This document shows, piece by piece, positions 1 through 64,000 of a DNA stretch of 64,000 bases. The DNA comes from Trypanosoma brucei gambiense DAL972. Taxonomy: Eukaryota > Euglenozoa > Kinetoplastea > Trypanosomatida > Trypanosomatidae. The stretch's first letter is position 1; the number at the start of each line of letters is the position of its first letter. The notes beneath the pieces were generated by a model. That model was given only the letters and a program-made list of their open reading frames with translations. It was not told where the DNA came from and did no database searches. The position numbers and the translations under genes are program-made. The stretch covers positions 4,106,617 to 4,170,616 of the forward strand of contig NC_026744.1 of NCBI RefSeq assembly GCF_000210295.1, written 5' to 3'.

Positions 1-1283
1 CAGAGGCGTAGGAACGCCGCGTACGTGACCGACGGAACCGAGGAGGAAGGAGGGAACACATTACATTGTTCGGCCCGTGCAAGTAGCATGCCTACGTCAA
101 CTGAATTGGCCTTCAATACAGTGCTTGGCCGGATGTATAATAGCCGCGCAAGCAGCATTACGACATTTTCCGCCTTGGCCTCCTTACTAAACAGCGGTAA
201 TGCATGCAAAAACGCATGGCGTGCAGAGCGGAAACGGTTTTCTTCATTGCTCACAGCACAGTGGCAGCTGAGCAAAGCGACCCAGATCAGAGGCAAAAGC
301 TGTAACCGACGCTGCTGAGGGAAACAGTGGTTATCGTGCACACCAGAACACGCTGTACCAGCCGCACTTCCGGGGAAGCACAATGTTGAGACGGCCAGTC
401 CGCCATTGACCTCCTCCCCAAACCACCGGTTACACCCCTCGGGTGACTTGACGTACGATAACAACTGTTTGTCTTCTCGAGGCATCCCGGCATGCGCGAG
501 GATCTTGCACACAAGCTTAACATAGGTGGAAAATAGGCCGCGAAACGGAGCGTGCAACCGCCGCATGTCAAACAGGGGTTCAGTGTGATCAAGAAGTCCC
601 CAGTAACACACACCTTGGCTGTAATGCACCGCTGCCCAGTGAAGCGAATTCCACATGTCACTTCCTTGATATGCCAACCTTTTGTTTGCTGCCATCAGGG
701 TACCGGATGCGGAGGCTGTGGATAAACTTTTCAGTATTTCTTCCACATTTTTCGATACAAATATGCTGCAGGAAATAACAGCACCTATGAGGTCTTCACA
801 ATACTTGTCCGCAGTTTGATATAATGCAGTGAGATGCAAAAGCACGGATGCATAAAATATGTACTCCACTATGCGACTTAAATCTTCCACCGATAGCGTA
901 CCGGTGTTCTCCCCCCAACGCTGCCGCTCAACGCGGAAGGATGTAAGCATATGATGGCAGTGATACGCAGCATACCTGGCTGCATCCTCTTGACGCTGGG
1001 ATACGCCCTCGCCATCGTGTGAATGATGTTGGAGTTGTTCCTCACTGACACAATCCTCGGTCTCCACCATGGAGGCGTTGTGTCTCCCCGTCGAATCTAT
1101 AAGACGCAAAGCCCTCCTGAGTGGTAGACGGTAGTGAGGAATATTAGTCCCTTGATGCTGTCCCAGACTCCGGTTGGTGCCGCGAACTAAATGTGCACAC
1201 CGGGCTTGGATGAAAGTGGCTCCTGTCATTCTAGTAGCTCGTAACAGCGTAGCTCCCCCCGCGCACGCAGAACAGTGCTTCAT
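1..1283 (-). CDS. Hypothetical protein, C terminus cut by the left edge
   Basis: An uninterrupted frame of 427 codons runs from ATG at 1283 to the window edge with no stop, so the gene continues to the left. A second in-frame ATG lies at 1229; an in-frame TAA at 1296-1298 closes the frame upstream, so 1283 is the longest possible start. The N terminus (MKHCSACAGGATLLRATR) is rich in Cys, Ala, Arg and Thr and lacks acidic residues, which would fit a mitochondrial presequence (inference). The rest is predicted to be mostly helical and rich in Leu, Cys and His; I recognise no catalytic motif. A T-rich run followed by AG on the coding strand near 1307-1308 is a possible trans-splice acceptor giving a short 5' UTR. 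No family assigned; helical-repeat mitochondrial RNA-binding proteins are one option, unproven. Confidence 0.75.
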   Translation of the reverse strand, partial: MKHCSACAGGATLLRATRMTGATFIQARCAHLVRGTNRSLGQHQGTNIPHYRLPLRRALRLIDSTGRHNASMVETEDCVSEEQLQHHSHDGEGVSQRQEDAARYAAYHCHHMLTSFRVERQRWGENTGTLSVEDLSRIVEYIFYASVLLHLTALYQTADKYCEDLIGAVISCSIFVSKNVEEILKSLSTASASGTLMAANKRLAYQGSDMWNSLHWAAVHYSQGVCYWGLLDHTEPLFDMRRLHAPFRGLFSTYVKLVCKILAHAGMPREDKQLLSYVKSPEGCNRWFGEEVNGGLAVSTLCFPGSAAGTACSGVHDNHCFPQQRRLQLLPLIWVALLSCHCAVSNEENRFRSARHAFLHALPLFSKEAKAENVVMLLARLLYIRPSTVLKANSVDVGMLLARAEQCNVFPPSSSVPSVTYAAFLRL

Positions 1284-1715
1284 ATAGGATTTGGTTTATG
1301 CAGCTGCTGCCATCAAAAAAAGTCTTTATACAAGCAACGAATAACTACGAAGACCTATGATGCCTATCAGCGTGACACTCAATTACAGACAAACATCCAC
1401 TGACGAAGGGCACGAAGACAATCAATATGTCAAGCAGCAACAAACCATACACAAAAACATTTGAGAGTTTCATTTGACACTCAAGCAGTTGAGGACACCC
1501 TATGTAAGGGTTAGGTTAAAATAACGTTTTGGGCGCCATCCTGTGCAGCAGTTGCGTTGTTGTTTTTTGACCCGCCCTGCCCTTCTTCTCCCTCTTCTTC
1601 TCAACACACACAGGGGTCGCTTAGTTTTAACCGCCTTAAGCTTTTCTCCAAGTTTGCATCACTGCTGAGCAGATTCTTCACGCAGGTAGGTGCTTCGCAC
1701 ACACTGCCCTGCCTT
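1284..1715 (-). other. Intergenic region
   Basis: This holds the probable 3' UTR of the methyltransferase gene and the trans-splicing region of the left-edge gene. I see no reading frame of coding character and no RNA gene. Confidence 0.5.
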
Positions 1716-2729
1716 TTATGAACTCGTGCTATCATCGTCATTTCCATCCTCATCCTCATCCTCATCCTCACTCTCCTCTCGTTTATCAGATATCTTGTGG
1801 ATGACACAGTAATACGCCGGCCCCCGACCATTATCTCGGTCAGGTAGTACAATGTGTCCAAACTCTGTCTTCTCGCCAATGGGCACTGGGGGATGCATTA
1901 GCTCCACCTGACAGCGCGTTCGTTTTAATGCCTCACGGACAACTTCATCGTTTTCTAGCGGTGAAATGGAACACGTAGTGTACACAATACGCCCCCCAGG
2001 TCGACATGTCTCGATAGATCGAAGAAGTAACCCCCGCTGAGTGTGGCTTAGCTCCACACAAGCTTGTAGGGACCAGTGCAGTGGACTAACTGCATGCTTG
2101 CCACTGTGCTGGAGCAGTTGTCGTTCTCCCGTGCATGGGGCGTCAACGAGAACGCGGTGGTAAGTCGATGGGTCGTGCCAAGTTTCTGGTTTGCGCTGTG
2201 TAACAGTTACGGGGACGTAATTACTAGGCACGTACTCCTTGATGTTGCGGCGCAAACGAGCACAGCGGTCACCGCGCTGCTCATTGGCGGTTAATGAAGC
2301 ACTATTAGATAGGAACTGGGAAATTGCTATGGATTTACCGCCCACTCCCGCACAGAGATCAAGAACAAGGTCAAATTGTTGTACGCCTAGTAGCTCTACA
2401 GCCAGTGCAGTTGTGTAATCTAAGGGATAGTGCGCCTTTACATTGAATTCATCAATGGCCGGTGGGGGCATCTCACCACTTCCCAGTGGGCTAAACAACT
2501 GAAGAAGCAAGGCGTCGTCAACGCGCTTCACGTCCCCCATAGCACTTTCAAAGGGGAGCTTAACAAATTTGTTCCAGAGAACAGACCTGTCGCAAGCCGG
2601 TGCGCACAGTGCCTTGCGGAGCGCTGCCCAGCGTTCCCCGTAATGACTGCCGTAAAAGTCCTCAAATGTTTCGCTCTTCCGCAGTCCGTTGGTGTTACTT
2701 CTTCGGTTCCCTTTCCTTCTCGAGTGCAT
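1716..2729 (-). CDS. NOL1/NOP2/Sun-family m5C RNA methyltransferase, NSUN3/4-like
   Basis: 337 residues. The SAM-binding motif I is LDLCAGVGG (about 123-131). Motif IV is DAPCTGER with Cys199 and motif VI is TTCSIS with Cys253; this two-cysteine arrangement defines the RNA cytosine-5 methyltransferases, where one Cys attacks the base and the other releases the product. The N-terminal stretch FYGSHYGERW (about 25-34) resembles the same region of NSUN4, which methylates mitochondrial small-subunit rRNA in animals. A role in mitochondrial rRNA or tRNA modification is therefore an inference. The first 17 residues are strongly basic. The C terminus ends in an acidic Glu/Asp tail (about 314-333) encoded by a short repeated codon pattern, which is unusual for the family. 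The ATG at 2729 is the first in frame. Confidence 0.88.
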   Translation of the reverse strand: MHSRRKGNRRSNTNGLRKSETFEDFYGSHYGERWAALRKALCAPACDRSVLWNKFVKLPFESAMGDVKRVDDALLLQLFSPLGSGEMPPPAIDEFNVKAHYPLDYTTALAVELLGVQQFDLVLDLCAGVGGKSIAISQFLSNSASLTANEQRGDRCARLRRNIKEYVPSNYVPVTVTQRKPETWHDPSTYHRVLVDAPCTGERQLLQHSGKHAVSPLHWSLQACVELSHTQRGLLLRSIETCRPGGRIVYTTCSISPLENDEVVREALKRTRCQVELMHPPVPIGEKTEFGHIVLPDRDNGRGPAYYCVIHKISDKREESEDEDEDEDGNDDDSTSS

Positions 2730-3105
2730 TTTCTGGTTGCCTACCTTTGTCTCTTCTTAGTCACCCAATACAACTCCTGCTCGGGCCCTTTCCGAAAATT
2801 TCCTTTTGATACTGGTGAAATGATGTTGTCCCCAGCAGTATCGCCAACGGAAGGTCCTCACTACCCCAGGCTGTGAGGTCAGCTGTGCAGACGAGTTGTG
2901 GTGGACTTTTACCAAACCTGTTTGCACAAGCGAGTGGGGCGCCGATAGTATGTGGAGACAAAATAGGTGGTGGGACGGATACACAGTAGAATAGCTTACA
3001 GCTCACCTCACGTAAAGGAAAAAGAGTAAATCAGCGTTAGATGGAAAAGGGGGCCCTGAAGTGTTGATTCGCTCAGGTATTTTCTTTTTACGACCACTGC
3101 TGGTA

Positions 3106-3120
3106 CCCCCCCCCCCCCCC
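3106..3120. repeat. C15 homopolymer (G15 on the gene strand)
   Basis: Uninterrupted run of 15 cytosines on the plus strand. G runs on the sense strand have been reported as enriched around T. brucei Pol II start regions; a lone pair inside a unit is weak evidence. Confidence 0.9.
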
Positions 3121-3230
3121 AAATAGTCACTGCCAGTGAATCTTTTGCCGTCTGCTCCGCCGGTTTGCATCGTGCTTCCAGGAACAGAACCCTCCGCTCC
3201 TGCGCCCTTTCCCCCCGTCCAACCTCTCTT

Positions 3231-3242
3231 CCCCCCCCCCCC
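3231..3242. repeat. C12 homopolymer
   Basis: Run of 12 cytosines on the plus strand, about 110 bases from the C15 run. Confidence 0.9.
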
Positions 3243-3322
3243 GCCGGTTTATTAACTCAGAGAGGATGTAGAGAGCAAGTAGCCACCCATTCACAACATT
3301 CACCGCCCAACAACCGTTTTAA

Positions 3323-4510
3323 TCACGATGCATCTTCCCCGTTACCTGTCGAAGGAGTAATACTCCCGTCGCCAAGACCCACCACTTCTTGCAAATTAGA
3401 ATAGGGTGGAGGCGTGTACCGTATCGCCATATAGTTGTCTCCGCGCAGCGGTTTCTGCAGTTGGTCAATCATGGAAGCCTTCATCCATGCACATCCAGTA
3501 GCAGGATCCGCTAACTGCGCCCATGCACGATCAATAGGGTCCGGCGACTGCCGAAGGAGCCGTGCATCCCAGTTTCTCATGTACTGCAACGGGACCACCT
3601 GTGGCCCCTCGACGCGAATGTCCGAGGGGACTTCCGCTACAAAATAGCGTACAGGAACGCGCCAGTAGTATTGTGGAACAGTCTGATACAGATGGCCGGT
3701 GGGGTATACATTTGAAGCATCTACGGTAATGCCCGTTTCTTCCCACAGTGTACGTATAGCCGCCTCTTTGTAGCGCTCGTAGAGCAACGTCCACTTTCCT
3801 GGGAGTTTTAGGGAAATAGGAGGAATGTCGGGAGGCCGTAGTTCACGGTTTATCCTGCGTAACATTAGCCACTCGACCTCACTTGAGTTCGCCAGCCGCC
3901 TAAAGATGCCCAGCCGTACGTATACAGGGTCTTGCTGTATAGCCGCCTCCATGAGCTTGTGACAGTTGAAAATGCCACGCTCCGAGCCAAAAAGGTAAAC
4001 CGTAATATCCACATCATCCGCCGTCTCGTATGCCCCCCACTGTGTGCCATCTCCGTCGTCGCTTCCACTGCCTTTTACAGCATTCTCAGAAAGCCTCTCT
4101 GGGTATGTGGGTTCCAATTCAATATGTACCCCAGTGCGATACTTCAGCTCGGCAGCCCACTCCCTCATCGGTCCTGACACTTTACGAGCGAGTGCTGCCT
4201 TCGTCTGCCACTTGTACACAAATGAATTGGTGAGGAGATCAAAGCGTGCTGGTGGATGCGATAATTTCTCCAGTTGAATGGTGCTCGTGTCACCTGCCGT
4301 CCCGTCACCCGACGAATGGGGCTGCTGCAGGTGTACGTCGAAGGGTAGTGCGTGCCCCTCCGTATCAAGCGCTGAAGCAAGCTCCCCCCGAAGCGCGTCA
4401 TCATCGCTGATGAAGGCGCTGCTATCGATGGATTTGTTGTCACCAGATATGAAGCGACGCCCAACCGCCACACAAGGACGTGCAAGGGTGAAAAATAATT
4501 GCTTGCGCAT
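3323..4510 (-). CDS. MERS1: MERS1, mitochondrial edited mRNA stability factor 1 (Nudix family)
   Basis: 395 residues. The N terminus (MRKQLFFTLARP, then basic) looks like a mitochondrial import signal. A Nudix box lies at about 238-262: Gly238, Glu245, Arg253, then WEETGI at 256-261. The usual REUxEE core reads R-T-L-W-E-E, so the first Glu of REU is Thr254, and the Gly-to-Glu spacing is 6 rather than 5. Published work on T. brucei MERS1 places it with MERS2 and a third partner in a complex that removes 5' pyrophosphate from mitochondrial primary transcripts and stabilises edited mRNAs. Assignment rests on the Nudix domain, the presequence, and adjacency to TUT4, which I recall as its genomic neighbour. 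Residues about 95-195 may form a KH-like RNA-binding fold (inference). The start is the first in-frame ATG. Confidence 0.82.
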   Translation of the reverse strand: MRKQLFFTLARPCVAVGRRFISGDNKSIDSSAFISDDDALRGELASALDTEGHALPFDVHLQQPHSSGDGTAGDTSTIQLEKLSHPPARFDLLTNSFVYKWQTKAALARKVSGPMREWAAELKYRTGVHIELEPTYPERLSENAVKGSGSDDGDGTQWGAYETADDVDITVYLFGSERGIFNCHKLMEAAIQQDPVYVRLGIFRRLANSSEVEWLMLRRINRELRPPDIPPISLKLPGKWTLLYERYKEAAIRTLWEETGITVDASNVYPTGHLYQTVPQYYWRVPVRYFVAEVPSDIRVEGPQVVPLQYMRNWDARLLRQSPDPIDRAWAQLADPATGCAWMKASMIDQLQKPLRGDNYMAIRYTPPPYSNLQEVVGLGDGSITPSTGNGEDAS

Positions 4511-5175
4511 GCGAAAATCCGCTAGTTACTCCCCGATACGCAACTGTTGCCGCACGTCGTGGGGCTATATTTGCCACTTGCCGTTCACAACACCACTCCC
4601 TTCCGATGTGTTCTCAGATTTTATTTATTTTTTACCTTCGAATAACCAAACTGATGCGCTAACACTTCTACTGTGGCAGTGCAAACTTATGTCACTCCAC
4701 GTTAGTCAAACTTCGCCCTATGAAATGCGATGTGCTAATGAACTGTTCTCCCTTTGCTCCTGATCACAGCGGTCCTTTTGTTTCCAAAACGGCTTCGACT
4801 TGAAGAAAAAACTCGATAGGCTTCCTCTGCCAGCACTTCCTTCCGTCGCCGGGGCCGCGCTTTCAAACTCTCTAAAGCGAGATGAGGCAATATATAATCG
4901 GATATAGAAGGTGTCGGGAAACAGAAGAAAAAAAACAGGGGTATCGCGCACAAGCGGGTAAACGCTAGGAATTGCAGACATGTAGAAGCCAGAAAGCAGG
5001 GTTTTGATTAGTGAGGTTGTGAAAGGGCACCAAGTCAAGGAAATTTGACTAAATGCAGCCACAAGATTCTTGTTTCCCTTCTGCATAAAATACAGTAGAT
5101 TAATGTGAATAAATGAGATACCTCCCTTCCCCTTTTCTTCACCGTGGTAAGGAACGTTCCCCTCTCCCCCCCAAC
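4511..5175 (-). other. Intergenic region between TUT4 and MERS1
   Basis: TUT4 3' UTR and MERS1 splice region. The open frames here are short and biased toward Phe, Ser and Leu, typical of A- or T-rich UTR; no gene called. Confidence 0.5.
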
Positions 5176-6177
5176 CTAGACAATAGTGAGTAGCGCCGTG
5201 TCACGTGCCTTCTCCAAATGCCTACGAAGAAAGTCGCGCTTTAGGGGTGTCACGTTTCTACCAACATTCAGATTTAGTTCGTAGGGGTCCTCGATGCACC
5301 ACTGATAGTGGACCTTTTCGCCGTTCATACGGGCAAAGTCTTCCGCGCTCTTTGTCCAATCCAATTCTTCCTTAGTTGTGATTCCTGGCCGGTTCAATGA
5401 GATTACTTGTTTGTCCGAATCAAACTCATGAAGGAAAAAATGCAGAAAATCTAGCACCTGTGTTCCCAGCTCTAATCCCTCGTCTGCCGGTTCTTCCAGC
5501 GGGAGATGGGGTGGCAAAGGTTCAACGCGGGAAACATCGATAGTGGAAGGAGGCACAAACTGGAGGTGATTCCGCTGCAGTAGATAGTAAACTACCATTA
5601 AGTTGAAACCATAGGAAGTTATGCTTCCACCAATGACAGATGCGTTAAGTCCCGTTTGCTTACTCCACCGCTTGATGCTCATGCTCAACCAGCGACACGG
5701 TGGATTTTGCTCAAAATAAGCGCGAAGTAAGGCGCTATTTCGTACTCCATTGCGCCTGTACGCAGTGATGTCGAAATCCACAGCACCACCACCCTTAACA
5801 CGCACAACAGGCACACGCGTTCGCCGGACCTCTTCCACATTCCACGACAGATGCTTCTGCCTTATCACACGCGCTAATTTAGCCAGGATGTCAGCCTGCA
5901 ACCCCTTAGCTACCTGGGTGGCTGCATCCCCACCTTTCCCATCCTCCACATCCGTTTTATTGAGCACAACAAAGTCCACATCGCTTCCCTTCTCGTGCAC
6001 ACCGTACACAACAGTGGAACCGAATGTATAAAGCCGCATCAGTGGGTCGACAGCGGCAACGCAGTCCAGCACAAGGCGGTATGTTGCGTCCACATGCCGA
6101 GTGTGTAAATCTTTTGAGACGAACTGTTTGAAGGAATTCACAAGACTTCGGCCGACCACTGCTGGTGATGGTGGCAT
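5176..6177 (-). CDS. TUT4: Terminal uridylyltransferase 4
   Basis: 333 residues, the length I know for T. brucei TUT4, whose crystal structure is published. The nucleotidyltransferase signature GS (53-54) is followed by D66 and D68 (GSDVDF), and the third carboxylate is D136 (DFD). UTP-binding residues known from the structure are at the expected positions: N147, S148, K169, K173, S188 and Y189. The enzyme adds uridines to RNA 3' ends from UTP. It is a minimal TUTase: catalytic domain plus C-terminal nucleotide-base domain, with no extra RNA-binding domain or zinc finger. It was reported as cytosolic, unlike RET1 and RET2. It lies just upstream, in transcription, of MERS1. The short N terminus lacks an obvious presequence, consistent with a cytosolic site. 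Confidence 0.95.
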   Translation of the reverse strand: MPPSPAVVGRSLVNSFKQFVSKDLHTRHVDATYRLVLDCVAAVDPLMRLYTFGSTVVYGVHEKGSDVDFVVLNKTDVEDGKGGDAATQVAKGLQADILAKLARVIRQKHLSWNVEEVRRTRVPVVRVKGGGAVDFDITAYRRNGVRNSALLRAYFEQNPPCRWLSMSIKRWSKQTGLNASVIGGSITSYGFNLMVVYYLLQRNHLQFVPPSTIDVSRVEPLPPHLPLEEPADEGLELGTQVLDFLHFFLHEFDSDKQVISLNRPGITTKEELDWTKSAEDFARMNGEKVHYQWCIEDPYELNLNVGRNVTPLKRDFLRRHLEKARDTALLTIV

Positions 6178-6700
6178 TTGACGTTGGCACTTTCACTCAA
6201 CAGCGGGTTGGCGTACCAGCTCCTTCACTTGAAATTGATAATGAACGACCTCAGCTCAAAAGCGAGGGGAAGCAAAAGGAGCAAAACTGCGAAAGGAAGG
6301 TGAAAGATCAGGGTAAGCAATAACAATATGATATATTGAGACGGAGCACGAATAATGAGCCACCAAAGGACATAAGACGAAGCAGCCTTCATTCCAGGTG
6401 AAAATATGAAATACCTAAAGCAATGTGTATGGATTTGGGAAGGGGTCACCCACACAGAAAGTTATTTCAAGTTCAGAAAATAAAAATGAGCAAAAATAGC
6501 TAAAAAAGGAAAGGAAATAATAACAAACCAAAAATGAAATCAAATTTATAGGCCCAACGACCGTAATAGCAGTTAAACTACAAAAAAGTAAAGGCCTCTC
6601 TGTGCGGCAGTGCCTCTATCCACAAGAGACAAGAAGAACAACCACAACCCGTAGAAGGATCCGGTGTGAATTATAGTGCCAAGGTTGGGGTACTACTATT
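6178..6700 (-). other. Intergenic region
   Basis: AT-rich, with A runs on the plus strand at about 6470-6540. Expected to hold the 3' UTR of the LRR-like gene and the TUT4 splice region. Nothing else seen. Confidence 0.5.
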
Positions 6701-8260
6701 CTAGGTCTCCGGCCTTTCAACCTCCGAAATGGTCACCAACATATCCGTCAACTTTTCAGTGACACTCTGTGTTAACTGCTCTTCGAGTTGCTGCATTGCT
6801 GTTACCATTCTTTGAACGGTCTCCCGACTGCCCACCTGATAGCGCACTACAACTGAGTTAATGTCCTTCACGTAATTACGCATGTGACGCATATGCTGCA
6901 CCAACTGCCCCTGGTGAGAAGGCGGTTGATGTAACGGTGCATGGGGTTTGTAACATGGACTCGGCGAACCCGGAACGGTCGACCTCGACCCCCACACCTC
7001 AACCTTCTTCTGTTCAAGTTTCTGAAAAGGGCAAGCCACAATATCCGTATTGGGGGAAGCACGGTTGTTGGGTGGGGCAGACTCACATTCCTTATTCGCT
7101 TCTCGTATTTCCTCACATTCTTCCTTATCCCCTTCACCTCTTCCTTCCCCGCCAGTCAGTGTGTTGTCATCGGACTCCTCCTCGGCGCAGTCACCATCGG
7201 CAGTAAACGTAACGCTTGGGGTGCTGAAGAGCCGGTGAGGAGCACCCGCCCCCAGTGGCCGGGGTGGGGGAGAGTGTGGCTCACAAGGATGCTCGGGGAG
7301 GAGCCGTGGCGGGGAATATCGCCGAGTTGGCAGACTTTGAGGGTCGGCAGTGGGGGGACGCGGGGGACCACCGTCAGCCCCGGCGTTCGGCCGACAAAGC
7401 GGAGAGTGTGGCGAGGTGCCTAACCTTACCGCATTCTCTGCATGGCGTCGCGACGACTTTTTCTGTGGTACAGGTGATGGACATCGAGCAAGTAGGTGAC
7501 CCAGACGCTCCGCGTTCAGCTTGATGATGGACTCTGTGCGCGACAGGAGGCGTGCAGCAGCACGGCTAGCAGTCTGCGAAACAGAACTGACATGAACATC
7601 GAGACCGATAACACGTTCCGCTCGTTCCAGCCCTCTTACAAGGAAAGCAGCAACAACATCATCCATGTGCTGCACGTCCAATACTACATGTACGCCGTTA
7701 TGTTGTCGGATGCACGGTGACGGTGGCCCTGCGGCCCTTGCGTTCAGGAGAGCTGGAGAGCACAGTCTCTGGTATATAGGGTTACAGCACATGTCCATGT
7801 CGTTGGCCCGTTGTGCCTCACAGGCTTTGAGTGCAAAACGCCCATTTTCCCTCTCCGGTGCCCCCGATGGTGACGGCTGAGCCACGCGTTGGGCATGCGA
7901 GTACTCTTCACCGTTGGGAACTCTGCATCGCACGTCAGTAGATGGCCTGGAGGGTCTGTAGGAAAGTGTGAAGTGAGCCAGGGCCGACATCAACACCTTA
8001 GACTGTAAGACACTGATGCCACCAACCAACCGAAGATACTGAAGGCCTCGACAGCGTGACGCACCGAGTAATACGACCTTAAGTGATTCCGGTGGGATGT
8101 ATTGTGTGTGAAGAGTAACTGTAGTGAGTGAAGTGTTTGACTCAAGCATAGGTTTCAGCCACTGCGCCACAGGTAACGACACGGCACCCTGTGGCGTACT
8201 TCCTAGTGTTACTCTGGAGATCTTATTGTGAAAAAGCGCCATAACAACCGCATGAATCAT
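6701..8260 (-). CDS. Hypothetical LRR-like and coiled-coil protein
   Basis: 519 residues from ATG at 8260; the frame is open a little further, but only to a GTG at 8281. The first ~110 residues contain spaced Leu motifs (SLTTVTLHTQYI, GLQYLRLVGG) resembling ribonuclease-inhibitor-type leucine-rich repeats. The middle (~110-400) is long, polar and rich in Pro, Ser and Arg, and probably disordered. The last ~70 residues (from about HMRHMRNYVKDI) form a plausible coiled coil. This suggests a scaffold or cytoskeletal adaptor, but no family can be named. A second ATG seven codons in (MALFHNK) is also possible. Confidence 0.72.
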   Translation of the reverse strand: MIHAVVMALFHNKISRVTLGSTPQGAVSLPVAQWLKPMLESNTSLTTVTLHTQYIPPESLKVVLLGASRCRGLQYLRLVGGISVLQSKVLMSALAHFTLSYRPSRPSTDVRCRVPNGEEYSHAQRVAQPSPSGAPERENGRFALKACEAQRANDMDMCCNPIYQRLCSPALLNARAAGPPSPCIRQHNGVHVVLDVQHMDDVVAAFLVRGLERAERVIGLDVHVSSVSQTASRAAARLLSRTESIIKLNAERLGHLLARCPSPVPQKKSSRRHAENAVRLGTSPHSPLCRPNAGADGGPPRPPTADPQSLPTRRYSPPRLLPEHPCEPHSPPPRPLGAGAPHRLFSTPSVTFTADGDCAEEESDDNTLTGGEGRGEGDKEECEEIREANKECESAPPNNRASPNTDIVACPFQKLEQKKVEVWGSRSTVPGSPSPCYKPHAPLHQPPSHQGQLVQHMRHMRNYVKDINSVVVRYQVGSRETVQRMVTAMQQLEEQLTQSVTEKLTDMLVTISEVERPET

Positions 8261-8861
8261 CGTCGTCAGGCCCCACTGCACAGACCTTGGTACCTAACAC
8301 CGTAGTACAAAGTACAGAAATATATATATTTCTTTACGTATAGCGTGCGTTGAACCCTTGTAACTTGTTGGGGTGTGTGGGGTCTCAGTATCGCCTCCTG
8401 GAGTGCGCTGGGTGAGGAAGATAGTACCAAATTACAAAAAGAGGACGGAAAGATTACGGGATACAGGCAAAAGCGGCAAGAGGCTGAGAACACCAAATGC
8501 CCAGGATACTAACAGCGGGTATATACACCATAAAAATCAGACGCTGCTGGGGATAAAGGAGACCACTTGCAAAAAGAAAGGGGAAGGGATGTGCTTTAGG
8601 AACTAGATTCGTCATTGAAAAACAATAAAGAAAAACACTAAAGAAAACCACTGGGTGCAAGTGAATGGTGCCACAACTGGGCCAACGTACAAGTGCACCA
8701 GCGCCAGTGGTAGTTCTTGAGGGCACAACCCGCGCACCTTCTATACTCAACGAGGCGCGTACAAGTACTACAAAGGAGCGTGAAGATTGACGCTTATGCC
8801 CAGGCATATATATATATATGTATATATGATATATCTCCTCCTGTGCTTATTCGTAGGGGTA
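8261..8861 (-). other. Intergenic region
   Basis: Spacer upstream of the LRR-like gene, including a TA-rich tract at 8805-8833. A frame of 117 codons at 8454-8807 has no coding character that I trust. Confidence 0.4.
8805..8833. repeat. TA-rich dinucleotide tract
   Basis: Imperfect (TA)n run in the spacer next to the possible small gene at 8862-9059. Confidence 0.8.
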
Positions 8862-9059
8862 TTATGTTGAAAACTTTTGCGGGTCGGATACCTTTGTCGT
8901 GACGTCATGCGACACTTGCATAAGCTCCTCTCCAATGCCTGTCAACCGTTTGCTTTGCGCTGTGTGTGCGTCAAGGACCCTAATAAATACAAAGTGATGA
9001 TACAAGGAAAAGCTTGTCACCACTCCAGCAGCAAATCCGGCGATTTTGATCCTGAGCAT
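8862..9059 (-). CDS. Possible small single-pass membrane protein
   Basis: 65 codons from ATG at 9059 to TAA. The product starts MLRIKIAGFAAGVVTS, a basic then small-residue hydrophobic helix of about 20 residues. A mixed-charge soluble tail follows (about 28-65) with a helical heptad feel. This layout is common in small inner-membrane subunits of mitochondrial complexes. It fills part of an otherwise empty 1.76 kb gap between two genes in a window where most gaps are under 1 kb. There is no recognisable family. It could be a chance frame; proteomics or conservation in T. congolense would decide. Confidence 0.45.
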   Translation of the reverse strand: MLRIKIAGFAAGVVTSFSLYHHFVFIRVLDAHTAQSKRLTGIGEELMQVSHDVTTKVSDPQKFST

Positions 9060-10024
9060 TTGGCTGAACAAAACTACTGCTGATTCTTTAGGCGAAACAC
9101 AGCAGACACCAAAAAATATATATATTCACACATACTTCGGGTGTATACAAATGCACCAAATATATGATGGGGGAAAAGTGAGATGTCACAAGGAAAGAGA
9201 AAAAAGCTGGTGAAGAGCTGAAGTTGAGGCAACGATGCATTCTTGCATCACAAAGATTCGCGTATGGTTGGCTGGAAAGAAAACAAATACATGTGGAGGA
9301 GGGGGAGTGAACCGCTAGGAGGAGGGCGAACAGTGACGGAAAGTGTGGAAGAAAACTAATAATATTAATAACAATAATGGTAACAATAAAACCTTTTCCC
9401 GTGCACCACGCACTTTCTGATTTGCTGGCGATGCGCCCACCACTGATATATGCGAGCAGTCAGTTGCACAACACAACAATAACATCGCGCATTGGCGAGA
9501 TCGTCAATCCCTCCTCGCATTCGCTACAGTTGTTTCATTTTTACTTTTATTTCTCTCACAGAGCATATCATAAAAGCAAAGTCTCTCCACATGCATCTGG
9601 ATCAATTCAACACCCCTCGCTAGACGAAGCCAACCGGTGCAAAAACAATTTAATGTAGACAAAACGAAGTAAAAAAAAAAAAGGAAAAGGTGCTCGCGCG
9701 TCTTCCTACACGCCATCTTCATTTGGTGTCTGTTTTGTTCCCACTGAACATGACATCACATCCCCCGAGGTTCGACGACTCGAGTTGCGTGATACCACTT
9801 CATCGGAGATTTTTTCCCCACGCCCTTCTTTTTTTTTGCTCATAACCTCCTTCCAAACCCCAGTGTGCGGCTGGACTAAACGCAATCATATGCCCAAACA
9901 TCCCCTCCTCCCTCTTTATCACCACCGAAGACGACATTCTTCACGTGTTGGTAAGTGGGAGTTCTCTCGTCAGTATCTTCATTTTGCATCAAGGCAAGAA
10001 CGAGCGCAGTAAAGTGGATTATTC
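9060..10024 (-). other. Intergenic region
   Basis: About 965 bases with short TA tracts (around 9115-9126), A-rich stretches and no frame of coding character. Probably the long 3' UTR of the ubiquitin-like gene plus the splice region of the small gene at 8862-9059. Confidence 0.45.
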
Positions 10025-10414
10025 TCAGTTGGAAAGGCGTACGGTGATATGATTCTCCCCATCCACAGAAAATGGCAAGTCATTCAGCGAGAGAGGGTCA
10101 AGTAATTGGCGATCTTCAAAAAAGAGAGTTGTGCGCTCATACGGCAAACCATCCACATCCTCCAATTGTGCCTTCAGGTACGACACCGTCTGTCCCATAA
10201 AATGTTCCCGGTGCTGTACGGAGCCATCTGGTAGGTGGAAGACAAGTTTCAGTAATTCACCGGCCAATTCGCGCTCTTCGCCTGTGAGCTGATCAATCTG
10301 CGGTCTCTTCGGCTTTGGCTTCCCGTTTGCAGCTTCCTCAGCGTCGTCCACTGGGACCTTCGGCGTTGCCTCCCACTCATCCGCAGAGTCACTGAAATCG
10401 GCTACCTCACTCAT
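10025..10414 (-). CDS. Ubiquitin-like domain protein
   Basis: 129 residues. The N-terminal ~50 residues are acidic then Lys/Pro-rich and likely disordered. Residues ~55-128 fit a ubiquitin fold: a first strand KLVFHLPDGS, a helix SYLKAQLED, then TTLFFEDRQLLDP (compare ubiquitin's QRLIFAGKQLEDG) and a final strand HITVRL. There is no C-terminal Gly-Gly, so it is not a conjugated modifier but a fixed ubiquitin-like domain. Such domains act as docking modules in proteasome shuttles, splicing factors and ciliary proteins; the sequence does not say which. The ATG at 10414 is the first in frame. Confidence 0.75.
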   Translation of the reverse strand: MSEVADFSDSADEWEATPKVPVDDAEEAANGKPKPKRPQIDQLTGEERELAGELLKLVFHLPDGSVQHREHFMGQTVSYLKAQLEDVDGLPYERTTLFFEDRQLLDPLSLNDLPFSVDGENHITVRLSN

Positions 10415-10849
10415 CGGAAGGAAAAAACTTTTTTTTTCTCCACTGAAACCCTTTTTTCTCCCTTATCAAGCTAATAGCTTACATTGCAGTGTAACACCAT
10501 ATATGATTTTCGGATGTAGGAAAAAAAGAGATAAGTGTGATTCACTTGAAGGCGAGAGTGAAGGGAGTGGATTGAAACCTTGGAATGACATGAGCACTCC
10601 CAGCAAGATACGGTAAAAAATTAAAAGGCGGGGGCTCTCCTGCTAGGAGTAGTGCGCGAAAGTCTGCCAAACAGCTCGATCTCGCTCAGTATAAACAAGC
10701 CTCCCTGCTCTCTCCCAACGCAAGATATGACAAAACTTGACACCAAACGATTAGTCACGAGTGGGGAGCCTTGTCGTTGGCAAGGGACCAGCACACGTGA
10801 GATGCCTCTCCACAATGACAAACCAAAAACTTCCCTCCCCCACAATTTG
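10415..10849 (-). other. Intergenic region
   Basis: PRP6 3' UTR and the splice region of the ubiquitin-like gene. A pyrimidine-rich stretch on the gene strand near 10515-10535 could serve trans-splicing. Nothing else seen. Confidence 0.45.
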
Positions 10850-13800
10850 TTACAATTTGATCATTTCCACGACTTGCGTAAGCATAACCTCAACAGAATC
10901 TCTGAAACCTAGCAATGTGACGTTACTGGGGTCCCGTGACTTGGACACATATATCCAAAGCGGCCCGGAATTGGGCTTAGGTGGTTCAGAGTGCGTTGCG
11001 GATTCTGTGGACCCTTTCATGTCTTCCATTGCCTCACCGCTGGAGGTTCCGCCAGAACTGCCATTTGCTAACTGTTTCCACAGCCATGCCAACAGCACGC
11101 CATTTTGAAGGGCAGTCTCTTCCTCATTGGATTCATCCTTGACAGTAAGCCCCATCTTTTCCATAACTATCTTCCTGTAGGTGGACATGGATGCAAGCTT
11201 AAGCCACAGTGCCACAGCATCGCCACAGCGACCCTTACTCATTTGGACTGCCTTCATTGCTTGCTCCAGTGCCTTTTCATGCCTTCCTGCTGCGTGGTAC
11301 AACTTTGCAACCGATGAAAACACAAGGGGGTCACGTACGCGCCAGTGTTGCACTGCCTGAGCAGCTGCACGCCCTCGCGTCGCGGGGTTTTCCAAGTCAA
11401 TGGAAAGTGCAACGAGTTCCCCCACCGAAACCGTAAAGCAGCCGTCAACCTTAGGAAGTTGCTGAAGCACCTCCTTCACGGTTTCAAGGGCCGTCTCGCT
11501 ACCGGCATGCCGCAATTCAACATGACATCTCGCCAGCCCAAAAGTCGCACGCACCTCAGCCCGTTTTGTGCTGCCATTGTGATGAAGATGTTGGCACCCT
11601 TTTTCGCACACGACAAGCCCCTCCAGGAGTAGGGCTCTAGCGGCCCCGGCGTCACTAAACAAATTGGACTCTAGCTTCACTGCCGCGTAGCACCATATGG
11701 TAGGGGAGAGTCGGCAGTGCTCTGACGATAGTGCTTTACCGTATACCCTACGCAGTCCATTGATAGTGGGCGCAGTACTGGAGCCGCGCCCCATAGCGTC
11801 CTCCAGCAGCTGCTGCGCTTTCATTCCTTCAGCCTCCAATCTCATAAGCCACAGCCGTTCAGACGTGGGAAAGTGAACAAGTGCTTCATCAAGCAGAGGC
11901 ACGATGTCCTCACGATTACTGCGGCGGTGTACTGCCAACTTCACCCAGGCGATATCTGAGTCAGACGGATCTATGGCCGTCCCTTTCAGAAGGAGTTCCT
12001 CGGCCCCTTTGCGGCAGCCCATGGCCATTTTTGTCTTCGCCGCAGCTGTAAAAAGAAGCGCATTCACCGGATACCGCGTGATGGCGAGCATCAAAACACG
12101 GTGTGCCCCGTCATAGAAGTGATGGTCATAAAAAACCTTTGCAACAGAAAGCATCACATCGATTGTGCTGAACGCGGGAGCACGGAACAACGTATATAGT
12201 AGTACCGATACAAGCGGCAACGGAAGACACTGCGAAGCGGCGGTGGCTGAGGTTGAACAGGTTGGCGGCGCTGCCTGGATGGTAGCCACTGGCCTTCCCA
12301 ACTCCTCTTCTTCTTCTTCCTCCTTTATCCCTTCCTTCTTCATGCCGTCTTCTACTCTGCTCGTGTATGACACGGTAGTCGAAGAAATGTACCTCGTCAC
12401 AGCAGAAACCGCAGTCTCTAGTGATGTGAAGGGTGCTGAGCGGAGAGCAAATCCTATAATTTGCACGTCCTTCTCTGTCACTGCTTCATTTGTCCCTTTT
12501 ACTGCGGCATCACGGCCAATGAGCATTGTGGCCCATGCGGCACAGAGGACATCATGTGCCCTCCACATATCAGGAACAAGGGCCGCCAAATCCTCAAGCC
12601 ATGTAACCGGGATAGTAAGAGTTGCCGCTCCCGTATCACAAACGAAGTGCAAGAGCATGTACGCAGAAGTTAATATGTAACGCTCAGATACAGCCACTCG
12701 GGCTGCGTCAAGCCACTCGGTTCTCGATTTTTCTTCGTCCATTAGGAGAAAACGCTGTGCTGCCTGTCGCACCAGTGAGTGGATCTTCGCATTATGTAAC
12801 TGCTCGTTGCCTCCCTCTTTTTCACTGCCTACCTGACCCCTGAGATGAAACTCCTCAAACTTCGCACCCTCAATAATGATTTTCATTGACGGATGCTCTG
12901 CAGCCGCGGCATTGAAAATAGCCTTCCCACGTTCGTAGTCCTCTAGCCGTGCCAACATTGCCCAAAGTGACGGAAGGGTAGGAGTGACCTCAAGTGCCTT
13001 ACGAATAATTTTCCTCTGATCCCGCGGTGCAGTAACATAACCTAATATACGAAGCCAAAGACTTTCGCTTGCAGGACAGGCCATTACAGCTTTCTGCAAC
13101 CAGTGGAGCTGTTCGTGTGGCGGTTGGTATTGCAGCAGTAAAAACCAAAGCTCTTCACACGTTTTGCATGCTGCTACGGCCTGCTCTAGCAGCTGTCGTT
13201 GGGCTGCTGGATCGTTAAGATGCTGGAGTTGCTCTTTCCAAATAAGTGGGCCTTTACTTCCGGTTAGTCTTGATCCTTCCACTAACGTTTGTTGAGCCTT
13301 CTTTGTCATACCCATTTCACGGAGTGCGCGAGAATGTGTAATCCACGTCGTTTGCTCCGATGAAGAGCCCATGTTAAGAATATTTTCCAGCGTCTGATTC
13401 GCTGCGAGGGCTCTGCCACGCAATAGATCACTTGCTGTCACCACGGCAGTTTCATCATCGAAAGCGTATCCGTCCACAACGTCCATATCTTCTGTACGCG
13501 CCTTGCGTTTCACCAGTGATTGATTGGAAGCACCACTTCCCACCGTTGCGATATCCTCCATCGAAAGCAGGAGTTTTGGTTTCTTACCCTCACGAGATGT
13601 GGCTCCACCCTTCACATCCTCCCTCCTACGCTTGTGACGGCGCTCCTCGAGACGATCAAGCGCATCAAGCATGGCACTCTGCTCACCACCTAACGCCAAC
13701 AGCGGGGAAGAGACGCCCGTCGTCGCACTTAACTCTGCTGAAGTGATAAATGCCTTTGCACCACGGCCGATACCATATTGGTATCCACGCGGTGGGAACG

Positions 13801-13879
13801 GCGATCGCCAATCATACTTGGCTAATACCTGCTCGTATTTATCCACCTTAGTAGAAAGGACAGGTGCCGCAGCGCTCAT
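10850..13879 (-). CDS. PRP6: Pre-mRNA splicing factor PRP6 (U5 snRNP)
   Basis: 1009 residues from ATG at 13879 (MSAAAPVL); the longer frame begins with GTG. The N-terminal domain contains the PRP6-type sequence PPRGYQYGIGRGA (about 29-41), like the PPGYVPGLGRGA region of human PRPF6. The remainder is a long array of HAT/TPR-like helical repeats (for example WITHSRALREMGM, LWFLLLQYQ, SLWLRILGYV, LWAMLARLEDYE and LWLMRLEAEG). PRP6 bridges U5 and U4/U6 in the tri-snRNP. In trypanosomes, where nearly all mRNAs are trans-spliced, it is expected to be an essential nuclear protein. A Glu-rich insertion (about 520-530) interrupts the array. The length is close to the usual ~900-950 residues. Confidence 0.9.
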   Translation of the reverse strand: MSAAAPVLSTKVDKYEQVLAKYDWRSPFPPRGYQYGIGRGAKAFITSAELSATTGVSSPLLALGGEQSAMLDALDRLEERRHKRRREDVKGGATSREGKKPKLLLSMEDIATVGSGASNQSLVKRKARTEDMDVVDGYAFDDETAVVTASDLLRGRALAANQTLENILNMGSSSEQTTWITHSRALREMGMTKKAQQTLVEGSRLTGSKGPLIWKEQLQHLNDPAAQRQLLEQAVAACKTCEELWFLLLQYQPPHEQLHWLQKAVMACPASESLWLRILGYVTAPRDQRKIIRKALEVTPTLPSLWAMLARLEDYERGKAIFNAAAAEHPSMKIIIEGAKFEEFHLRGQVGSEKEGGNEQLHNAKIHSLVRQAAQRFLLMDEEKSRTEWLDAARVAVSERYILTSAYMLLHFVCDTGAATLTIPVTWLEDLAALVPDMWRAHDVLCAAWATMLIGRDAAVKGTNEAVTEKDVQIIGFALRSAPFTSLETAVSAVTRYISSTTVSYTSRVEDGMKKEGIKEEEEEEELGRPVATIQAAPPTCSTSATAASQCLPLPLVSVLLYTLFRAPAFSTIDVMLSVAKVFYDHHFYDGAHRVLMLAITRYPVNALLFTAAAKTKMAMGCRKGAEELLLKGTAIDPSDSDIAWVKLAVHRRSNREDIVPLLDEALVHFPTSERLWLMRLEAEGMKAQQLLEDAMGRGSSTAPTINGLRRVYGKALSSEHCRLSPTIWCYAAVKLESNLFSDAGAARALLLEGLVVCEKGCQHLHHNGSTKRAEVRATFGLARCHVELRHAGSETALETVKEVLQQLPKVDGCFTVSVGELVALSIDLENPATRGRAAAQAVQHWRVRDPLVFSSVAKLYHAAGRHEKALEQAMKAVQMSKGRCGDAVALWLKLASMSTYRKIVMEKMGLTVKDESNEEETALQNGVLLAWLWKQLANGSSGGTSSGEAMEDMKGSTESATHSEPPKPNSGPLWIYVSKSRDPSNVTLLGFRDSVEVMLTQVVEMIKL

Positions 13880-14243
13880 CCCTAATAACAGCACGCACTG
13901 GTGCCACTACTTCGTGAACTGATTCTCACAAAGCGCTACCAAACCATGGAGAAAGGCGTGGTGAGGGGAAACAATGAAAAGGGACAACGCAGCGCATGTT
14001 CGCAATGGCAAGTAATTCCCACCCAATGAAGAGGGGCAAATACATAATAACAGTGACGATGACAATAATGATTTTTTTTGTTTTTATAAATTATAACGAC
14101 CGCAGGCACCGGTAGCGTAAGCTACCAAAAAAAAAAAAAAACGATAAAAGGAATGTTATTTTCCTCCCTTTCCATTCTCAAATGAAATGATGAGAAACTA
14201 AAAAGTAACCATCCCCTCCCCCCAGAGACCGACCCATGGTTTC
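13880..14243 (-). other. Intergenic region
   Basis: Includes an A14-type run near 14128-14141 and a T-rich run near 14070. UTR and splice region only. Confidence 0.45.
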
Positions 14244-14729
14244 TTACTGAGGTCGTAAGTCTTCCTCGTAGTCATCATCAAACATACTCCGCCGTTTGTC
14301 CAAAGATACACCACTGCGGTCTATCTTTTCCTCCAGCATCCTATTGAGCGCTAAACCTTGCCAGAACACATAACCAATCATAAGGACATACATCCAATAA
14401 AACACTCTAAAGTCGATTTTCTGCAGCGGTCCTTTCCACTGCGCGTACCGAATAAGAGACTCCCGCAACACATTGGTATCCACGTCGCGAAAATCCTCCG
14501 GGTTCACCTTTCCCTTATTGATACGTGCCTGACGTATGTAACGCCGCATTGCTCCGTAAGCTCCATGTGTGTACATGAAGAATTTGGGGCAGTCCATAAC
14601 CAAGTAAACTGCATCACGCGCTGCGCAGTGCACTTTGTTACCTATTGGGTCCCATACGGTAAAAGTACGTACATCATGCTGTAGCGATGTGCCTACTCTT
14701 TTAACAAAATTTGTGATGCTTGTCGACAT
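14244..14729 (-). CDS. Hypothetical small membrane protein, probably mitochondrial
   Basis: 161 residues. The N terminus (MSTSITNFVKRVGTSLQ) is basic and amphipathic without acidic residues. One transmembrane helix is clear at about 109-127 (VFYWMYVLMIGYVFWQGLA). The region before it is basic (RRYIRQARINKGK) and the tail after it is strongly charged and acidic (DDDYEEDL). This is the profile of a lineage-specific subunit of a respiratory complex or ATP synthase, but no family motif proves it. The start is the first in-frame ATG. Confidence 0.75.
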   Translation of the reverse strand: MSTSITNFVKRVGTSLQHDVRTFTVWDPIGNKVHCAARDAVYLVMDCPKFFMYTHGAYGAMRRYIRQARINKGKVNPEDFRDVDTNVLRESLIRYAQWKGPLQKIDFRVFYWMYVLMIGYVFWQGLALNRMLEEKIDRSGVSLDKRRSMFDDDYEEDLRPQ

Positions 14730-15130
14730 ACCCCTAATTTGCTGGTTGTGTCTTTACGCTTGGTTTACCGTACCAGCCTCCCTGACCCCCTCCAGAAGCG
14801 ACAATAACAGGCCGGGTTCGCACAGTTCGCCCTTTTTGACTTTCAATTTTTCTGTAAGCGACGACGGTGAGGGTACTATCACTACTACGAAAGAGGAGGC
14901 AACGACAAAAAAAAACATATGAAAGAGGTCGTACGATGGAGTGGAGCAGGGATCAGTGACAGATTAACTTAAGCAATCAAAGCATAGATACCCCAAGTGA
15001 GGACAGGCAGGGTATAGACAGTGAGATCTGCTAATTTCTCAGTGTATATTACATGGAGTGGCCAGCATAACTAATGCGCTCCACCTCACGAACCAACGGA
15101 AAACAGAGCAATGATCGCCAAGGGGCAAAA
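14730..15130 (-). other. Intergenic region
   Basis: 3' UTR of the gene at 15131-16672 and the splice region of the membrane protein gene. No gene seen. Confidence 0.45.
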
Positions 15131-16672
15131 TCACGCACAGATAAACTGCCACAACTGACGTTCAATATCAACAACGACAACCGACTGTCCGTCATCGATG
15201 GTCAAGCAATCGGTGTAGAAGTCAGATTGCACAGCTGCTTGGGTGTCAGTACCTCTCCTCTTCTCAAACACAACAGTGCCGTTACGCAACTTGTACTTGA
15301 GGTACAGTGGGCCACCACCTTCTTCGTTTAACGGCGCCGTCGTTGAGTAAAAGGACGAATTGTGAGGCCAGTTCAATGCCAGTGATACGTGTGTTCCTGG
15401 TCGCACATCCAAAACAAAGGATGGTTCCAACGGCCCAACAAAAAAGTTCTCCTTAAGTTCCCTGCACTGAGTTTCAATGACCTCCATCGTCACCGCGTCC
15501 GCCAAACGTAGGGCTCCCACAGCACCGCCCTCGAGGCCAGTTTCAAAACAGTTGGTCAAAAAACGCAACGCAGCCTCATAGTACGCCGGCTCAACGCGGA
15601 GAGTGGTGGCACGGAGGGAAGATGCCTTCTCTTTCCAGAGGTTGCTTGTGTCTTCACATCCGCCTGAACCGAGAGGAAGCAGAAATGCCGGTGGTGGACG
15701 GGTTTTCAATAACCAATGCAGGCCAAGTACTCGCCAGCGCCCACTCTGCAGCAACTCCCACGTAAAATCCACTGCCAGTACATGCTTCACAATCATTCGT
15801 ACAACACCATTATCTGTGAATGGGAACTCAAACCAGCGTAACTGCCCCTCCAAATTCTCCCGTTTCATCGCTTCACTGGGAATAAATCGCACACCCTCAG
15901 CGCGCAAGAGACCCTGAAGATGTTCAACGGTACTAAAAAGTGAAGGCCACTCCCGAAGTAGTTCCGCTTTCGTGTCTAACCTATAAAACGACCCAAACAT
16001 CTCCCGCTCCGCTTCAACGTTGAGATCCGCAAACTCTCTCACGGCAGGTGACACAAATGGTCGCATCTCGCCTTCACCACCTTCTTGGGATAACGTCGGG
16101 GTATGAAAAGCCTCAGGGAATAAAGCCACCCGAGCTGTATATAAGGCAAACCGCCGCTTACGTTGTGAGGTAGCTAACCGAGAGTATACCGTGCCACGTC
16201 GTTCGGTTTTGCCCTCAACAATCGCTGCATCACGAGGTCGTTTATCCTTTCTTCGAAAAATAATTTTTGTATTGTGCCCAAATAATTCCAATGCTGCTTC
16301 CGCTAACGAAACGGGCTTTCCAAGTGGTTGAACCGTGAGCTCCCGTCTCTGTCCTTCTCTTCCCATTGGCGCTGAGCCGATGTCTGGGAGCCCAGTGAAT
16401 TCATGAATAAGATGACCCAAACCTCTCAGGGCAACTTCTATGGGTTTGGGTGACTCGCAACCTCCTAAAGTGGCATTCCCCCCTTCGGCTGAAGACTGTC
16501 GGTGCGCGCTCTCGCGAATGATCCGAAGAATCACACAAATGCGCTTGGCCTGGCAATCCAGTTCGTTTATATCCTCCTCGAACTCATTCGATATATCGTG
16601 TGCGGCACCCAGGGCCTGAGATGTGTAGTCTGCCAGCACCTGCAGTAAATTATTGGGAATCCTGAAGGACAT
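15131..16672 (-). CDS. Conserved hypothetical protein with weak Med14 resemblance
   Basis: 513 residues from ATG at 16672 (MSFRIPNN). The frame is open 31 codons further, but that part starts with GTG and is the translation of a CACG microsatellite, so it is taken as 5' UTR. Three features recall the Mediator tail/scaffold subunit Med14: a helical N terminus; a Leu-rich segment VALRGLGHLIHEF (about 80-92); and WRVLGLHWLLK (about 313-323), like the PWRLLKLEFLV strand of Med14. The middle is basic (RRKDKRPRDA, SQRKRRFALY). Trypanosomes have a divergent Mediator that works on spliced-leader RNA transcription. The call is tentative; profile comparison with Med14 would settle it. A polypyrimidine stretch with AG at 16843-16844 is a candidate splice acceptor. 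Confidence 0.7.
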   Translation of the reverse strand: MSFRIPNNLLQVLADYTSQALGAAHDISNEFEEDINELDCQAKRICVILRIIRESAHRQSSAEGGNATLGGCESPKPIEVALRGLGHLIHEFTGLPDIGSAPMGREGQRRELTVQPLGKPVSLAEAALELFGHNTKIIFRRKDKRPRDAAIVEGKTERRGTVYSRLATSQRKRRFALYTARVALFPEAFHTPTLSQEGGEGEMRPFVSPAVREFADLNVEAEREMFGSFYRLDTKAELLREWPSLFSTVEHLQGLLRAEGVRFIPSEAMKRENLEGQLRWFEFPFTDNGVVRMIVKHVLAVDFTWELLQSGRWRVLGLHWLLKTRPPPAFLLPLGSGGCEDTSNLWKEKASSLRATTLRVEPAYYEAALRFLTNCFETGLEGGAVGALRLADAVTMEVIETQCRELKENFFVGPLEPSFVLDVRPGTHVSLALNWPHNSSFYSTTAPLNEEGGGPLYLKYKLRNGTVVFEKRRGTDTQAAVQSDFYTDCLTIDDGQSVVVVDIERQLWQFICA

Positions 16673-16699
16673 TTCCAATGCGACAAATATCACAGTGCA

Positions 16700-16730
16700 A
16701 CACACACGCACGCACGCACGCACGCACGCG
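16700..16730. repeat. CACG tetranucleotide microsatellite
   Basis: CACACA followed by about five CACG units, in the putative 5' UTR of the gene at 15131-16672. It creates an in-frame Ala-Cys-Val-Arg pseudo-extension without ATG. Confidence 0.85.
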
Positions 16731-17270
16731 CTACTGCTCTCTTTCACCTCTTCTCCCTTCAACACGGTCCTCGCTTGGACTACACTTTGCCGTCACCACT
16801 TCCGTAATTTGAACAGTATAAATGATAACAACGATAACGGTACTGACAATAGAAACAGTGGAAAGAGGAGATAAGGAAATTTGACGACGCGACTTCGTGT
16901 GCTTTTTTTTTTTTTAATTATATTGCATATGGCGCACGTATCACAATAACCGGAACGGCGTGAATAAACTATTTAAAAAAATATATTAAAAATTAGCCTG
17001 TTGGTACAACGAAAGCTTTTTCCTTCAGCCCACTGGAATCAACCCTTTACAAACCGGTGTATAAAATTATGCTTGGCAACGGCGCCTGCTTCTCTCATCC
17101 CTTTTTTTTTCTTAGCACTTCGTAAAACTTCTGGCGAAAAGTGTCCAACTTTGCCCACCCCCCTTCCAACTAATCCACAACGAGCCCACAAAAGGAAAAA
17201 GAGATAATAACTTTTTTTTTTTTCAAACAAAATAAAAAAGGAAAAAAAATGGAAAATCTGTCGGTTACAC

Positions 17271-17274
<4 letters not shown>

Positions 17275-17303
<29 letters not shown>
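17275..17303. repeat. (TA)n microsatellite
   Basis: Near-perfect alternating TA run of about 29 bases in the gene-free region. Confidence 0.9.
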
Positions 17304-17306
<3 letters not shown>

Positions 17307-18572
17307 TGTTCTATGTTTCTCATTTATCTTTCTTTTTTCCCCCTCCCTTACATTTATGGGGAGCACAACTGTTCAAACAAAAAAAAAAAAGAAATAGTCA
17401 GCAACGGTAGGGGGGTACTGCGAAATATGAAGTGAATATTAGGAGATGGGTGACGTAGAGCTTGTACCATTGTGTTCAACTGCAGCAACAAAACGAAGAT
17501 AAGACGGAAATTTTCCTATGAGGAAGGACGAGGAATTCACTTTCACCTAACTCAGTGAAGGTACAACAACTAAAAGATAAAAAAGAAAAAATAAACACGA
17601 CAAACAAACAAAAAAAATGGAACAAACATGTTGTATTATACGTCTTCTTTACCTTCCACCGACCCTCAGGACATCTAACTCACTCCTATGCGCACATTAA
17701 AAGTTTGTTTTGTCCTTTTATTTTATTTTCTTTTTTTCTCCATTCATTATTTTCATTCACTGATTTCCCACCCTATTTACACCTTTAAATGCCGTTACCG
17801 TATACCACATAATGATTTGCCACGCGATTTGGCAAGGAAGTGAGGTGAAGGGGGAAATAGGCGAATGGGATTTAATAATAATAAAAAAAAAGGGCAGCCG
17901 CTTTGCACCGATACAATTGAGTTGTTGTCGTTTTTTTTAACGGAAAAATAAAGTGCGGAAAAATGACGGTGCACGTACCAGCACAAACAAAACGCGTGTG
18001 TGTTGCCGGAGGAGAAAAGTAAAATAACCCAAAATAAAATAAAATAAAGAAAGCTCAACAGGTGCCGTAGCAACAGTTTTTTTTGTTTTTTTTGTTGGGA
18101 GATTTCCTCAATTTTTACCTCCTTTGCTTTTCTCAAAAGGTCGGATCTCTTGCACATATTTAGCTGAGATTGAGAAGACCCCACTAAAGGAAAATACAAG
18201 GAGAGTAAAGGAAAAAAAAAAAGAAAGCCAAGAAAGAAAGAAACAAAATAAAGGGAGTGGGGGAGCGCAGGAGGTAAGGAGAGCACCAGATAGAAAAATA
18301 TTCAAAAAGGACGTAAAACAAACAAAAATAAGAATAATAAGAACAAAAATAATAACCTGCAACTGATAATAGACGTCTCACTGGGTGCTTTACTAACAAA
18401 TAAGTAACTATATAAACAAAAACATAAAGGTTTAATCAATTAGTCCCCTTCGTTCCTTACTTTCCTTTCTTTCGGCTGGCCCTCAACCGTTCCGTCACGA
18501 ATCATCATATAAATTTATTTTCGCAGAAAGTAACTGTTTCAACCCTTTATTTTGCTTCTATTATTTTTTTTC

Positions 18573-18573
18573 T

Positions 18574-18605
<32 letters not shown>

Positions 18606-18610
18606 TATAT
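18573..18610. repeat. TTA then TA microsatellite
   Basis: About six TTA units pass directly into about ten TA units, within the gene-free region. Confidence 0.85.
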
Positions 18611-19855
18611 CTTTTTTTTCTGTTCAAGTATCATTTCAACCAGTGGCTAACTCGTACGGAAAACGTTGTCATTGCCGTGCGTCAGTTCGTCTATTTCGCT
18701 AACCCTTGTAACAATGCATAAATATATACGTATACATATAATCAATTTAAATATCTGATCTCAAGAATAAAAAACAGAGTGAAATAACAAGGAATTTTAC
18801 TATATATATATATATACACGATCAGGTCAATATCATGATTTCGCTGAGAATCCATTGAGTAAATGATTTCCTTTGATATAGAGAAGTTGATGCGATGTTT
18901 TATATTTATTTATACATGTCGCCGCTTCATCCTTTGCAAAGCACCTCCTTTTACCTTCTCTCCTTTCTCCTAATTGCTACCAACATAATAGTTGTTATTT
19001 CAATTGTTCTTCCGTTTCGGTTCCCGCTGAAACGAAACAAAGTTAATTAATTTCCTCCATTTATTTTGATTTATGAAGTTTCCCGCGACAATCAAAAAAA
19101 AACACACACAAGACTCTCTTTCTTTCCTGTAATCATAAAGTAACTAATTTAATCCTTATTTATTATTTTTCCCCTTCTCTGTAGCTCCTTCTTCATGGAA
19201 ATTATTGTTCATTATCATTGGTGCCTTTTATCATGATTCACCAGTGGTGCACAACAGTCGTTGCGATATTTGAGGCTTACCACTGGGAAAAGGTAAAACA
19301 ACACATACAAAAAGAGAGATACAATGATGGCATTGATGGTGGCGGTGGAACAAGGTGATTTAAAAAAAAAAAACAATAAACGAAAAGTAAAAAAAAGCAG
19401 GAAGTGATACAACACAGTGCCACGAATACCAAAAACGCATTCGTAGACGCGTAGAGGTCGAACTAACGTCGCGCACGTAAAGGAGAGAGAGAGAAAAAAA
19501 AAGAAGGAGAGTACAGAGACGAGGGTAAATGAGAACGACAGTGGAGGGTATAAAGACTAATGCGTGTACGCGCGGGTGAAGAAGGAAGAAAAGGGAAAGG
19601 GAAAGGAAGTGAAGAGAAGTGAGGGAAGGGAAGGGAAGGAAAAGCACAGCGATGAGGAAAATAAGTTGAAACGAAACAGATGGGCAGAAGGAAAATGTAG
19701 TAGGGATAAACAGACAAAAAAGTCTGTGCAGACGCACTCCTACACACCTGTGCATGAAACTTATCCCGTGTGCACAGCGGATATCCTAGACCACAATGAC
19801 ACGCCTACATTAAAGAGTCAAATATGATTAAAATAACCGTCCTGGTTCCCTTGAG

Positions 19856-21973
19856 TTACACCACACTCGACCGCCGCCACTGAGGAGTTGCCTCCAACAT
19901 TGTTTCATCCTCTTTCCATATGGGAAAGCGTGGCGTCTCGGATAGAATAACTGGATGCATGTTGGGCAACCGGTACTCGCTCCACAATGAGTTTGGTGAT
20001 GGGGTCAAAAGCGGCTGCGTGTCCAACAACGGGTCTCGGTTTTCCACTGAACTAAGCGGTTGCATGAGCTGTAACACGAGTTCGTGCATTTGTCGCTCTA
20101 TTCTATGCTTACGGAGCACGTCCACGAAATTGACTCGGTTGAGCTCCCACACTTCTGTTCCATCATCAGGTGCAACAATGCTACACGTCCACGGGTGGCG
20201 TCGCACACAGGTGTAGCCAACGATGCTTCCATCAGGAACGCGTGGCAGACTCGCCCACTCCCTTGCCTGCACAGTGCCTTCCGCATTACGTTGCACTACA
20301 CCTTCGTCTTCCACTACAACTGCACCGCCTTGGCAGAAAAGAATGACGGAGTTGCACTCACTTCCACGCTCGACGATGCATTGCCCCGCTTCGTATCTCA
20401 TCAATTTAAAACGTGCTGCGCAATCCGTATAGAAGCTGTCATGGGGACCGCAGAGACCCACCAACGGCATTTTCCGCAACTGCTCTATAAAAAATGGTGA
20501 AACATTCACTCGGTCTGTTTTGTTATCGCGCGGTCGGAAGACATGGCTGGCGATGGAGTTGTTGGCAATTGTAACACGTTTACTGAAAACACCTGCAGCA
20601 CCTTGCCCGCGTTGTATCAACTTAGGCACCTGTGAGGGGCTCAAAACGACAGTTTTGAGTACATCGAGAGAAGGAGGAACAAAACGCATCCCGTCAAAGC
20701 ACTTATCGGCAGTCAGACTGATGACTTTAGCAGCGCGATGAATCTGTTGTCGGATATTTTGATCCCGTTTCATGAACGAAGAAAGAACAGAAAACGGCAG
20801 AAGGTAGAGGTCCACATTGGTCAGGGTAAAAAATTTATCGCCTAGTCCCTCATGGAACATGCACTGCCATTCGCCAAAGGTATGTCCTTCCGAAAATAAT
20901 GTGCGGCTCCTTGGTTGTGACGGAGGAGCACCACCCATGGGAATAACCGCCTCCTCCTGCTGGAGGCACACTACGCCACGCCAAATAAAGAATATGTGTC
21001 GGGGAGCTTCCCGTTCTCCTATTTGCACACCAGCGGGCCTTACACGAGGCACGAGATGCTCCATCAACTGCAACAAATCTCTATCGCTGAGTGACACCAG
21101 CAGTGGGCAGATTCGCATACGGTTGCATGTCATACATCCAAAGTGCGGGAGCAGCCGCTCCCTCGTCTCGAGTGCTTTCATAAGAAGAGATCTGTGAATC
21201 TGCGGGGGAAACGATCCTAGCAGGGTGCAGTAGGCGCTTTTTGGTATCCATCCAATCAACACTACAGAAGACTCCGCCAGTAAGTACTCCGTACAGGGAA
21301 AACTCCCTACAGCAGAGCATTCCCCAAGTATAGTCGGGGCAGACAACAACGTGTTCCTCTGAGTTCGCAGAGCCTCAGACTCGATACTTCCTACACTCAT
21401 TTTTTCACTGCACTGAGTCGATGGCGTAGCAACAATAGGGCCCTCGTCGTCATCGTACGTGATAGAGACTTCCACGTGAGAACTAGACAACCTCCTATCG
21501 TGTGACACCCTCCCTCTAGTTTGGCTAACAGTTGAGCATTTCTTAACAATACCTTTCGCCACGAATACTACCGCGTTTGAGGGTTCTCTGCTGTACTGGA
21601 TAAACTCACCTCGTAGATATACTCTATAGCTTATAGAATCCAGTAGCCTCTTGAGTTGCTCGTTGTTATTCTCTAGTTCATCCACCGCGTTGGATTTTTT
21701 TAGGCAGGAACCCAACACGGAACGCTGCCTGAGAGCCCTGAAAAGCAGCGGTTCCATTTTCACCTCCTTGCTCATATCCCTCGCGACTCGTTCCCGATAC
21801 CACCTGGCAATATATCGACGAGCAATGGGATATAACAACCGCCGTAACGCTGCAAAAGCAATGGCTCGCACCTCCTCACGGGTGGAGGACGGGTATTGCA
21901 TCAGCTGCCATCCAAAAGGTACCGTTACCTGCGAGGCCGCGACACGCCTGGAAGCCGCCCACCTGCTGTCCAT
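19856..21973 (-). CDS. Protein with three cyclic-nucleotide-binding-like folds
   Basis: 705 residues from ATG at 21973 (MDSRWAASR); the longer frame starts with TTG. Three CNB-like beta-rolls can be traced at about 115-250, 290-410 and 505-625. In the second, HTFGEWQCMF keeps the FGE of the phosphate-binding cassette, but the conserved PRxA arginine that holds the cyclic phosphate is absent. The first reads LGECSAV, also without the Arg, and the third (IVGYTC) lacks the Glu too. The folds may therefore bind another ligand or none. Trypanosome CARP1, the cAMP response protein, has a comparable architecture, but I recall CARP1 as lying elsewhere, so this is not named as CARP1. There is no kinase or cyclase domain and no membrane segment. 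The N-terminal ~60 residues are Arg-rich. Confidence 0.8.
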   Translation of the reverse strand: MDSRWAASRRVAASQVTVPFGWQLMQYPSSTREEVRAIAFAALRRLLYPIARRYIARWYRERVARDMSKEVKMEPLLFRALRQRSVLGSCLKKSNAVDELENNNEQLKRLLDSISYRVYLRGEFIQYSREPSNAVVFVAKGIVKKCSTVSQTRGRVSHDRRLSSSHVEVSITYDDDEGPIVATPSTQCSEKMSVGSIESEALRTQRNTLLSAPTILGECSAVGSFPCTEYLLAESSVVLIGWIPKSAYCTLLGSFPPQIHRSLLMKALETRERLLPHFGCMTCNRMRICPLLVSLSDRDLLQLMEHLVPRVRPAGVQIGEREAPRHIFFIWRGVVCLQQEEAVIPMGGAPPSQPRSRTLFSEGHTFGEWQCMFHEGLGDKFFTLTNVDLYLLPFSVLSSFMKRDQNIRQQIHRAAKVISLTADKCFDGMRFVPPSLDVLKTVVLSPSQVPKLIQRGQGAAGVFSKRVTIANNSIASHVFRPRDNKTDRVNVSPFFIEQLRKMPLVGLCGPHDSFYTDCAARFKLMRYEAGQCIVERGSECNSVILFCQGGAVVVEDEGVVQRNAEGTVQAREWASLPRVPDGSIVGYTCVRRHPWTCSIVAPDDGTEVWELNRVNFVDVLRKHRIERQMHELVLQLMQPLSSVENRDPLLDTQPLLTPSPNSLWSEYRLPNMHPVILSETPRFPIWKEDETMLEATPQWRRSSVV

Positions 21974-22807
21974 TGGCTGGTTAACACTCAAACAGTAACA
22001 ACAACGGCGACGCGCTCACGAACAACACAATACCAGAGCGGAAGAAGGAGAAATGAGGCCGCGGATTGTGCTGAACGGCCAATGAAATGGCGCGCGAAGG
22101 TGCAAAAACACGGCAGAGAGTATGTTCAAGCGTGCGTGTGTGTGTGTGTGTGTGTGTGTGTAACCAACGAAGTGAGGTTGGGGGTATCAATACAAAATGC
22201 CTACGAGAGTCGCAATAAAAACGTAAAAAAGCAGTAGCACTACGGGGGGGGGAAATGTAAATTAGGGAAAAAAGAAGACGGGATTCCGTACTGGGCATAG
22301 TTATTTCATTTTGGTGCAATCATAAAATTTGCAGGTTAGTGTACTGAGAGCAGGCTAAACAGTGGTGACTATCCTCGCTGTTGTCACCTTTCCCCAACCC
22401 CTTTCACTTTTTTATTGGTATAATACGGATAAGGGAAGAGGGAGGTAGAAAAATAAAATCGTTCTTTGGTGAGGCGAAACACAATATTAAAGTGTAAAGA
22501 AAGTCGTGAGAAAGGGGTGCGAAAAAATGTTAGTGGACGAGCCACAAAGTGATATTCCTATCGTTTCCATCTTCCCCCCCTCCATCTAAAGGCTGTGACT
22601 ACACTCAACGGTGCAGATTCGGAGAAAACGCTAAAGGTAGAAAATCGTTAGATGCTTCTGTCACCAACGGCGGCATTACTGAGCTTACGCACATACAATC
22701 TATCCTAACACTTTTGATGGAGTTGTTATATACATCAAAACAATAAAAAAAAACAAAATGAAGTCAAAAGAACCAGGGACGGGCCCCTAGACACGATTAC
22801 GTGGCCA
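21974..22807 (-). other. Intergenic region with a TG repeat
   Basis: About 830 bases including a TG microsatellite at 22135-22161. UTRs and splice signals of the flanking genes; no coding frame. Confidence 0.5.
22135..22161. repeat. (TG)n microsatellite
   Basis: About 13 TG units on the plus strand, (CA)n in the sense of transcription, about 160 bases upstream of the CNB-like gene. Confidence 0.9.
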
Positions 22808-24436
22808 CTACTGGGGCACACCGGTGAGGTGGAAAATTGTTGCCGCTTGAGTGGTGAGAGCAACATCCAAAGGAGGCGGTGCCCGCAACTTATGCTTTGG
22901 AATGTGCATATCTTTTATATCATCATGTTGCAGCAATATTTCTTTCGCTTCTTTAACGCGAACGGAAAGTTTGTTGATACGCCTGCTAGCCTCCTTCGTT
23001 TTTCCGAGCAACTGCCGCTCAGTTTCCCTTAACGTATCAATACTACGCTTTACCAAGTGACAGTGAAAGTAACTCCTGGCAAGGTTATTCCTCTTGCGGA
23101 TGTCAGCTACGTTTATCGTACCATCTGCCGTGCCGAAGAGAACACCCGCACGATCCTTTTGGGCAAGCTTTTCCACAAGTTCATTCTCGGCTGCTGTGAC
23201 AGCTCCCTCTAATGCTGCCTTCTCACGTCGCAGGGCTGCCCGCTGACCCAGAAGACACAAATTGGAGAGGAATCCGTCCGCTTCCCCAAGATCCCTCTCG
23301 CCGAAAACACGTGCGGATACCTGTCCGGAATCTCTCGATGAACAGAGACGATCCACCGTATCTTTACACTTCACAGCAACTTTCTCTAGTCTCTGGCTCT
23401 CCTTCTCTTCGCGGGCCACGTTAGCCCGAAGCTTCGTGTGAGACCTGGCCGCTCGAGACATTTTCTTGTGGAGCGCCCGCATTCCTGCAACAGCTTCGGC
23501 TGTCTCACGCGCCATTGATCTAAGGCGGAAGAGTTCTTTCTTTACACTTTTCTTCTGATCTGTACTTCCTCGACTTTCGGTACCGGTGTTCTCCCATCTA
23601 TTAATATCGTCCTGCCCTTCCATATCCTTTCTTGTTTCACCAGTGACTTCCTTAGGGCTTTTTCGCTTTCTTCGGGGGCTAGCTGACCCACGAGCAGTTC
23701 TGTAGCTTTTAATCGCCGCTGCTCGTTTGGCTGCACTACCAGCCCACAGACTATTGATAACCGCTGAGGCCTCTACGCTCTGAACATGTGACGCAGGTGT
23801 CCTTTTGCCGCCAGGGTCCTCAACACTTGGAGCAATCAACTTATCCCTGGAAGTACGCGCCACACATGAAACCCGCCGCGGTTCGTACGCAAGAAGTTCA
23901 AACAGGCGAGATCCTGCTGATCGCCTTCCGCGAGAATTTGCTCGACGTGCATGATACACATGTTCGTGGCGCTTGATTTGACTCATACAGTTAGCAAGGC
24001 AATCGTCTATGCTGTTCCTTTGGGTGGAGATAAAGTTTTTCTTCGGCACACCAAGCGGATGCCATGGTGTCACGTGTCTGCTCACACGCCGCCGTCCCGG
24101 TGTGAAAGATGTGCGTGACAAAGATCTATTTCTGCCTAACCTCCCTCTCTGGGAGGCGTAGGGACCAAAGTTATTCGACAAATACCCTGATTCCCCCCGC
24201 TGGTACACTGATACCGGTGAAGACCTTCGAAGCACAGCAAAATAGTCAGTGCTTGGCCGCTGTTCATGCTTCAGTGACCGACTGGAAGATCTAGAAACTG
24301 CCTTCCCCCTCCCCCGTCGCACGGTCGCGGCATATGAGCCGGCAAATGTGCTGGTTGGCATTCCGCCCTCCTTGCTCCCTGACACATCCACCCTCCCACC
24401 TACATCATTCCAGCTAGTCAAGGGGCCACCTTTCAT
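22808..24436 (-). CDS. Hypothetical basic coiled-coil protein
   Basis: 542 residues from ATG at 24436 (MKGGPLTSW); the two-codon-longer frame begins with TTG. The N-terminal half (~1-300) is very rich in Arg and Ser (RRGRGKAVSRSSSRS, RRRVSRH) and probably disordered. The C-terminal half (~280-520) has heptad-rich Lys/Glu/Leu stretches (for example AALRREKAALEGAV and TERQLLGKTKEASRR), consistent with coiled coil. Such proteins are common in the trypanosome cytoskeleton, basal body and flagellum, but nothing here identifies the location. No enzyme motif. Confidence 0.75.
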   Translation of the reverse strand: MKGGPLTSWNDVGGRVDVSGSKEGGMPTSTFAGSYAATVRRGRGKAVSRSSSRSLKHEQRPSTDYFAVLRRSSPVSVYQRGESGYLSNNFGPYASQRGRLGRNRSLSRTSFTPGRRRVSRHVTPWHPLGVPKKNFISTQRNSIDDCLANCMSQIKRHEHVYHARRANSRGRRSAGSRLFELLAYEPRRVSCVARTSRDKLIAPSVEDPGGKRTPASHVQSVEASAVINSLWAGSAAKRAAAIKSYRTARGSASPRRKRKSPKEVTGETRKDMEGQDDINRWENTGTESRGSTDQKKSVKKELFRLRSMARETAEAVAGMRALHKKMSRAARSHTKLRANVAREEKESQRLEKVAVKCKDTVDRLCSSRDSGQVSARVFGERDLGEADGFLSNLCLLGQRAALRREKAALEGAVTAAENELVEKLAQKDRAGVLFGTADGTINVADIRKRNNLARSYFHCHLVKRSIDTLRETERQLLGKTKEASRRINKLSVRVKEAKEILLQHDDIKDMHIPKHKLRAPPPLDVALTTQAATIFHLTGVPQ

Positions 24437-24762
24437 GTACAAGCTGCTGCGTTAAGAGAAGCGATGCGTAAATAAAATAAGCCCAATTAGGACTCGCTAT
24501 TCAAAAATTAAAAAAAAAGTATATGTGGGGGGAAACTACAAGGCTTAATTACCAAAAAAGAAACCGAAGGGAAGGAAGAAGTGGTGGACTCTAGGAAACA
24601 GCTTCGCAGTGGTGATACGTGAAATTAGTACAAAGAGGTTTAAAAATGGGGGAAAAAAGTACAAAGCACTCACCACATCAAAGGATGTCATTGTGCTCTA
24701 TAGTTTACACCCATCCAACATTAACAGAGGTACCTCTCCGCGATCTGTAACTATCCGACGGC
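24437..24762 (-). other. Intergenic region
   Basis: Spacer of about 330 bases, A-rich near 24508-24520; UTRs only. Confidence 0.45.
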
Positions 24763-27700
24763 TTAAGAATCCCTGCTCTCGTCGTTACATAACGAAGCAA
24801 CGTTACCTCGTTCATCAGAACTTTCAATGTCCATCTGCTCGTACTTGCGACTCAGATTACCCATCACCACGAAGCTGCTGCTAGCAAGCCGACTTCGTAT
24901 ACGGTTAAAGTGTTCTACAATGCAATTGTTTTCCTTCCTGTAGGTTGAGATAACCGAATTTGAATGCAGTATCTTCCTCTGTAAATATTCCACCTCTTCC
25001 CGTAGCCGCGCAACGGTCTTGGGTGGGTCCTTGGGAAGACTTCCATCATCAAGCTTCAACAAAGATGGCATATCTACCCTTTCCCCAGTTTCTTTTTCGT
25101 AAATAGCGATCTCTTCTTCTAGAAGCGTCATCGCCCGGGGTATCTTCTCATCCCTGTCCAGTTGTTCCGACAGAAAGTTCATTTCCTCATGATATGCCTC
25201 GTAGCGGTAGGCAACACGTATGTCAGAGACTCGGCTCTTGCGTGCATCATTTCCAAGCGTCGAATTGAGGTAATACAAATTCCCGAGGGCGTTCTTCTTC
25301 CATGCGTGAGGGAAGCCACTTTGTAGCACACTGTTACGTGCAATCTCTGACAAATCATTGAATTCAAACTTCCAAAGTTTGGCGGCAATAGAGTATTCTT
25401 CAATAAGCGGTTCCCGTGTGAAGTGGAAGTAAAGCGGTTGATTGGTCGCAAGGCTAACATTTAGCCCACGGCGAAAAAATAGAGGAAAGGGGTTCAAAAG
25501 ATACTCTGAGGCGGCCGCGGTATTGCTCAACGGCGACATCGCCACACCCACCTGAGTTATATAGTACATGTATTCTAGCACGGGGTTGTTACGCAGCGTC
25601 ACACCATGGTTAATGCCATCGGCCAGCAGAAATCCCCCAATGAGATGTTCAATGTCCCCCAACTCACCGCATTGGGGTCGAAACGCGAAGGTGCTAAGTC
25701 CGCGCGATGCGCGGAACTGATTCAATGTTGTAATGTTTGCCCAATAGTAGTAGAGATACATGTTATATGGCGGGTTTAACTCACTATTCCAGTCGTGTGG
25801 GTACTTGCAGGTGAGTGGAAGATCAATTTTCGTTTCATCATCAACGCAGTCCATCCCTGATACGTGCGTGAGAAAATAGTGAAATCTCGTGTCTTTGGCG
25901 GGATGAAGACTGACTTCCCACAAGGGCTGGAAGATATTGTCCAAGTACTCGCCGAAGTTACGCACGATCCCCTGCTGACGGAGCCGACGGTAGCACCGGG
26001 GCAAACTAATCATCCAACGGTTCTGCCTGCTCGCCATGCCATAGCGATCAAACCAGTGTGCCAACAAGGCCCATTCACTCTTTGATTTGCCACCAATAAC
26101 CAAACGGTTTTCAGAAAAACTGAAAGCATCCTCCTGATACAGCTCTAGTGTGCGTTTTGTCAGTTCAGCAAAATAGCGTCCCTTCATAAAGTTATCCGGG
26201 TCCAAAAAAGTTGTGCGCAGCTGCGGGTTCGTGTTTAACAAATGATTCAATTCATCGACGGTAATGCGCGTGGGATTAATCTTGTGCCGCTCCAGCACTT
26301 GCCTTAATGTCACCGGCTGGTTGTCCTCCTCAAACACTACATCATGTCCATGATGAAGCGCCTTCTCCACGAAGAACTCCAGCAGCGTACGGGCATTCAT
26401 ACCGGCCGCCGTTTGCACGTTAGTATCCACCTTATGCGCGGTGAAAAAGTCCCTGTTATTCCATTCCTTTTCCTCCTTCTTACCAGCTTCTTTAGAAATG
26501 TTAAGGGCCAGGTGAAGATGGAACTTCCGCTCCAGAAGATTCAACCGCTGCGTAGCGAGATTCCGCAGCTTTTGGTGACCCATAACCGCACCCCGGACGG
26601 TGTACACGTCACGTATGAACTCCTTGACAGGAGGAATGAAACTTGGCCACTGTGGCGCCAACCCACTGCGACACGTGAGAAAAACACCATAGTAGTTGTT
26701 ATATTCCCAAAGCGACTCATCGAAATTAGAGTCGTTGAATACATCCTCCACCTTTACGTCAACATATTTAACACGCGGATTAACGTACTTACTTCGGAGA
26801 ACAATAATTTCGCGAAGCAGCTCGACTGCTTCTCGTTCACGGAAGCCTGTGGGCCCGTCAGTAACATCGATTCGTGAGAAGACGACACGCCAATCCGTGT
26901 GATTGGCTCGCTTTGCATTTCGCAACTGTTGAAGATCGTCGTCCAACGTCCTTGCGGCACCCGTCACGGTGACCATGTTTATGCGTGTGGGCTGCTCTCC
27001 CTTCTTAGCCACCTGCGAAAGGACAAGGTTCAGCACCGCCTCTTCGTGTACTAAACATTCTTGGCGGAATTGTAAACGGGAATCACAGGCACCCAAGCGG
27101 TGAACATCACCTCCACCAAACTCCAGGTGCTGAAAGATGTCACCCAACCACTTTTGCTTTACCGCGTCAGGAAAGTTACTGTTGAGAACACTGTTCCGCG
27201 ACAGTTCATACACAGCCATTGGCGTCATGGAAAACAACTTCATCAGCGTTGCGTATTCCTCCAGCAGTGGATTGATTGAGTGGTGCACATAAAGAGGATC
27301 GGATGTTGTTATAGATACCACCAATCCCCGGAGAAAGTATCGAACAATGGGATGGTCAAAGTAAGACATGCTCAGCGCATTGTCACGCAGAGGTGACATA
27401 ACAATACCAATCCGACAGTACATGAAGAGGTACTGCATGATCCAGCTACTTTGCAGCGTGTTGGCGTGGTACACTACGTCACCTAGTAGGAAACTGGATA
27501 TCAGTTGCTCGTACATGGGGGCCCGCTCGAACACGGAGGGACTGAAGTTGAGTGTGTTTAAGTCATACCGCGCGCGCAGGCAGTTCAGCGCTAAAAGGTT
27601 AGACCATATGTAGTAAAAGAAGTAGCAGTCGCTAATGGAAGCTGTGTATTTCACTTGCTCCGGACTTACAGCATCCAATGTAATGCTCTGCGATTGCGTT

Positions 27701-29016
27701 TGAGACCCCGTTAGAATGCTGATGGAGCCTGTTTTCTTCAGTAATAAGGCGACGTCCACCCACCGCTGTTCTGATGGGTGCAATGTAGCCATAAACATCG
27801 GATAGAAAATATTCTTTAGTTGGTCGGAAAAGGTGTCACATGTAATAGGTTGCATGTTTGGCCCTTCAGGGGGTGCAGTACGGGGGATGCAAATTGTCCA
27901 GCTGTTTAGGGTGAATGAGTTAAACCCTTGTCGACTCACCCACGCAGCAAGTTTCTCTAGTTCCTCCGCATTGTGTCCATAAACCTTAAGTTGCATTTCT
28001 GTGGCAAAGGTCTGTCGCCCCCGGAACTCCCGCTGCTCGAACTCTGGACGAATGATAGACCCAAGGAGATCACCATCTCTCGAACCGTTTGTAGAGAGAA
28101 ATGACTGAAGCAAATCAGTGGCAAAACGGCCTCCTGGGTTGAGCGCCGAGTCAAACGCATCGTATTGCTGAAATTTGTTGTGATACTTGGGCGGGTGCAT
28201 CCCAAGTCCTTGCACTGTTAGCTGACGTGGGTCCTTCACACCATGAGATTCCAAGTACTCATGCAGCAGTACGGTTTTCCCCTTCTCCCGGAATAGCGGG
28301 GTACGTGGTTGTTCAGTGGCTGTTGAGATGATGAACTCAAGCACAACCTGAGCTATGACAGAAGTGTTCAACTGTAGTGCGTTGTCAACGCGCGTACACT
28401 GGACATACATATTGTCACCACACACAGGTCTATCTACATTGGACTCTATTTTCCAATTCAACAATGCAAATAACTGTGACTTTCTCTCCAAAGTAAGGAG
28501 TCGGGACCTCGCCGCTGAAAGACAGGGGCCAGATTCAATCACACTGTAGACCAACCGCACGTCCCGTACATACGTTTCCCACGGTATTACATGCGTCTTC
28601 ATGCCGCCAAACCGATAAACGCCCCGGTCAAATACTAGTGTTGTCTCGTCGTCCCCTGGGGTAATGTCAGAGGATTCTTCCTCGTCGCCCTCTTTTGTTA
28701 GGCTATCAAACTCACCCTTGTCTCGTTGCTTGTATTTCTGCCTCGCAAGAATGACATTGGCGATCATCTCTGCACACTTTGCAAAGTCTCTATCGCCGTC
28801 ATCCTCGCCTATAATAACCCTCTGGTATCGACTCGACGGATTCTTTCTAATATTCTTTCTTCCTGCATCAGCGTTGAATGCTGTCTTTTCTCTCTGCCAC
28901 GCAGACTGCTCCGTGCGTGAGAGTTCCGGCTGGGGGCCAGTCTTGATGGAAGTAGGTGATCGGTCACGAGGCGAAGCAACCGGCCCCGACATGGGAAGGG
29001 GCGTTGGATCCGACAT
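24763..29016 (-). CDS. Tandem AMP-deaminase-like protein, both domains lacking catalytic residues
   Basis: 1417 residues with two full AMP-deaminase-like domains, about 135-660 and 800-1290. AMP deaminase converts AMP to IMP using a zinc held by HxH, His and Asp. In domain 2 the usual KVDTHIH reads KVDTNVQ (N866, Q868), FRPHCGE reads FRPQCGE (Q1115, Glu1118 kept), H1137 is kept (INHG), and STDDP reads ATNQP (N1192, Q1193). In domain 1 the HxH position is SNVD (N193, D195), the HCGE motif is gone (FSPSVFE, 491-497), H517 remains, and STDDP reads TTSDP (S572, D573). Neither domain should bind zinc normally, so this is probably a pseudoenzyme or regulatory protein. Residues 1-130 are polar, with an acidic patch; 1295-1375 may be coiled coil. 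Domain 2 is nearer the family consensus than domain 1. The ATG at 29016 is the first in frame. Confidence 0.9.
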   Translation of the reverse strand: MSDPTPLPMSGPVASPRDRSPTSIKTGPQPELSRTEQSAWQREKTAFNADAGRKNIRKNPSSRYQRVIIGEDDGDRDFAKCAEMIANVILARQKYKQRDKGEFDSLTKEGDEEESSDITPGDDETTLVFDRGVYRFGGMKTHVIPWETYVRDVRLVYSVIESGPCLSAARSRLLTLERKSQLFALLNWKIESNVDRPVCGDNMYVQCTRVDNALQLNTSVIAQVVLEFIISTATEQPRTPLFREKGKTVLLHEYLESHGVKDPRQLTVQGLGMHPPKYHNKFQQYDAFDSALNPGGRFATDLLQSFLSTNGSRDGDLLGSIIRPEFEQREFRGRQTFATEMQLKVYGHNAEELEKLAAWVSRQGFNSFTLNSWTICIPRTAPPEGPNMQPITCDTFSDQLKNIFYPMFMATLHPSEQRWVDVALLLKKTGSISILTGSQTQSQSITLDAVSPEQVKYTASISDCYFFYYIWSNLLALNCLRARYDLNTLNFSPSVFERAPMYEQLISSFLLGDVVYHANTLQSSWIMQYLFMYCRIGIVMSPLRDNALSMSYFDHPIVRYFLRGLVVSITTSDPLYVHHSINPLLEEYATLMKLFSMTPMAVYELSRNSVLNSNFPDAVKQKWLGDIFQHLEFGGGDVHRLGACDSRLQFRQECLVHEEAVLNLVLSQVAKKGEQPTRINMVTVTGAARTLDDDLQQLRNAKRANHTDWRVVFSRIDVTDGPTGFREREAVELLREIIVLRSKYVNPRVKYVDVKVEDVFNDSNFDESLWEYNNYYGVFLTCRSGLAPQWPSFIPPVKEFIRDVYTVRGAVMGHQKLRNLATQRLNLLERKFHLHLALNISKEAGKKEEKEWNNRDFFTAHKVDTNVQTAAGMNARTLLEFFVEKALHHGHDVVFEEDNQPVTLRQVLERHKINPTRITVDELNHLLNTNPQLRTTFLDPDNFMKGRYFAELTKRTLELYQEDAFSFSENRLVIGGKSKSEWALLAHWFDRYGMASRQNRWMISLPRCYRRLRQQGIVRNFGEYLDNIFQPLWEVSLHPAKDTRFHYFLTHVSGMDCVDDETKIDLPLTCKYPHDWNSELNPPYNMYLYYYWANITTLNQFRASRGLSTFAFRPQCGELGDIEHLIGGFLLADGINHGVTLRNNPVLEYMYYITQVGVAMSPLSNTAAASEYLLNPFPLFFRRGLNVSLATNQPLYFHFTREPLIEEYSIAAKLWKFEFNDLSEIARNSVLQSGFPHAWKKNALGNLYYLNSTLGNDARKSRVSDIRVAYRYEAYHEEMNFLSEQLDRDEKIPRAMTLLEEEIAIYEKETGERVDMPSLLKLDDGSLPKDPPKTVARLREEVEYLQRKILHSNSVISTYRKENNCIVEHFNRIRSRLASSSFVVMGNLSRKYEQMDIESSDERGNVASLCNDESRDS

Positions 29017-29360
29017 CTCTAATTGTTGAAAATGGCGCTACCTAAGGGGGACCAACGATTTGAGTTTCTTTTTATTTTTCTAATAGGGAAGAATGGGGAA
29101 GAAATGAGGAGATGACGAGAAAATTAGTGCACTTGCGTTAGCATCAGAGTTCGGCTGTACAACTAGGGCGATGCAGCACGATGAAACAACAAATACAACA
29201 ACGCGAGGCGTGGCAGTAGTTGGCGTCGCTGCTGGTAGAATGGAAATTAGCCAATTACACTACAGAAAACAGGAATGAAACAAGAACGTACGAGACGGGA
29301 AAATACCAATGGCAAACAAAAAGCAACACCACCGGCTTAACCTAACGTTCTTATCCGCTC
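29017..29360 (-). other. Intergenic region
   Basis: Short spacer holding the 3' UTR of the two-pass membrane protein gene and the splice region of the tandem deaminase-like gene. Confidence 0.45.
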
Positions 29361-30494
29361 CTACGAGTTTTGAACAACTTGCGCTCTCTTTCGGTTCTCC
29401 TTGATCAAGCGCACGGCGAGAGTTATTACACCATAGACGGGCATCAAAATGGAGAGGTGGTTTACCACAGCTTGATCCCATGGAATGTAAATCTGTGGCA
29501 ACAGTAGTTGATGAAACTGCAGGTCGGCCGCAGCTCGCGCAAGTTTGGTGAAGTCACTTTCACGGACAAGTTTTTCGAGACGATCGGCAGCTCCCCTAAC
29601 ACCCTCTGGCACGGGCATTTCGGGGTGAGCATCCACCGACATCTTCAGCTGCCTGAGTGCACGAAGGGCGTAATGGCAACCACGAACTTTACGCATCATC
29701 GCCCATCGTTGGGTTGCATTGGCGTCACGGAAGTTTTCAATCTCTAACCAGTTTGCTAGAAGTGTCGCCACCGCAGCCTCCACTTCACGCTTCGTGGTCT
29801 CCATCCCCATTTCAGTGGGAACGGTGCAGTACGCGCGCTTGTCATCGAAGAGAAAGCAGCGAACAGACTTGGCCGCAGACGGGGGCGCAGCGAAAAAGCT
29901 GATCGTGTGCATTAAGAGTTCTTCTTTCAAGCTAACGGCGTATGCATGCTTAGCGACGGAGAGTCCGAGCTGTTGCTTGATAGCGGCATTTGCCAACGGA
30001 TCTTGACTCACCTTACTGCTCCCGCCCCACTTCGTGCTACTACTACTGCTTTTCTCCAGGTTCCCATCGGAACCCAACTGCGAAACCCTTACAATGCGCT
30101 GTATAAACTGTTGCTTCCGATTGCCCGCACCAGACACCACCTTTTCGATGCGATCAAGGGTGTCGTGAACGGGTAGCGACCACTCCTCGCGCGCCACCCA
30201 GATGGCAACACCAATCTGTGTGGGTACAGGGTGAAGCACAGACTCAGGTGCCGACGCATTGAAGGCGTCTCCCAAAGAACGACACTTAGATTCTATCGAT
30301 TCCATGAGGGTTGGCAACGAGATATCTGTGCGGTCCTTGCAAATTGAAATGTAGTGCACCCCCAGTACAACAGCACCTGTTAGCAGGCAAGCGGCAATTA
30401 ATGGAGTGTTGTCGGTAAACCTCCAATCGCACCTTTTTTTTTCATCATCCAATTTCCGTTCGGCGGAATTCGCCAGATCACCGCTGCTCCCCAT
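29361..30494 (-). CDS. Hypothetical two-pass membrane protein
   Basis: 377 residues. Transmembrane helices are predicted at about 30-50 (NTPLIAACLLTGAVVLGVHY) and near the C terminus at about 345-363 (LSILMPVYGVITLAV). Between them lies a ~290-residue soluble domain, helical and containing a Ser run (about 152-156). Both short ends would face the same side. The N terminus is MGSSGD; Gly2 could in principle be myristoylated, but Asp at position 6 argues against it. The architecture suits an organelle outer- or inner-membrane protein. No family recognised. Confidence 0.75.
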   Translation of the reverse strand: MGSSGDLANSAERKLDDEKKRCDWRFTDNTPLIAACLLTGAVVLGVHYISICKDRTDISLPTLMESIESKCRSLGDAFNASAPESVLHPVPTQIGVAIWVAREEWSLPVHDTLDRIEKVVSGAGNRKQQFIQRIVRVSQLGSDGNLEKSSSSSTKWGGSSKVSQDPLANAAIKQQLGLSVAKHAYAVSLKEELLMHTISFFAAPPSAAKSVRCFLFDDKRAYCTVPTEMGMETTKREVEAAVATLLANWLEIENFRDANATQRWAMMRKVRGCHYALRALRQLKMSVDAHPEMPVPEGVRGAADRLEKLVRESDFTKLARAAADLQFHQLLLPQIYIPWDQAVVNHLSILMPVYGVITLAVRLIKENRKRAQVVQNS

Positions 30495-31072
30495 TGGTCA
30501 CAGATTGTCCTTTTCCTCACTCCAGCCGGAGTATTTAACGACACCACTGATGCCACCAACTGGTGTGCCACAAGAGGGGGTTAAATCAAAGAAGACCCTC
30601 CCCTTAGTTCTTAAATTTCCCTGCGTATCAAGCCGCCTAAGCTACCTACACCCTTTTCGACTGCTTTCCCTGTCAAGTCGTTATCACCAATACCAGAGTT
30701 CGTTTATCTTGCTACTTGCACATATCGGTGATGTAGTGAAAGAATAATGCAGAGTAACAGGTGGCAAATGCTCGCATTAGTTCAGGGTTTCTGGTACCAA
30801 CTATGCCAATACATAACAAAACGGAGGAGCCCATAGCTGAGGAAGCAAAATCGCACATTATGTAACTGTGTTACGTTTCGTTTAGCATTTATGATGAAAA
30901 GGGGAGTCAAGAAGCGCCGACACTGCATCGTGGAGCGTATCCAAATAAAAATATATTGCCATTTAAACGGTAAGACACCACAGCTCCCACCTATTCCCCC
31001 CTCCCTTATGCAAGCACACACAGCCACACAAGCGAAGGCCGCTTAGTGGGACTGTGTGGCGTTGTGGCAAAG
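30495..31072 (-). other. Intergenic region
   Basis: About 580 bases upstream of the two-pass membrane protein; pyrimidine-rich in places. No gene recognised. Confidence 0.45.
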
Positions 31073-31339
31073 TCAATGACTTTCGCTTTCTTTGATGTTG
31101 CTGCTCGTGCCGGGTGCTGCAGTGGGGTGTACATCTAAAGGGGAGTACGAAAACGTGTACGACCCCCTTGTTACGAAGATAGGCCGAGCGAGAGCAACAA
31201 CTGGGGAGCCGGCGGCTTCGGACCTTCTGCCGGCTAGACCCGTCCAGTAAGACAACACGCCTACTGAAGCGCAAAAAACGAAATGCGTGGAACCAGGAGG
31301 GAGGCACGGTGGTCGTTGAATCAGCTGTATTTCCCGCAT
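31073..31339 (-). CDS. Possible small protein
   Basis: 88 codons from ATG at 31339 to TGA. The product starts MREIQLIQRPPCLPPG and has one moderately hydrophobic stretch (about 19-36, HFVFCASVGVLSYWTGLA) followed by a polar tail. It lies in a 924-base gap between two genes. The composition is plausible for a small membrane protein, but another frame over the same bases (30963-31364) is also open, so coding status is uncertain. Confidence 0.3.
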   Translation of the reverse strand: MREIQLIQRPPCLPPGSTHFVFCASVGVLSYWTGLAGRRSEAAGSPVVALARPIFVTRGSYTFSYSPLDVHPTAAPGTSSNIKESESH

Positions 31340-31418
31340 GACACGACACTGATAGCGATGACACTTGTTATATTCAACGTACACTTATTCACCGCTCTCC
31401 TAACCGGGAATTTGTCAT

Positions 31419-32492
31419 TCAGCTGGCTCCCTTAATATACGGCACAAACTTTTGAGTTCTGGAGCCGCGAGGAAGGGGTTTGAGCTTCTGGGGAGGATGA
31501 CCCACTGAGGTACAAGAGGACGCAGCCCCTGTAAGCTCTACATTCCCTCCACCAGACACGGGCCCCTCCCTCCAAAAAGCGAGAACATTGTCCTCACCCC
31601 CAGTAATCAAACAATCCTCTACGCCAATGGCGACGCGGCTGATCTCTTTGTGAAACTGAGGAAGTGCTACCCGCTCGCGAGTGGCCACATCCATGACGCT
31701 AAGCGGACCCGCATTGCCATCCTCGTCCCGCACCCCGGTTACGAGGTAAAGCCGCCCCCTGAGAGAACAAATATCTACGCAATACGTCGCATCATCAGGC
31801 CTCTCGTATCGCACCTCCTGTTGTTGAAGAACATACGGGAAGGTGTAGGCGTTTTCACATGATCCGACGATCCCAAGCGTAGCATGCTCGGGGAACGCGT
31901 TCATCTTTGTTGCCACCTCCCCGCAGGAGAGCGCCTGGAGGAGCATATCATTTTCCTTGACAACTGGTGAGGAATCGATAAAGTTGATCATTTGATCTTC
32001 TCCAGCGGAGCAGTACACTGACTCGCTAATGAAACGCACACGAGTTATCTCGTCAAGGTGCATTGTACCTATAATCCTTTTGGTGTTCCAGGTTCGTGTG
32101 TCAACGATATGTATGTCACCGTTAACAGCAACCGCAATATCGTCTCCATTGGGAGACGTAGCCACCGCCCCACCAGTAGCCCCGGTGCCGCAGTACTCGC
32201 TAAGAAAGTGCGCAGGAGACTGTTGCCTTATGTCGCTCACCATAACCCCCGTATCCTCTTGTGCGCTATATAGTACGTGGGGTTGAGTAGGTGAAGAAGT
32301 GACATCCCGTATTGTACACGTGTGACCGCGTATTGTGCACAGAGCTGAAGCTGTGCAGGCGTCATAGCACTGAATGGTTTGGTTGGAGAGGGAAAGGCAG
32401 AGTGCAACACTACCACTACCCGTGCACAGGCAACCGTCGAGAGCGTACACTCCTTCCTGATCAGATATTCTCACACTGTGATGCACCTGCAT
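31419..32492 (-). CDS. WD40-repeat protein, WDR89-like
   Basis: 357 residues from ATG at 32492 (MQVHHSVR). The frame is open 48 codons further but has no ATG there. WD40 blades can be traced by strands such as VALCLSLSNQTIQCYD, HVLYSAQEDTGVMVSDIR, GDIHIVDTR, SVYCSAGEDQMINFID and CLITGGEDNVLAFWR. The order and the closing ITGGED-LxFW blade resemble human WDR89, a single seven-blade propeller of poorly known function. It probably acts as a protein-interaction platform. The C terminus is basic (LKPLPRGSRTQK). One caveat: if a non-ATG start or a sequencing change is involved, the first blade could extend upstream. Confidence 0.8.
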   Translation of the reverse strand: MQVHHSVRISDQEGVYALDGCLCTGSGSVALCLSLSNQTIQCYDACTASALCTIRGHTCTIRDVTSSPTQPHVLYSAQEDTGVMVSDIRQQSPAHFLSEYCGTGATGGAVATSPNGDDIAVAVNGDIHIVDTRTWNTKRIIGTMHLDEITRVRFISESVYCSAGEDQMINFIDSSPVVKENDMLLQALSCGEVATKMNAFPEHATLGIVGSCENAYTFPYVLQQQEVRYERPDDATYCVDICSLRGRLYLVTGVRDEDGNAGPLSVMDVATRERVALPQFHKEISRVAIGVEDCLITGGEDNVLAFWREGPVSGGGNVELTGAASSCTSVGHPPQKLKPLPRGSRTQKFVPYIKGAS

Positions 32493-33596
32493 GTTATATA
32501 TATCGCAGCACAACGCAAATACTCGGCCACTGTATGAAACCACAGGTTCAGCTCTGCTTCGCCACTGTGGATTGGCAATGCGCTAAACACCCCTCCCCCC
32601 TTTCCGTGCTGTCAGTCAATATATTGCACCGCCGCCAGCTGACGAACACAATCGTTACAGCCGCTCCGTGTCAAGTGTGAAGCGTTTACGCGCCTCCACA
32701 CGTGTCTTTTCCTTAATAACGAAAGCAGACACTAAAGCGGGAAAGAACAAGAGTTAATTGGATCCCATCCAACGCATAAGGATAAAAAGAGGGCAAAGAA
32801 TAACTGCCATTGTTTCCACTTTCTCGTTTGGATAAAATACAGCTCGATAACGCCAATCCTTCCTACAAGATTAAGAATAAAGAAGGCTTGTTTATGGATC
32901 GTTCCTTTCTCAGATACGTCACAGCTCTCTCAAGCACAAGCAATGCTGCATACGTTTTTACGCTAATGTATCAGCATGGATAACGCTGACAAGCATGTAT
33001 TGACTAAAACAATAGTCAAAAAGCTCCCCCCAGCTACATTCCCCCCCCGCAGCACCACGACGAAAGTGGCACTTCGGTGAAAAGGACAATCGCAGTAATT
33101 GCACAAAGAGGCCTCGTGACGATAGGACAAGCTGCAGTGGAGAACTACTACATGGAAAGCAAGGTACAAGACAACACAAAACAGCAATATATATATATAT
33201 ATATATATATACGATATCATCACTGCAAGTCGTCCCTTTGCTCCTTCGCAATGTCGACATGGCCGCCACCTGGTGATTTCAGCAATAACTCCGCCTGAAG
33301 GGTCGTTCGAAGCCGAATATGATAAGAAGGTTTGTACCGCCCCAATCAGGCATTCCGGAGGATATGGGCGTAAGTCATTGTGTACAACCCCTCCCCAACA
33401 CAATACAAATGCCTTAGCAATACATAACGACGTAAAAAAAAAAAAAGAACTAAAGCAACGACACATATCTATTCTCCCAACGCCACTTTGCAAGCGTATG
33501 TGCGCATGTGTACCTTCTCCTGCAGTGCGAGCATACGCCAAAACTCCCCAAAATAACACGTAATTACCAAGTAAAATAAGACACTAGTGAAAAACG
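32493..33596 (-). other. Intergenic region with a TA repeat
   Basis: About 1.1 kb. It includes a TA microsatellite (33187-33211) and an A12-type run near 33434. The longest frames (32963-33559) are translations of this low-complexity DNA. Probably the 3' UTR of the CX9C gene plus the splice region of the WD40 gene. Confidence 0.5.
33187..33211. repeat. (TA)n microsatellite
   Basis: Perfect alternating run of about 25 bases. Confidence 0.9.
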
Positions 33597-33893
33597 CTAC
33601 AGACCTAACTCCTTTAGGCACGATTGCAAAAGAGCCAACTTCGACTGGCAAAAATCCACATTATTGCCATTTCTGTCAAGACATTCGTGCACCTGCCGAC
33701 TGAAAGCCTTGCACGGGTGACCGCGTTCGGGTGGTTTGTATGGTTCCGGCTCGTTTGCACCGAAGAAAGGTGTCAACCATGAGGGCCGCAACTCCTTAAA
33801 GGTTGTTGGACGCCTCTCTTCACTGCCCTCAGTCTGTGGCTTCAACCCCTCATTCACCGTAGTCGATACCGATTCAACTCCACTTGTTGTCAT
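33597..33893 (-). CDS. Twin CX9C (CHCH) protein
   Basis: 98 residues from ATG at 33893 (MTTSGVES). The frame is open far upstream to a 233-codon version, but that part is Phe/Ser-rich, lacks coding character and is taken as UTR. Cysteines C61, C71, C82 and C92 form two CX9C motifs (HPCKAFSRQVHEC and FCQSKLALLQSC) separated by ten residues, the helix-hairpin of intermembrane-space proteins oxidised by the Erv/Mia40 route. Trypanosomes lack a recognised Mia40, so substrates like this are informative. The N-terminal 55 residues are polar and Pro/Glu-rich. It could be a cytochrome oxidase or complex I assembly or structural subunit; the sequence does not decide. Confidence 0.82.
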   Translation of the reverse strand: MTTSGVESVSTTVNEGLKPQTEGSEERRPTTFKELRPSWLTPFFGANEPEPYKPPERGHPCKAFSRQVHECLDRNGNNVDFCQSKLALLQSCLKELGL

Positions 33894-34815
33894 GGATCCC
33901 TTTCCTTTATATTCCCCTATGGCCTCCGTGCGGACTTCTGCTTTTGTATGGAATCTCTCTCCTCCCTTTCTGCGCCCCAAAGAGGGAAAATGAGTAAACC
34001 TGCTTGTACGCTGAAAGAAAGAAAGAAAAAAAAAATCTGGCCGTAATAAGAAACGGAAGCGCAGAAAGTGGCAAGAGACAAAGAAAAAATTAGTGCCAAC
34101 TAACAAAAACATAACCCAGTACTGTAAAATATGTGAAATCATTTGCTGGTAAACAAAACGAGGGTTATATAGCAATTCCAGACGAAGCAAGAAGGAACTG
34201 GTACACACCTTCTTCGAAAATTTAGGTAAGTAACCCCTGCGGGATGAGAGGCAGGTGTAATCTGGAGCGAGACCAACAAATGACGAAGAGATGACCAATC
34301 CAAAAAAAAATTATAACGTCTCGGTAAAGTTGCGCAACTGTACAACCAAGGCGCCTCTCCATCACGCAAGCAGCGGGTAAATGACGGGAGGAACAGCACA
34401 AACTGAGGGAAAGGTGGGGCACTTTAGGTTTGTTACTCCCATCTTTTGGCAAATGCGCACATGAACAAACCCGTGTCGTCCCGAACTAACACCTAAAGCA
34501 ACATTAATCAGTCACATGCATTTGCAAAGCGGCGAATGTTGTCGCTCGGTTTAGCACAACGGTACAAAATTCTAATGGCCGCCTAATTATGGAAGAATCC
34601 AAGAACGCTCCAGACAGCGTCACTTATTGAATTGTCCACTAATTAGTGGATGTATATGATTGAGAAAAGGAAGGATGTTCTGAGTAATCACCGCTCGCCT
34701 TTGAAGGTTTCAAACCGCTGTTGATCTTAGTTCGCCTGACTTCACTTATCTGGCCTCTACGATAGCTGCCGTCATCTGCGGTCGTAGCCGACGCATGACT
34801 CCCGCGATACTCATC
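33894..34815 (-). other. Intergenic region
   Basis: About 920 bases. Purine-rich stretches on the plus strand at 34012-34033 are pyrimidine tracts in the sense direction and could serve trans-splicing of the CX9C gene. No gene recognised. Confidence 0.45.
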
Positions 34816-36012
34816 TCATTGTGTTACACTTGAGGCTGCGGTGCTGGAGGGTTCAGTTCCGGGGTATAATTGACTCTCAGAAAGGGTGGAGGTGGAGGTA
34901 CTGCTGCTACTAGTAGTAACGGTTTGAGAAGGGCTCTCCCGGCTACCGTGTGTATCATTCCCGTCCCCAGTGCTGGGGTTGCACGGGAGTGCGCTGCCAA
35001 CACCAGGGCGCACAACAAACTGCAGCCACTCCTTCGTGGACGGTTCAGTCAAGGGGAGGCCCAAATCACCCAACGTCACCAACGTAGGTGTAGAGAGCAT
35101 TGGAAGAAATCGATTATTGTCCGCCATCGCTCGAAGTTCGTCAAGCAGCCTTGACTGCAGAAGATGCTCTCCCTTGATGATGGCTTCGCCCAGCACCAAG
35201 TAGGCCTGGTTTCCGCTGGCACGGTCATTACACGTACGATGTCTCTGCTGAACGGCAGACGGACGCCAACACTCACCAACTGCTACCAAAGCGTTAGAAC
35301 AACCACGAGGGTCACCGGTAAGGCATCCGTAACGATGGTCTCCTGACGGAATCTGAAAGCCCCTCCCCACGATATGATCACACAGGTCAGACGTCGTCAC
35401 CTGATGGGCGCCAAGTGGGTGGTCACTCAGTCGCAGTTTGAGTGCTTTGCCCAAGGAACTAGCGTCCAGTAATTCACAATCTTCTAATATGCGGTAGATG
35501 TAGTTTTCATCTGAAACGTTAAAGGCGAACGGGCGTGTGAGTTGTTCTCGCCAGTGGAATATTCCTTCAACAAGTTGCCCCGTTAGCAACTGGTGTGCTG
35601 TAAGGGCACCCCGGAAAAAATGAAAAAAGTGGCGTTCGTTATCATCGATCGGAGCTACCTCATGAGCTATTACCCGCAACAAACGGGGACGAATAACACT
35701 TTCCTCGAACTTTTCACAGCAAGTTAACAACCACTCGACGAGTTGATCACGACGTTCGCAAAGTTCTAGCACTTCCACGGTACGGCAACGGTGTTTCTCT
35801 AAATAGTCACACAGCGTGGTGAGCGCGTCTTCCAGTCTGCGGTCCTTCGGATGCCTCAGCAGCGGCGCGACGAAGCAAGCATCATAAAAGGACAGATCAA
35901 TAACGGGGAGTTGAAGCCTACCAACGAGTTCCCTGTACCGCCCAACCAGTTTCGCCACTTTTACCTTCTGGGCCTCTTTGAAACAACGTTCATTAACTGC
36001 CTTGCCCTTCAT
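34816..36012 (-). CDS. Hypothetical protein
   Basis: 398 residues from ATG at 36012. The first ~310 residues look folded and mainly helical (for example DALTTLCDYLEKHRCR, HFFHFFRGALTAHQLL, NYIYRILEDCELLDASSLGKAL), with a Cys/Gly-rich patch about 215-265. The last ~50 residues are a Ser/Thr-rich tail, probably disordered. No membrane helix, no presequence and no motif I can name. A T-run lies immediately 5' of the ATG on the plus strand (A-run in the sense direction). Confidence 0.72.
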   Translation of the reverse strand: MKGKAVNERCFKEAQKVKVAKLVGRYRELVGRLQLPVIDLSFYDACFVAPLLRHPKDRRLEDALTTLCDYLEKHRCRTVEVLELCERRDQLVEWLLTCCEKFEESVIRPRLLRVIAHEVAPIDDNERHFFHFFRGALTAHQLLTGQLVEGIFHWREQLTRPFAFNVSDENYIYRILEDCELLDASSLGKALKLRLSDHPLGAHQVTTSDLCDHIVGRGFQIPSGDHRYGCLTGDPRGCSNALVAVGECWRPSAVQQRHRTCNDRASGNQAYLVLGEAIIKGEHLLQSRLLDELRAMADNNRFLPMLSTPTLVTLGDLGLPLTEPSTKEWLQFVVRPGVGSALPCNPSTGDGNDTHGSRESPSQTVTTSSSSTSTSTLSESQLYPGTEPSSTAASSVTQ

Positions 36013-37432
36013 TTTTTTTTTCTACACTCGAGGGCAAAGGATTCACGTTATTCCCGCAACGTAACTATGTGCGACAATCTACCGCTGTAGAGCAAAGCAG
36101 CAGTTCGGGACCCTCTATTATGCCCTTTCCCACGCCCCGTCGCACCCGCTGGTCCCCTTCCTTAACTTGCGCACAACTTCTTTTGACACCCCTCTCCCGA
36201 GTCCCTCAAGATCGGTGGCGCACTCCTTTTGGCGCAGGGGATCCCTCCCACAGTCCTGCTGCACACCCTTCCGGTATTCAACAAAACAGGAAAATAAGTG
36301 AATAACCATGACAGCATATAAATAAAATATGGATACAGAAGTAACAACAACAATGACTCAGTGAACAAAGAGGAGACGATGTAAAATCGGGTATTCACCA
36401 TATAGAGAGATGAGAGGTTGGATTCTTTAAGATGGGACACACATATCTTCGCAACACCCTTCGCCTTTAGACGAGTTTTCACTACTGTGAGCGCACTGAA
36501 TCCTTTTCCCTTCCTCTTTACCGTCCTCACTTCCTTCCTCCCTTTCACTCTCATAATTCTTTCTTTTTTTATTGTCTTTCACTCTTTCCTTTCTCCTCTA
36601 TCTATTTAATATCTTTCGCCACCGGTAAATTAATGTGGGGGACAGTCTTATGCGGTCTTTCCCGAAAGAATGTGTTCGTAATTCATAAGCCGAAATAGAA
36701 ATATGTGCGGAAAGAAGTAAAAACAATAAAAAAACTAAAAAGACACAAAAACGATGAGGCGAATATTGTAGCACGAAATGCACATTTTTCGCCAAGGAGC
36801 CTTTCACGTGGGAGGCAGTTGTGCGAATGCGTGTGCACTGCATGTGCTCGGCACAAAACGGAGTAAAATGGAGAGGTAACCGCCTCCCCACATCCGCTAC
36901 GCAAAAAAGGAAAGCAAAAAAAGCAAACAAAACGATTATTTTCTTGTCCTCTTCACCGCGTCGAATCTAAACCCACCTCGCTTCCCAACTCTATCATCTA
37001 TATTGTATCCTTCCCCTTTCCCCCACCTTCAAAACAGTTTCTTTAGTAGACTAATCCCTTCCATCCCCAAAACCAAAAATAGCGAAAAATTAAAAAAGGG
37101 GGATCTAAACCCTCCATTCCCCTCAGGCGGACAAAATAATTCATAAAATAAAAGCGGGTATTACGGCGTTGCGTGAAAGCAACCGGTAAACCAAAAAAAA
37201 AAGTAAGGAAAATGTGAAATATTTAAACAACAACAACAAAGAGGTGGCAAATCACTTTAAAATTACGATATGTTAAAGGAACGGGGGGAAGGGGCAAATG
37301 TTTCTAAAACGCCGCTGGTGGTCTCTACTGCTCTAGTATTTTGAAAATTGAAGGAGAGAGTATGTGAAATATATATATATATATATATAACTTAGTAACT
37401 TCCTTTGCACGCCCGGCGACACAAGCACTGTG
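36013..37432 (-). other. Intergenic region, 1.4 kb
   Basis: AT-rich, with a TA microsatellite at 37369-37389 close to the stop codon of the zinc-finger gene and several A runs (about 37080-37210). No frame with coding character. Probably a long 3' UTR of the zinc-finger gene's downstream neighbour region plus splice signals; nothing more is seen. Confidence 0.5.
37369..37389. repeat. (TA)n microsatellite
   Basis: Run of about 21 bases, 43 bases beyond the stop codon of the zinc-finger gene. Confidence 0.85.
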
Positions 37433-39847
37433 CTACGATTTGGAAGAAACTGTCGTCCTACGACCTGAATTTGCACCGCTCTTGCAGGCTTCCGCGTGTT
37501 CAGGAAGATCGTGCACGCGCATGTGTGTGCCACATCCTGGACAGGGAATGATTGACACCTTCACACATTCATAACAAGCGCGGGTAAAGGCGTCCAGTTC
37601 TTCTCTTGTAGCTTCAGACACGGCCTCTGGAATGCACCGAGTCGGTATTCCCATATTGAGGCGCAGTGTACTGAGACCATACCGCCTATACAGAGCCGTT
37701 GTTTTGGTGCGGCAAAAATCTAAATGCAGGGAATACGTTTTTAGGGGTTGCATTTCACCACAATAGTAACAGGGAACCACTTCACGAGACCTCCTGAGCA
37801 TCCCTTGAAGAACTGCTGCTGCCGAAGCGATGCAGGAGCCCCTGTTGGTTTGTGTACCGAAAACAGTGGAGCGACGGGTAGGGGACACGCGCACTGAAGG
37901 TTCGGTGGAGGAGGAAACTCCTTTTTGTGACTCTCGAAGTAGGAGTAGCAGCTCCTCTTCCATCGTGGAACCTGCAGGCGCACGCGCAGGTAGAACACTG
38001 GATAGATTTGTAGATACAGTTCTCGTATCAAATTTACTAGCATGGAAGGCATCTTCGGGATCAACCCTCGGCGCCTCCGATCCCATTTTACCGTCACGAG
38101 ATTTGACCTGGGGCGCCGGTTCGTGTACCGTTGTTGGCAACCGGGGTACCCACTCGCTTTGGCGACTGCTGCTCTCATTACTGATGCTATGACAAGCACC
38201 ATCAACGGCATCGGCAGCAACGGCCTGGGAACGAGGTCCTTCATGAGAGGGAGTCGAGACTTTGATGGTGTGTGCGGTTGCCGAAGTAAGCAATGACGGG
38301 TCCTCCACCTCACGAATGGCTTGTTGGCGTTGCTTGATATTTTGCTGAGACCTCGGTTGCAGTTCACTCTGTTCTTTCCCTCCGTGTGTGGAACGCTTCG
38401 TGGAACTCTTTGCCTCGCTGCTCATGGTACCGCTACGTTTCGTACTGCTCTTCGCAACCGATGTGGGGGTGGGCGCACGTTTGTGCGTTGACGATGACAC
38501 GGACGCCTTCGCTGCTGGCTTCTCCACATTATTTTCTTCACGCACAGCAACCTTACTGTTATGCGCAGTGCTCTGCTTGCTTGTGGAGATGACACTGTCT
38601 GGTGTGTCCCCCGGATGTTTTTCACTCCGTGAATTTGCGCGAGCCGATGGATTGGTTACTGGCGAAAGTGTTGCCGTTGTAGGTGAGACAAGTGGGTATA
38701 CGAGGCTTTGTCGTACTCTAGTGCTCCCGCTGTTTTCTCCATCACGTCGACGCGAAGACTCTAAAGGGTGCTGCTCGGATGGTTTTTTCATGGCCACTAC
38801 ACTCATTGGAAGCATGCTAATGCCGCCATGGGATGCACGCCACGAGGAGGGGCTGCTGCTTCGGAGGGAGGACATTACGGCGGCACCAGAGGCAAGTTGA
38901 GCTGAGGCACGTGACGTGGCAGTTGTTCGTGTAGATACACTCCGATTATCGCTCTCCGCACTCATGGTCCTTCTGGGAACAGCGCCTTGTGATTGCCGAT
39001 TGTGCTCTTCTTCACCCCTTAACTCGGGCTCCCGCCCTTCTTCTTGCTGCAGTCGAAGTTGCAGATCCATCTCCTCTTTTAAATGAAGCTCCCGTTTCAC
39101 TTCCTCCGTCAGTCGAAGCATGCGCTCCTCCTCTTGTTCCACTTGGACCTTCAGCTCTACTTCATCTTTTGGCCTGTTCCTCCGCTTATCTTCCTCCCTC
39201 TGCTTGCGCTTCCATTCTTCCTCTTCCTCCTTTTGTTTACGCTTGCGCTCTTCCTCTTCCCTCTGCTTGCGCTTGCGGTCCTCTTCCTCTTCTTCCCTTT
39301 GTTTACGCTTGCGCTCTTCCTCTTCCCTCTGCTTGCGCTTGCGGTCCTCTTCCTCTTCTTCCCTTTGTTTACGCTTGCGCTCTTCCTCTTCCCTCTGCTT
39401 GCGCTTGCGGTCTTCTTCCTCTTCCTTCGCCCTGAGTTCCCTGTCCTCCTCCACCTCCTCCTTTTGTTTAAGAATCACTTCTCCCTCTTCCCTCAATGGA
39501 GGCTCCTGTTCTCCGTTGATACAGGAACACCGCTCTTCCTCTAGACTGAAGAGCCGATCCCACTCATCTTCCCTCAGCCAGTCGCTCCGTTCTTCGTCAC
39601 ACACGGTGGGCTCACCCTGCCCGTTTTGTGACCTCCTGTTCATTACCAGCTGCCTATACTGCGCTATTACCTCTGCGCGTCTTGTGTGGCTGTCCATAAG
39701 GCGCTGGTAGTCGATCCTTATACTGCTGCAGCTGCTTCCCCTGTCAACACTATCATTCCATCGTGTAGATGGGGAAATTGACGGTCTCAACGCTGAGCTT
39801 TCACTTTGGTTCCTCTCACTGACTGACTTCCGAGTTGGCTTTGACAT
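37433..39847 (-). CDS. Coiled-coil protein with two C-terminal C2HC zinc fingers
   Basis: 804 residues from ATG at 39847 (MSKPTRKS); the longer frame starts with TTG. Residues ~110-290 are a charged Glu/Lys/Arg helix containing a 22-residue repeat, about three copies. The middle (~300-680) is Ser/Thr/Pro-rich and likely disordered. The C terminus has two C-x2-C-x11-H-x3-C fingers: C693, C696, H708, C712 and C769, C772, H784, C788. This paired C2HC type occurs in ciliary and cytoskeletal proteins such as the ZC2HC1 family, so a flagellar or cytoskeletal location is a fair inference. The charged-repeat region is likely to vary in length between strains. Confidence 0.82.
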   Translation of the reverse strand: MSKPTRKSVSERNQSESSALRPSISPSTRWNDSVDRGSSCSSIRIDYQRLMDSHTRRAEVIAQYRQLVMNRRSQNGQGEPTVCDEERSDWLREDEWDRLFSLEEERCSCINGEQEPPLREEGEVILKQKEEVEEDRELRAKEEEEDRKRKQREEEERKRKQREEEEEDRKRKQREEEERKRKQREEEEEDRKRKQREEEERKRKQKEEEEEWKRKQREEDKRRNRPKDEVELKVQVEQEEERMLRLTEEVKRELHLKEEMDLQLRLQQEEGREPELRGEEEHNRQSQGAVPRRTMSAESDNRSVSTRTTATSRASAQLASGAAVMSSLRSSSPSSWRASHGGISMLPMSVVAMKKPSEQHPLESSRRRDGENSGSTRVRQSLVYPLVSPTTATLSPVTNPSARANSRSEKHPGDTPDSVISTSKQSTAHNSKVAVREENNVEKPAAKASVSSSTHKRAPTPTSVAKSSTKRSGTMSSEAKSSTKRSTHGGKEQSELQPRSQQNIKQRQQAIREVEDPSLLTSATAHTIKVSTPSHEGPRSQAVAADAVDGACHSISNESSSRQSEWVPRLPTTVHEPAPQVKSRDGKMGSEAPRVDPEDAFHASKFDTRTVSTNLSSVLPARAPAGSTMEEELLLLLRESQKGVSSSTEPSVRVSPTRRSTVFGTQTNRGSCIASAAAVLQGMLRRSREVVPCYYCGEMQPLKTYSLHLDFCRTKTTALYRRYGLSTLRLNMGIPTRCIPEAVSEATREELDAFTRACYECVKVSIIPCPGCGTHMRVHDLPEHAEACKSGANSGRRTTVSSKS
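39235..39424 (-). repeat. 66-base coding tandem repeat, about three copies
   Basis: Within the zinc-finger protein gene a 66-base unit recurs almost perfectly, encoding a 22-residue Arg/Lys/Gln/Glu-rich block; each unit is itself two imperfect halves of 30 and 36 bases. Near identity of the copies at DNA level implies recent expansion or homogenisation. Confidence 0.88.
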
Positions 39848-40489
39848 TGTTGGGTGCCGGAAGCTCCTTTCTCGCGTCAACTTAGAAATTCCTCCCTATC
39901 AATATATGAGCAATGACACGGATGGGGAAATAAAGAGTGTTGATTTGTTTGCATGACAACCCAAAGGTAGAAGGGAAGAGGCTTGATGAAATGAAAACCA
40001 ACTGGAAAAGAAGGGAAGTGTCGCAATTCTCAAAGCATGAGCGCCTGTGTCACAGGCAGGATCTCTAACCCATAAAAACCAATCCCACCCCTGATCTCAC
40101 CTGTCTGGCCATCTCACAGCCGTGAACAAAGATGCCTCCACTAGCCGCCTCTGACGGCAGCTGAAATTATATCCGATATCTCCTCCGCTCTCATTCCCTA
40201 CTGCGACACGGGTACGAAACCCAATATCTTTTCCTTCCACAAGAAAAGCCGAAAATAATGACGACGAAGTTGGTGTGAGGATGCAGATAAGGAAGTACGT
40301 ACTTGTGTGCGCGAAGAGTGGGTGGGAATAGAATAAAAAAATGTAAAAATAATATGATAGATGCTACTATACTATGCTTCCCTTTAAATCTACACGATAC
40401 TGGCTGCACAACAAGCAATTTCAAATCCCTAATACTGCACCAATATATAAACTAGCTCGGTATCATCTCCACTATTACAATCGACACCA
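39848..40489 (-). other. Intergenic region
   Basis: About 640 bases with no coding frame; UTR and splice region between the NDUFB9-like and zinc-finger genes. Confidence 0.45.
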
Positions 40490-41404
40490 CTATCTCCTGG
40501 CAATATTACTACCTGCAGCGGCAAAGTCTACATCATAGAGATGAAAGCCCTCGTCTTGCTGTACCTTCCCCATAATTCGGTCCCAATCCCAGCCTAACAT
40601 CGACGTGTGACTCCGCGAGTTCCTTTCTGCAGCGTACAACGCACCCTTAAGGTCATCGCTGAAGGCGGAACACCACTCCTTGAAGTGCACGTCCTCGTCC
40701 CTATCAAAAAACGCTAGAAAGTTTAGGATGGCCCATAAAAACACCATCCCGAACACTACAGTTGTAAAAAAGCGAAGGTGAGGTGCTACATCCATATCAC
40801 CGAAGCGATCTGACGCCTCCCCCGCACTACCGTACATCGGGTGGTGACCTGTCCACCGGTGAAGCTTCGCATCGTCATACCACAGCACCTCGGGATGGGT
40901 CCAGTGGTCGTACACCTGCGCACCATCGGGGTGAAACATTGGGTTGGCGAGGGTGGCAGTTGACCATGGTGAGGCGTTGTTGCGCCGCAAGTAGTAAAAG
41001 CACGCGTTCTCTCGTAGGTATTTCTGTGTCTGACGCACCATCATGTCACACGTCGCAGGGTCAGTGACGTACCGATACATCTCAAAGCGACGACGAACGA
41101 CTTTGTAGGCGAGATTGAATTTATGGGCGTTGAGCTGGACGAGCCACATTTGCAGTTCTTTAAGGGCCCAACGGTAAAGTCGACACACACGCTGCTTATG
41201 TGTGAGCCGCGGGTCATCAATGATGGGGTCCAGGTGACGCACACAACCGGTAAAATCGTAGATATACGCATCGGATTTACGCTCATATTTTGGGTTGTCA
41301 AGAATACGCCACCCTTCATAATTCTGCAGCAGTGGTTCGTGCAAGTGCCACTCGTGGTACTCCACCATACCAGCACTTAGCAACGGAAAGCAACGGCGCA
41401 TCAT
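40490..41404 (-). CDS. NDUFB9-like (B22) LYR-motif subunit of mitochondrial complex I
   Basis: 304 residues. The segment THKQRVCRLYRWALKELQMW (about 68-87) carries the LYR motif (76-78). It and the following region through about residue 112 (including RRRFEMYRYVTD) closely follow the family pattern HKQKVLRLYKRALRHLESW of NDUFB9, a membrane-arm subunit that binds acyl-carrier protein through its LYR helix. Unlike animal NDUFB9, this protein has a transmembrane helix at about 211-233 (RFFTTVVFGMVFLWAILNFLAFF) and a ~70-residue tail, making it about 120 residues longer. The first ~12 residues (MMRRCFPLLSAG) could act as an import signal. An alternative start is the second Met. Confidence 0.8.
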   Translation of the reverse strand: MMRRCFPLLSAGMVEYHEWHLHEPLLQNYEGWRILDNPKYERKSDAYIYDFTGCVRHLDPIIDDPRLTHKQRVCRLYRWALKELQMWLVQLNAHKFNLAYKVVRRRFEMYRYVTDPATCDMMVRQTQKYLRENACFYYLRRNNASPWSTATLANPMFHPDGAQVYDHWTHPEVLWYDDAKLHRWTGHHPMYGSAGEASDRFGDMDVAPHLRFFTTVVFGMVFLWAILNFLAFFDRDEDVHFKEWCSAFSDDLKGALYAAERNSRSHTSMLGWDWDRIMGKVQQDEGFHLYDVDFAAAGSNIARR

Positions 41405-42388
41405 GATGACAAAGAGGCTAACAGACCAATGTTACTTCCACCAATCCCCACACTGATCTTTTCCGCCCTTTACCCCGCCTTACCTCTCTCCGTTCGAACC
41501 GAATATGAGTTACACTTCCCTATTTCTTTGGATTTTATCCGTGCGATATCACCAACAACTACCGAGTATTGAGGCTACCTTGCAGAAAAAGGCAACAGAA
41601 AAAGGGGGGAAATTGCGGACGGAAGAAAGGAGTATCAAACCACGTTTCAACTCCACTTATGCACGGTGTGCTCACGAGCGGCGCTTACGGAGAATGCTGT
41701 GCATTTCTACCCACACCCACGCTTTTCACTCTCTACTTAATTTGTAATCACCGCTAATGATGCTTCCGCTCCCCCAACAACTCAGTACGCACACATCCAT
41801 TTGCATTCCCTCCGCGTCCTACTTTGCGAAAAAGGCATATATCATGTGGTAGCCTCACATTAAAAAAAAAAAAACACTTGATCCACCACCGTATAAACAA
41901 CATTTCCCCCCTCCTTTCATAAAACACTTGCAGACAGAAGGAGGTGGTAACAGATACCTACATGTTGACCACCTACACAAGACTGTGTCCACGCAATCCA
42001 CACAGGTAAAGAAAATGATGTAGATGGCCTCATGCACAAACACACAATGATGAAGGGCAATGGGCAATGGTGGCGGCAATAGCAAAAAAGGGGGCGTTCC
42101 GAGCGATCGTTTACTAAGAAACTCTTTACCAACTTGATAAGTGCCGATACAACCACTGATATTATAGCACACGTGCTACTCTCACACAGTATGGTGCTTA
42201 CTAAATGCATCCGTCCCCCACGGTGGTGAGCGCACACATGGACGCAGGCAGAGAGCCGAGTGGTAACTATGTGTGATACCCACAAATTGGCAATGGCACC
42301 GGGAAATACGATACCAACGGTGGAACGAACGATAAACAATCTTTACTAGTTTTGGCGTGCCCATTCCTTCTCCCTTCGTCTCGCTCCT
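41405..42388 (-). other. Intergenic region, about 1 kb
   Basis: Between the SOD and NDUFB9-like genes. An A12 run is at about 41861-41873. Overlapping open frames (41855-42339) have no consistent coding signal. Expected to be the SOD 3' UTR plus splice region. Confidence 0.45.
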
Positions 42389-43318
42389 TTACCAGAACTT
42401 CATCTCGTAGTAGTCTTGCCCAGTCGCCCGCTTCCAGTGCCGTTCCGCCCAGTGCCAGTCTACCACATCGAAATACTTGGAGAGAAACTGAGCCCTATCG
42501 TTCTCATAGTCCACGTAGTATGCATGCTCCCATACATCGACACACAACAACGGCACGTGATCAGCGTTCGTGAGCGGACACCCAGCGTTGCTATACGCGA
42601 TAACATCAAAACAACACCCTCGTTTGTCATATACCCAATACACCCAACCACTTCCAAACAGCCCAAGCCCCGCGTCAGTAAACGTCTTTTGAAATGCCTC
42701 CACCGAACTGTACTGTTGCTCCACAGCAGCCTTAAGGTCCGGTGGGATGTTGCTTCCATACGGCTGTATGCATTTCCAGTAAAAACAGTGGTTATAGTGC
42801 TGCGCAGCACTATTGTACACTCCGGCAAGAGATTTATCCCCATGGCTGCGTACGATAATCTCATCGAGGTTCAGTCCATACAATGGTGTACCTTCAATCA
42901 GCTGGTTAAGCTTCTCCACGTAGCTACGGTGGTGACGACCGTAGTGCAGACGTATCTGGTAAGAAGAAAGTAGCGGAAGACATCCTTTGTACCACGGAAA
43001 TTCTAGCGTTGGAAGGAAGAAAAAGCCTTGTGATTGAAGGTAATTCTCCGCTCTTCGAATGTACTCATCCACACGCCAGTAAGTATCGCGGTGCTTCTCT
43101 ACGTAGTAATCGGGGGCCCGACCAGAGCGGTTGCGAAATTCATTGTATTGATCCATGAAATTGAAACGCCCAAGCACGATGTCGGCCTTCGGTGTGTGCA
43201 TAACTAAACCGCTGCGTAATGATGCTTGCAGCGCTGTGCCAAGGAACGGATCGCCCACCCCTCCCTTTACTAGCGATACCAACGGAATCGTGCCTGCGAA
43301 TGAAGCCACGCGACGCAT
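42389..43318 (-). CDS. Iron superoxide dismutase family protein with long N-terminal extension
   Basis: 309 residues; a plain FeSOD is ~200. The SOD fold begins near residue 105. All four metal ligands are present: H125 (LHYGRHH), H177 (AAQHYNH), D261 and H265 (DVWEH). Q173 in the second shell is the Fe-type residue. The extra N-terminal ~105 residues include a start (MRRVASFAGTIPLVSLVKGG) resembling a mitochondrial presequence. It could be a mitochondrial SOD detoxifying superoxide. Alternatively it could be one of the SOD-fold subunits (mS42/mS43 type) built into mitochondrial ribosomes; the long extension favours the latter, the intact ligands leave activity open. The C-terminal ~20 residues after the fold (WKRATGQDYYEMKFW) are also extra. 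Confidence 0.85.
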   Translation of the reverse strand: MRRVASFAGTIPLVSLVKGGVGDPFLGTALQASLRSGLVMHTPKADIVLGRFNFMDQYNEFRNRSGRAPDYYVEKHRDTYWRVDEYIRRAENYLQSQGFFFLPTLEFPWYKGCLPLLSSYQIRLHYGRHHRSYVEKLNQLIEGTPLYGLNLDEIIVRSHGDKSLAGVYNSAAQHYNHCFYWKCIQPYGSNIPPDLKAAVEQQYSSVEAFQKTFTDAGLGLFGSGWVYWVYDKRGCCFDVIAYSNAGCPLTNADHVPLLCVDVWEHAYYVDYENDRAQFLSKYFDVVDWHWAERHWKRATGQDYYEMKFW

Positions 43319-43612
43319 GGCTCGAAGGTATGAATGATGCTGGAAAATGAACCGAAGGGAGAGGCGACCAATAAATATTTACGTATGCGCCCCTTCAAGC
43401 TCTGATAAAGTTTTCCACCGTAGTTGTCACTCTACTACGCTCAAAAACAAAAAAAAAACTTTAAAAGAAAAAGAATAAAATCGAACAACACATTCCGGTG
43501 CAGTAACACACTGAGACACTGGTACCTTGTAATGACCGCGAAGCGTACACAAGCACAGGGAGGAGCTTTTCTTATTCGTTATACTGTCGGTTAGTTATTA
43601 GACCCTTTTAAC

Positions 43613-46600
43613 TCAACTACTTTCGGGAGCGCCTCCCATTCGATGTTGCCGGGTGTACTCATACATAACGATAGATCCTGTCACGTGAACGTTGAGGGAG
43701 CGTATTAAACCGTACTGCGGAATCTCCACACAGACGTCGAGGACCGTGAGCAACTGCGCTGGTATACCATGCCCTTCAGCGCCAAGCACGATGACTGCCC
43801 GCTTCGGAAACTGGTACGATGACATCGGGACACTCCCCGCTGTCTGTTCGATTCCAACAAGCGTATATCCGTCCTGCCGCAGCGAGCTGAGGTAACCCGA
43901 GAGTGCCTTCACCTGGACAGCGCTCCAAGGTAGCCACAGGTCAGAGCTTCGGGCCGCCGCGACGAAGTGCGGATGCTCGAGCACAGCAGCATCTGACACA
44001 ACAACCTTCTCAACAGCGAATACCTCCCCACAACGGAAAAGTCCCGCGACGTTCACAGGGTTCTGCAACAGAGATGCAATCACAATAACGGGTTGCCGTT
44101 CCGTTTTCAACGCACGTGGATGAAGTTCGTCATAAAGTTGACTACTCCACCACGGGGTTGCCTTGCGCTGGACATTTTCATAGCCAGTAACCGACGACAT
44201 CCCTTCGGAGATGTGGGTATCAGCAGTGAGTACCGCAACCGCCTCTCGCGTGTAGTCCACACAAAACAACGCGGTGCTTTTCGTGTGAGGAATGTAAGGA
44301 AATTCTTTCAAGGGCTCTAGCACTCGCGAAGCTTCGAAGTGTTGCATGAGCACCTGAACTCGAATTTGATCTACAGGAGTAAGTACACCGGTTAGACAAG
44401 CTACCTCGCGGTCAATAAACCTCATTCGCTCAAACGCCACCGCGGGAATACTCACCAGAAGAATATTATTTCCTTCTCTCCGCTGAATGCAGAACAATTG
44501 CCGGGGAGTGCAGGCCTCTCGAACGTCAAAAAATAATTGTTCAGCGTGTTGGACACGAAACTTCACATGCTCCGGCGCATTGGCAACGTAGTCAAATATG
44601 CTCTCTTCATTAGCTGAAAACACGATCCCCCTAGCGACAGATGCTTCGCGGATGAAGTTAAGCCCTATATGACAAACCAGACGCAGCATGTGTTGATGAG
44701 ATGTACTCTGCTGAAACAGACGATGCAAAAGCGTGTCCATCAAACCATCCACGGGTTCCACCTCTCCCCGGAGTTCTCGCAGTATAACGTGTGCTGAGAT
44801 GAATACGTAGCTTCCAATCACTTGCGGCCGGAGCTGATAATTGGCCATTGCGTTATCTATGATCCAATATAACTGTGGCTGCCTCTGCAGCAGCTGCAGT
44901 GCGAACAGTTCCATCAGCCGGCGGACACTACCCATATTTGTAAGTGTAAGGCACTTCATCACCACCACGTGCAGGAGGTCCCGCTGCACGGTAGGGCTTC
45001 GAACCATGGGCACTAGCGCACACAGTAGCTGCCAGAGACGCATGCGGGACCGATGTGCCTTCGAGTTTGGCATACAGGGCTCGTGATTTACAGCTGGATT
45101 ACTGTTGTTCCACTCCAACAGCTGCAATGTGACATCTGCCGCCCACTCTTCCTTCTTAAAACAGCAGCACAAAATTGCTGAGATCGCCATAGCCCGCCCA
45201 ACATATGATAGACGGACCGTTGGGGGATACTGCACACGTAGTGACTCGGGCCACGCCTTCAACATAAGGGGCTCCAAAGCAGCCACAAGAACCTCGGCAC
45301 CCTCCTCTTCACGACTTGGATTGTGTAAGACAGCAACATGCAGCAAAAGCTCCTTCAGTCGCAACCAGTTGGACTCCGGATCGCGCAGCACCTCCGTCGA
45401 CAAGGTTACCGCAGCTATGTATCCGGCACGTTCCGACTGTGCTTCATCAAGTAGCGTACGGTATATGTGCGTTTTGACCAATTCCTCCTCACACTCAACC
45501 CCACACCGGAGGGCGTCAAAGGCAAGAACAGTCATACGGCAGTGATCCCTCCCTCCTGCAACGCCCAGATGGCCGAACATGGCGTTAATTATAGAACGCC
45601 GGTCAATATTTACGCTGCCGTCACCTTTTGGGGAAGCCGGCGCAGACGCAACCCACGAAAGAATACCATAGATGCTAGTGAGGTTGCTTTCCCAGCACCG
45701 CTCTACCTGATCTAGACCGTATTCCTCCAGTTCGTGCACTAGCTCTGGCACCGCGCTTTGGTCCATGCAGCTGCAGAGTAAAAAAATCACGTCATAAACG
45801 CACCCGTAATACTGTGCAAGCACATTGGACCACGAGAGGTCTGTCAAAGAACAAGGTATATCGCAGGCAGAAAGTCGCAATGCCGGACAGCGCATGAGGG
45901 TACGAATGCAACGCGCGCGGTCATTGTTTGACAGGCACCTAAGAAAAGTCTTGTCCTCATCTCTTCGCTTGTCGTTTATGGAAATATTATCTCCAGTGCC
46001 AACAAGCCCGCAGAGCATTCCCTTCAACGCACGAGACGCGTTGCGCGCCAGAACTATGTGCGCAAAGTGTTGAGCGACTCTGCGCGACTCATCCTCCGGA
46101 ACAATAGCGGGGAACCCCTCGGCAACCACGCTCAGAAGCTCCACAAAGTCACTTATGCGTTTACCACTCCTCAGTACCACGGAAGCTGATGAATGATCAT
46201 ATGACACGGCAATTTGTGATATGGTAACCACAGCAGCAACAACGGCATCCCATCGCGATGTGCTCTGAAGCGCCCACGCCTCGGCAGACAAATCACCCAG
46301 GGTCGTGACCTCCTTAATCGAGTGAAATGCCTGTCGGAGGGAACTAATCGCCAACCCACTAACAGCATCTTCCACATCAAGTATGACGGACAAGGGGAAA
46401 TACCGTGTACAAGGTTGTGACCCGACCGAGTGGTGAAACTCGACAAAGGCAACCAACGCCACAAAAATGTCCTCAGCTTCACTATACGGTCTTCTGCCAA
46501 ACGAAAGAACCATTTCGGCGAGTTCCCGCGCCACATCTGCGAGCACCTGTCTGTCTTCTCCCCCCATACTATCCAATGCACCTAAGAGAAACATCAACTG

Positions 46601-48763
46601 CTTGCCTTGTACTTCATCGGAGCCTTTTGTGCGGATGAAGTTCCGGATTTTATCGAGCACGTTGTCCACTTGCAGCAAATCACGTACAAATCTGTAGTTG
46701 GACCCCCCGACCCCAGCTTCCTGCGCCACGGACAGCAAGTGCTCATTCAGGTAATATGGGCTGATACATGTCCCAGCAACCCCCACGTGGGCTATCGTGT
46801 CCACAGTCATGAAACTGCTACCGGCGGAGGTCCCAAGGGGTCCGCACATACATAATAACTTCCAGAAGTTACTGCTCTTACGCACTGTTTTTGGATCCAT
46901 CCGAGCAAACTGAAGAAGGACGTGAAAAGCGATGGCACTAAGTCGTACATCAATCCAGAATGGAACCTTCTCCTGTGCTGCATCCCTAAGCACAAGCATG
47001 AATTCCGTCAACACCACATCGTCGGTAATCATCTCTACCGTTGCACATCTGCTCACGTCATCAATTTCCACCGCGAGCGTGGTGACTACCCCGTGAAGGA
47101 TCCGAAGGATCATTGTTGCTCCATGTACGCTGGGCTTTTCCACCACACAATGCAGCATACGTCGCATGGCCTCCTTGCGCTCAACCGCACCCTGCACGAC
47201 GTCACAAAAGAGGAGTGCATAAAACTGCTCAAGCTGATCCACCAAAGGTCCAGCTGTTCCCACGAGCGGCGACACCTCCCTCCCCTCGAAGCCCTTAGGG
47301 CCAAAGAAAGATGTAAGGTGGGAGGCACGGTCAACCTCCGCGCACAGTCTCGTGTCAAGGGAAACTTCCAACACGCTGGTGAATAAAAATTTTCTGGGGA
47401 ACAACTTTAGCAGTGGGGCGGATAGAGACCACAGGCGCATGAGCCCGATTTTGCGGAATGCCACATTTGGGTGAACCAACATTTTTAAAAAGAGTAGGGT
47501 CACCCACAGGGGGTGAATACCTCCCTTGAGCTGCAGGAGTAATGTCTCATCCCCAGTTTCGCCAAAATCCGCCCACACGCTAGCGTCAGCTGTCACCTTT
47601 TCCACCAAAGAATCCAGTTTGGGAAGTATCGGTTGAATAATGTGCATTCCATAATCATTAGTTACCTCCAGAATAAGAAACAACATTTCCCACAGGTTGT
47701 TACTCACCGTTGGCACCCACACAAAGAGTGGATGGTATATTCTGCTGGCATCCCACTTCTCGCGCAACTCCTGGTCACGGGTCACTGCCACTATACGCTT
47801 GAGAAGATACTCAGCTCGCGACTGCATGTTCACGCGGTTCTCCACACTGCCACTGCCCGTACAGGCTCCATAAAATGCAGCGTGAATCGTGTCCCACAGA
47901 TTTGTTGAGCATCGGTAGTCCCGCTGCCTGTCACCATCCACGCATGAAAACAAGCATTCAAACAATGCTGCAATTAGCACAACAGTGTCTATCTGACTGC
48001 CCGCATTACACGTTAGCAGTGAACAAATACGGGAATGACCATATTCCAAGAGAGCCTTGTCACCTAACGACAGCAGCGGAATCAGCACGCGGCGACAAAG
48101 GTACGAGCCCTGTGCGGATTCTTCACGCATATAAGGGATCGCATTAAGCGCGTAATCGATCACCATGCTTCTGATCGTGATACCACGCTCCTCTTCGCTA
48201 CGAATCTTTGCTTCATCGGCCTCGTCATCGTTCATCCCCCTCGGGCCCCGCTTGCATCTCTCGTTCAGAGTGACCAGTGCAGTGGCAAACTGGGCCAATA
48301 GTTCGATAGCGCACTCCTTAGGTACCGTCAAATTGGTGTCAACCCCGCGAAGTGAATCCCCTGCCGCCACCAGTATTGCAATACTGCAACCCGAGAGGGT
48401 CACTTGTACAATGGAATAAAAAACGGCAGCAAGCACAGACTTTGGGTATGGTGGATGTGCCGTTAGGATGGACACCATCTCCACTTCCCACTTTGTAGTT
48501 TCTTCCGTACCACATCCACCGCCGCCAGAGGCGTCACAAAGGATCAGTGCACCACTGCAATATATATGCGCATCTGTACACATCTCCTTCTCGCTTTCGA
48601 GTAGTGCCAAAATCCGCAAAAACTGAAGCCGCCGCTCCCGGCCGCACATCGCCATCGCCAACTCCTTTGCTACGCCGAAGGCTTTGGAAGGATGAGGCTC
48701 ATCTTCTCCCTTACAAAAGCAACGAACCAACGCAACGACAACATCCTCCACCTTCGCTTCCAT
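43613..48763 (-). CDS. Trm3/TARBP1-type tRNA guanosine 2'-O-methyltransferase (SPOUT)
   Basis: 1716 residues from ATG at 48763 (MEAKVEDV). The frame is open 52 codons further, but that stretch is Leu/Phe/Cys-rich low complexity and a likely splice acceptor (AG at 48778-48779) lies inside it. Residues ~1-1540 are a long helical-repeat region. The C-terminal ~160 residues form a SpoU/TrmH domain: motif 1 NPVNVAGLFR with Arg1577, motif 2 VLGAEGHGIP (about 1659-1668), motif 3 GLIRSLNVHVTGS (about 1685-1697). The last matches the IRSLNVHVSG of TARBP1. Family members methylate the ribose of G18 in tRNA; the substrate is inferred. The length matches yeast Trm3 (~1430) and human TARBP1 (~1620), slightly longer. 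Confidence 0.92.
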   Translation of the reverse strand: MEAKVEDVVVALVRCFCKGEDEPHPSKAFGVAKELAMAMCGRERRLQFLRILALLESEKEMCTDAHIYCSGALILCDASGGGGCGTEETTKWEVEMVSILTAHPPYPKSVLAAVFYSIVQVTLSGCSIAILVAAGDSLRGVDTNLTVPKECAIELLAQFATALVTLNERCKRGPRGMNDDEADEAKIRSEEERGITIRSMVIDYALNAIPYMREESAQGSYLCRRVLIPLLSLGDKALLEYGHSRICSLLTCNAGSQIDTVVLIAALFECLFSCVDGDRQRDYRCSTNLWDTIHAAFYGACTGSGSVENRVNMQSRAEYLLKRIVAVTRDQELREKWDASRIYHPLFVWVPTVSNNLWEMLFLILEVTNDYGMHIIQPILPKLDSLVEKVTADASVWADFGETGDETLLLQLKGGIHPLWVTLLFLKMLVHPNVAFRKIGLMRLWSLSAPLLKLFPRKFLFTSVLEVSLDTRLCAEVDRASHLTSFFGPKGFEGREVSPLVGTAGPLVDQLEQFYALLFCDVVQGAVERKEAMRRMLHCVVEKPSVHGATMILRILHGVVTTLAVEIDDVSRCATVEMITDDVVLTEFMLVLRDAAQEKVPFWIDVRLSAIAFHVLLQFARMDPKTVRKSSNFWKLLCMCGPLGTSAGSSFMTVDTIAHVGVAGTCISPYYLNEHLLSVAQEAGVGGSNYRFVRDLLQVDNVLDKIRNFIRTKGSDEVQGKQLMFLLGALDSMGGEDRQVLADVARELAEMVLSFGRRPYSEAEDIFVALVAFVEFHHSVGSQPCTRYFPLSVILDVEDAVSGLAISSLRQAFHSIKEVTTLGDLSAEAWALQSTSRWDAVVAAVVTISQIAVSYDHSSASVVLRSGKRISDFVELLSVVAEGFPAIVPEDESRRVAQHFAHIVLARNASRALKGMLCGLVGTGDNISINDKRRDEDKTFLRCLSNNDRARCIRTLMRCPALRLSACDIPCSLTDLSWSNVLAQYYGCVYDVIFLLCSCMDQSAVPELVHELEEYGLDQVERCWESNLTSIYGILSWVASAPASPKGDGSVNIDRRSIINAMFGHLGVAGGRDHCRMTVLAFDALRCGVECEEELVKTHIYRTLLDEAQSERAGYIAAVTLSTEVLRDPESNWLRLKELLLHVAVLHNPSREEEGAEVLVAALEPLMLKAWPESLRVQYPPTVRLSYVGRAMAISAILCCCFKKEEWAADVTLQLLEWNNSNPAVNHEPCMPNSKAHRSRMRLWQLLCALVPMVRSPTVQRDLLHVVVMKCLTLTNMGSVRRLMELFALQLLQRQPQLYWIIDNAMANYQLRPQVIGSYVFISAHVILRELRGEVEPVDGLMDTLLHRLFQQSTSHQHMLRLVCHIGLNFIREASVARGIVFSANEESIFDYVANAPEHVKFRVQHAEQLFFDVREACTPRQLFCIQRREGNNILLVSIPAVAFERMRFIDREVACLTGVLTPVDQIRVQVLMQHFEASRVLEPLKEFPYIPHTKSTALFCVDYTREAVAVLTADTHISEGMSSVTGYENVQRKATPWWSSQLYDELHPRALKTERQPVIVIASLLQNPVNVAGLFRCGEVFAVEKVVVSDAAVLEHPHFVAAARSSDLWLPWSAVQVKALSGYLSSLRQDGYTLVGIEQTAGSVPMSSYQFPKRAVIVLGAEGHGIPAQLLTVLDVCVEIPQYGLIRSLNVHVTGSIVMYEYTRQHRMGGAPESS

Positions 48764-49119
48764 TCGGAGATGGGAACCTAGTAACACACCACGGATACCC
48801 AAAAGTACGAAAGAAAAAAGAAGAGGATACAATAAATGAAACAGCAAAAACAAGCAACAACAACAACACTCTTTCTTTAGATAGAAAACCAACAACAGGA
48901 CCCGCAACAGTATCGTCAAAATCTTGTTTGCCTGCAGCCAAAAGGAGGGGAAAAAACGTTACTGCGAGTAAGAATTGAACTGACGAGACAGAAAATAGAG
49001 AGAGCGACACAAAGTTCACGTTATAAGTAACAGCAGGGGTTACGAAAACATGAACAATATCACAAAAGAAATTAAACTAGAAAAAAGAAGCACATTCAAC
49101 GTATTTTGGAAGAGCGTTC
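48764..49119 (-). other. Intergenic region and Trm3-like splice region
   Basis: Holds the 5' flank of the methyltransferase gene before the repeated block starts at 49120. CAA-triplet repeats (about 48857-48868) are present. No gene. Confidence 0.5.
48778..48827 (-). promoter_or_regulatory. Candidate trans-splice acceptor of the Trm3-like gene
   Basis: In the sense direction a pyrimidine tract (plus-strand purines 48808-48827) is followed by the first good AG at 48779-48778, 14 bases before the ATG at 48763. A spliced leader joined here would exclude the 52-codon upstream extension, which decides the start. Confidence 0.5.
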
Positions 49120-50236
49120 ATTAACCGGTATCACCGACGGCAGTAGTAATAATTACACAACACGTATATATATATATATATATATGAAGTACAAAGGGTA
49201 TCAAGAGAAGCACAGCAACAGCTACATGAAAGCGGAGACACACAGCATAACCACTTCACTCTCTTCGGTCAGCAAACCAACAAAAACCATAACATGGGTA
49301 AGTCTTGGATTAGAAACCGAATTAATCCGGATACGAAAAAAGGGGTCCAAAAAGATAGAAGAGTGTGGCGATGTAGAGAAAAAGACAAAGTGAGTTGTGT
49401 GACTCACATGACAATAGGGAAAGCGGAAAACAGATCCGTATCCCCTCACCCAACTAATACAGCAGCTTCCCACTACTCAAATTAATGAAGGCGCTGACGC
49501 AATAAGGATGTGGATCTGAATTATACCTCAGTGGGTGGATGCAGCAACAAGTTGCTATGATGTCATGGCAAGAAAGTGCCTAACTACGGGGAGGTACACA
49601 AACAAAGTAAACACGGCAGCGCACATGGAGGCATTCCAAACAGTAATCCAAAACACAACATATATAGATCTTGTGGGAGGGGAATGTGCTATATATATAT
49701 ATACGTAACCACTAATATCAAATCGAGAAGAATTAGGAAAGAGGGAAACGTGAGCAACAAATAAACCATCTGTCAGAAAATGTAACGCATCAGTGTACAC
49801 AAACACACACAACTCTGGGGTAGTAATGTGCCACACTCCAGAAAACAAGAATCAAACTGAAGCATTTGATCATCAGTTTCACCACACACGAAGGTAAGGG
49901 GATATATGAAACCAGATTCGCAGGGCTCCTCACAAGTACCACACTTCATCGCGCTGCCCAGTCAGACCACCAAACACCACGTGCGATGTGTGCAGACAAA
50001 AGGGAAGTTTGTGTTGGATGCAGGAAAAGGTATAGTGGCAAAGGGATTTAAAGGACAAAAAGAAGGGATAAAATAGAAAACACTATACAACACGTAATGC
50101 AACGTCTCAACCATAGGGATTAAACACCTAAAGGCTTACCCACCCACAACCCCAACCGCAGAAAATCCAATAATAATGGTGAGGAGGAGGGAAACAGCCT
50201 CTCTAAACAGCGTACCATAGAGACATTTGCGAAAAG
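49120..50236. repeat. Segmental duplication, distal 3' block, copy 1
   Basis: 1117 bases matching 55678-56793 with only a handful of differences seen by eye, one being the length of a TA run (49165-49185). It contains no convincing gene. It lies downstream, in transcription, of transporter copy 1 and probably includes its distal 3' UTR and the spacer to the Trm3-like gene. Confidence 0.93.
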
Positions 50237-50486
50237 GAAAGGGGTATTTTATTTTTGCACAAGGAAAAAAAAGAGCGAGGGAATTAACAAAAATTAAAAA
50301 AAGGAAAAAAATAGATAGAAAATAACACAAAACAGTCTGTATCATAAGGGAAAATGTTAAAAAACAATCGTTCGCTTACAAAGAACCGTAAAATGACAAC
50401 AAGAAATGCTGAATTGCCCTTCCATACATTTATATATCTATGGAATTCTACGGCAAGCATCTTTAGACACTCATGAAAAGTGTTAT
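50237..50486. other. Copy-specific insert in transporter 3' flank, copy 1
   Basis: 250 bases, A-rich, with no resemblance by eye to the 317 bases in the same position of copy 2. It is flanked on both sides by repeated blocks. Confidence 0.8.
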
Positions 50487-50783
50487 AGACATGGCTATGC
50501 AGCGTCCGCGGGGGAGAACGGCATCCAACAAACCATATAATGCAGTTTTCTTACTTCATCCACTAATATTACCAAGTTGCATCATTGATTCATAGGCCTC
50601 CCATCATCAGTGGCATTATGTGAGACACGCATTTTCAACCCCATATCGCTGTCGCACATGCCTAAATTCACACAAGAAAGGGGATGAACGAGAAAAATAA
50701 AAGAAAACAAGAGGGAAAACAAAGAAGGAAAAGAAAAGAAAAGAGGGTATACTTCAAGTAGGTCACGGGTTCTGACACATCCG

Positions 50784-52172
50784 TTACTTCTTAACCTCGT
50801 CGTAAATGGTTAATGCCGTACCAAACACAACAGCGAACACGCCGACAATGAGCAACTGGTATGTGACAGCGTAGTTGAACCACCCAACCTCTTTCAGAGA
50901 GAAGTTCCCCGCATACATGTAATACAGTGCTGGTAGAATAAACGCAAGGAAGCCACCACAGAAACTTCCAAGAAAGTTGAAGACAACTTCAATACTGGGT
51001 AGCACAAGTCCCAGTACGAGAGCGAGGGTAGCCAAGACACCACTCACTACGAGGTTCTTCCAGCTGTCAACATCAGACGTCTTCCCCCATCCCAATACAT
51101 AATAAATCGCATCACGAGATGGCTGGATGCAAATAGCGAATCCTACGCATATCTTGATAGCGATGCCAACATACCCGATGGCCATCATCACATCATCTTG
51201 TGGTTTGTACAATTTGAGTACGGAGCCTTCTAGATCACTCCCGAAATCAAGATAACCGAAGATACCAGACAAGAAATACAGGAGACCAACCATCGACATC
51301 GCCACACTACTGTCGCGCGTCATTCGCCGTGGGGTGGGTCCCTTCATCTCTTCATACACCTCAAAACAATTCACCTGACATATGAAGGCAAATACAAACA
51401 GTGTGAAGCCATTCAGAATCCCCCACCCATCACCGACGAGTCGAATGTCCGATCCTATCCCGTCTTTCAAGCCATTCATCGCAGCGTGTACAATCATGCA
51501 TATCACAAAGAAAACAATGAAGAAAACACCCACAGCAGAAGCATATCGAAGTGAGTTAATCTCCTTGGGAAGCGAGAGTGGTAACATGGCAACCAACCAA
51601 ACTACACCAACAATAACGTTCTTTCCCATCGATGTCCTCAGAAATCCAGTTGTTGAAGGCTGATTCAAAAGTGGAGAGAGTAAGTCACCCACTGATATCA
51701 CGTACCCAACGCAGGTTCCAAAGCAGAAAACAAACATCAAGAAAGCCGTAAAGTAGTCTGCGCCGCGGCCAAGCAACCCACACGCCATCTCCTCATACGA
51801 ACGGAATCCAGTTTTGTCCCTAGTGATCACGAGTATGCGGATAGAGTACACTGTGGTGAAGCAGATGTACACCAACATTAACGTGGCAATTATTATGCCA
51901 GAGTTGAGGAAACCAGAAGGCAGCATCACAATTCCAGCACCAAGGGTAGCACTCTCCAGGTTAAACACATTTGACGCCATTCCACCATATGGAACAATTC
52001 CCTTGATGGGGTCAAATACCGTGTTCAGGCAGCCCCTGTGCTCCCCGTCAGCAGCTGCTGTAGATTTATCGCTGTCTGGAGGTAATTCCAACACATTACC
52101 CTGAGACAAGCTGGGTATTGAGGTTGGGTGTTCGTCCTCGTTTATTATTGGCTCTGTTGCCCTGGGTGACAT
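50784..52172 (-). CDS. Amino acid transporter, AAAP/AATP family, copy 1
   Basis: 462 residues, about eleven transmembrane helices. The first (about 70-95) carries NLESATLGAGIVMLPSGF, the conserved opening of the amino acid/auxin permease family as found in trypanosomatid AATPs. The N-terminal ~65 residues are cytosolic, acidic and polar. The family moves amino acids across plasma or organelle membranes by ion or proton coupling; the substrate cannot be read from sequence, although trypanosome members differ in specificity (for example Arg, Lys, neutral residues). It differs from copy 2 at four positions: I59, Y62, S312 and V343 here. A clear splice acceptor lies at 52196-52197. The differing 3' flank could give the copies different mRNA stability. 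Confidence 0.93.
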   Translation of the reverse strand: MSPRATEPIINEDEHPTSIPSLSQGNVLELPPDSDKSTAAADGEHRGCLNTVFDPIKGIVPYGGMASNVFNLESATLGAGIVMLPSGFLNSGIIIATLMLVYICFTTVYSIRILVITRDKTGFRSYEEMACGLLGRGADYFTAFLMFVFCFGTCVGYVISVGDLLSPLLNQPSTTGFLRTSMGKNVIVGVVWLVAMLPLSLPKEINSLRYASAVGVFFIVFFVICMIVHAAMNGLKDGIGSDIRLVGDGWGILNGFTLFVFAFICQVNCFEVYEEMKGPTPRRMTRDSSVAMSMVGLLYFLSGIFGYLDFGSDLEGSVLKLYKPQDDVMMAIGYVGIAIKICVGFAICIQPSRDAIYYVLGWGKTSDVDSWKNLVVSGVLATLALVLGLVLPSIEVVFNFLGSFCGGFLAFILPALYYMYAGNFSLKEVGWFNYAVTYQLLIVGVFAVVFGTALTIYDEVKK

Positions 52173-52195
52173 CTGCAGTTAACGTGAGTACTTAA

Positions 52196-52257
52196 CTTTA
52201 CAATATGCGCAGTAAGTGAGGAAAAGTAAGAAAATAAGAAAAAAAAGAAAAGGAGTC
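52196..52257 (-). promoter_or_regulatory. Polypyrimidine tract and trans-splice acceptor of transporter copy 1
   Basis: In the sense direction a ~45-base pyrimidine tract (plus-strand purines 52211-52257) is followed by its first AG at 52197-52196, giving a 5' UTR of about 23 bases before the ATG at 52172. The same sequence is repeated for copy 2. Confidence 0.6.
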
Positions 52258-52415
52258 AAACGCCCTGGCGTAACACAACAGTATATGACACAAACAATCA
52301 GGGAGACGTAACCACAACATAAACACACAACACACAGATGCGAAAATGAGAGTAAGGACATAGAACTCAAACAGGAGCATTATCCACGCATCTTCACGCA
52401 ACGCTTCCCACAACC

Positions 52416-54680
52416 TCAGTTATTGTCATCAAGTATATCCTTCGCAAGCCGCCACCCCCACGGGTTCTCTGCACACGGGTATGGTGGGGCGAGGAGGAGA
52501 CCCTGCCGCTTCCGTTCCGCATCCTCCGCAACGTGACGAAGTGCCTGTTGTACCGCAGACACTCCCGTACCCCAAAATAGCAGTGGTTTGTTAGGTACAC
52601 TCCATGCTTGACCTAGAAGTTCCGGTTGAAACGTGCGTCGCCGGCGCTCGAACGGGTTAGCAGCTTTCCGCTCATCATCTTCCCGCAATTCACGCCATGC
52701 TTGCACATCTGCCGCAGACACGTACGACATGTTTTCTGGTATTGGTAACAGCGGTGGTCGTTCCGCCTCTTCCATGTTTTGGAGCCACTCCATTTCCGTT
52801 TTCACATCGTTCTCAATTATACCCAGGATACGCATTGTCATCTTTTCCTTGCGTTGTTGGTGAAGGGCACGTAACTCCTCCGCAATACTTCGTTCGCCAC
52901 CTTTGAGGCTCCTTATGATTCGATTAAGCATACGTGCTTTCGTTGCCGCCGCGCTCTGCACGCGGCGGTCCCGGATAACCCTAAGAGTTATTTCACGGAT
53001 CTTTTCAAAGAGGGATGATGCCTCCGCATCGTCGTACACGTTAAACATTCCTGGTCCAACCTCACAATGATCCCCCTCGGTTTTGGCGGACTGGATGGCT
53101 GATCCCTCCCCCTCAGGAGGTGACGTCATGTTGCATTGGGCTGTTTTCTTTTCCATTATCTTTTCGTACAACTCCCGACATTGTGCTGCCTCCGGCATAT
53201 TTTCCACGCCGTCGAATAGCTTGGCATTTTCCCTGACGCACCTAATCTGCCGCTCCATCTGCATATGTGCAAGATACCGGAGGCGCTTTTCGTGCAACGA
53301 TTCCAGACGTTTATCTTTGGGATCCATAAACATCTTCTCAACTAGGTTGACCACCTTTTGCGTTTTTATGCGGGCGACCTCGGCTTCGGCTTCGCAAGCA
53401 AATGCATGACCTGTACCCGCAGTTTCTTTAATGTGCTTTACCGTCGATTCATCCCGTTGTTGGATTTGGAGTAGCTTTTGGTACTCTGGCGTGCTTTGCA
53501 GTGGGAGGAGCAATGCCCTTTCGTACCAGCGCTTGGCCCAATCCACGGGGTGTGCTCCCTCTTTAGATGAATAGTACTGGACAACGTCTAATGTGCTTAG
53601 CGTGGCGGCATCCATAGAGTATAGTTTGCGCAGACTTTCAATATACGCACTAAGATTCTCATCCTTTCCCGTGTGTTTGAAGCCACTGCCGAGTGTCAGC
53701 CGTGCAAAAACTTCGCAAAACTGTAGGAACTCCTCCTGGGCTTGCATCTCCGTCAGAACAGTTTCAGCGACGGCGATATCGAGGCCCACAGCGCGGTTAA
53801 TAACGCGCTTAAGTCTCTCCATGCGCGACATCTTTCTGCTCCCACCCTTACGCCCCTTCACACCGCCCCTTTGCTGCGCCATCCTTCGAAGTCTTTCGAT
53901 TTCTGCCAACTGATGATGCCGTTCCTCCAGTTTAACTTGCCGTAACCGCATCTCGGCATACTTGAACATATTGGCAAGGTGCTTCTGCGTTTCCAAATTG
54001 AGTTCCGCGGTGAGATTCGCCAGCATCCGTCTCTCAGCCTCCGTGCTGACACCTTCACGCTTTTTGTGAACGTAATCTGCAAACACTTGTTTCACGTGTG
54101 TCATCGCATTTTCCAGCCGGTGAACGTTTTCGGGATCGAAAAGGGAGGCATCAGCAGCATCGTATACGGCTTGCGACACACCGAGGGAGTACTGTGGATT
54201 CTTGAGGTGCACCGGCAAACCCAGTTTGACACGCTCGTACTCGTCTCGCACCGTTTTCCGTGGATCTAACTCAAAAACGTCAGCCATTGTGGTTTCGAAA
54301 TACCTTCGGCGCTGCTGCTCTGTTGTTTCTGTGGGATGCTCCTGAAGCACTTTGTGCATGTACTTCGCAAAGGCATGCTTTTCGTCAACTGGCACACCTT
54401 CCCATTCGGCGTCCGTCATGTGCTTTGCGCGCTCCGCCACCTCGCAACCAACACGACGCGTTGCCTCCTTTGAACGCTCCCCCTTGCTCCGTGGTGCTCT
54501 CGCTGAAGGTGAGCCGCCAAGCTCGGCATACAGCGCCTGTCGCTCGAAGTTTTCGCCCTGAGCCTTCTGAGCGGCCACCATTCGACGAACTTTCGCACGT
54601 TGACTACGGGGATTTAGCAGCGAACTTCCAGGGGCTGGAACAAAGGCAGAGCGTCGGAAAAAAGGTATTGTGTGCCGCAT
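52416..54680 (-). CDS. Hypothetical protein, probably mitochondrial
   Basis: 754 residues. The N terminus MRHTIPFFRRSAFVPAPGSS is basic and hydrophobic without acidic residues, a likely presequence. The body is very rich in Arg, Glu, Gln, Ala and Lys helices (for example RHHQLAEIERLRRMAQQ and RMERLKRVINRAVG), with a Gly/Lys-rich stretch GVKGRKGGSRK (about 273-283). This composition is typical of kinetoplastid mitochondrial ribosomal proteins or small-subunit assembly factors, which is an inference from character only. The last 70 residues (from about FQPELLGQAW) are duplicated as a fragment at 59040-59252. The fragment is nearly identical, so it is a recent copy. The start is the first in-frame ATG. 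Confidence 0.8.
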   Translation of the reverse strand: MRHTIPFFRRSAFVPAPGSSLLNPRSQRAKVRRMVAAQKAQGENFERQALYAELGGSPSARAPRSKGERSKEATRRVGCEVAERAKHMTDAEWEGVPVDEKHAFAKYMHKVLQEHPTETTEQQRRRYFETTMADVFELDPRKTVRDEYERVKLGLPVHLKNPQYSLGVSQAVYDAADASLFDPENVHRLENAMTHVKQVFADYVHKKREGVSTEAERRMLANLTAELNLETQKHLANMFKYAEMRLRQVKLEERHHQLAEIERLRRMAQQRGGVKGRKGGSRKMSRMERLKRVINRAVGLDIAVAETVLTEMQAQEEFLQFCEVFARLTLGSGFKHTGKDENLSAYIESLRKLYSMDAATLSTLDVVQYYSSKEGAHPVDWAKRWYERALLLPLQSTPEYQKLLQIQQRDESTVKHIKETAGTGHAFACEAEAEVARIKTQKVVNLVEKMFMDPKDKRLESLHEKRLRYLAHMQMERQIRCVRENAKLFDGVENMPEAAQCRELYEKIMEKKTAQCNMTSPPEGEGSAIQSAKTEGDHCEVGPGMFNVYDDAEASSLFEKIREITLRVIRDRRVQSAAATKARMLNRIIRSLKGGERSIAEELRALHQQRKEKMTMRILGIIENDVKTEMEWLQNMEEAERPPLLPIPENMSYVSAADVQAWRELREDDERKAANPFERRRRTFQPELLGQAWSVPNKPLLFWGTGVSAVQQALRHVAEDAERKRQGLLLAPPYPCAENPWGWRLAKDILDDNN

Positions 54681-55242
54681 ATTAGTAGAATTCTAAAAAA
54701 AAAAAAACGTACGCCTTTCGAATCGTTAAATATTGGGCTCCTCCACGTAGGGGTGAGCCTGAGAAAACAAGCAGATGGGTCCGATAAATACTCTTACAAT
54801 AGAGCTGTTACAAAGGTTTTATGTATTTTTCTCCCTTGAATGATCTTCTTCCCACCATTAAGTGATAAAAGAAAAGAAAGCAGGGGAGATGAGAGTCATA
54901 GTGAAGTTAAAGAAGTGCCATAAACCCCTATTAAAGGACGTCACTAAAAGGAACTGAATAGCAGGTACATCCTGATGCAAACAGGAAACACATCGCACTT
55001 GTTTACGATGTGGAAGCACAAAATAATGGGGGTGAAAATGTACGGGAAACCACATCTATACACAAAGAATTTGTTCCAGGCACCTGTACGAAATATTTTC
55101 ATAAACCCTGCGGCATTCCCAAAATGCAAGTAGTGCCTTAAGCCGAAAGCGGCATCCAAGGCGGCAAACCAAAACTGAAAAGGGGAAAAACAGCGCCTCA
55201 ACGAAGCAACCATCTATCCCCATGGGAACAAGCCAACAAACT
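54681..55242 (-). other. Intergenic region, not duplicated
   Basis: Unique sequence upstream of the 754-codon gene; an A12 run at about 54694-54706 lies just 5' of its ATG. Overlapping short frames at 54858-55346 look non-coding. Confidence 0.45.
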
Positions 55243-55560
55243 TTATCCAGGTGGTTCGGGGAGTTCTGTAGCTTCGTTACAAAGCACAACGTCTGCCGGT
55301 GGCACCAGGCGCCCCACAATAACTTCCAGTGCCTTTTCAAGAGCAATCAGGCCCTCGCCCTGCCCAGAAGTTGAACACCAACCTGCCACGTCCGGTAAAA
55401 TGTAAGGTATAGGAGCATCATCCGAATGTTCAAAATCATTAAAGGAGGCATCACCGAGACATACAAATAGCGGGTTATCATCCTTGCTAACAACTTTATC
55501 GTCCCCCTGCAAGGGACAATTTACAGAGCCGTTGGTATGCAGTGGCGAGGAGCAAAACAT
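55243..55560 (-). CDS. Possible small acidic protein or gene remnant
   Basis: 105 codons from ATG at 55560 to TAA. The product is acidic and balanced (for example SKDDNPLFVCLGDASFNDFEHSDDAPIPYILPD, then EGLIALEKALEVIVGRLVPP), unlike the Phe/Ser-rich noise frames around it. It sits in unique DNA between the 754-codon gene and duplicated block copy 2. It has no recognisable domain and could be either a real short gene or the remains of one broken by the duplication. Confidence 0.42.
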   Translation of the reverse strand: MFCSSPLHTNGSVNCPLQGDDKVVSKDDNPLFVCLGDASFNDFEHSDDAPIPYILPDVAGWCSTSGQGEGLIALEKALEVIVGRLVPPADVVLCNEATELPEPPG

Positions 55561-55677
55561 ATCAACAGCAAATCGCAGCTAAAACTCAAACAAAATAGAA
55601 CAAAAGCGCAAGAAGACGATAGGACACATATGCCAATACGTAAAATCAGTCACTCAATAAAAGAAACAGCCTAAAAT

Positions 55678-56793
55678 ATTAACCGGTATCACCGACGGCA
55701 GTAGTAATAATTACACAACACGATATATATATATATATATATGAAGTACAAAGGGTATCAAGAGAAGCACAGCAACAGCTACATGAAAGCGGACACACAC
55801 AGCATAACCACTTCACTCTCTTCGGTCAGCAAACCAACAAAAACCATAACATGGGTAAGTCTTGGATTAGAAACCGAATTAATCCGGATACGAAAAAAGG
55901 GGTCCAAAAAGATAGAAGAGTGTGGCGATGTAGAGAAAAAGACAAAGTGAGTTGTGTGACTCACATGACAATAGGGAAAGCGGAAAACAGATCCGTATCC
56001 CCTCACCCAACTAATACAGCAGCTTCCCACTACTCAAATTAATGAAGGCGCTGACGCAATAAGGATGTGGATCTGAATTATACCTCAGTGGGTGGATGCA
56101 GCAACAAGTTGCTATGATGTCATGGCAAGAAAGTGCCTAACTACGGGGAGGTACACAAACAAAGTAAACACGGCAGCGCACATGGAGGCATTCCAAACAG
56201 TAATCCAAAACACAACATATATAGATCTTGTGGGAGGGGAATGTGCTATATATATATATACGTAACCACTAATATCAAATCGAGAAGAATTAGGAAAGAG
56301 GGAAACGTGAGCAACAAATAAACCATCTGTCAGAAAACGTAACGCATCAGTGTACACAAACACACACAACTCTGGGGTAGTAATGTGCCACACTCCAGAA
56401 AACAAGAATCAAACTGAAGCATTTGATCATCAGTTTCACCGCACACGAAGGTAAGGGGATATATGAAACCAGATTCGCAGGGCTCCTCACAAGTACCACA
56501 CTTCATCGCGCTGCCCAATCAGACCACCAAACACCACGTGCGATGTGTGCAGACAAAAGGGAAGTTTGTGTTGGATGCAGGAAAAGGTATAGTGGCAAAG
56601 GGATTTAAAGGACAAAAAGAAGGGATAAAATAGAAAACACTATACAACACGTAATGCAACGTCTCAACCATAGGGATTAAACACCTAAAGGCTTACCCAC
56701 CCACAACCCCAACCGCAGAAAATCCAATAATAATGGTGAGGAGGAGGGAAACAGCCTCTCTAAACAGCGTACCATAGAGACATTTGCGAAAAG
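55678..56793. repeat. Segmental duplication, distal 3' block, copy 2
   Basis: 1116 bases matching 49120-50236, offset 6558. The left border falls at ATTAACCGGT in both copies and the right border at GCGAAAAG in both; the sequence outside differs completely. Confidence 0.93.
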
Positions 56794-57110
56794 TAAATAT
56801 TATTAAGCAAAAAAGCTAGACGAAAGTGCCCAAGCAAAAAAGCGTAAAAAGGGAGGCGAGGCAAGGAATCACAAAATACTAACTTAATTACTACAGACAG
56901 ATAAATGAGGGTAAAAAAAAAAAACAACTATTGCCGCTACTCAGTATTATAGTCAACAAAAGTTTTTTCGTTGTGCCTCTATAACGCGATAACTAATAAT
57001 TTAAAAAAACCATAAATTAATTCGTAGAGATTTCCTCAAACTCTTACATTGCGATAAAGAGATTGTCATTTTTTTTTACAGATATTTATCATTGACGTTA
57101 AAAAAGCTGT
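56794..57110. other. Copy-specific insert in transporter 3' flank, copy 2
   Basis: 317 bases, AT-rich, unrelated by eye to the 250 bases at 50237-50486. It occupies the equivalent position between the two repeated blocks. Confidence 0.8.
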
Positions 57111-57407
57111 AGATATGGCTATGCAGCGTCCGCGGGGGAGAACGGCATCCAACAAACCATATAATGCAGTTTTCTTACTTCATCCACTAATATTACCAAG
57201 TTGCATCATTGATTCATAGGCCTCCCATCATCAGTGGCATTATGTGAGACATGCATTTTCAACCCCATATCGCTGTCGCACATGCCTAATTTCACACAAG
57301 AAAGGGGATGAACGAGAAAAATAAAAGAAAACAAGAGGGAAAACAAAGAAGGAAAAGAAAAGAAAAGAGGGTATACTTCAAGTAGGTCACGGGTTCTGAC
57401 ACATCCG

Positions 57408-58796
57408 TTACTTCTTAACCTCGTCGTAAATGGTTAATGCCGTACCAAACACAACAGCGAACACGCCGACAATGAGCAACTGGTATGTGACAGCGTAGTT
57501 GAACCACCCAACCTCTTTCAGAGAGAAGTTCCCCGCATACATGTAATACAGTGCTGGTAGAATAAACGCAAGGAAGCCACCACAGAAACTTCCAAGAAAG
57601 TTGAAGACAACTTCAATACTGGGTAGCACAAGTCCCAGTACGAGAGCGAGGGTAGCCAAGACACCACTCACTACGAGGTTCTTCCAGCTGTCAACATCAG
57701 ACGTCTTCCCCCATCCCAATACATAATAAATCGCATCACGAGATGGCTGGATGCAAATAGCGAACCCCCCACAAATCTTGATAGCGATGCCAACATACCC
57801 GATGGCCATCATCACATCATCTTGTGGTTTGTACAATTTGAGTACGGAGCCTTCTAGATCATTCCCGAAATCAAGATAACCGAAGATACCAGACAAGAAA
57901 TACAGGAGACCAACCATCGACATCGCCACACTACTGTCGCGCGTCATTCGCCGTGGGGTGGGTCCCTTCATCTCTTCATACACCTCAAAACAATTCACCT
58001 GACATATGAAGGCAAATACAAACAGTGTGAAGCCATTCAGAATCCCCCACCCATCACCGACGAGTCGAATGTCCGATCCTATCCCGTCTTTCAAGCCATT
58101 CATCGCAGCGTGTACAATCATGCATATCACAAAGAAAACAATGAAGAAAACACCCACAGCAGAAGCATATCGAAGTGAGTTAATCTCCTTGGGAAGCGAG
58201 AGTGGTAACATGGCAACCAACCAAACTACACCAACAATAACGTTCTTTCCCATCGATGTCCTCAGAAATCCAGTTGTTGAAGGCTGATTCAAAAGTGGAG
58301 AGAGTAAGTCACCCACTGATATCACGTACCCAACGCAGGTTCCAAAGCAGAAAACAAACATCAAGAAAGCCGTAAAGTAGTCTGCGCCGCGGCCAAGCAA
58401 CCCACACGCCATCTCCTCATACGAACGGAATCCAGTTTTGTCCCTAGTGATCACGAGTATGCGGATAGAGTACACTGTGGTGAAGCAGATGTACACCAAC
58501 ATTAACGTGGCAATTATTATGCCAGAGTTGAGGAAACCAGAAGGCAGCATCACAATTCCAGCACCAAGGGTAGCACTCTCCAGGTTAAACACATTTGACG
58601 CCATTCCACCAGACGGAACAACTCCCTTGATGGGGTCAAATACCGTGTTCAGGCAGCCCCTGTGCTCCCCGTCAGCAGCTGCTGTAGATTTATCGCTGTC
58701 TGGAGGTAATTCCAACACATTACCCTGAGACAAGCTGGGTATTGAGGTTGGGTGTTCGTCCTCGTTTATTATTGGCTCTGTTGCCCTGGGTGACAT
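57408..58796 (-). CDS. Amino acid transporter, AAAP/AATP family, copy 2
   Basis: 462 residues, the same protein as copy 1 apart from V59, S62, N312 and G343. The first two changes are in the N-terminal cytosolic part just before the first membrane helix. S312N lies in a loop (YLDFGNDLEG), and V343G is inside a membrane helix (AIKICGGFAIC), so a small functional shift is possible. The 5' flank, including the splice acceptor at 58820-58821, is identical, so expression differences would have to come from the 3' flank, whose middle part is different. Five base changes are packed into ten bases around 57765-57774 and three within eleven bases near 58612-58622, suggesting conversion from another family member. 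Confidence 0.93.
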   Translation of the reverse strand: MSPRATEPIINEDEHPTSIPSLSQGNVLELPPDSDKSTAAADGEHRGCLNTVFDPIKGVVPSGGMASNVFNLESATLGAGIVMLPSGFLNSGIIIATLMLVYICFTTVYSIRILVITRDKTGFRSYEEMACGLLGRGADYFTAFLMFVFCFGTCVGYVISVGDLLSPLLNQPSTTGFLRTSMGKNVIVGVVWLVAMLPLSLPKEINSLRYASAVGVFFIVFFVICMIVHAAMNGLKDGIGSDIRLVGDGWGILNGFTLFVFAFICQVNCFEVYEEMKGPTPRRMTRDSSVAMSMVGLLYFLSGIFGYLDFGNDLEGSVLKLYKPQDDVMMAIGYVGIAIKICGGFAICIQPSRDAIYYVLGWGKTSDVDSWKNLVVSGVLATLALVLGLVLPSIEVVFNFLGSFCGGFLAFILPALYYMYAGNFSLKEVGWFNYAVTYQLLIVGVFAVVFGTALTIYDEVKK

Positions 58797-58819
58797 CTGC
58801 AGTTAACGTGAGTACTTAA

Positions 58820-58881
58820 CTTTACAATATGCGCAGTAAGTGAGGAAAAGTAAGAAAATAAGAAAAAAAAGAAAAGGAGTC
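58820..58881 (-). promoter_or_regulatory. Polypyrimidine tract and trans-splice acceptor of transporter copy 2
   Basis: Identical to the element at 52196-52257: pyrimidine tract, then AG at 58821-58820, about 23 bases before the ATG at 58796. Confidence 0.6.
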
Positions 58882-59039
58882 AAACGCCCTGGCGTAACAC
58901 AACAGTATATGACACAAACAATCAGGGAGACGTAACCACAACATAAACACACAACACACAGATGCGAAAATGAGAGTAAGGACATAGAACTCAAACAGGA
59001 GCATTATCCACGCATCTTCACGCAACGCTTCCCACAACC

Positions 59040-59252
59040 TCAGTTATTGTCATCAAGTATATCCTTCGCAAGCCGCCACCCCCACGGGTTCTCTGCACAC
59101 GGGTATGGTGGGGCGAGGAGGAGACCCTGCCGCTTCCGTTCCGCATCCTCCGCAACGTGACGAAGTGCCTGTTGTACCGCAGACACTCCCGTACCCCAAA
59201 ATAGCAGTGGTTTGTTAGGTACACTCCATGCTTGACCTAGAAGTTCCGGTTG
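59040..59252 (-). pseudogene. 3' fragment of the 754-codon gene, left by the duplication
   Basis: The last 213 bases of the coding sequence at 52416-54680, including the stop codon, are repeated here. Upstream the frame runs briefly into unrelated sequence; no ATG with a sensible start remains. The protein would be the final 70 residues only, so this is a truncated, non-functional copy. It now serves as the far 5' flank of transporter copy 2. Confidence 0.92.
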
Positions 59253-60085
59253 CAAATTGTAGATAAAGTTTTCGTGGGTAGGGTTGCGCTAACGACTGTT
59301 ATCCGTATGTTGTTTCAATGAGTATTGTTATCGCCTTGCAAATGTCCTTTTTCAAGATTTGGAGGAGAAGGAAGCTCTTCGCCTTTTTTCATCGAATCAT
59401 TCTTTATAACACGAACGTTACGTTGATCCATTGCGTTTCTGTTCTTTAAATGTTTGAAATCTGAAACTTTTGTCGCATATCAATTGGAACCTATTCTTCT
59501 CGTTTGTGTGTGTATTTATTAAATGTTGTCTCACTTACCTGCTTTTTCGCGTCGTGTTACCTTCCCCCACACTTTAATCACTTTTTCAAACAGCTGACTT
59601 TGATTGTTACACTTTTTCCGCAGCGTAACGCAAGGAAATGCGATAAATCTTTCCCATAACAAAATGTATTTGTTGCACAAAACGACATTTCAGTGAGATG
59701 CTACCCCGATCACATTTGTAATGCAGGTACATCGTGTTTTAGTTTCACTCGACCAGGGTTCCACTTGGCAATGGTCACCCGAAACCATTCTGTATATTAC
59801 ATAATCCGCACCGCATGAATACGAAGAGAGCATTTGTACGTGCCCAAGGGATGTTTAGTGATTTTACTATCCGTGAAAGGGGTAAAAAGGGATTGATTGA
59901 GTCCTCTTTGTTCCCTCCACCCCTTTCGGCAAATGTCATACTTTTCCTTTCCTTTGCTCCCCCCCCCCCAAGGCACACACGTGATTCGTTCAACACATTT
60001 ATTGGCTAATACACATGCACCGTGCGAGGATAGGCTTGCAGGTCTAGGGTGAAGAGCACACAAATACACCCAACCATCGGATCCT
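59253..60085 (-). other. Intergenic region, unique
   Basis: About 830 bases between the duplication border and the VASt gene stop. Pyrimidine-rich in plus orientation near 59360-59620. A C10 run is at about 59961-59970. No gene recognised. Confidence 0.45.
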
Positions 60086-61240
60086 TTACGAAGGGCTCAT
60101 AAATAACTTTACTACGATAAACATAATGATCAGTAACTGCATAAAAAAGAAGGACCAAAGTTTGTCAAGGCTGACCTCCAAAGCTACGATGCGATCACGC
60201 TGCTCCAACCATCGTTGTCGTAGTGACTGTATGTGTACATCCCGTGCTGCGTGGTGAAGTGCCTTATCCTGGGTTAACGACGGCCTTGCAGTTTTTGTAT
60301 CAGCAGACGAACCCATGTTGAGGGCGTCGGTCAAAGAACTGGGATGTGGAGCGCTGTTCATCGTTTGATCGTTCACTCGGGCTGACAATAACGAAGTCAT
60401 ACGCCCGATATTTTGGAGTCCGGCCAGGTGCCACAAAAGTGAAACTGCGACAACCAAAGCAAGAACAAGCAGCAGACCCTGGAAAAGTGTACTGCTTTGG
60501 CCCACTTCCTCACTAGCGGATGGTTCGCTGACAGAAGTTTCCTTTGCTGAGCAGGTACCCTCAGATACATCTGACGTCTGCACACATAGAACATCACCGG
60601 TCAGATCCTTCGAAATCATTTCCAGCATCTGCTGATATGCCCGCGTCATCTCCTTTATTGCCCGCGGATTAGCCATATATTGGATGGCAGCAAAGCCCAT
60701 ACTCATTTTCTTGCAACCACCGTACACGGCCAATGTGATATCTGCATCCTCAGAGGGTGCGGTAATTTCAAGAAGTGCCTCTGTCCGGAAGGTCGTTCCC
60801 ATTGGTACATTTGGTGTCTGAGAGGATACGTGATACACGAGTGTTATACCACCACTTGTTGATGACGTGTAGGCAAAACGGTGCGCCTGATTAAGGGTAG
60901 TGTCGACGGGCCCTCTGGGTAAGTCCACGGTGCATTGGAAAGTTAGCGTTCGAAACCCGCTGGCCATGTCCGGCGCGTACTCCCACTTACTCAGCTCCAA
61001 GTTCGTCTCTTTTCGACTCCCGTGGTAACGCTGCAAGAACTCAGCTTTGTCGGAGAAAATAGCATCCCACAACTTGGCTACTGTAACTCCCTTCATCAGT
61101 GCCGGTGGGATCATACACTTCTTTTCCTTTACCTTGTCGTGTGATGAAAACATGTTTCTCGATATGCCCATGGTGTACTGCTGCTTATCGAACAAAGCCT
61201 GGGCGCTTGCCCCAGAAGCATATCGAATCTCCCCAGACAT
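60086..61240 (-). CDS. VASt-domain membrane protein, probable sterol transfer protein
   Basis: 384 residues from ATG at 61240 (MSGEIRYA); the three-codon-longer frame starts with GTG. Residues about 43-208 fit the VASt domain, the StAR-like lipid-binding fold of yeast Lam and animal GRAMD1/Aster proteins that moves sterols at contact sites. Signs are VAKLWDAIFSD at the start, the strand-rich centre with FRTLTFQCTVDLP and HRFAYTSS, and the long final helix RAIKEMTRAYQQMLEMI. One transmembrane helix lies at about 254-274 (LFQGLLLVLALVVAVSLLWHL), and a second closes the protein at about 363-381 (FFFMQLLIIMFIVVKLF). No GRAM domain precedes the VASt domain, unlike the usual Lam/Aster layout. Trypanosomes make ergosterol-type sterols and take up cholesterol, so a sterol-moving role is reasonable. 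Confidence 0.8.
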   Translation of the reverse strand: MSGEIRYASGASAQALFDKQQYTMGISRNMFSSHDKVKEKKCMIPPALMKGVTVAKLWDAIFSDKAEFLQRYHGSRKETNLELSKWEYAPDMASGFRTLTFQCTVDLPRGPVDTTLNQAHRFAYTSSTSGGITLVYHVSSQTPNVPMGTTFRTEALLEITAPSEDADITLAVYGGCKKMSMGFAAIQYMANPRAIKEMTRAYQQMLEMISKDLTGDVLCVQTSDVSEGTCSAKETSVSEPSASEEVGQSSTLFQGLLLVLALVVAVSLLWHLAGLQNIGRMTSLLSARVNDQTMNSAPHPSSLTDALNMGSSADTKTARPSLTQDKALHHAARDVHIQSLRQRWLEQRDRIVALEVSLDKLWSFFFMQLLIIMFIVVKLFMSPS

Positions 61241-61747
61241 AGCAATCACACGCCTCCAATATATATGACTGTGCTGATATCAGGCCTACCGTGGTACGGA
61301 AAAGTACAACCGCAGAATATGGTGTACTTAAAACAAGTAACAATCGTTACTAAGAGGGAAAGGTTCTCCAAGATACGGGCTAGGATGTCAAACAAAAAAA
61401 ATCGTTCAACAGAGACGCACACCCAACGATATTAAAACCTACGGTTAAACACTAGAATTTTTTTTGAAAAAAAAAAACACCTTTCCAGTGAACAAATTAT
61501 AATGGTAGACGTTAAGCGAAAAAGTAGTGATACCACAAAAAACACCAACAACAGGCATTCGAAAAGGTAAGGAAGCATAAGCAAGGCAGCGAAGACGCTA
61601 CCGACAGGGCAACTATGTATTATAAAACGTTTAGGAGTGCAGCACACCTGCCACCTCGTGCGGTGGGAACCCTACCACTGTCAGCAAGAAGTGCTCCAAA
61701 AAAAAATCCTAAAGAACAAAAAGTACCAGAGAGGAGCCAGTGCGAGC
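61241..61747 (-). other. Intergenic region
   Basis: eL27 3' UTR and the VASt gene splice region; A runs at about 61461-61481. No gene. Confidence 0.45.
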
Positions 61748-62149
61748 TTAGAAGCGAAGGCGCTGGAAGAACCAACGATTGTTACCGGCGTTGTAGCGGG
61801 CCTGAAACAGACGTTTCACCAACTGCTTCGACTTCGCCTTCTTCGATGCGTCGGAAACATTGATGCGACCGCGCAGTTCACGCGAGAGGTCCATGTTGTA
61901 TCGGGTTGGTAGAAAGTGCTTGTGATTCACAACGCGGAGGAACACACCAACTTGCGAGCGACGTGTGATGGAGCGCTTGCTCATCCCGCGCACAACCTTT
62001 CTTGGGTATTTTTTAATTCCGGCGAGCAACGAATGACCGTACGGGCGCTCCTTGTTCCTCGTATCCGTGTTCTGCACGATCACAGCCTTCTTGCCGGCAT
62101 ACCGGCCCGAAGTCATGATCACAACCTTGCCGGGCTTCAGAAACTTCAT
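61748..62149 (-). CDS. RPL27: Large-subunit ribosomal protein eL27
   Basis: 133 residues from ATG at 62149. The opening MKFLKPGKVVIMTSGRYAGKK is the KOW-type start of eukaryotic eL27. GHSLLAGIKKYPRKV and FLRVVNHKHFLPTRYNMD follow as in the family, and the protein ends with RWFFQRLRF. The frame is open upstream, but that part is not conserved in the family and lies before a good splice acceptor at 62163-62164. It is a basic cytosolic 60S protein; length 133 agrees with other eukaryotes (135-136). Confidence 0.97.
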   Translation of the reverse strand: MKFLKPGKVVIMTSGRYAGKKAVIVQNTDTRNKERPYGHSLLAGIKKYPRKVVRGMSKRSITRRSQVGVFLRVVNHKHFLPTRYNMDLSRELRGRINVSDASKKAKSKQLVKRLFQARYNAGNNRWFFQRLRF

Positions 62150-62460
62150 CACTGCCAGCACACTAATCCAGTGGGAAATGACAAGAAATAAAAGGACAGC
62201 AGATGGGAGATAGCAAGGGTAATAAAGAGTGAGTATACAAACAGGTTTCAAAGGCATTGGAACGGTGCCGGTGGAAAGAACATTCGGGAAATTGATTGTA
62301 CAGCACTTTTCAGTGGTGGAGAACATTTGTGTGTGAAATGTAGAAAGGGTAGTGATGGAATTGAGGGTAAAGAACGGTAACATGAAGGGGCAACGGGGGT
62401 TCAGTCACCATGTGCCTCACTCTTCAACTTTGATGAGTTTTGTGCCCACTCCAGCCTCCA
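62150..62460 (-). other. Intergenic region
   Basis: Splice region of eL27 and 3' UTR of the right-edge gene. The tract TTTTATTTCTTGTCATTT in the sense direction lies just before AG at 62164-62163, about 13 bases upstream of the eL27 ATG. Confidence 0.5.
62163..62196 (-). promoter_or_regulatory. Candidate trans-splice acceptor of eL27
   Basis: Pyrimidine-rich tract followed by ATTAG in the sense direction (AG at 62164-62163). It places the mRNA start about 13 bases before the ATG at 62149 and excludes the upstream extension of the frame. Confidence 0.5.
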
Positions 62461-64000
62461 TTACCTGATTTTACGAAGGGACTGTTCCGGGGCGCTGACA
62501 AAGCCGTAGTGAGCAGCAAGTGCCACTTCGCGTTCACTCAACTTCTGCTTCCGATCTATTCTGCTTATATTTGCCTTCATCAACTCGCAAAGATCCTGCA
62601 CTGCCGCCTCCACAGCGGAATTCACCTTGCTGTCTCTACGACGCAGGAACCCCGTGATCTCTGCACCGAGTATTAGCTCATCCTGTACACTCAGGGAACC
62701 AAAGTTCTTCGTAGCGAAGCGAAGGATATCGATAGCGCGAACCGCATCGACGGAAGATATGTACAGGCCTGTAACCACAGCGTTGACCACTTGGCGGGGG
62801 TTATTTAGCAACTGTGCAAGATGTTTCGTATCCAAATTTTGTGATAAACGATAAAGCTCCCCCTGCGGGACAGCGGCGCCAAGCCGGTGTCCCACTGCCA
62901 TCTGACTGAAAAGAAATGTGTTAGGTTGTAATGTCCTCGACCGTGCAATATCCAGTAGCCGCGTCGTCACAAGCGCAGCGGCCATCACCTTATAAGTCCC
63001 CAGAGCATCCACGTACGCCGAATCGTCTACCTTCCCACACTCAGCACCATTCCGGCCACTACCACCACTATTTGTAGATAACTGTGGCCACGCGTCTAGT
63101 AGACGGATCCAGTAGGCTACCTCAGCTACATCGACAAAGAGACCCCGTGACGACGCTAGGAGACTTGACGCCTTGTTCAGCGTTTCACAGACAATCCGAT
63201 GGCAAAAACGGTGCTGATCAGTGCGACACAATGCAACGGAAAACTCACCCAAAAGAGCAGCAGACTGAATATCTGCAAGGTTATCAAGCCTTGACAAGGG
63301 TCCATGGAGGAGTGCAAAAAGTGTCTCGTTGGCAAATTGTCGCAAATCAGCAAGGCCGACGAAAGCGAACACGGCGTCGATGAACGGCAAGGTCGTCACC
63401 TCTTCATGGGTTAGGAAAGAGCCGACGTTCAGCGATGGGTGAAGTGGGGCCCGTACAAAGCGGCTGACACCTGCCCTTCCTAAATACCTCAAGAGCAAGC
63501 ACTTCTGCCGCGGCTGCAAAGAAACCGATCGGTGGGGTATGCTACTCACGGTGTCCGATAGAAAGGTAAGTGCCCGCAACTGATGTCGGGCGACAACTCC
63601 CAACACACGAAGCCGTTCAAATTCCGTGAGACACCGCTTCTGAACTATATTCACAACCGCGTAATAGTCCGACTTCGCCCGTATGCCAAGCTTCGACATG
63701 GACGTCAGATAACGGACCAAGTGCGATGTTGGAACCAAATGAAACCCATCTTGCTTGGCTTGTATCCGCTGCTGCAGTAAGGACAACGTAGGCCGCACCA
63801 CCGAAGGGTCATAAGGTTCATGACCTCTAGCTTCCGCATACACTACGCCGCACGCTTCATTAACAATTTGCATAGCATCCAACAGATTGTAAGAGTCAGC
63901 ATATCTCACGATAGCCCTGCACCACACCGCAAGGGAAAAGATGGTGGTATCGGCGCTGGTGTTGAAGTGGGGATCGACGTCACTTCGCAATCGGTGCGGC
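62461..64000 (-). CDS. Hypothetical helical protein, N terminus cut by the right edge
   Basis: The frame is open from the right edge to TAA at 62461 (512 codons). An apparent start at 63990 is a TTG and the frame continues past it, so the true start lies beyond the window. The visible protein is almost all helical, with repeated Leu/Ala/Arg-rich helices (for example LVRYLTSMSKLGIRA, DYYAVVNIVQKR, RLRVLGVVARHQLR, AIDILRFATKNFG). This resembles the helical-repeat RNA-binding proteins (PPR, RAP or OPR style) common in kinetoplastid mitochondria. That resemblance is by general character only; I see no diagnostic PPR motif or RAP domain. The C terminus is Lys/Arg-rich. Confidence 0.78.
   Translation of the reverse strand, partial: PHRLRSDVDPHFNTSADTTIFSLAVWCRAIVRYADSYNLLDAMQIVNEACGVVYAEARGHEPYDPSVVRPTLSLLQQRIQAKQDGFHLVPTSHLVRYLTSMSKLGIRAKSDYYAVVNIVQKRCLTEFERLRVLGVVARHQLRALTFLSDTVSSIPHRSVSLQPRQKCLLLRYLGRAGVSRFVRAPLHPSLNVGSFLTHEEVTTLPFIDAVFAFVGLADLRQFANETLFALLHGPLSRLDNLADIQSAALLGEFSVALCRTDQHRFCHRIVCETLNKASSLLASSRGLFVDVAEVAYWIRLLDAWPQLSTNSGGSGRNGAECGKVDDSAYVDALGTYKVMAAALVTTRLLDIARSRTLQPNTFLFSQMAVGHRLGAAVPQGELYRLSQNLDTKHLAQLLNNPRQVVNAVVTGLYISSVDAVRAIDILRFATKNFGSLSVQDELILGAEITGFLRRRDSKVNSAVEAAVQDLCELMKANISRIDRKQKLSEREVALAAHYGFVSAPEQSLRKIR

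Follow-up and report, generated by a model that had tools for sequence, protein, structure and literature searches.

A tandem AMP deaminase-like protein of Trypanosoma brucei with both zinc sites replaced and a possible regulatory role

What can be the role of a protein that is annotated as an AMP deaminase and consists of two tandem units, each with its zinc site replaced? Its gene was studied in a stretch of 64,000 nucleotides from Trypanosoma brucei gambiense DAL972 (hereafter, the window). The genome contains four tandem AMP deaminase genes, here called A, B, C and D, and the window gene is D. The open reading frame lies on the minus strand (Table 1), the plus-strand reading of 24763-29016 containing many stops. 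The Pfam family PF19326 (AMP_deaminase) matches D in two stretches, with 777 bits in total and scores above the curated cut-off in both halves, and a whole-genome search gave 501 and 278 bits for the two halves. This bears out the earlier note on this DNA, which had recognized two AMP deaminase-like domains in one 1417-residue chain. The fold of the second half matches PDB 2a3l and 8hu6 and corresponds to a deaminase barrel.

Table 1. Features of the window gene (paralogue D) and positions of two of its paralogues
Feature	Position	Strand	Remarks
Whole ORF, tandem AMP deaminase-like, paralogue D	24763..29016	-	1417 aa, ATG to TAA, internal stops 0
First AMP deaminase-like half, residues 102-682, zinc site lost	26971..28713	-	HMM match
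HxH position, half 1, A213-L214-Q215 in VDNALQL	28372..28380	-	Alignment
HCGE position, half 1, S494-V495-F496-E497	27526..27537	-	Glu in 35/41 D-family first halves
H517, retained His of HG motif, half 1	27466..27468	-	His in 24/41 D-family first halves
STDDP position, half 1, S572-D573, first Asp lost	27298..27303	-	Second Asp in 32/41 D-family first halves
Second AMP deaminase-like half, residues 793-1299, zinc site lost	25120..26640	-	HMM match; Pfam stretch 793-1286
HxH position, half 2, N866-V867-Q868	26413..26421	-	N in 40/42 D-family rows
Site of lost RFDxFNxKYNP loop, half 2, residues 925-934	26215..26244	-	Gap at K in 32/42, at Y in 29/42 D-family rows
HCGE position, half 2, Q1115-C-G-E1118	25663..25674	-	Q in 41/42, Glu in 42/42 D-family rows
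H1137, retained His of HG motif, half 2	25606..25608	-	His in 38/42 D-family rows
STDDP position, half 2, N1192-Q1193	25438..25443	-	N in 38/42 D-family rows
One long predicted helix, C-terminal tail, residues 1331-1379, possible coiled coil	24880..25026	-	AlphaFold2 of residues 690-1417, helix pLDDT about 66-85
Paralogue B	L010	-	1417 aa
Paralogue A	L009:1460-6532	+	1690 aa

Neither half of D retains a zinc ligand: the four positions are occupied by A213, Q215, S494 and S572 in the first and by N866, Q868, Q1115 and N1192 in the second. Both halves still have the catalytic Glu, at E497 and E1118, as well as the His further on, at H517 and H1137; the second Asp of the STDDP motif is kept in the first (D573) and replaced by Q1193 in the second, which retains two of the seven catalytic residues. 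The second half has also lost the RFDxFNxKYNP loop, with a Lys and a Tyr that all 42 single-domain AMP deaminases share. D therefore lacks what characterizes a catalytic AMP deaminase: the zinc ligands, the full set of Glu, His and second Asp, and, in the second half, the FNxKYNP loop. The surrounding scaffold, which the earlier note had described as retained, is indeed present, with YYYWANI (1089), MSPL (540 and 1160) and ARNSVL (1226), the last in the variant SRNSVL (606) in the first half; out of 128 universally conserved AMP deaminase columns, 90 are retained in the second half and 49 in the first. These observations support the conclusion that D is made up of two pseudo-domains with the AMP deaminase fold. 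The residues listed earlier for the second half (N866, Q868, Q1115, N1192 and Q1193) coincide exactly with the aligned positions. For the first half, S494-F496 and S572 were correct and N193/D195 were misplaced, as they lie about 20 residues upstream of HxH in ESNVDRP; the claim that both HxH histidines are gone holds all the same, since the true position is occupied by A213 and Q215.

A functional zinc site might persist if its ligands were supplied by other residues, an observation that had been named in advance as decisive. A column-by-column alignment revealed no substitute ligand set in D. In the second half, 11 columns have His, Cys, Asp or Glu in D and not in B or the single-domain enzymes, and six have His or Cys in D and not in the single-domain enzymes, two of them common to the first list; none of these columns falls within those of the active-site motifs. 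In the first half, three such columns are located in or beside motifs (450, 695 and 729), short of a full set. As far as the alignment can tell, this lack of a full ligand set in the motif columns argues against zinc binding through other residues. The retention of the second-half Glu and His in 42 and 38 of the 42 D-family rows could also indicate that D remains catalytic through E1118 and H1137, by a different chemistry or one independent of metal. Nevertheless, the known deaminases of the superfamily require a metal, and the second half of D has neither alternative ligands in its motif columns nor its loop, making this scenario very unlikely.

The conservation of D was studied in 42 rows, namely the window protein, P0003-P0042 and P0073, a single half (P0002, 100% identical to the window protein, was excluded). 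Homologue rows were drawn from the best 120 of 135, the best 120 of 676 and the best 120 of 1230 matches. The second pocket has N in 40 rows, Q in 41, N in 38 and Glu in 42, the rows being clusters at 90% identity and their counts not independent events; seven of the 42 differ from N/Q/N in at least one place. The recurrence of the same replaced letters in most rows goes beyond chance. The second half of D is 84.9% identical to that of T. cruzi and 71.2% to that of L. donovani, the corresponding values for B being 87% and 83.6%, and the mean frequency of the commonest letter in this half is 0.773 in D versus 0.854 in B. Judged from its sequence, the second pocket of D is dead yet nearly fixed in its letters, and D is a maintained pseudoenzyme under somewhat weaker constraint than B. 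The earlier proposal of a fold maintained without catalysis thus appears sound, both halves being pseudo-domains in a chain conserved across the D family. The disappearance of catalytic residues from both halves could otherwise evoke a relic on its way to becoming a pseudogene, but this is extremely improbable: the 1417-aa frame is intact, the second half is highly similar to its T. cruzi counterpart and orthologues occur in trypanosomes, Leishmania, Phytomonas and Leptomonas (among the best 120 of 135 matches).

The three nearly fixed, non-drifting pocket letters, together with the retained Glu and His, would also be congruent with D acting alone as a zinc-less nucleotide receptor, whose second pocket would bind AMP, IMP or a similar purine and leave it unconverted, its target being something other than AMP deaminase. 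The substrate-bound structure PDB 6ijn, in which the related N6-methyl-AMP deaminase carries the mutation D295N, suggests that an Asp-to-Asn change can leave a nucleotide-binding pocket in this superfamily, which would bear on D if D295 corresponds to N1192. Yet most D rows lack the Lys/Tyr loop, which probably contacts the substrate, and the T. brucei protein has none of the four zinc ligands; a lone receptor is therefore rather unlikely.

The other paralogues help to place these losses. None of the four has a complete first half, that of C being aligned at the STDDP motif only (the alignment of this half and of some Leishmania first halves is partial). All seven catalytic residues are found only in the second half of B, in 33 of 33 B rows, one Asp being missing from the second half of C. 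B and D are thus built alike, as tandems whose first half is degenerate, and differ in the second, with seven catalytic residues out of seven in B and two in D. A is dead in both halves, like D, and has the Glu of HCGE in 34 of 34 rows. However, its pocket is fixed to other letters, Arg (32/34), Ser (33/34), Tyr (33/34) and Asp (32/34), where D has His or Gln, Gln, His and Asn, and its loop is mostly present with the Lys replaced, whereas that of D is deleted in most rows. B and A are represented by 33 and 34 rows in the column counts, and by 34 and 35 in the half-completeness count and FastTree check, which added P0154 (one half) to B and P0075 to A and omitted P0001, P0002, P0122, P0197 and P0050, which duplicate or nearly duplicate the four proteins of this genome.

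A first tree was built with 20 of 42 D, 11 of 34 A, 8 of 33 B and 6 of 26 C rows. In it, the halves sampled from kinetoplastids, diplonemids and euglenids fall into two clades, one of first halves and one of second halves (support of 96 and 97, with a few unnamed rows inside). The group labels of the remaining rows were assigned by the analyst and checked with FastTree, with long-branch warnings among unlabelled rows. A second tree, made up of eight D, four A and four B proteins and no C, recovers both clades with 100/100 each. This topology implies that the tandem duplication preceded inactivation. The reverse order, suggested in the earlier note, is ruled out by the trees and by the AU test, which rejected forcing the two D halves into one clade (delta lnL 245, p-AU 9e-42). 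No tandem protein sampled from kinetoplastids, diplonemids or euglenids has a complete first half, and the second is dead in A and D and complete in B; since the B second half is still complete in 33 of 33 rows, the two halves were lost separately. Their parallel loss does not imply the shared non-catalytic job that it had been taken to suggest. The second halves group A with D (90 in the first tree, 87/79 in the second) and the first halves group A with B (97/89, second tree), so the closest paralogue of D differs between the two halves.

Half-dead tandem enzymes also occur outside the four kinetoplastid groups, where 59 of 63 tandem AMP deaminase rows pair a half that has the full set of seven catalytic residues with one that does not. 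In at least four of these 59, the first half is truncated (P0196) or some of its sites are gaps (P0071, P0235 and P0237), and eight, among the 28 rows in which only the second half is complete, come from a single prokinetoplastid gene as transcript variants. The order of the complete half is opposite in euglenozoans and amoebozoans among the 59 rows, some taxon labels of the 63 being our assumption. Given this distribution, the dead half looks like a standard part of tandem AMP deaminases, perhaps with a regulatory role. Chains incomplete in both halves probably have at least two origins.

As both metal sites of D are lost and its second half is strongly conserved, D probably regulates purine metabolism rather than acting in catalysis, and a regulatory role is plausible on the basis of its sequence. 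As in prozyme systems, a dead paralogue (D) exists alongside a complete second half (B) in the same genome. The reading that we tentatively prefer, which seems possible without being probable, is that D is a prozyme-like regulatory partner of B. D would join B via its AMP deaminase scaffold and C-terminal helix and, as a regulatory subunit, tune the conversion of AMP to IMP by B; its neutralised second pocket, with the retained Glu and His, may take a purine nucleotide as signal. B could be self-sufficient, and the second half of D is less constrained than that of B at the L. donovani distance. Moreover, the existence of a second dead paralogue, A, means that D need not be the partner of B. 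The long predicted C-terminal helix and the conserved columns retained in both halves could instead reflect a structural or scaffold protein, for instance of the cytoskeleton or flagellum, in which only the fold, oligomer surfaces and helix matter. This is unlikely, as it leaves the near-fixation of the former active site to N/Q/E/N unexplained, and a search for literature on AMP deaminase, T. brucei and flagellum, with supplements outside its scope, returned no flagellar proteome by title.

Trypanosomatids do not synthesize purines, which makes AMP deamination a junction of the salvage pathway. It can be speculated, as a doubtful extension of the regulatory reading, that the amide-substituted pocket (N-x-H/Q, QCGE and N at the first Asp) of a dead tandem AMP deaminase defines, in kinetoplastids, a family of zinc-less purine-nucleotide receptors which, as a subunit of B, would set AMP deamination to the purine supply. 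In that case, organisms unable to make purines would have an adenylate-status sensor, and AMPDA-32 and AMPDA-04, two proteins profiled in Leishmania as "AMP deaminases", would be so in name only. The Leishmania orthologue of D would be AMPDA-32, by elimination, and D and A would be the pair profiled in L. donovani under purine starvation. AMPDA-32 (LinJ.32.2690) is reported to increase at 48 h of purine starvation, most late changes in that study being about 2-fold or less (PMC3937319). If D and A are regulators, both profiled proteins would be pseudoenzymes, and "AMP deaminase" annotations and proteomic readings would have to be split, the catalytic set being complete in B only. A literature search outside subscription journals and supplements found no paper on AMP deaminase pseudoenzymes and, by title, none on the D protein among those on trypanosome AMP deaminase; the passages seen that name this enzyme make no split between live and dead paralogues.

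Compared with the known members of PF19326 (2a3l from Arabidopsis and 8hu6, AMP deaminase 2), D has two units per chain, four of four zinc ligands replaced in each and the Lys/Tyr loop of the second half deleted. The prozyme systems involve other enzymes, and the activation by heteromer formation that is proposed for D has been demonstrated there. Nevertheless, the AdoMetDC prozyme and the dead paralogue of deoxyhypusine synthase are, like D, dead copies found beside another copy in the same organisms, and the AdoMetDC prozyme responds to metabolite shortage.

Nine AMP_deaminase matches in the genome (22.1 Mb, 11 contigs) correspond to four tandem genes, here called A to D. According to the roles known from adenosine deaminase, zinc is bound by the HxH pair together with the HCGE His and the first STDDP Asp, and catalysis depends on the HCGE Glu, a later His and the second Asp. 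None of the four paralogues has a complete first half, and that of C aligns only partly. Counts below refer to proteins clustered at 90% identity, not to independent events. The second half of B is complete, with 7/7 catalytic residues in 33/33 B-family rows. That of C retains the four zinc ligands, but the second Asp is replaced by G (21/26 rows) or C (5/26); paralogue C itself reads STDGA instead of STDDP. The second half of A is dead and has fixed letters of its own (R 32/34, S 33/34, Y 33/34), with Asp retained at the first-Asp position in 32/34 rows; A is thus dead in both halves, and its fixed pocket differs from that of D. The C-terminus of C is a glycosome-type signal, its relatives ending in S-x-L, M, I or V, and SRL is reported for a glycosomal AMP deaminase of T. 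cruzi (PMC7082770).

Location of the tandem AMP deaminase paralogues and of an ORF near D (L009 to L011 are the loci of A to C)
Feature	Location	Strand	Length	Remark
A	contig C9, L009:1460-6532	+	1690 aa	
B	contig C9, L010		1417 aa	
C	contig C11, L011:1297-5973	+	1558 aa	ends in SRL
D	the window, 24763-29016	-	1417 aa	
Neighbouring ORF	the window, 19856-21991	-	711 aa	cyclic-nucleotide-binding domain (PF00027, E 2e-10)

In the alignment, the four ligand positions of D are A213, Q215, S494 and S572 in half 1, where E497, H517 and D573 are retained, and N866, Q868, Q1115 and N1192 in half 2, where the second Asp is replaced by Q1193 and E1118 and H1137 are retained. Half 2 also lacks the RFDxFNxKYNP loop, whose Lys and Tyr are present in 42/42 single-domain AMP deaminases. 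The H/C/D/E columns conserved specially in half 2 of D fall outside the active-site motifs, so that the alignment reveals no replacement set of zinc ligands there. The earlier note's reading of D as a double pseudoenzyme holds, all four ligand positions being replaced in each half; its residue list was correct except for N193/D195, which had been mistaken for the HxH position.

The second site of D may be read, from its sequence conservation, as changed and retained rather than drifting. Across 42 D rows, three of the replaced positions of half 2 hardly vary (N 40/42, Q 41/42, N 38/42), and the Glu (42/42) and His (38/42) are retained. More variable are the letters at the second position of HxH (H 23, Q 13) and at that of the second Asp (Q 23, K 8, E 7). 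Seven of the 42 deviate in at least one N/Q/N position; P0039, for instance, retains the HCGE His. B has 236 fixed columns, of which 15 carry a different fixed letter in D, and active-site motif columns make up 10/15 of these versus 31/221 of the others (Fisher p 1.4e-5, the motif set having been picked after the alignment was seen). D retains 90/128 universally conserved AMP deaminase columns in half 2 and 49/128 in half 1. Second-half identities between T. brucei and T. cruzi (D 84.9%, B 87.1%, A 87.7%, C 71.4%; first halves: 63.5%, 65.9%, 63.9% and 51.8%, respectively) and L. donovani (D 71.2%, B 83.6%, A 66.8%, C 61.9%) place D near B among trypanosomes and clearly below it at greater distance. 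The nearly fixed letters and the retained Glu and His would also suggest that the pocket of half 2 holds a ligand, and a related deaminase carrying the D295N mutation has its nucleotide bound (PDB 6ijn, PMC12133300). Nevertheless, the loss of the loop speaks against enzyme-like AMP binding, and a ligand is a possible but weaker explanation than a regulatory role.

Among the best 120 of 135 matches, D is named in T. vivax, T. congolense, T. cruzi, T. rangeli, T. grayi, several Leishmania, Porcisia, Leptomonas and Phytomonas. Missing from these are Strigomonas culicis, Novymonas esmeraldas, Angomonas deanei and Bodo saltans, which among the matches listed appear by name only as B-type (P0130, P0133, P0141 and P0145, respectively); the first three harbour bacterial endosymbionts. 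Incomplete data or rows without a species name may account for the absence.

A tree of 134 half-domains groups the first halves from kinetoplastids, diplonemids and euglenids in one clade (57 rows, support 96) and the second halves from these taxa in another (59 rows, support 97), both also taking in rows of unassigned taxon; two of the unassigned proteins, P0188 and P0224, have their second half inside the second-half clade and their first half outside the first-half clade. Each clade receives 100/100 in a 52-row tree without catalytic columns and paralogue C, and a clade of the two D halves is rejected (delta lnL 245, p-AU 9e-42). The tandem duplication thus predates the kinetoplastid paralogues, and inactivation before duplication, as the earlier note had suggested, fails. 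No row labelled kinetoplastid, diplonemid or euglenid has a complete first half, although some retain several sites (5/7 in P0155); second-half loss came later, in A and D. With catalytic columns excluded, the second halves of 42 D, 35 A, 34 B and 26 C each form one clade. On whether A and D share this loss the two halves disagree: in the 52-row tree second halves unite A with D (87/79) and first halves unite A with B (97/89).

The wider sample comprises 63 tandem rows outside these groups, some of whose organism labels are interpreted from database prefixes. Only the second half is complete in 28 (euglenids, diplonemids, prokinetoplastids and others, including 8 variants of a single gene and 4 rows with gaps or with the first half truncated). 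Only the first is complete in 31 (Planoprotostelium, Pelomyxa, Mastigamoeba, Physarum, Entamoeba marina, Amoebophrya and others), examples of this reverse order from amoebozoans and others being P0067, P0072, P0167, P0177, P0179 and P0243; 22 of the 31 have all four zinc ligands in their impaired second half, where the second Asp is missing, often along with the Glu. Both halves are complete in one row (environmental P0163, with all seven catalytic residues twice) and neither in three, including the Euglena-type P0172 and P0175. Tandem chains of this sample thus usually pair a complete half with an incomplete one; doubly incomplete chains comprise the kinetoplastid groups A and D, group C, which falls short by one residue, and the two Euglena-type proteins. 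Since the second half of P0175 clusters with complete euglenid second halves (88, 134-half-domain tree), this chain probably had a separate origin. P0176 is labelled as an archaeon metagenome bin, a doubtful label because adjacent listed rows are protist proteins.

In L. donovani, AMPDA-32 (LinJ.32.2690) is reported to be more abundant after 48 h of purine starvation, and AMPDA-04 is listed among proteins without significant change or, in one case, decreased (PMC3937319). LmjF.13.0980 is the name carried by C (P0230, among the matches listed), and B fits LinJ.35.4860 (PMC3836990). The orthologues of B (P0134), A (P0182) and D (P0014) sit on contigs of 2.09, 0.48 and 1.56 Mb, respectively. Set against the chromosome sizes of Leishmania, these lengths suggest, by elimination, that AMPDA-32 would be D and AMPDA-04 probably A. 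If so, both profiled proteins would lack a complete catalytic site.

The sequence analysis shows D to be a conserved pseudoenzyme in both halves, devoid of a metal site, alongside the complete paralogue B. Its best, though indirectly supported, explanation would be the regulation of B. The literature searched yielded no earlier account of an AMP deaminase pseudoenzyme. T. brucei APRT2, another gene of purine salvage, was found to be inactive and misannotated (PMC8836349). Dead paralogues that activate their partner are known in trypanosomatids from the AdoMetDC prozyme (PMC5201418), whose levels rise upon methionine starvation (PMC6221367), and from deoxyhypusine synthase (PMC3663545); in both systems partner activation has been described, whereas for D we only infer regulation.
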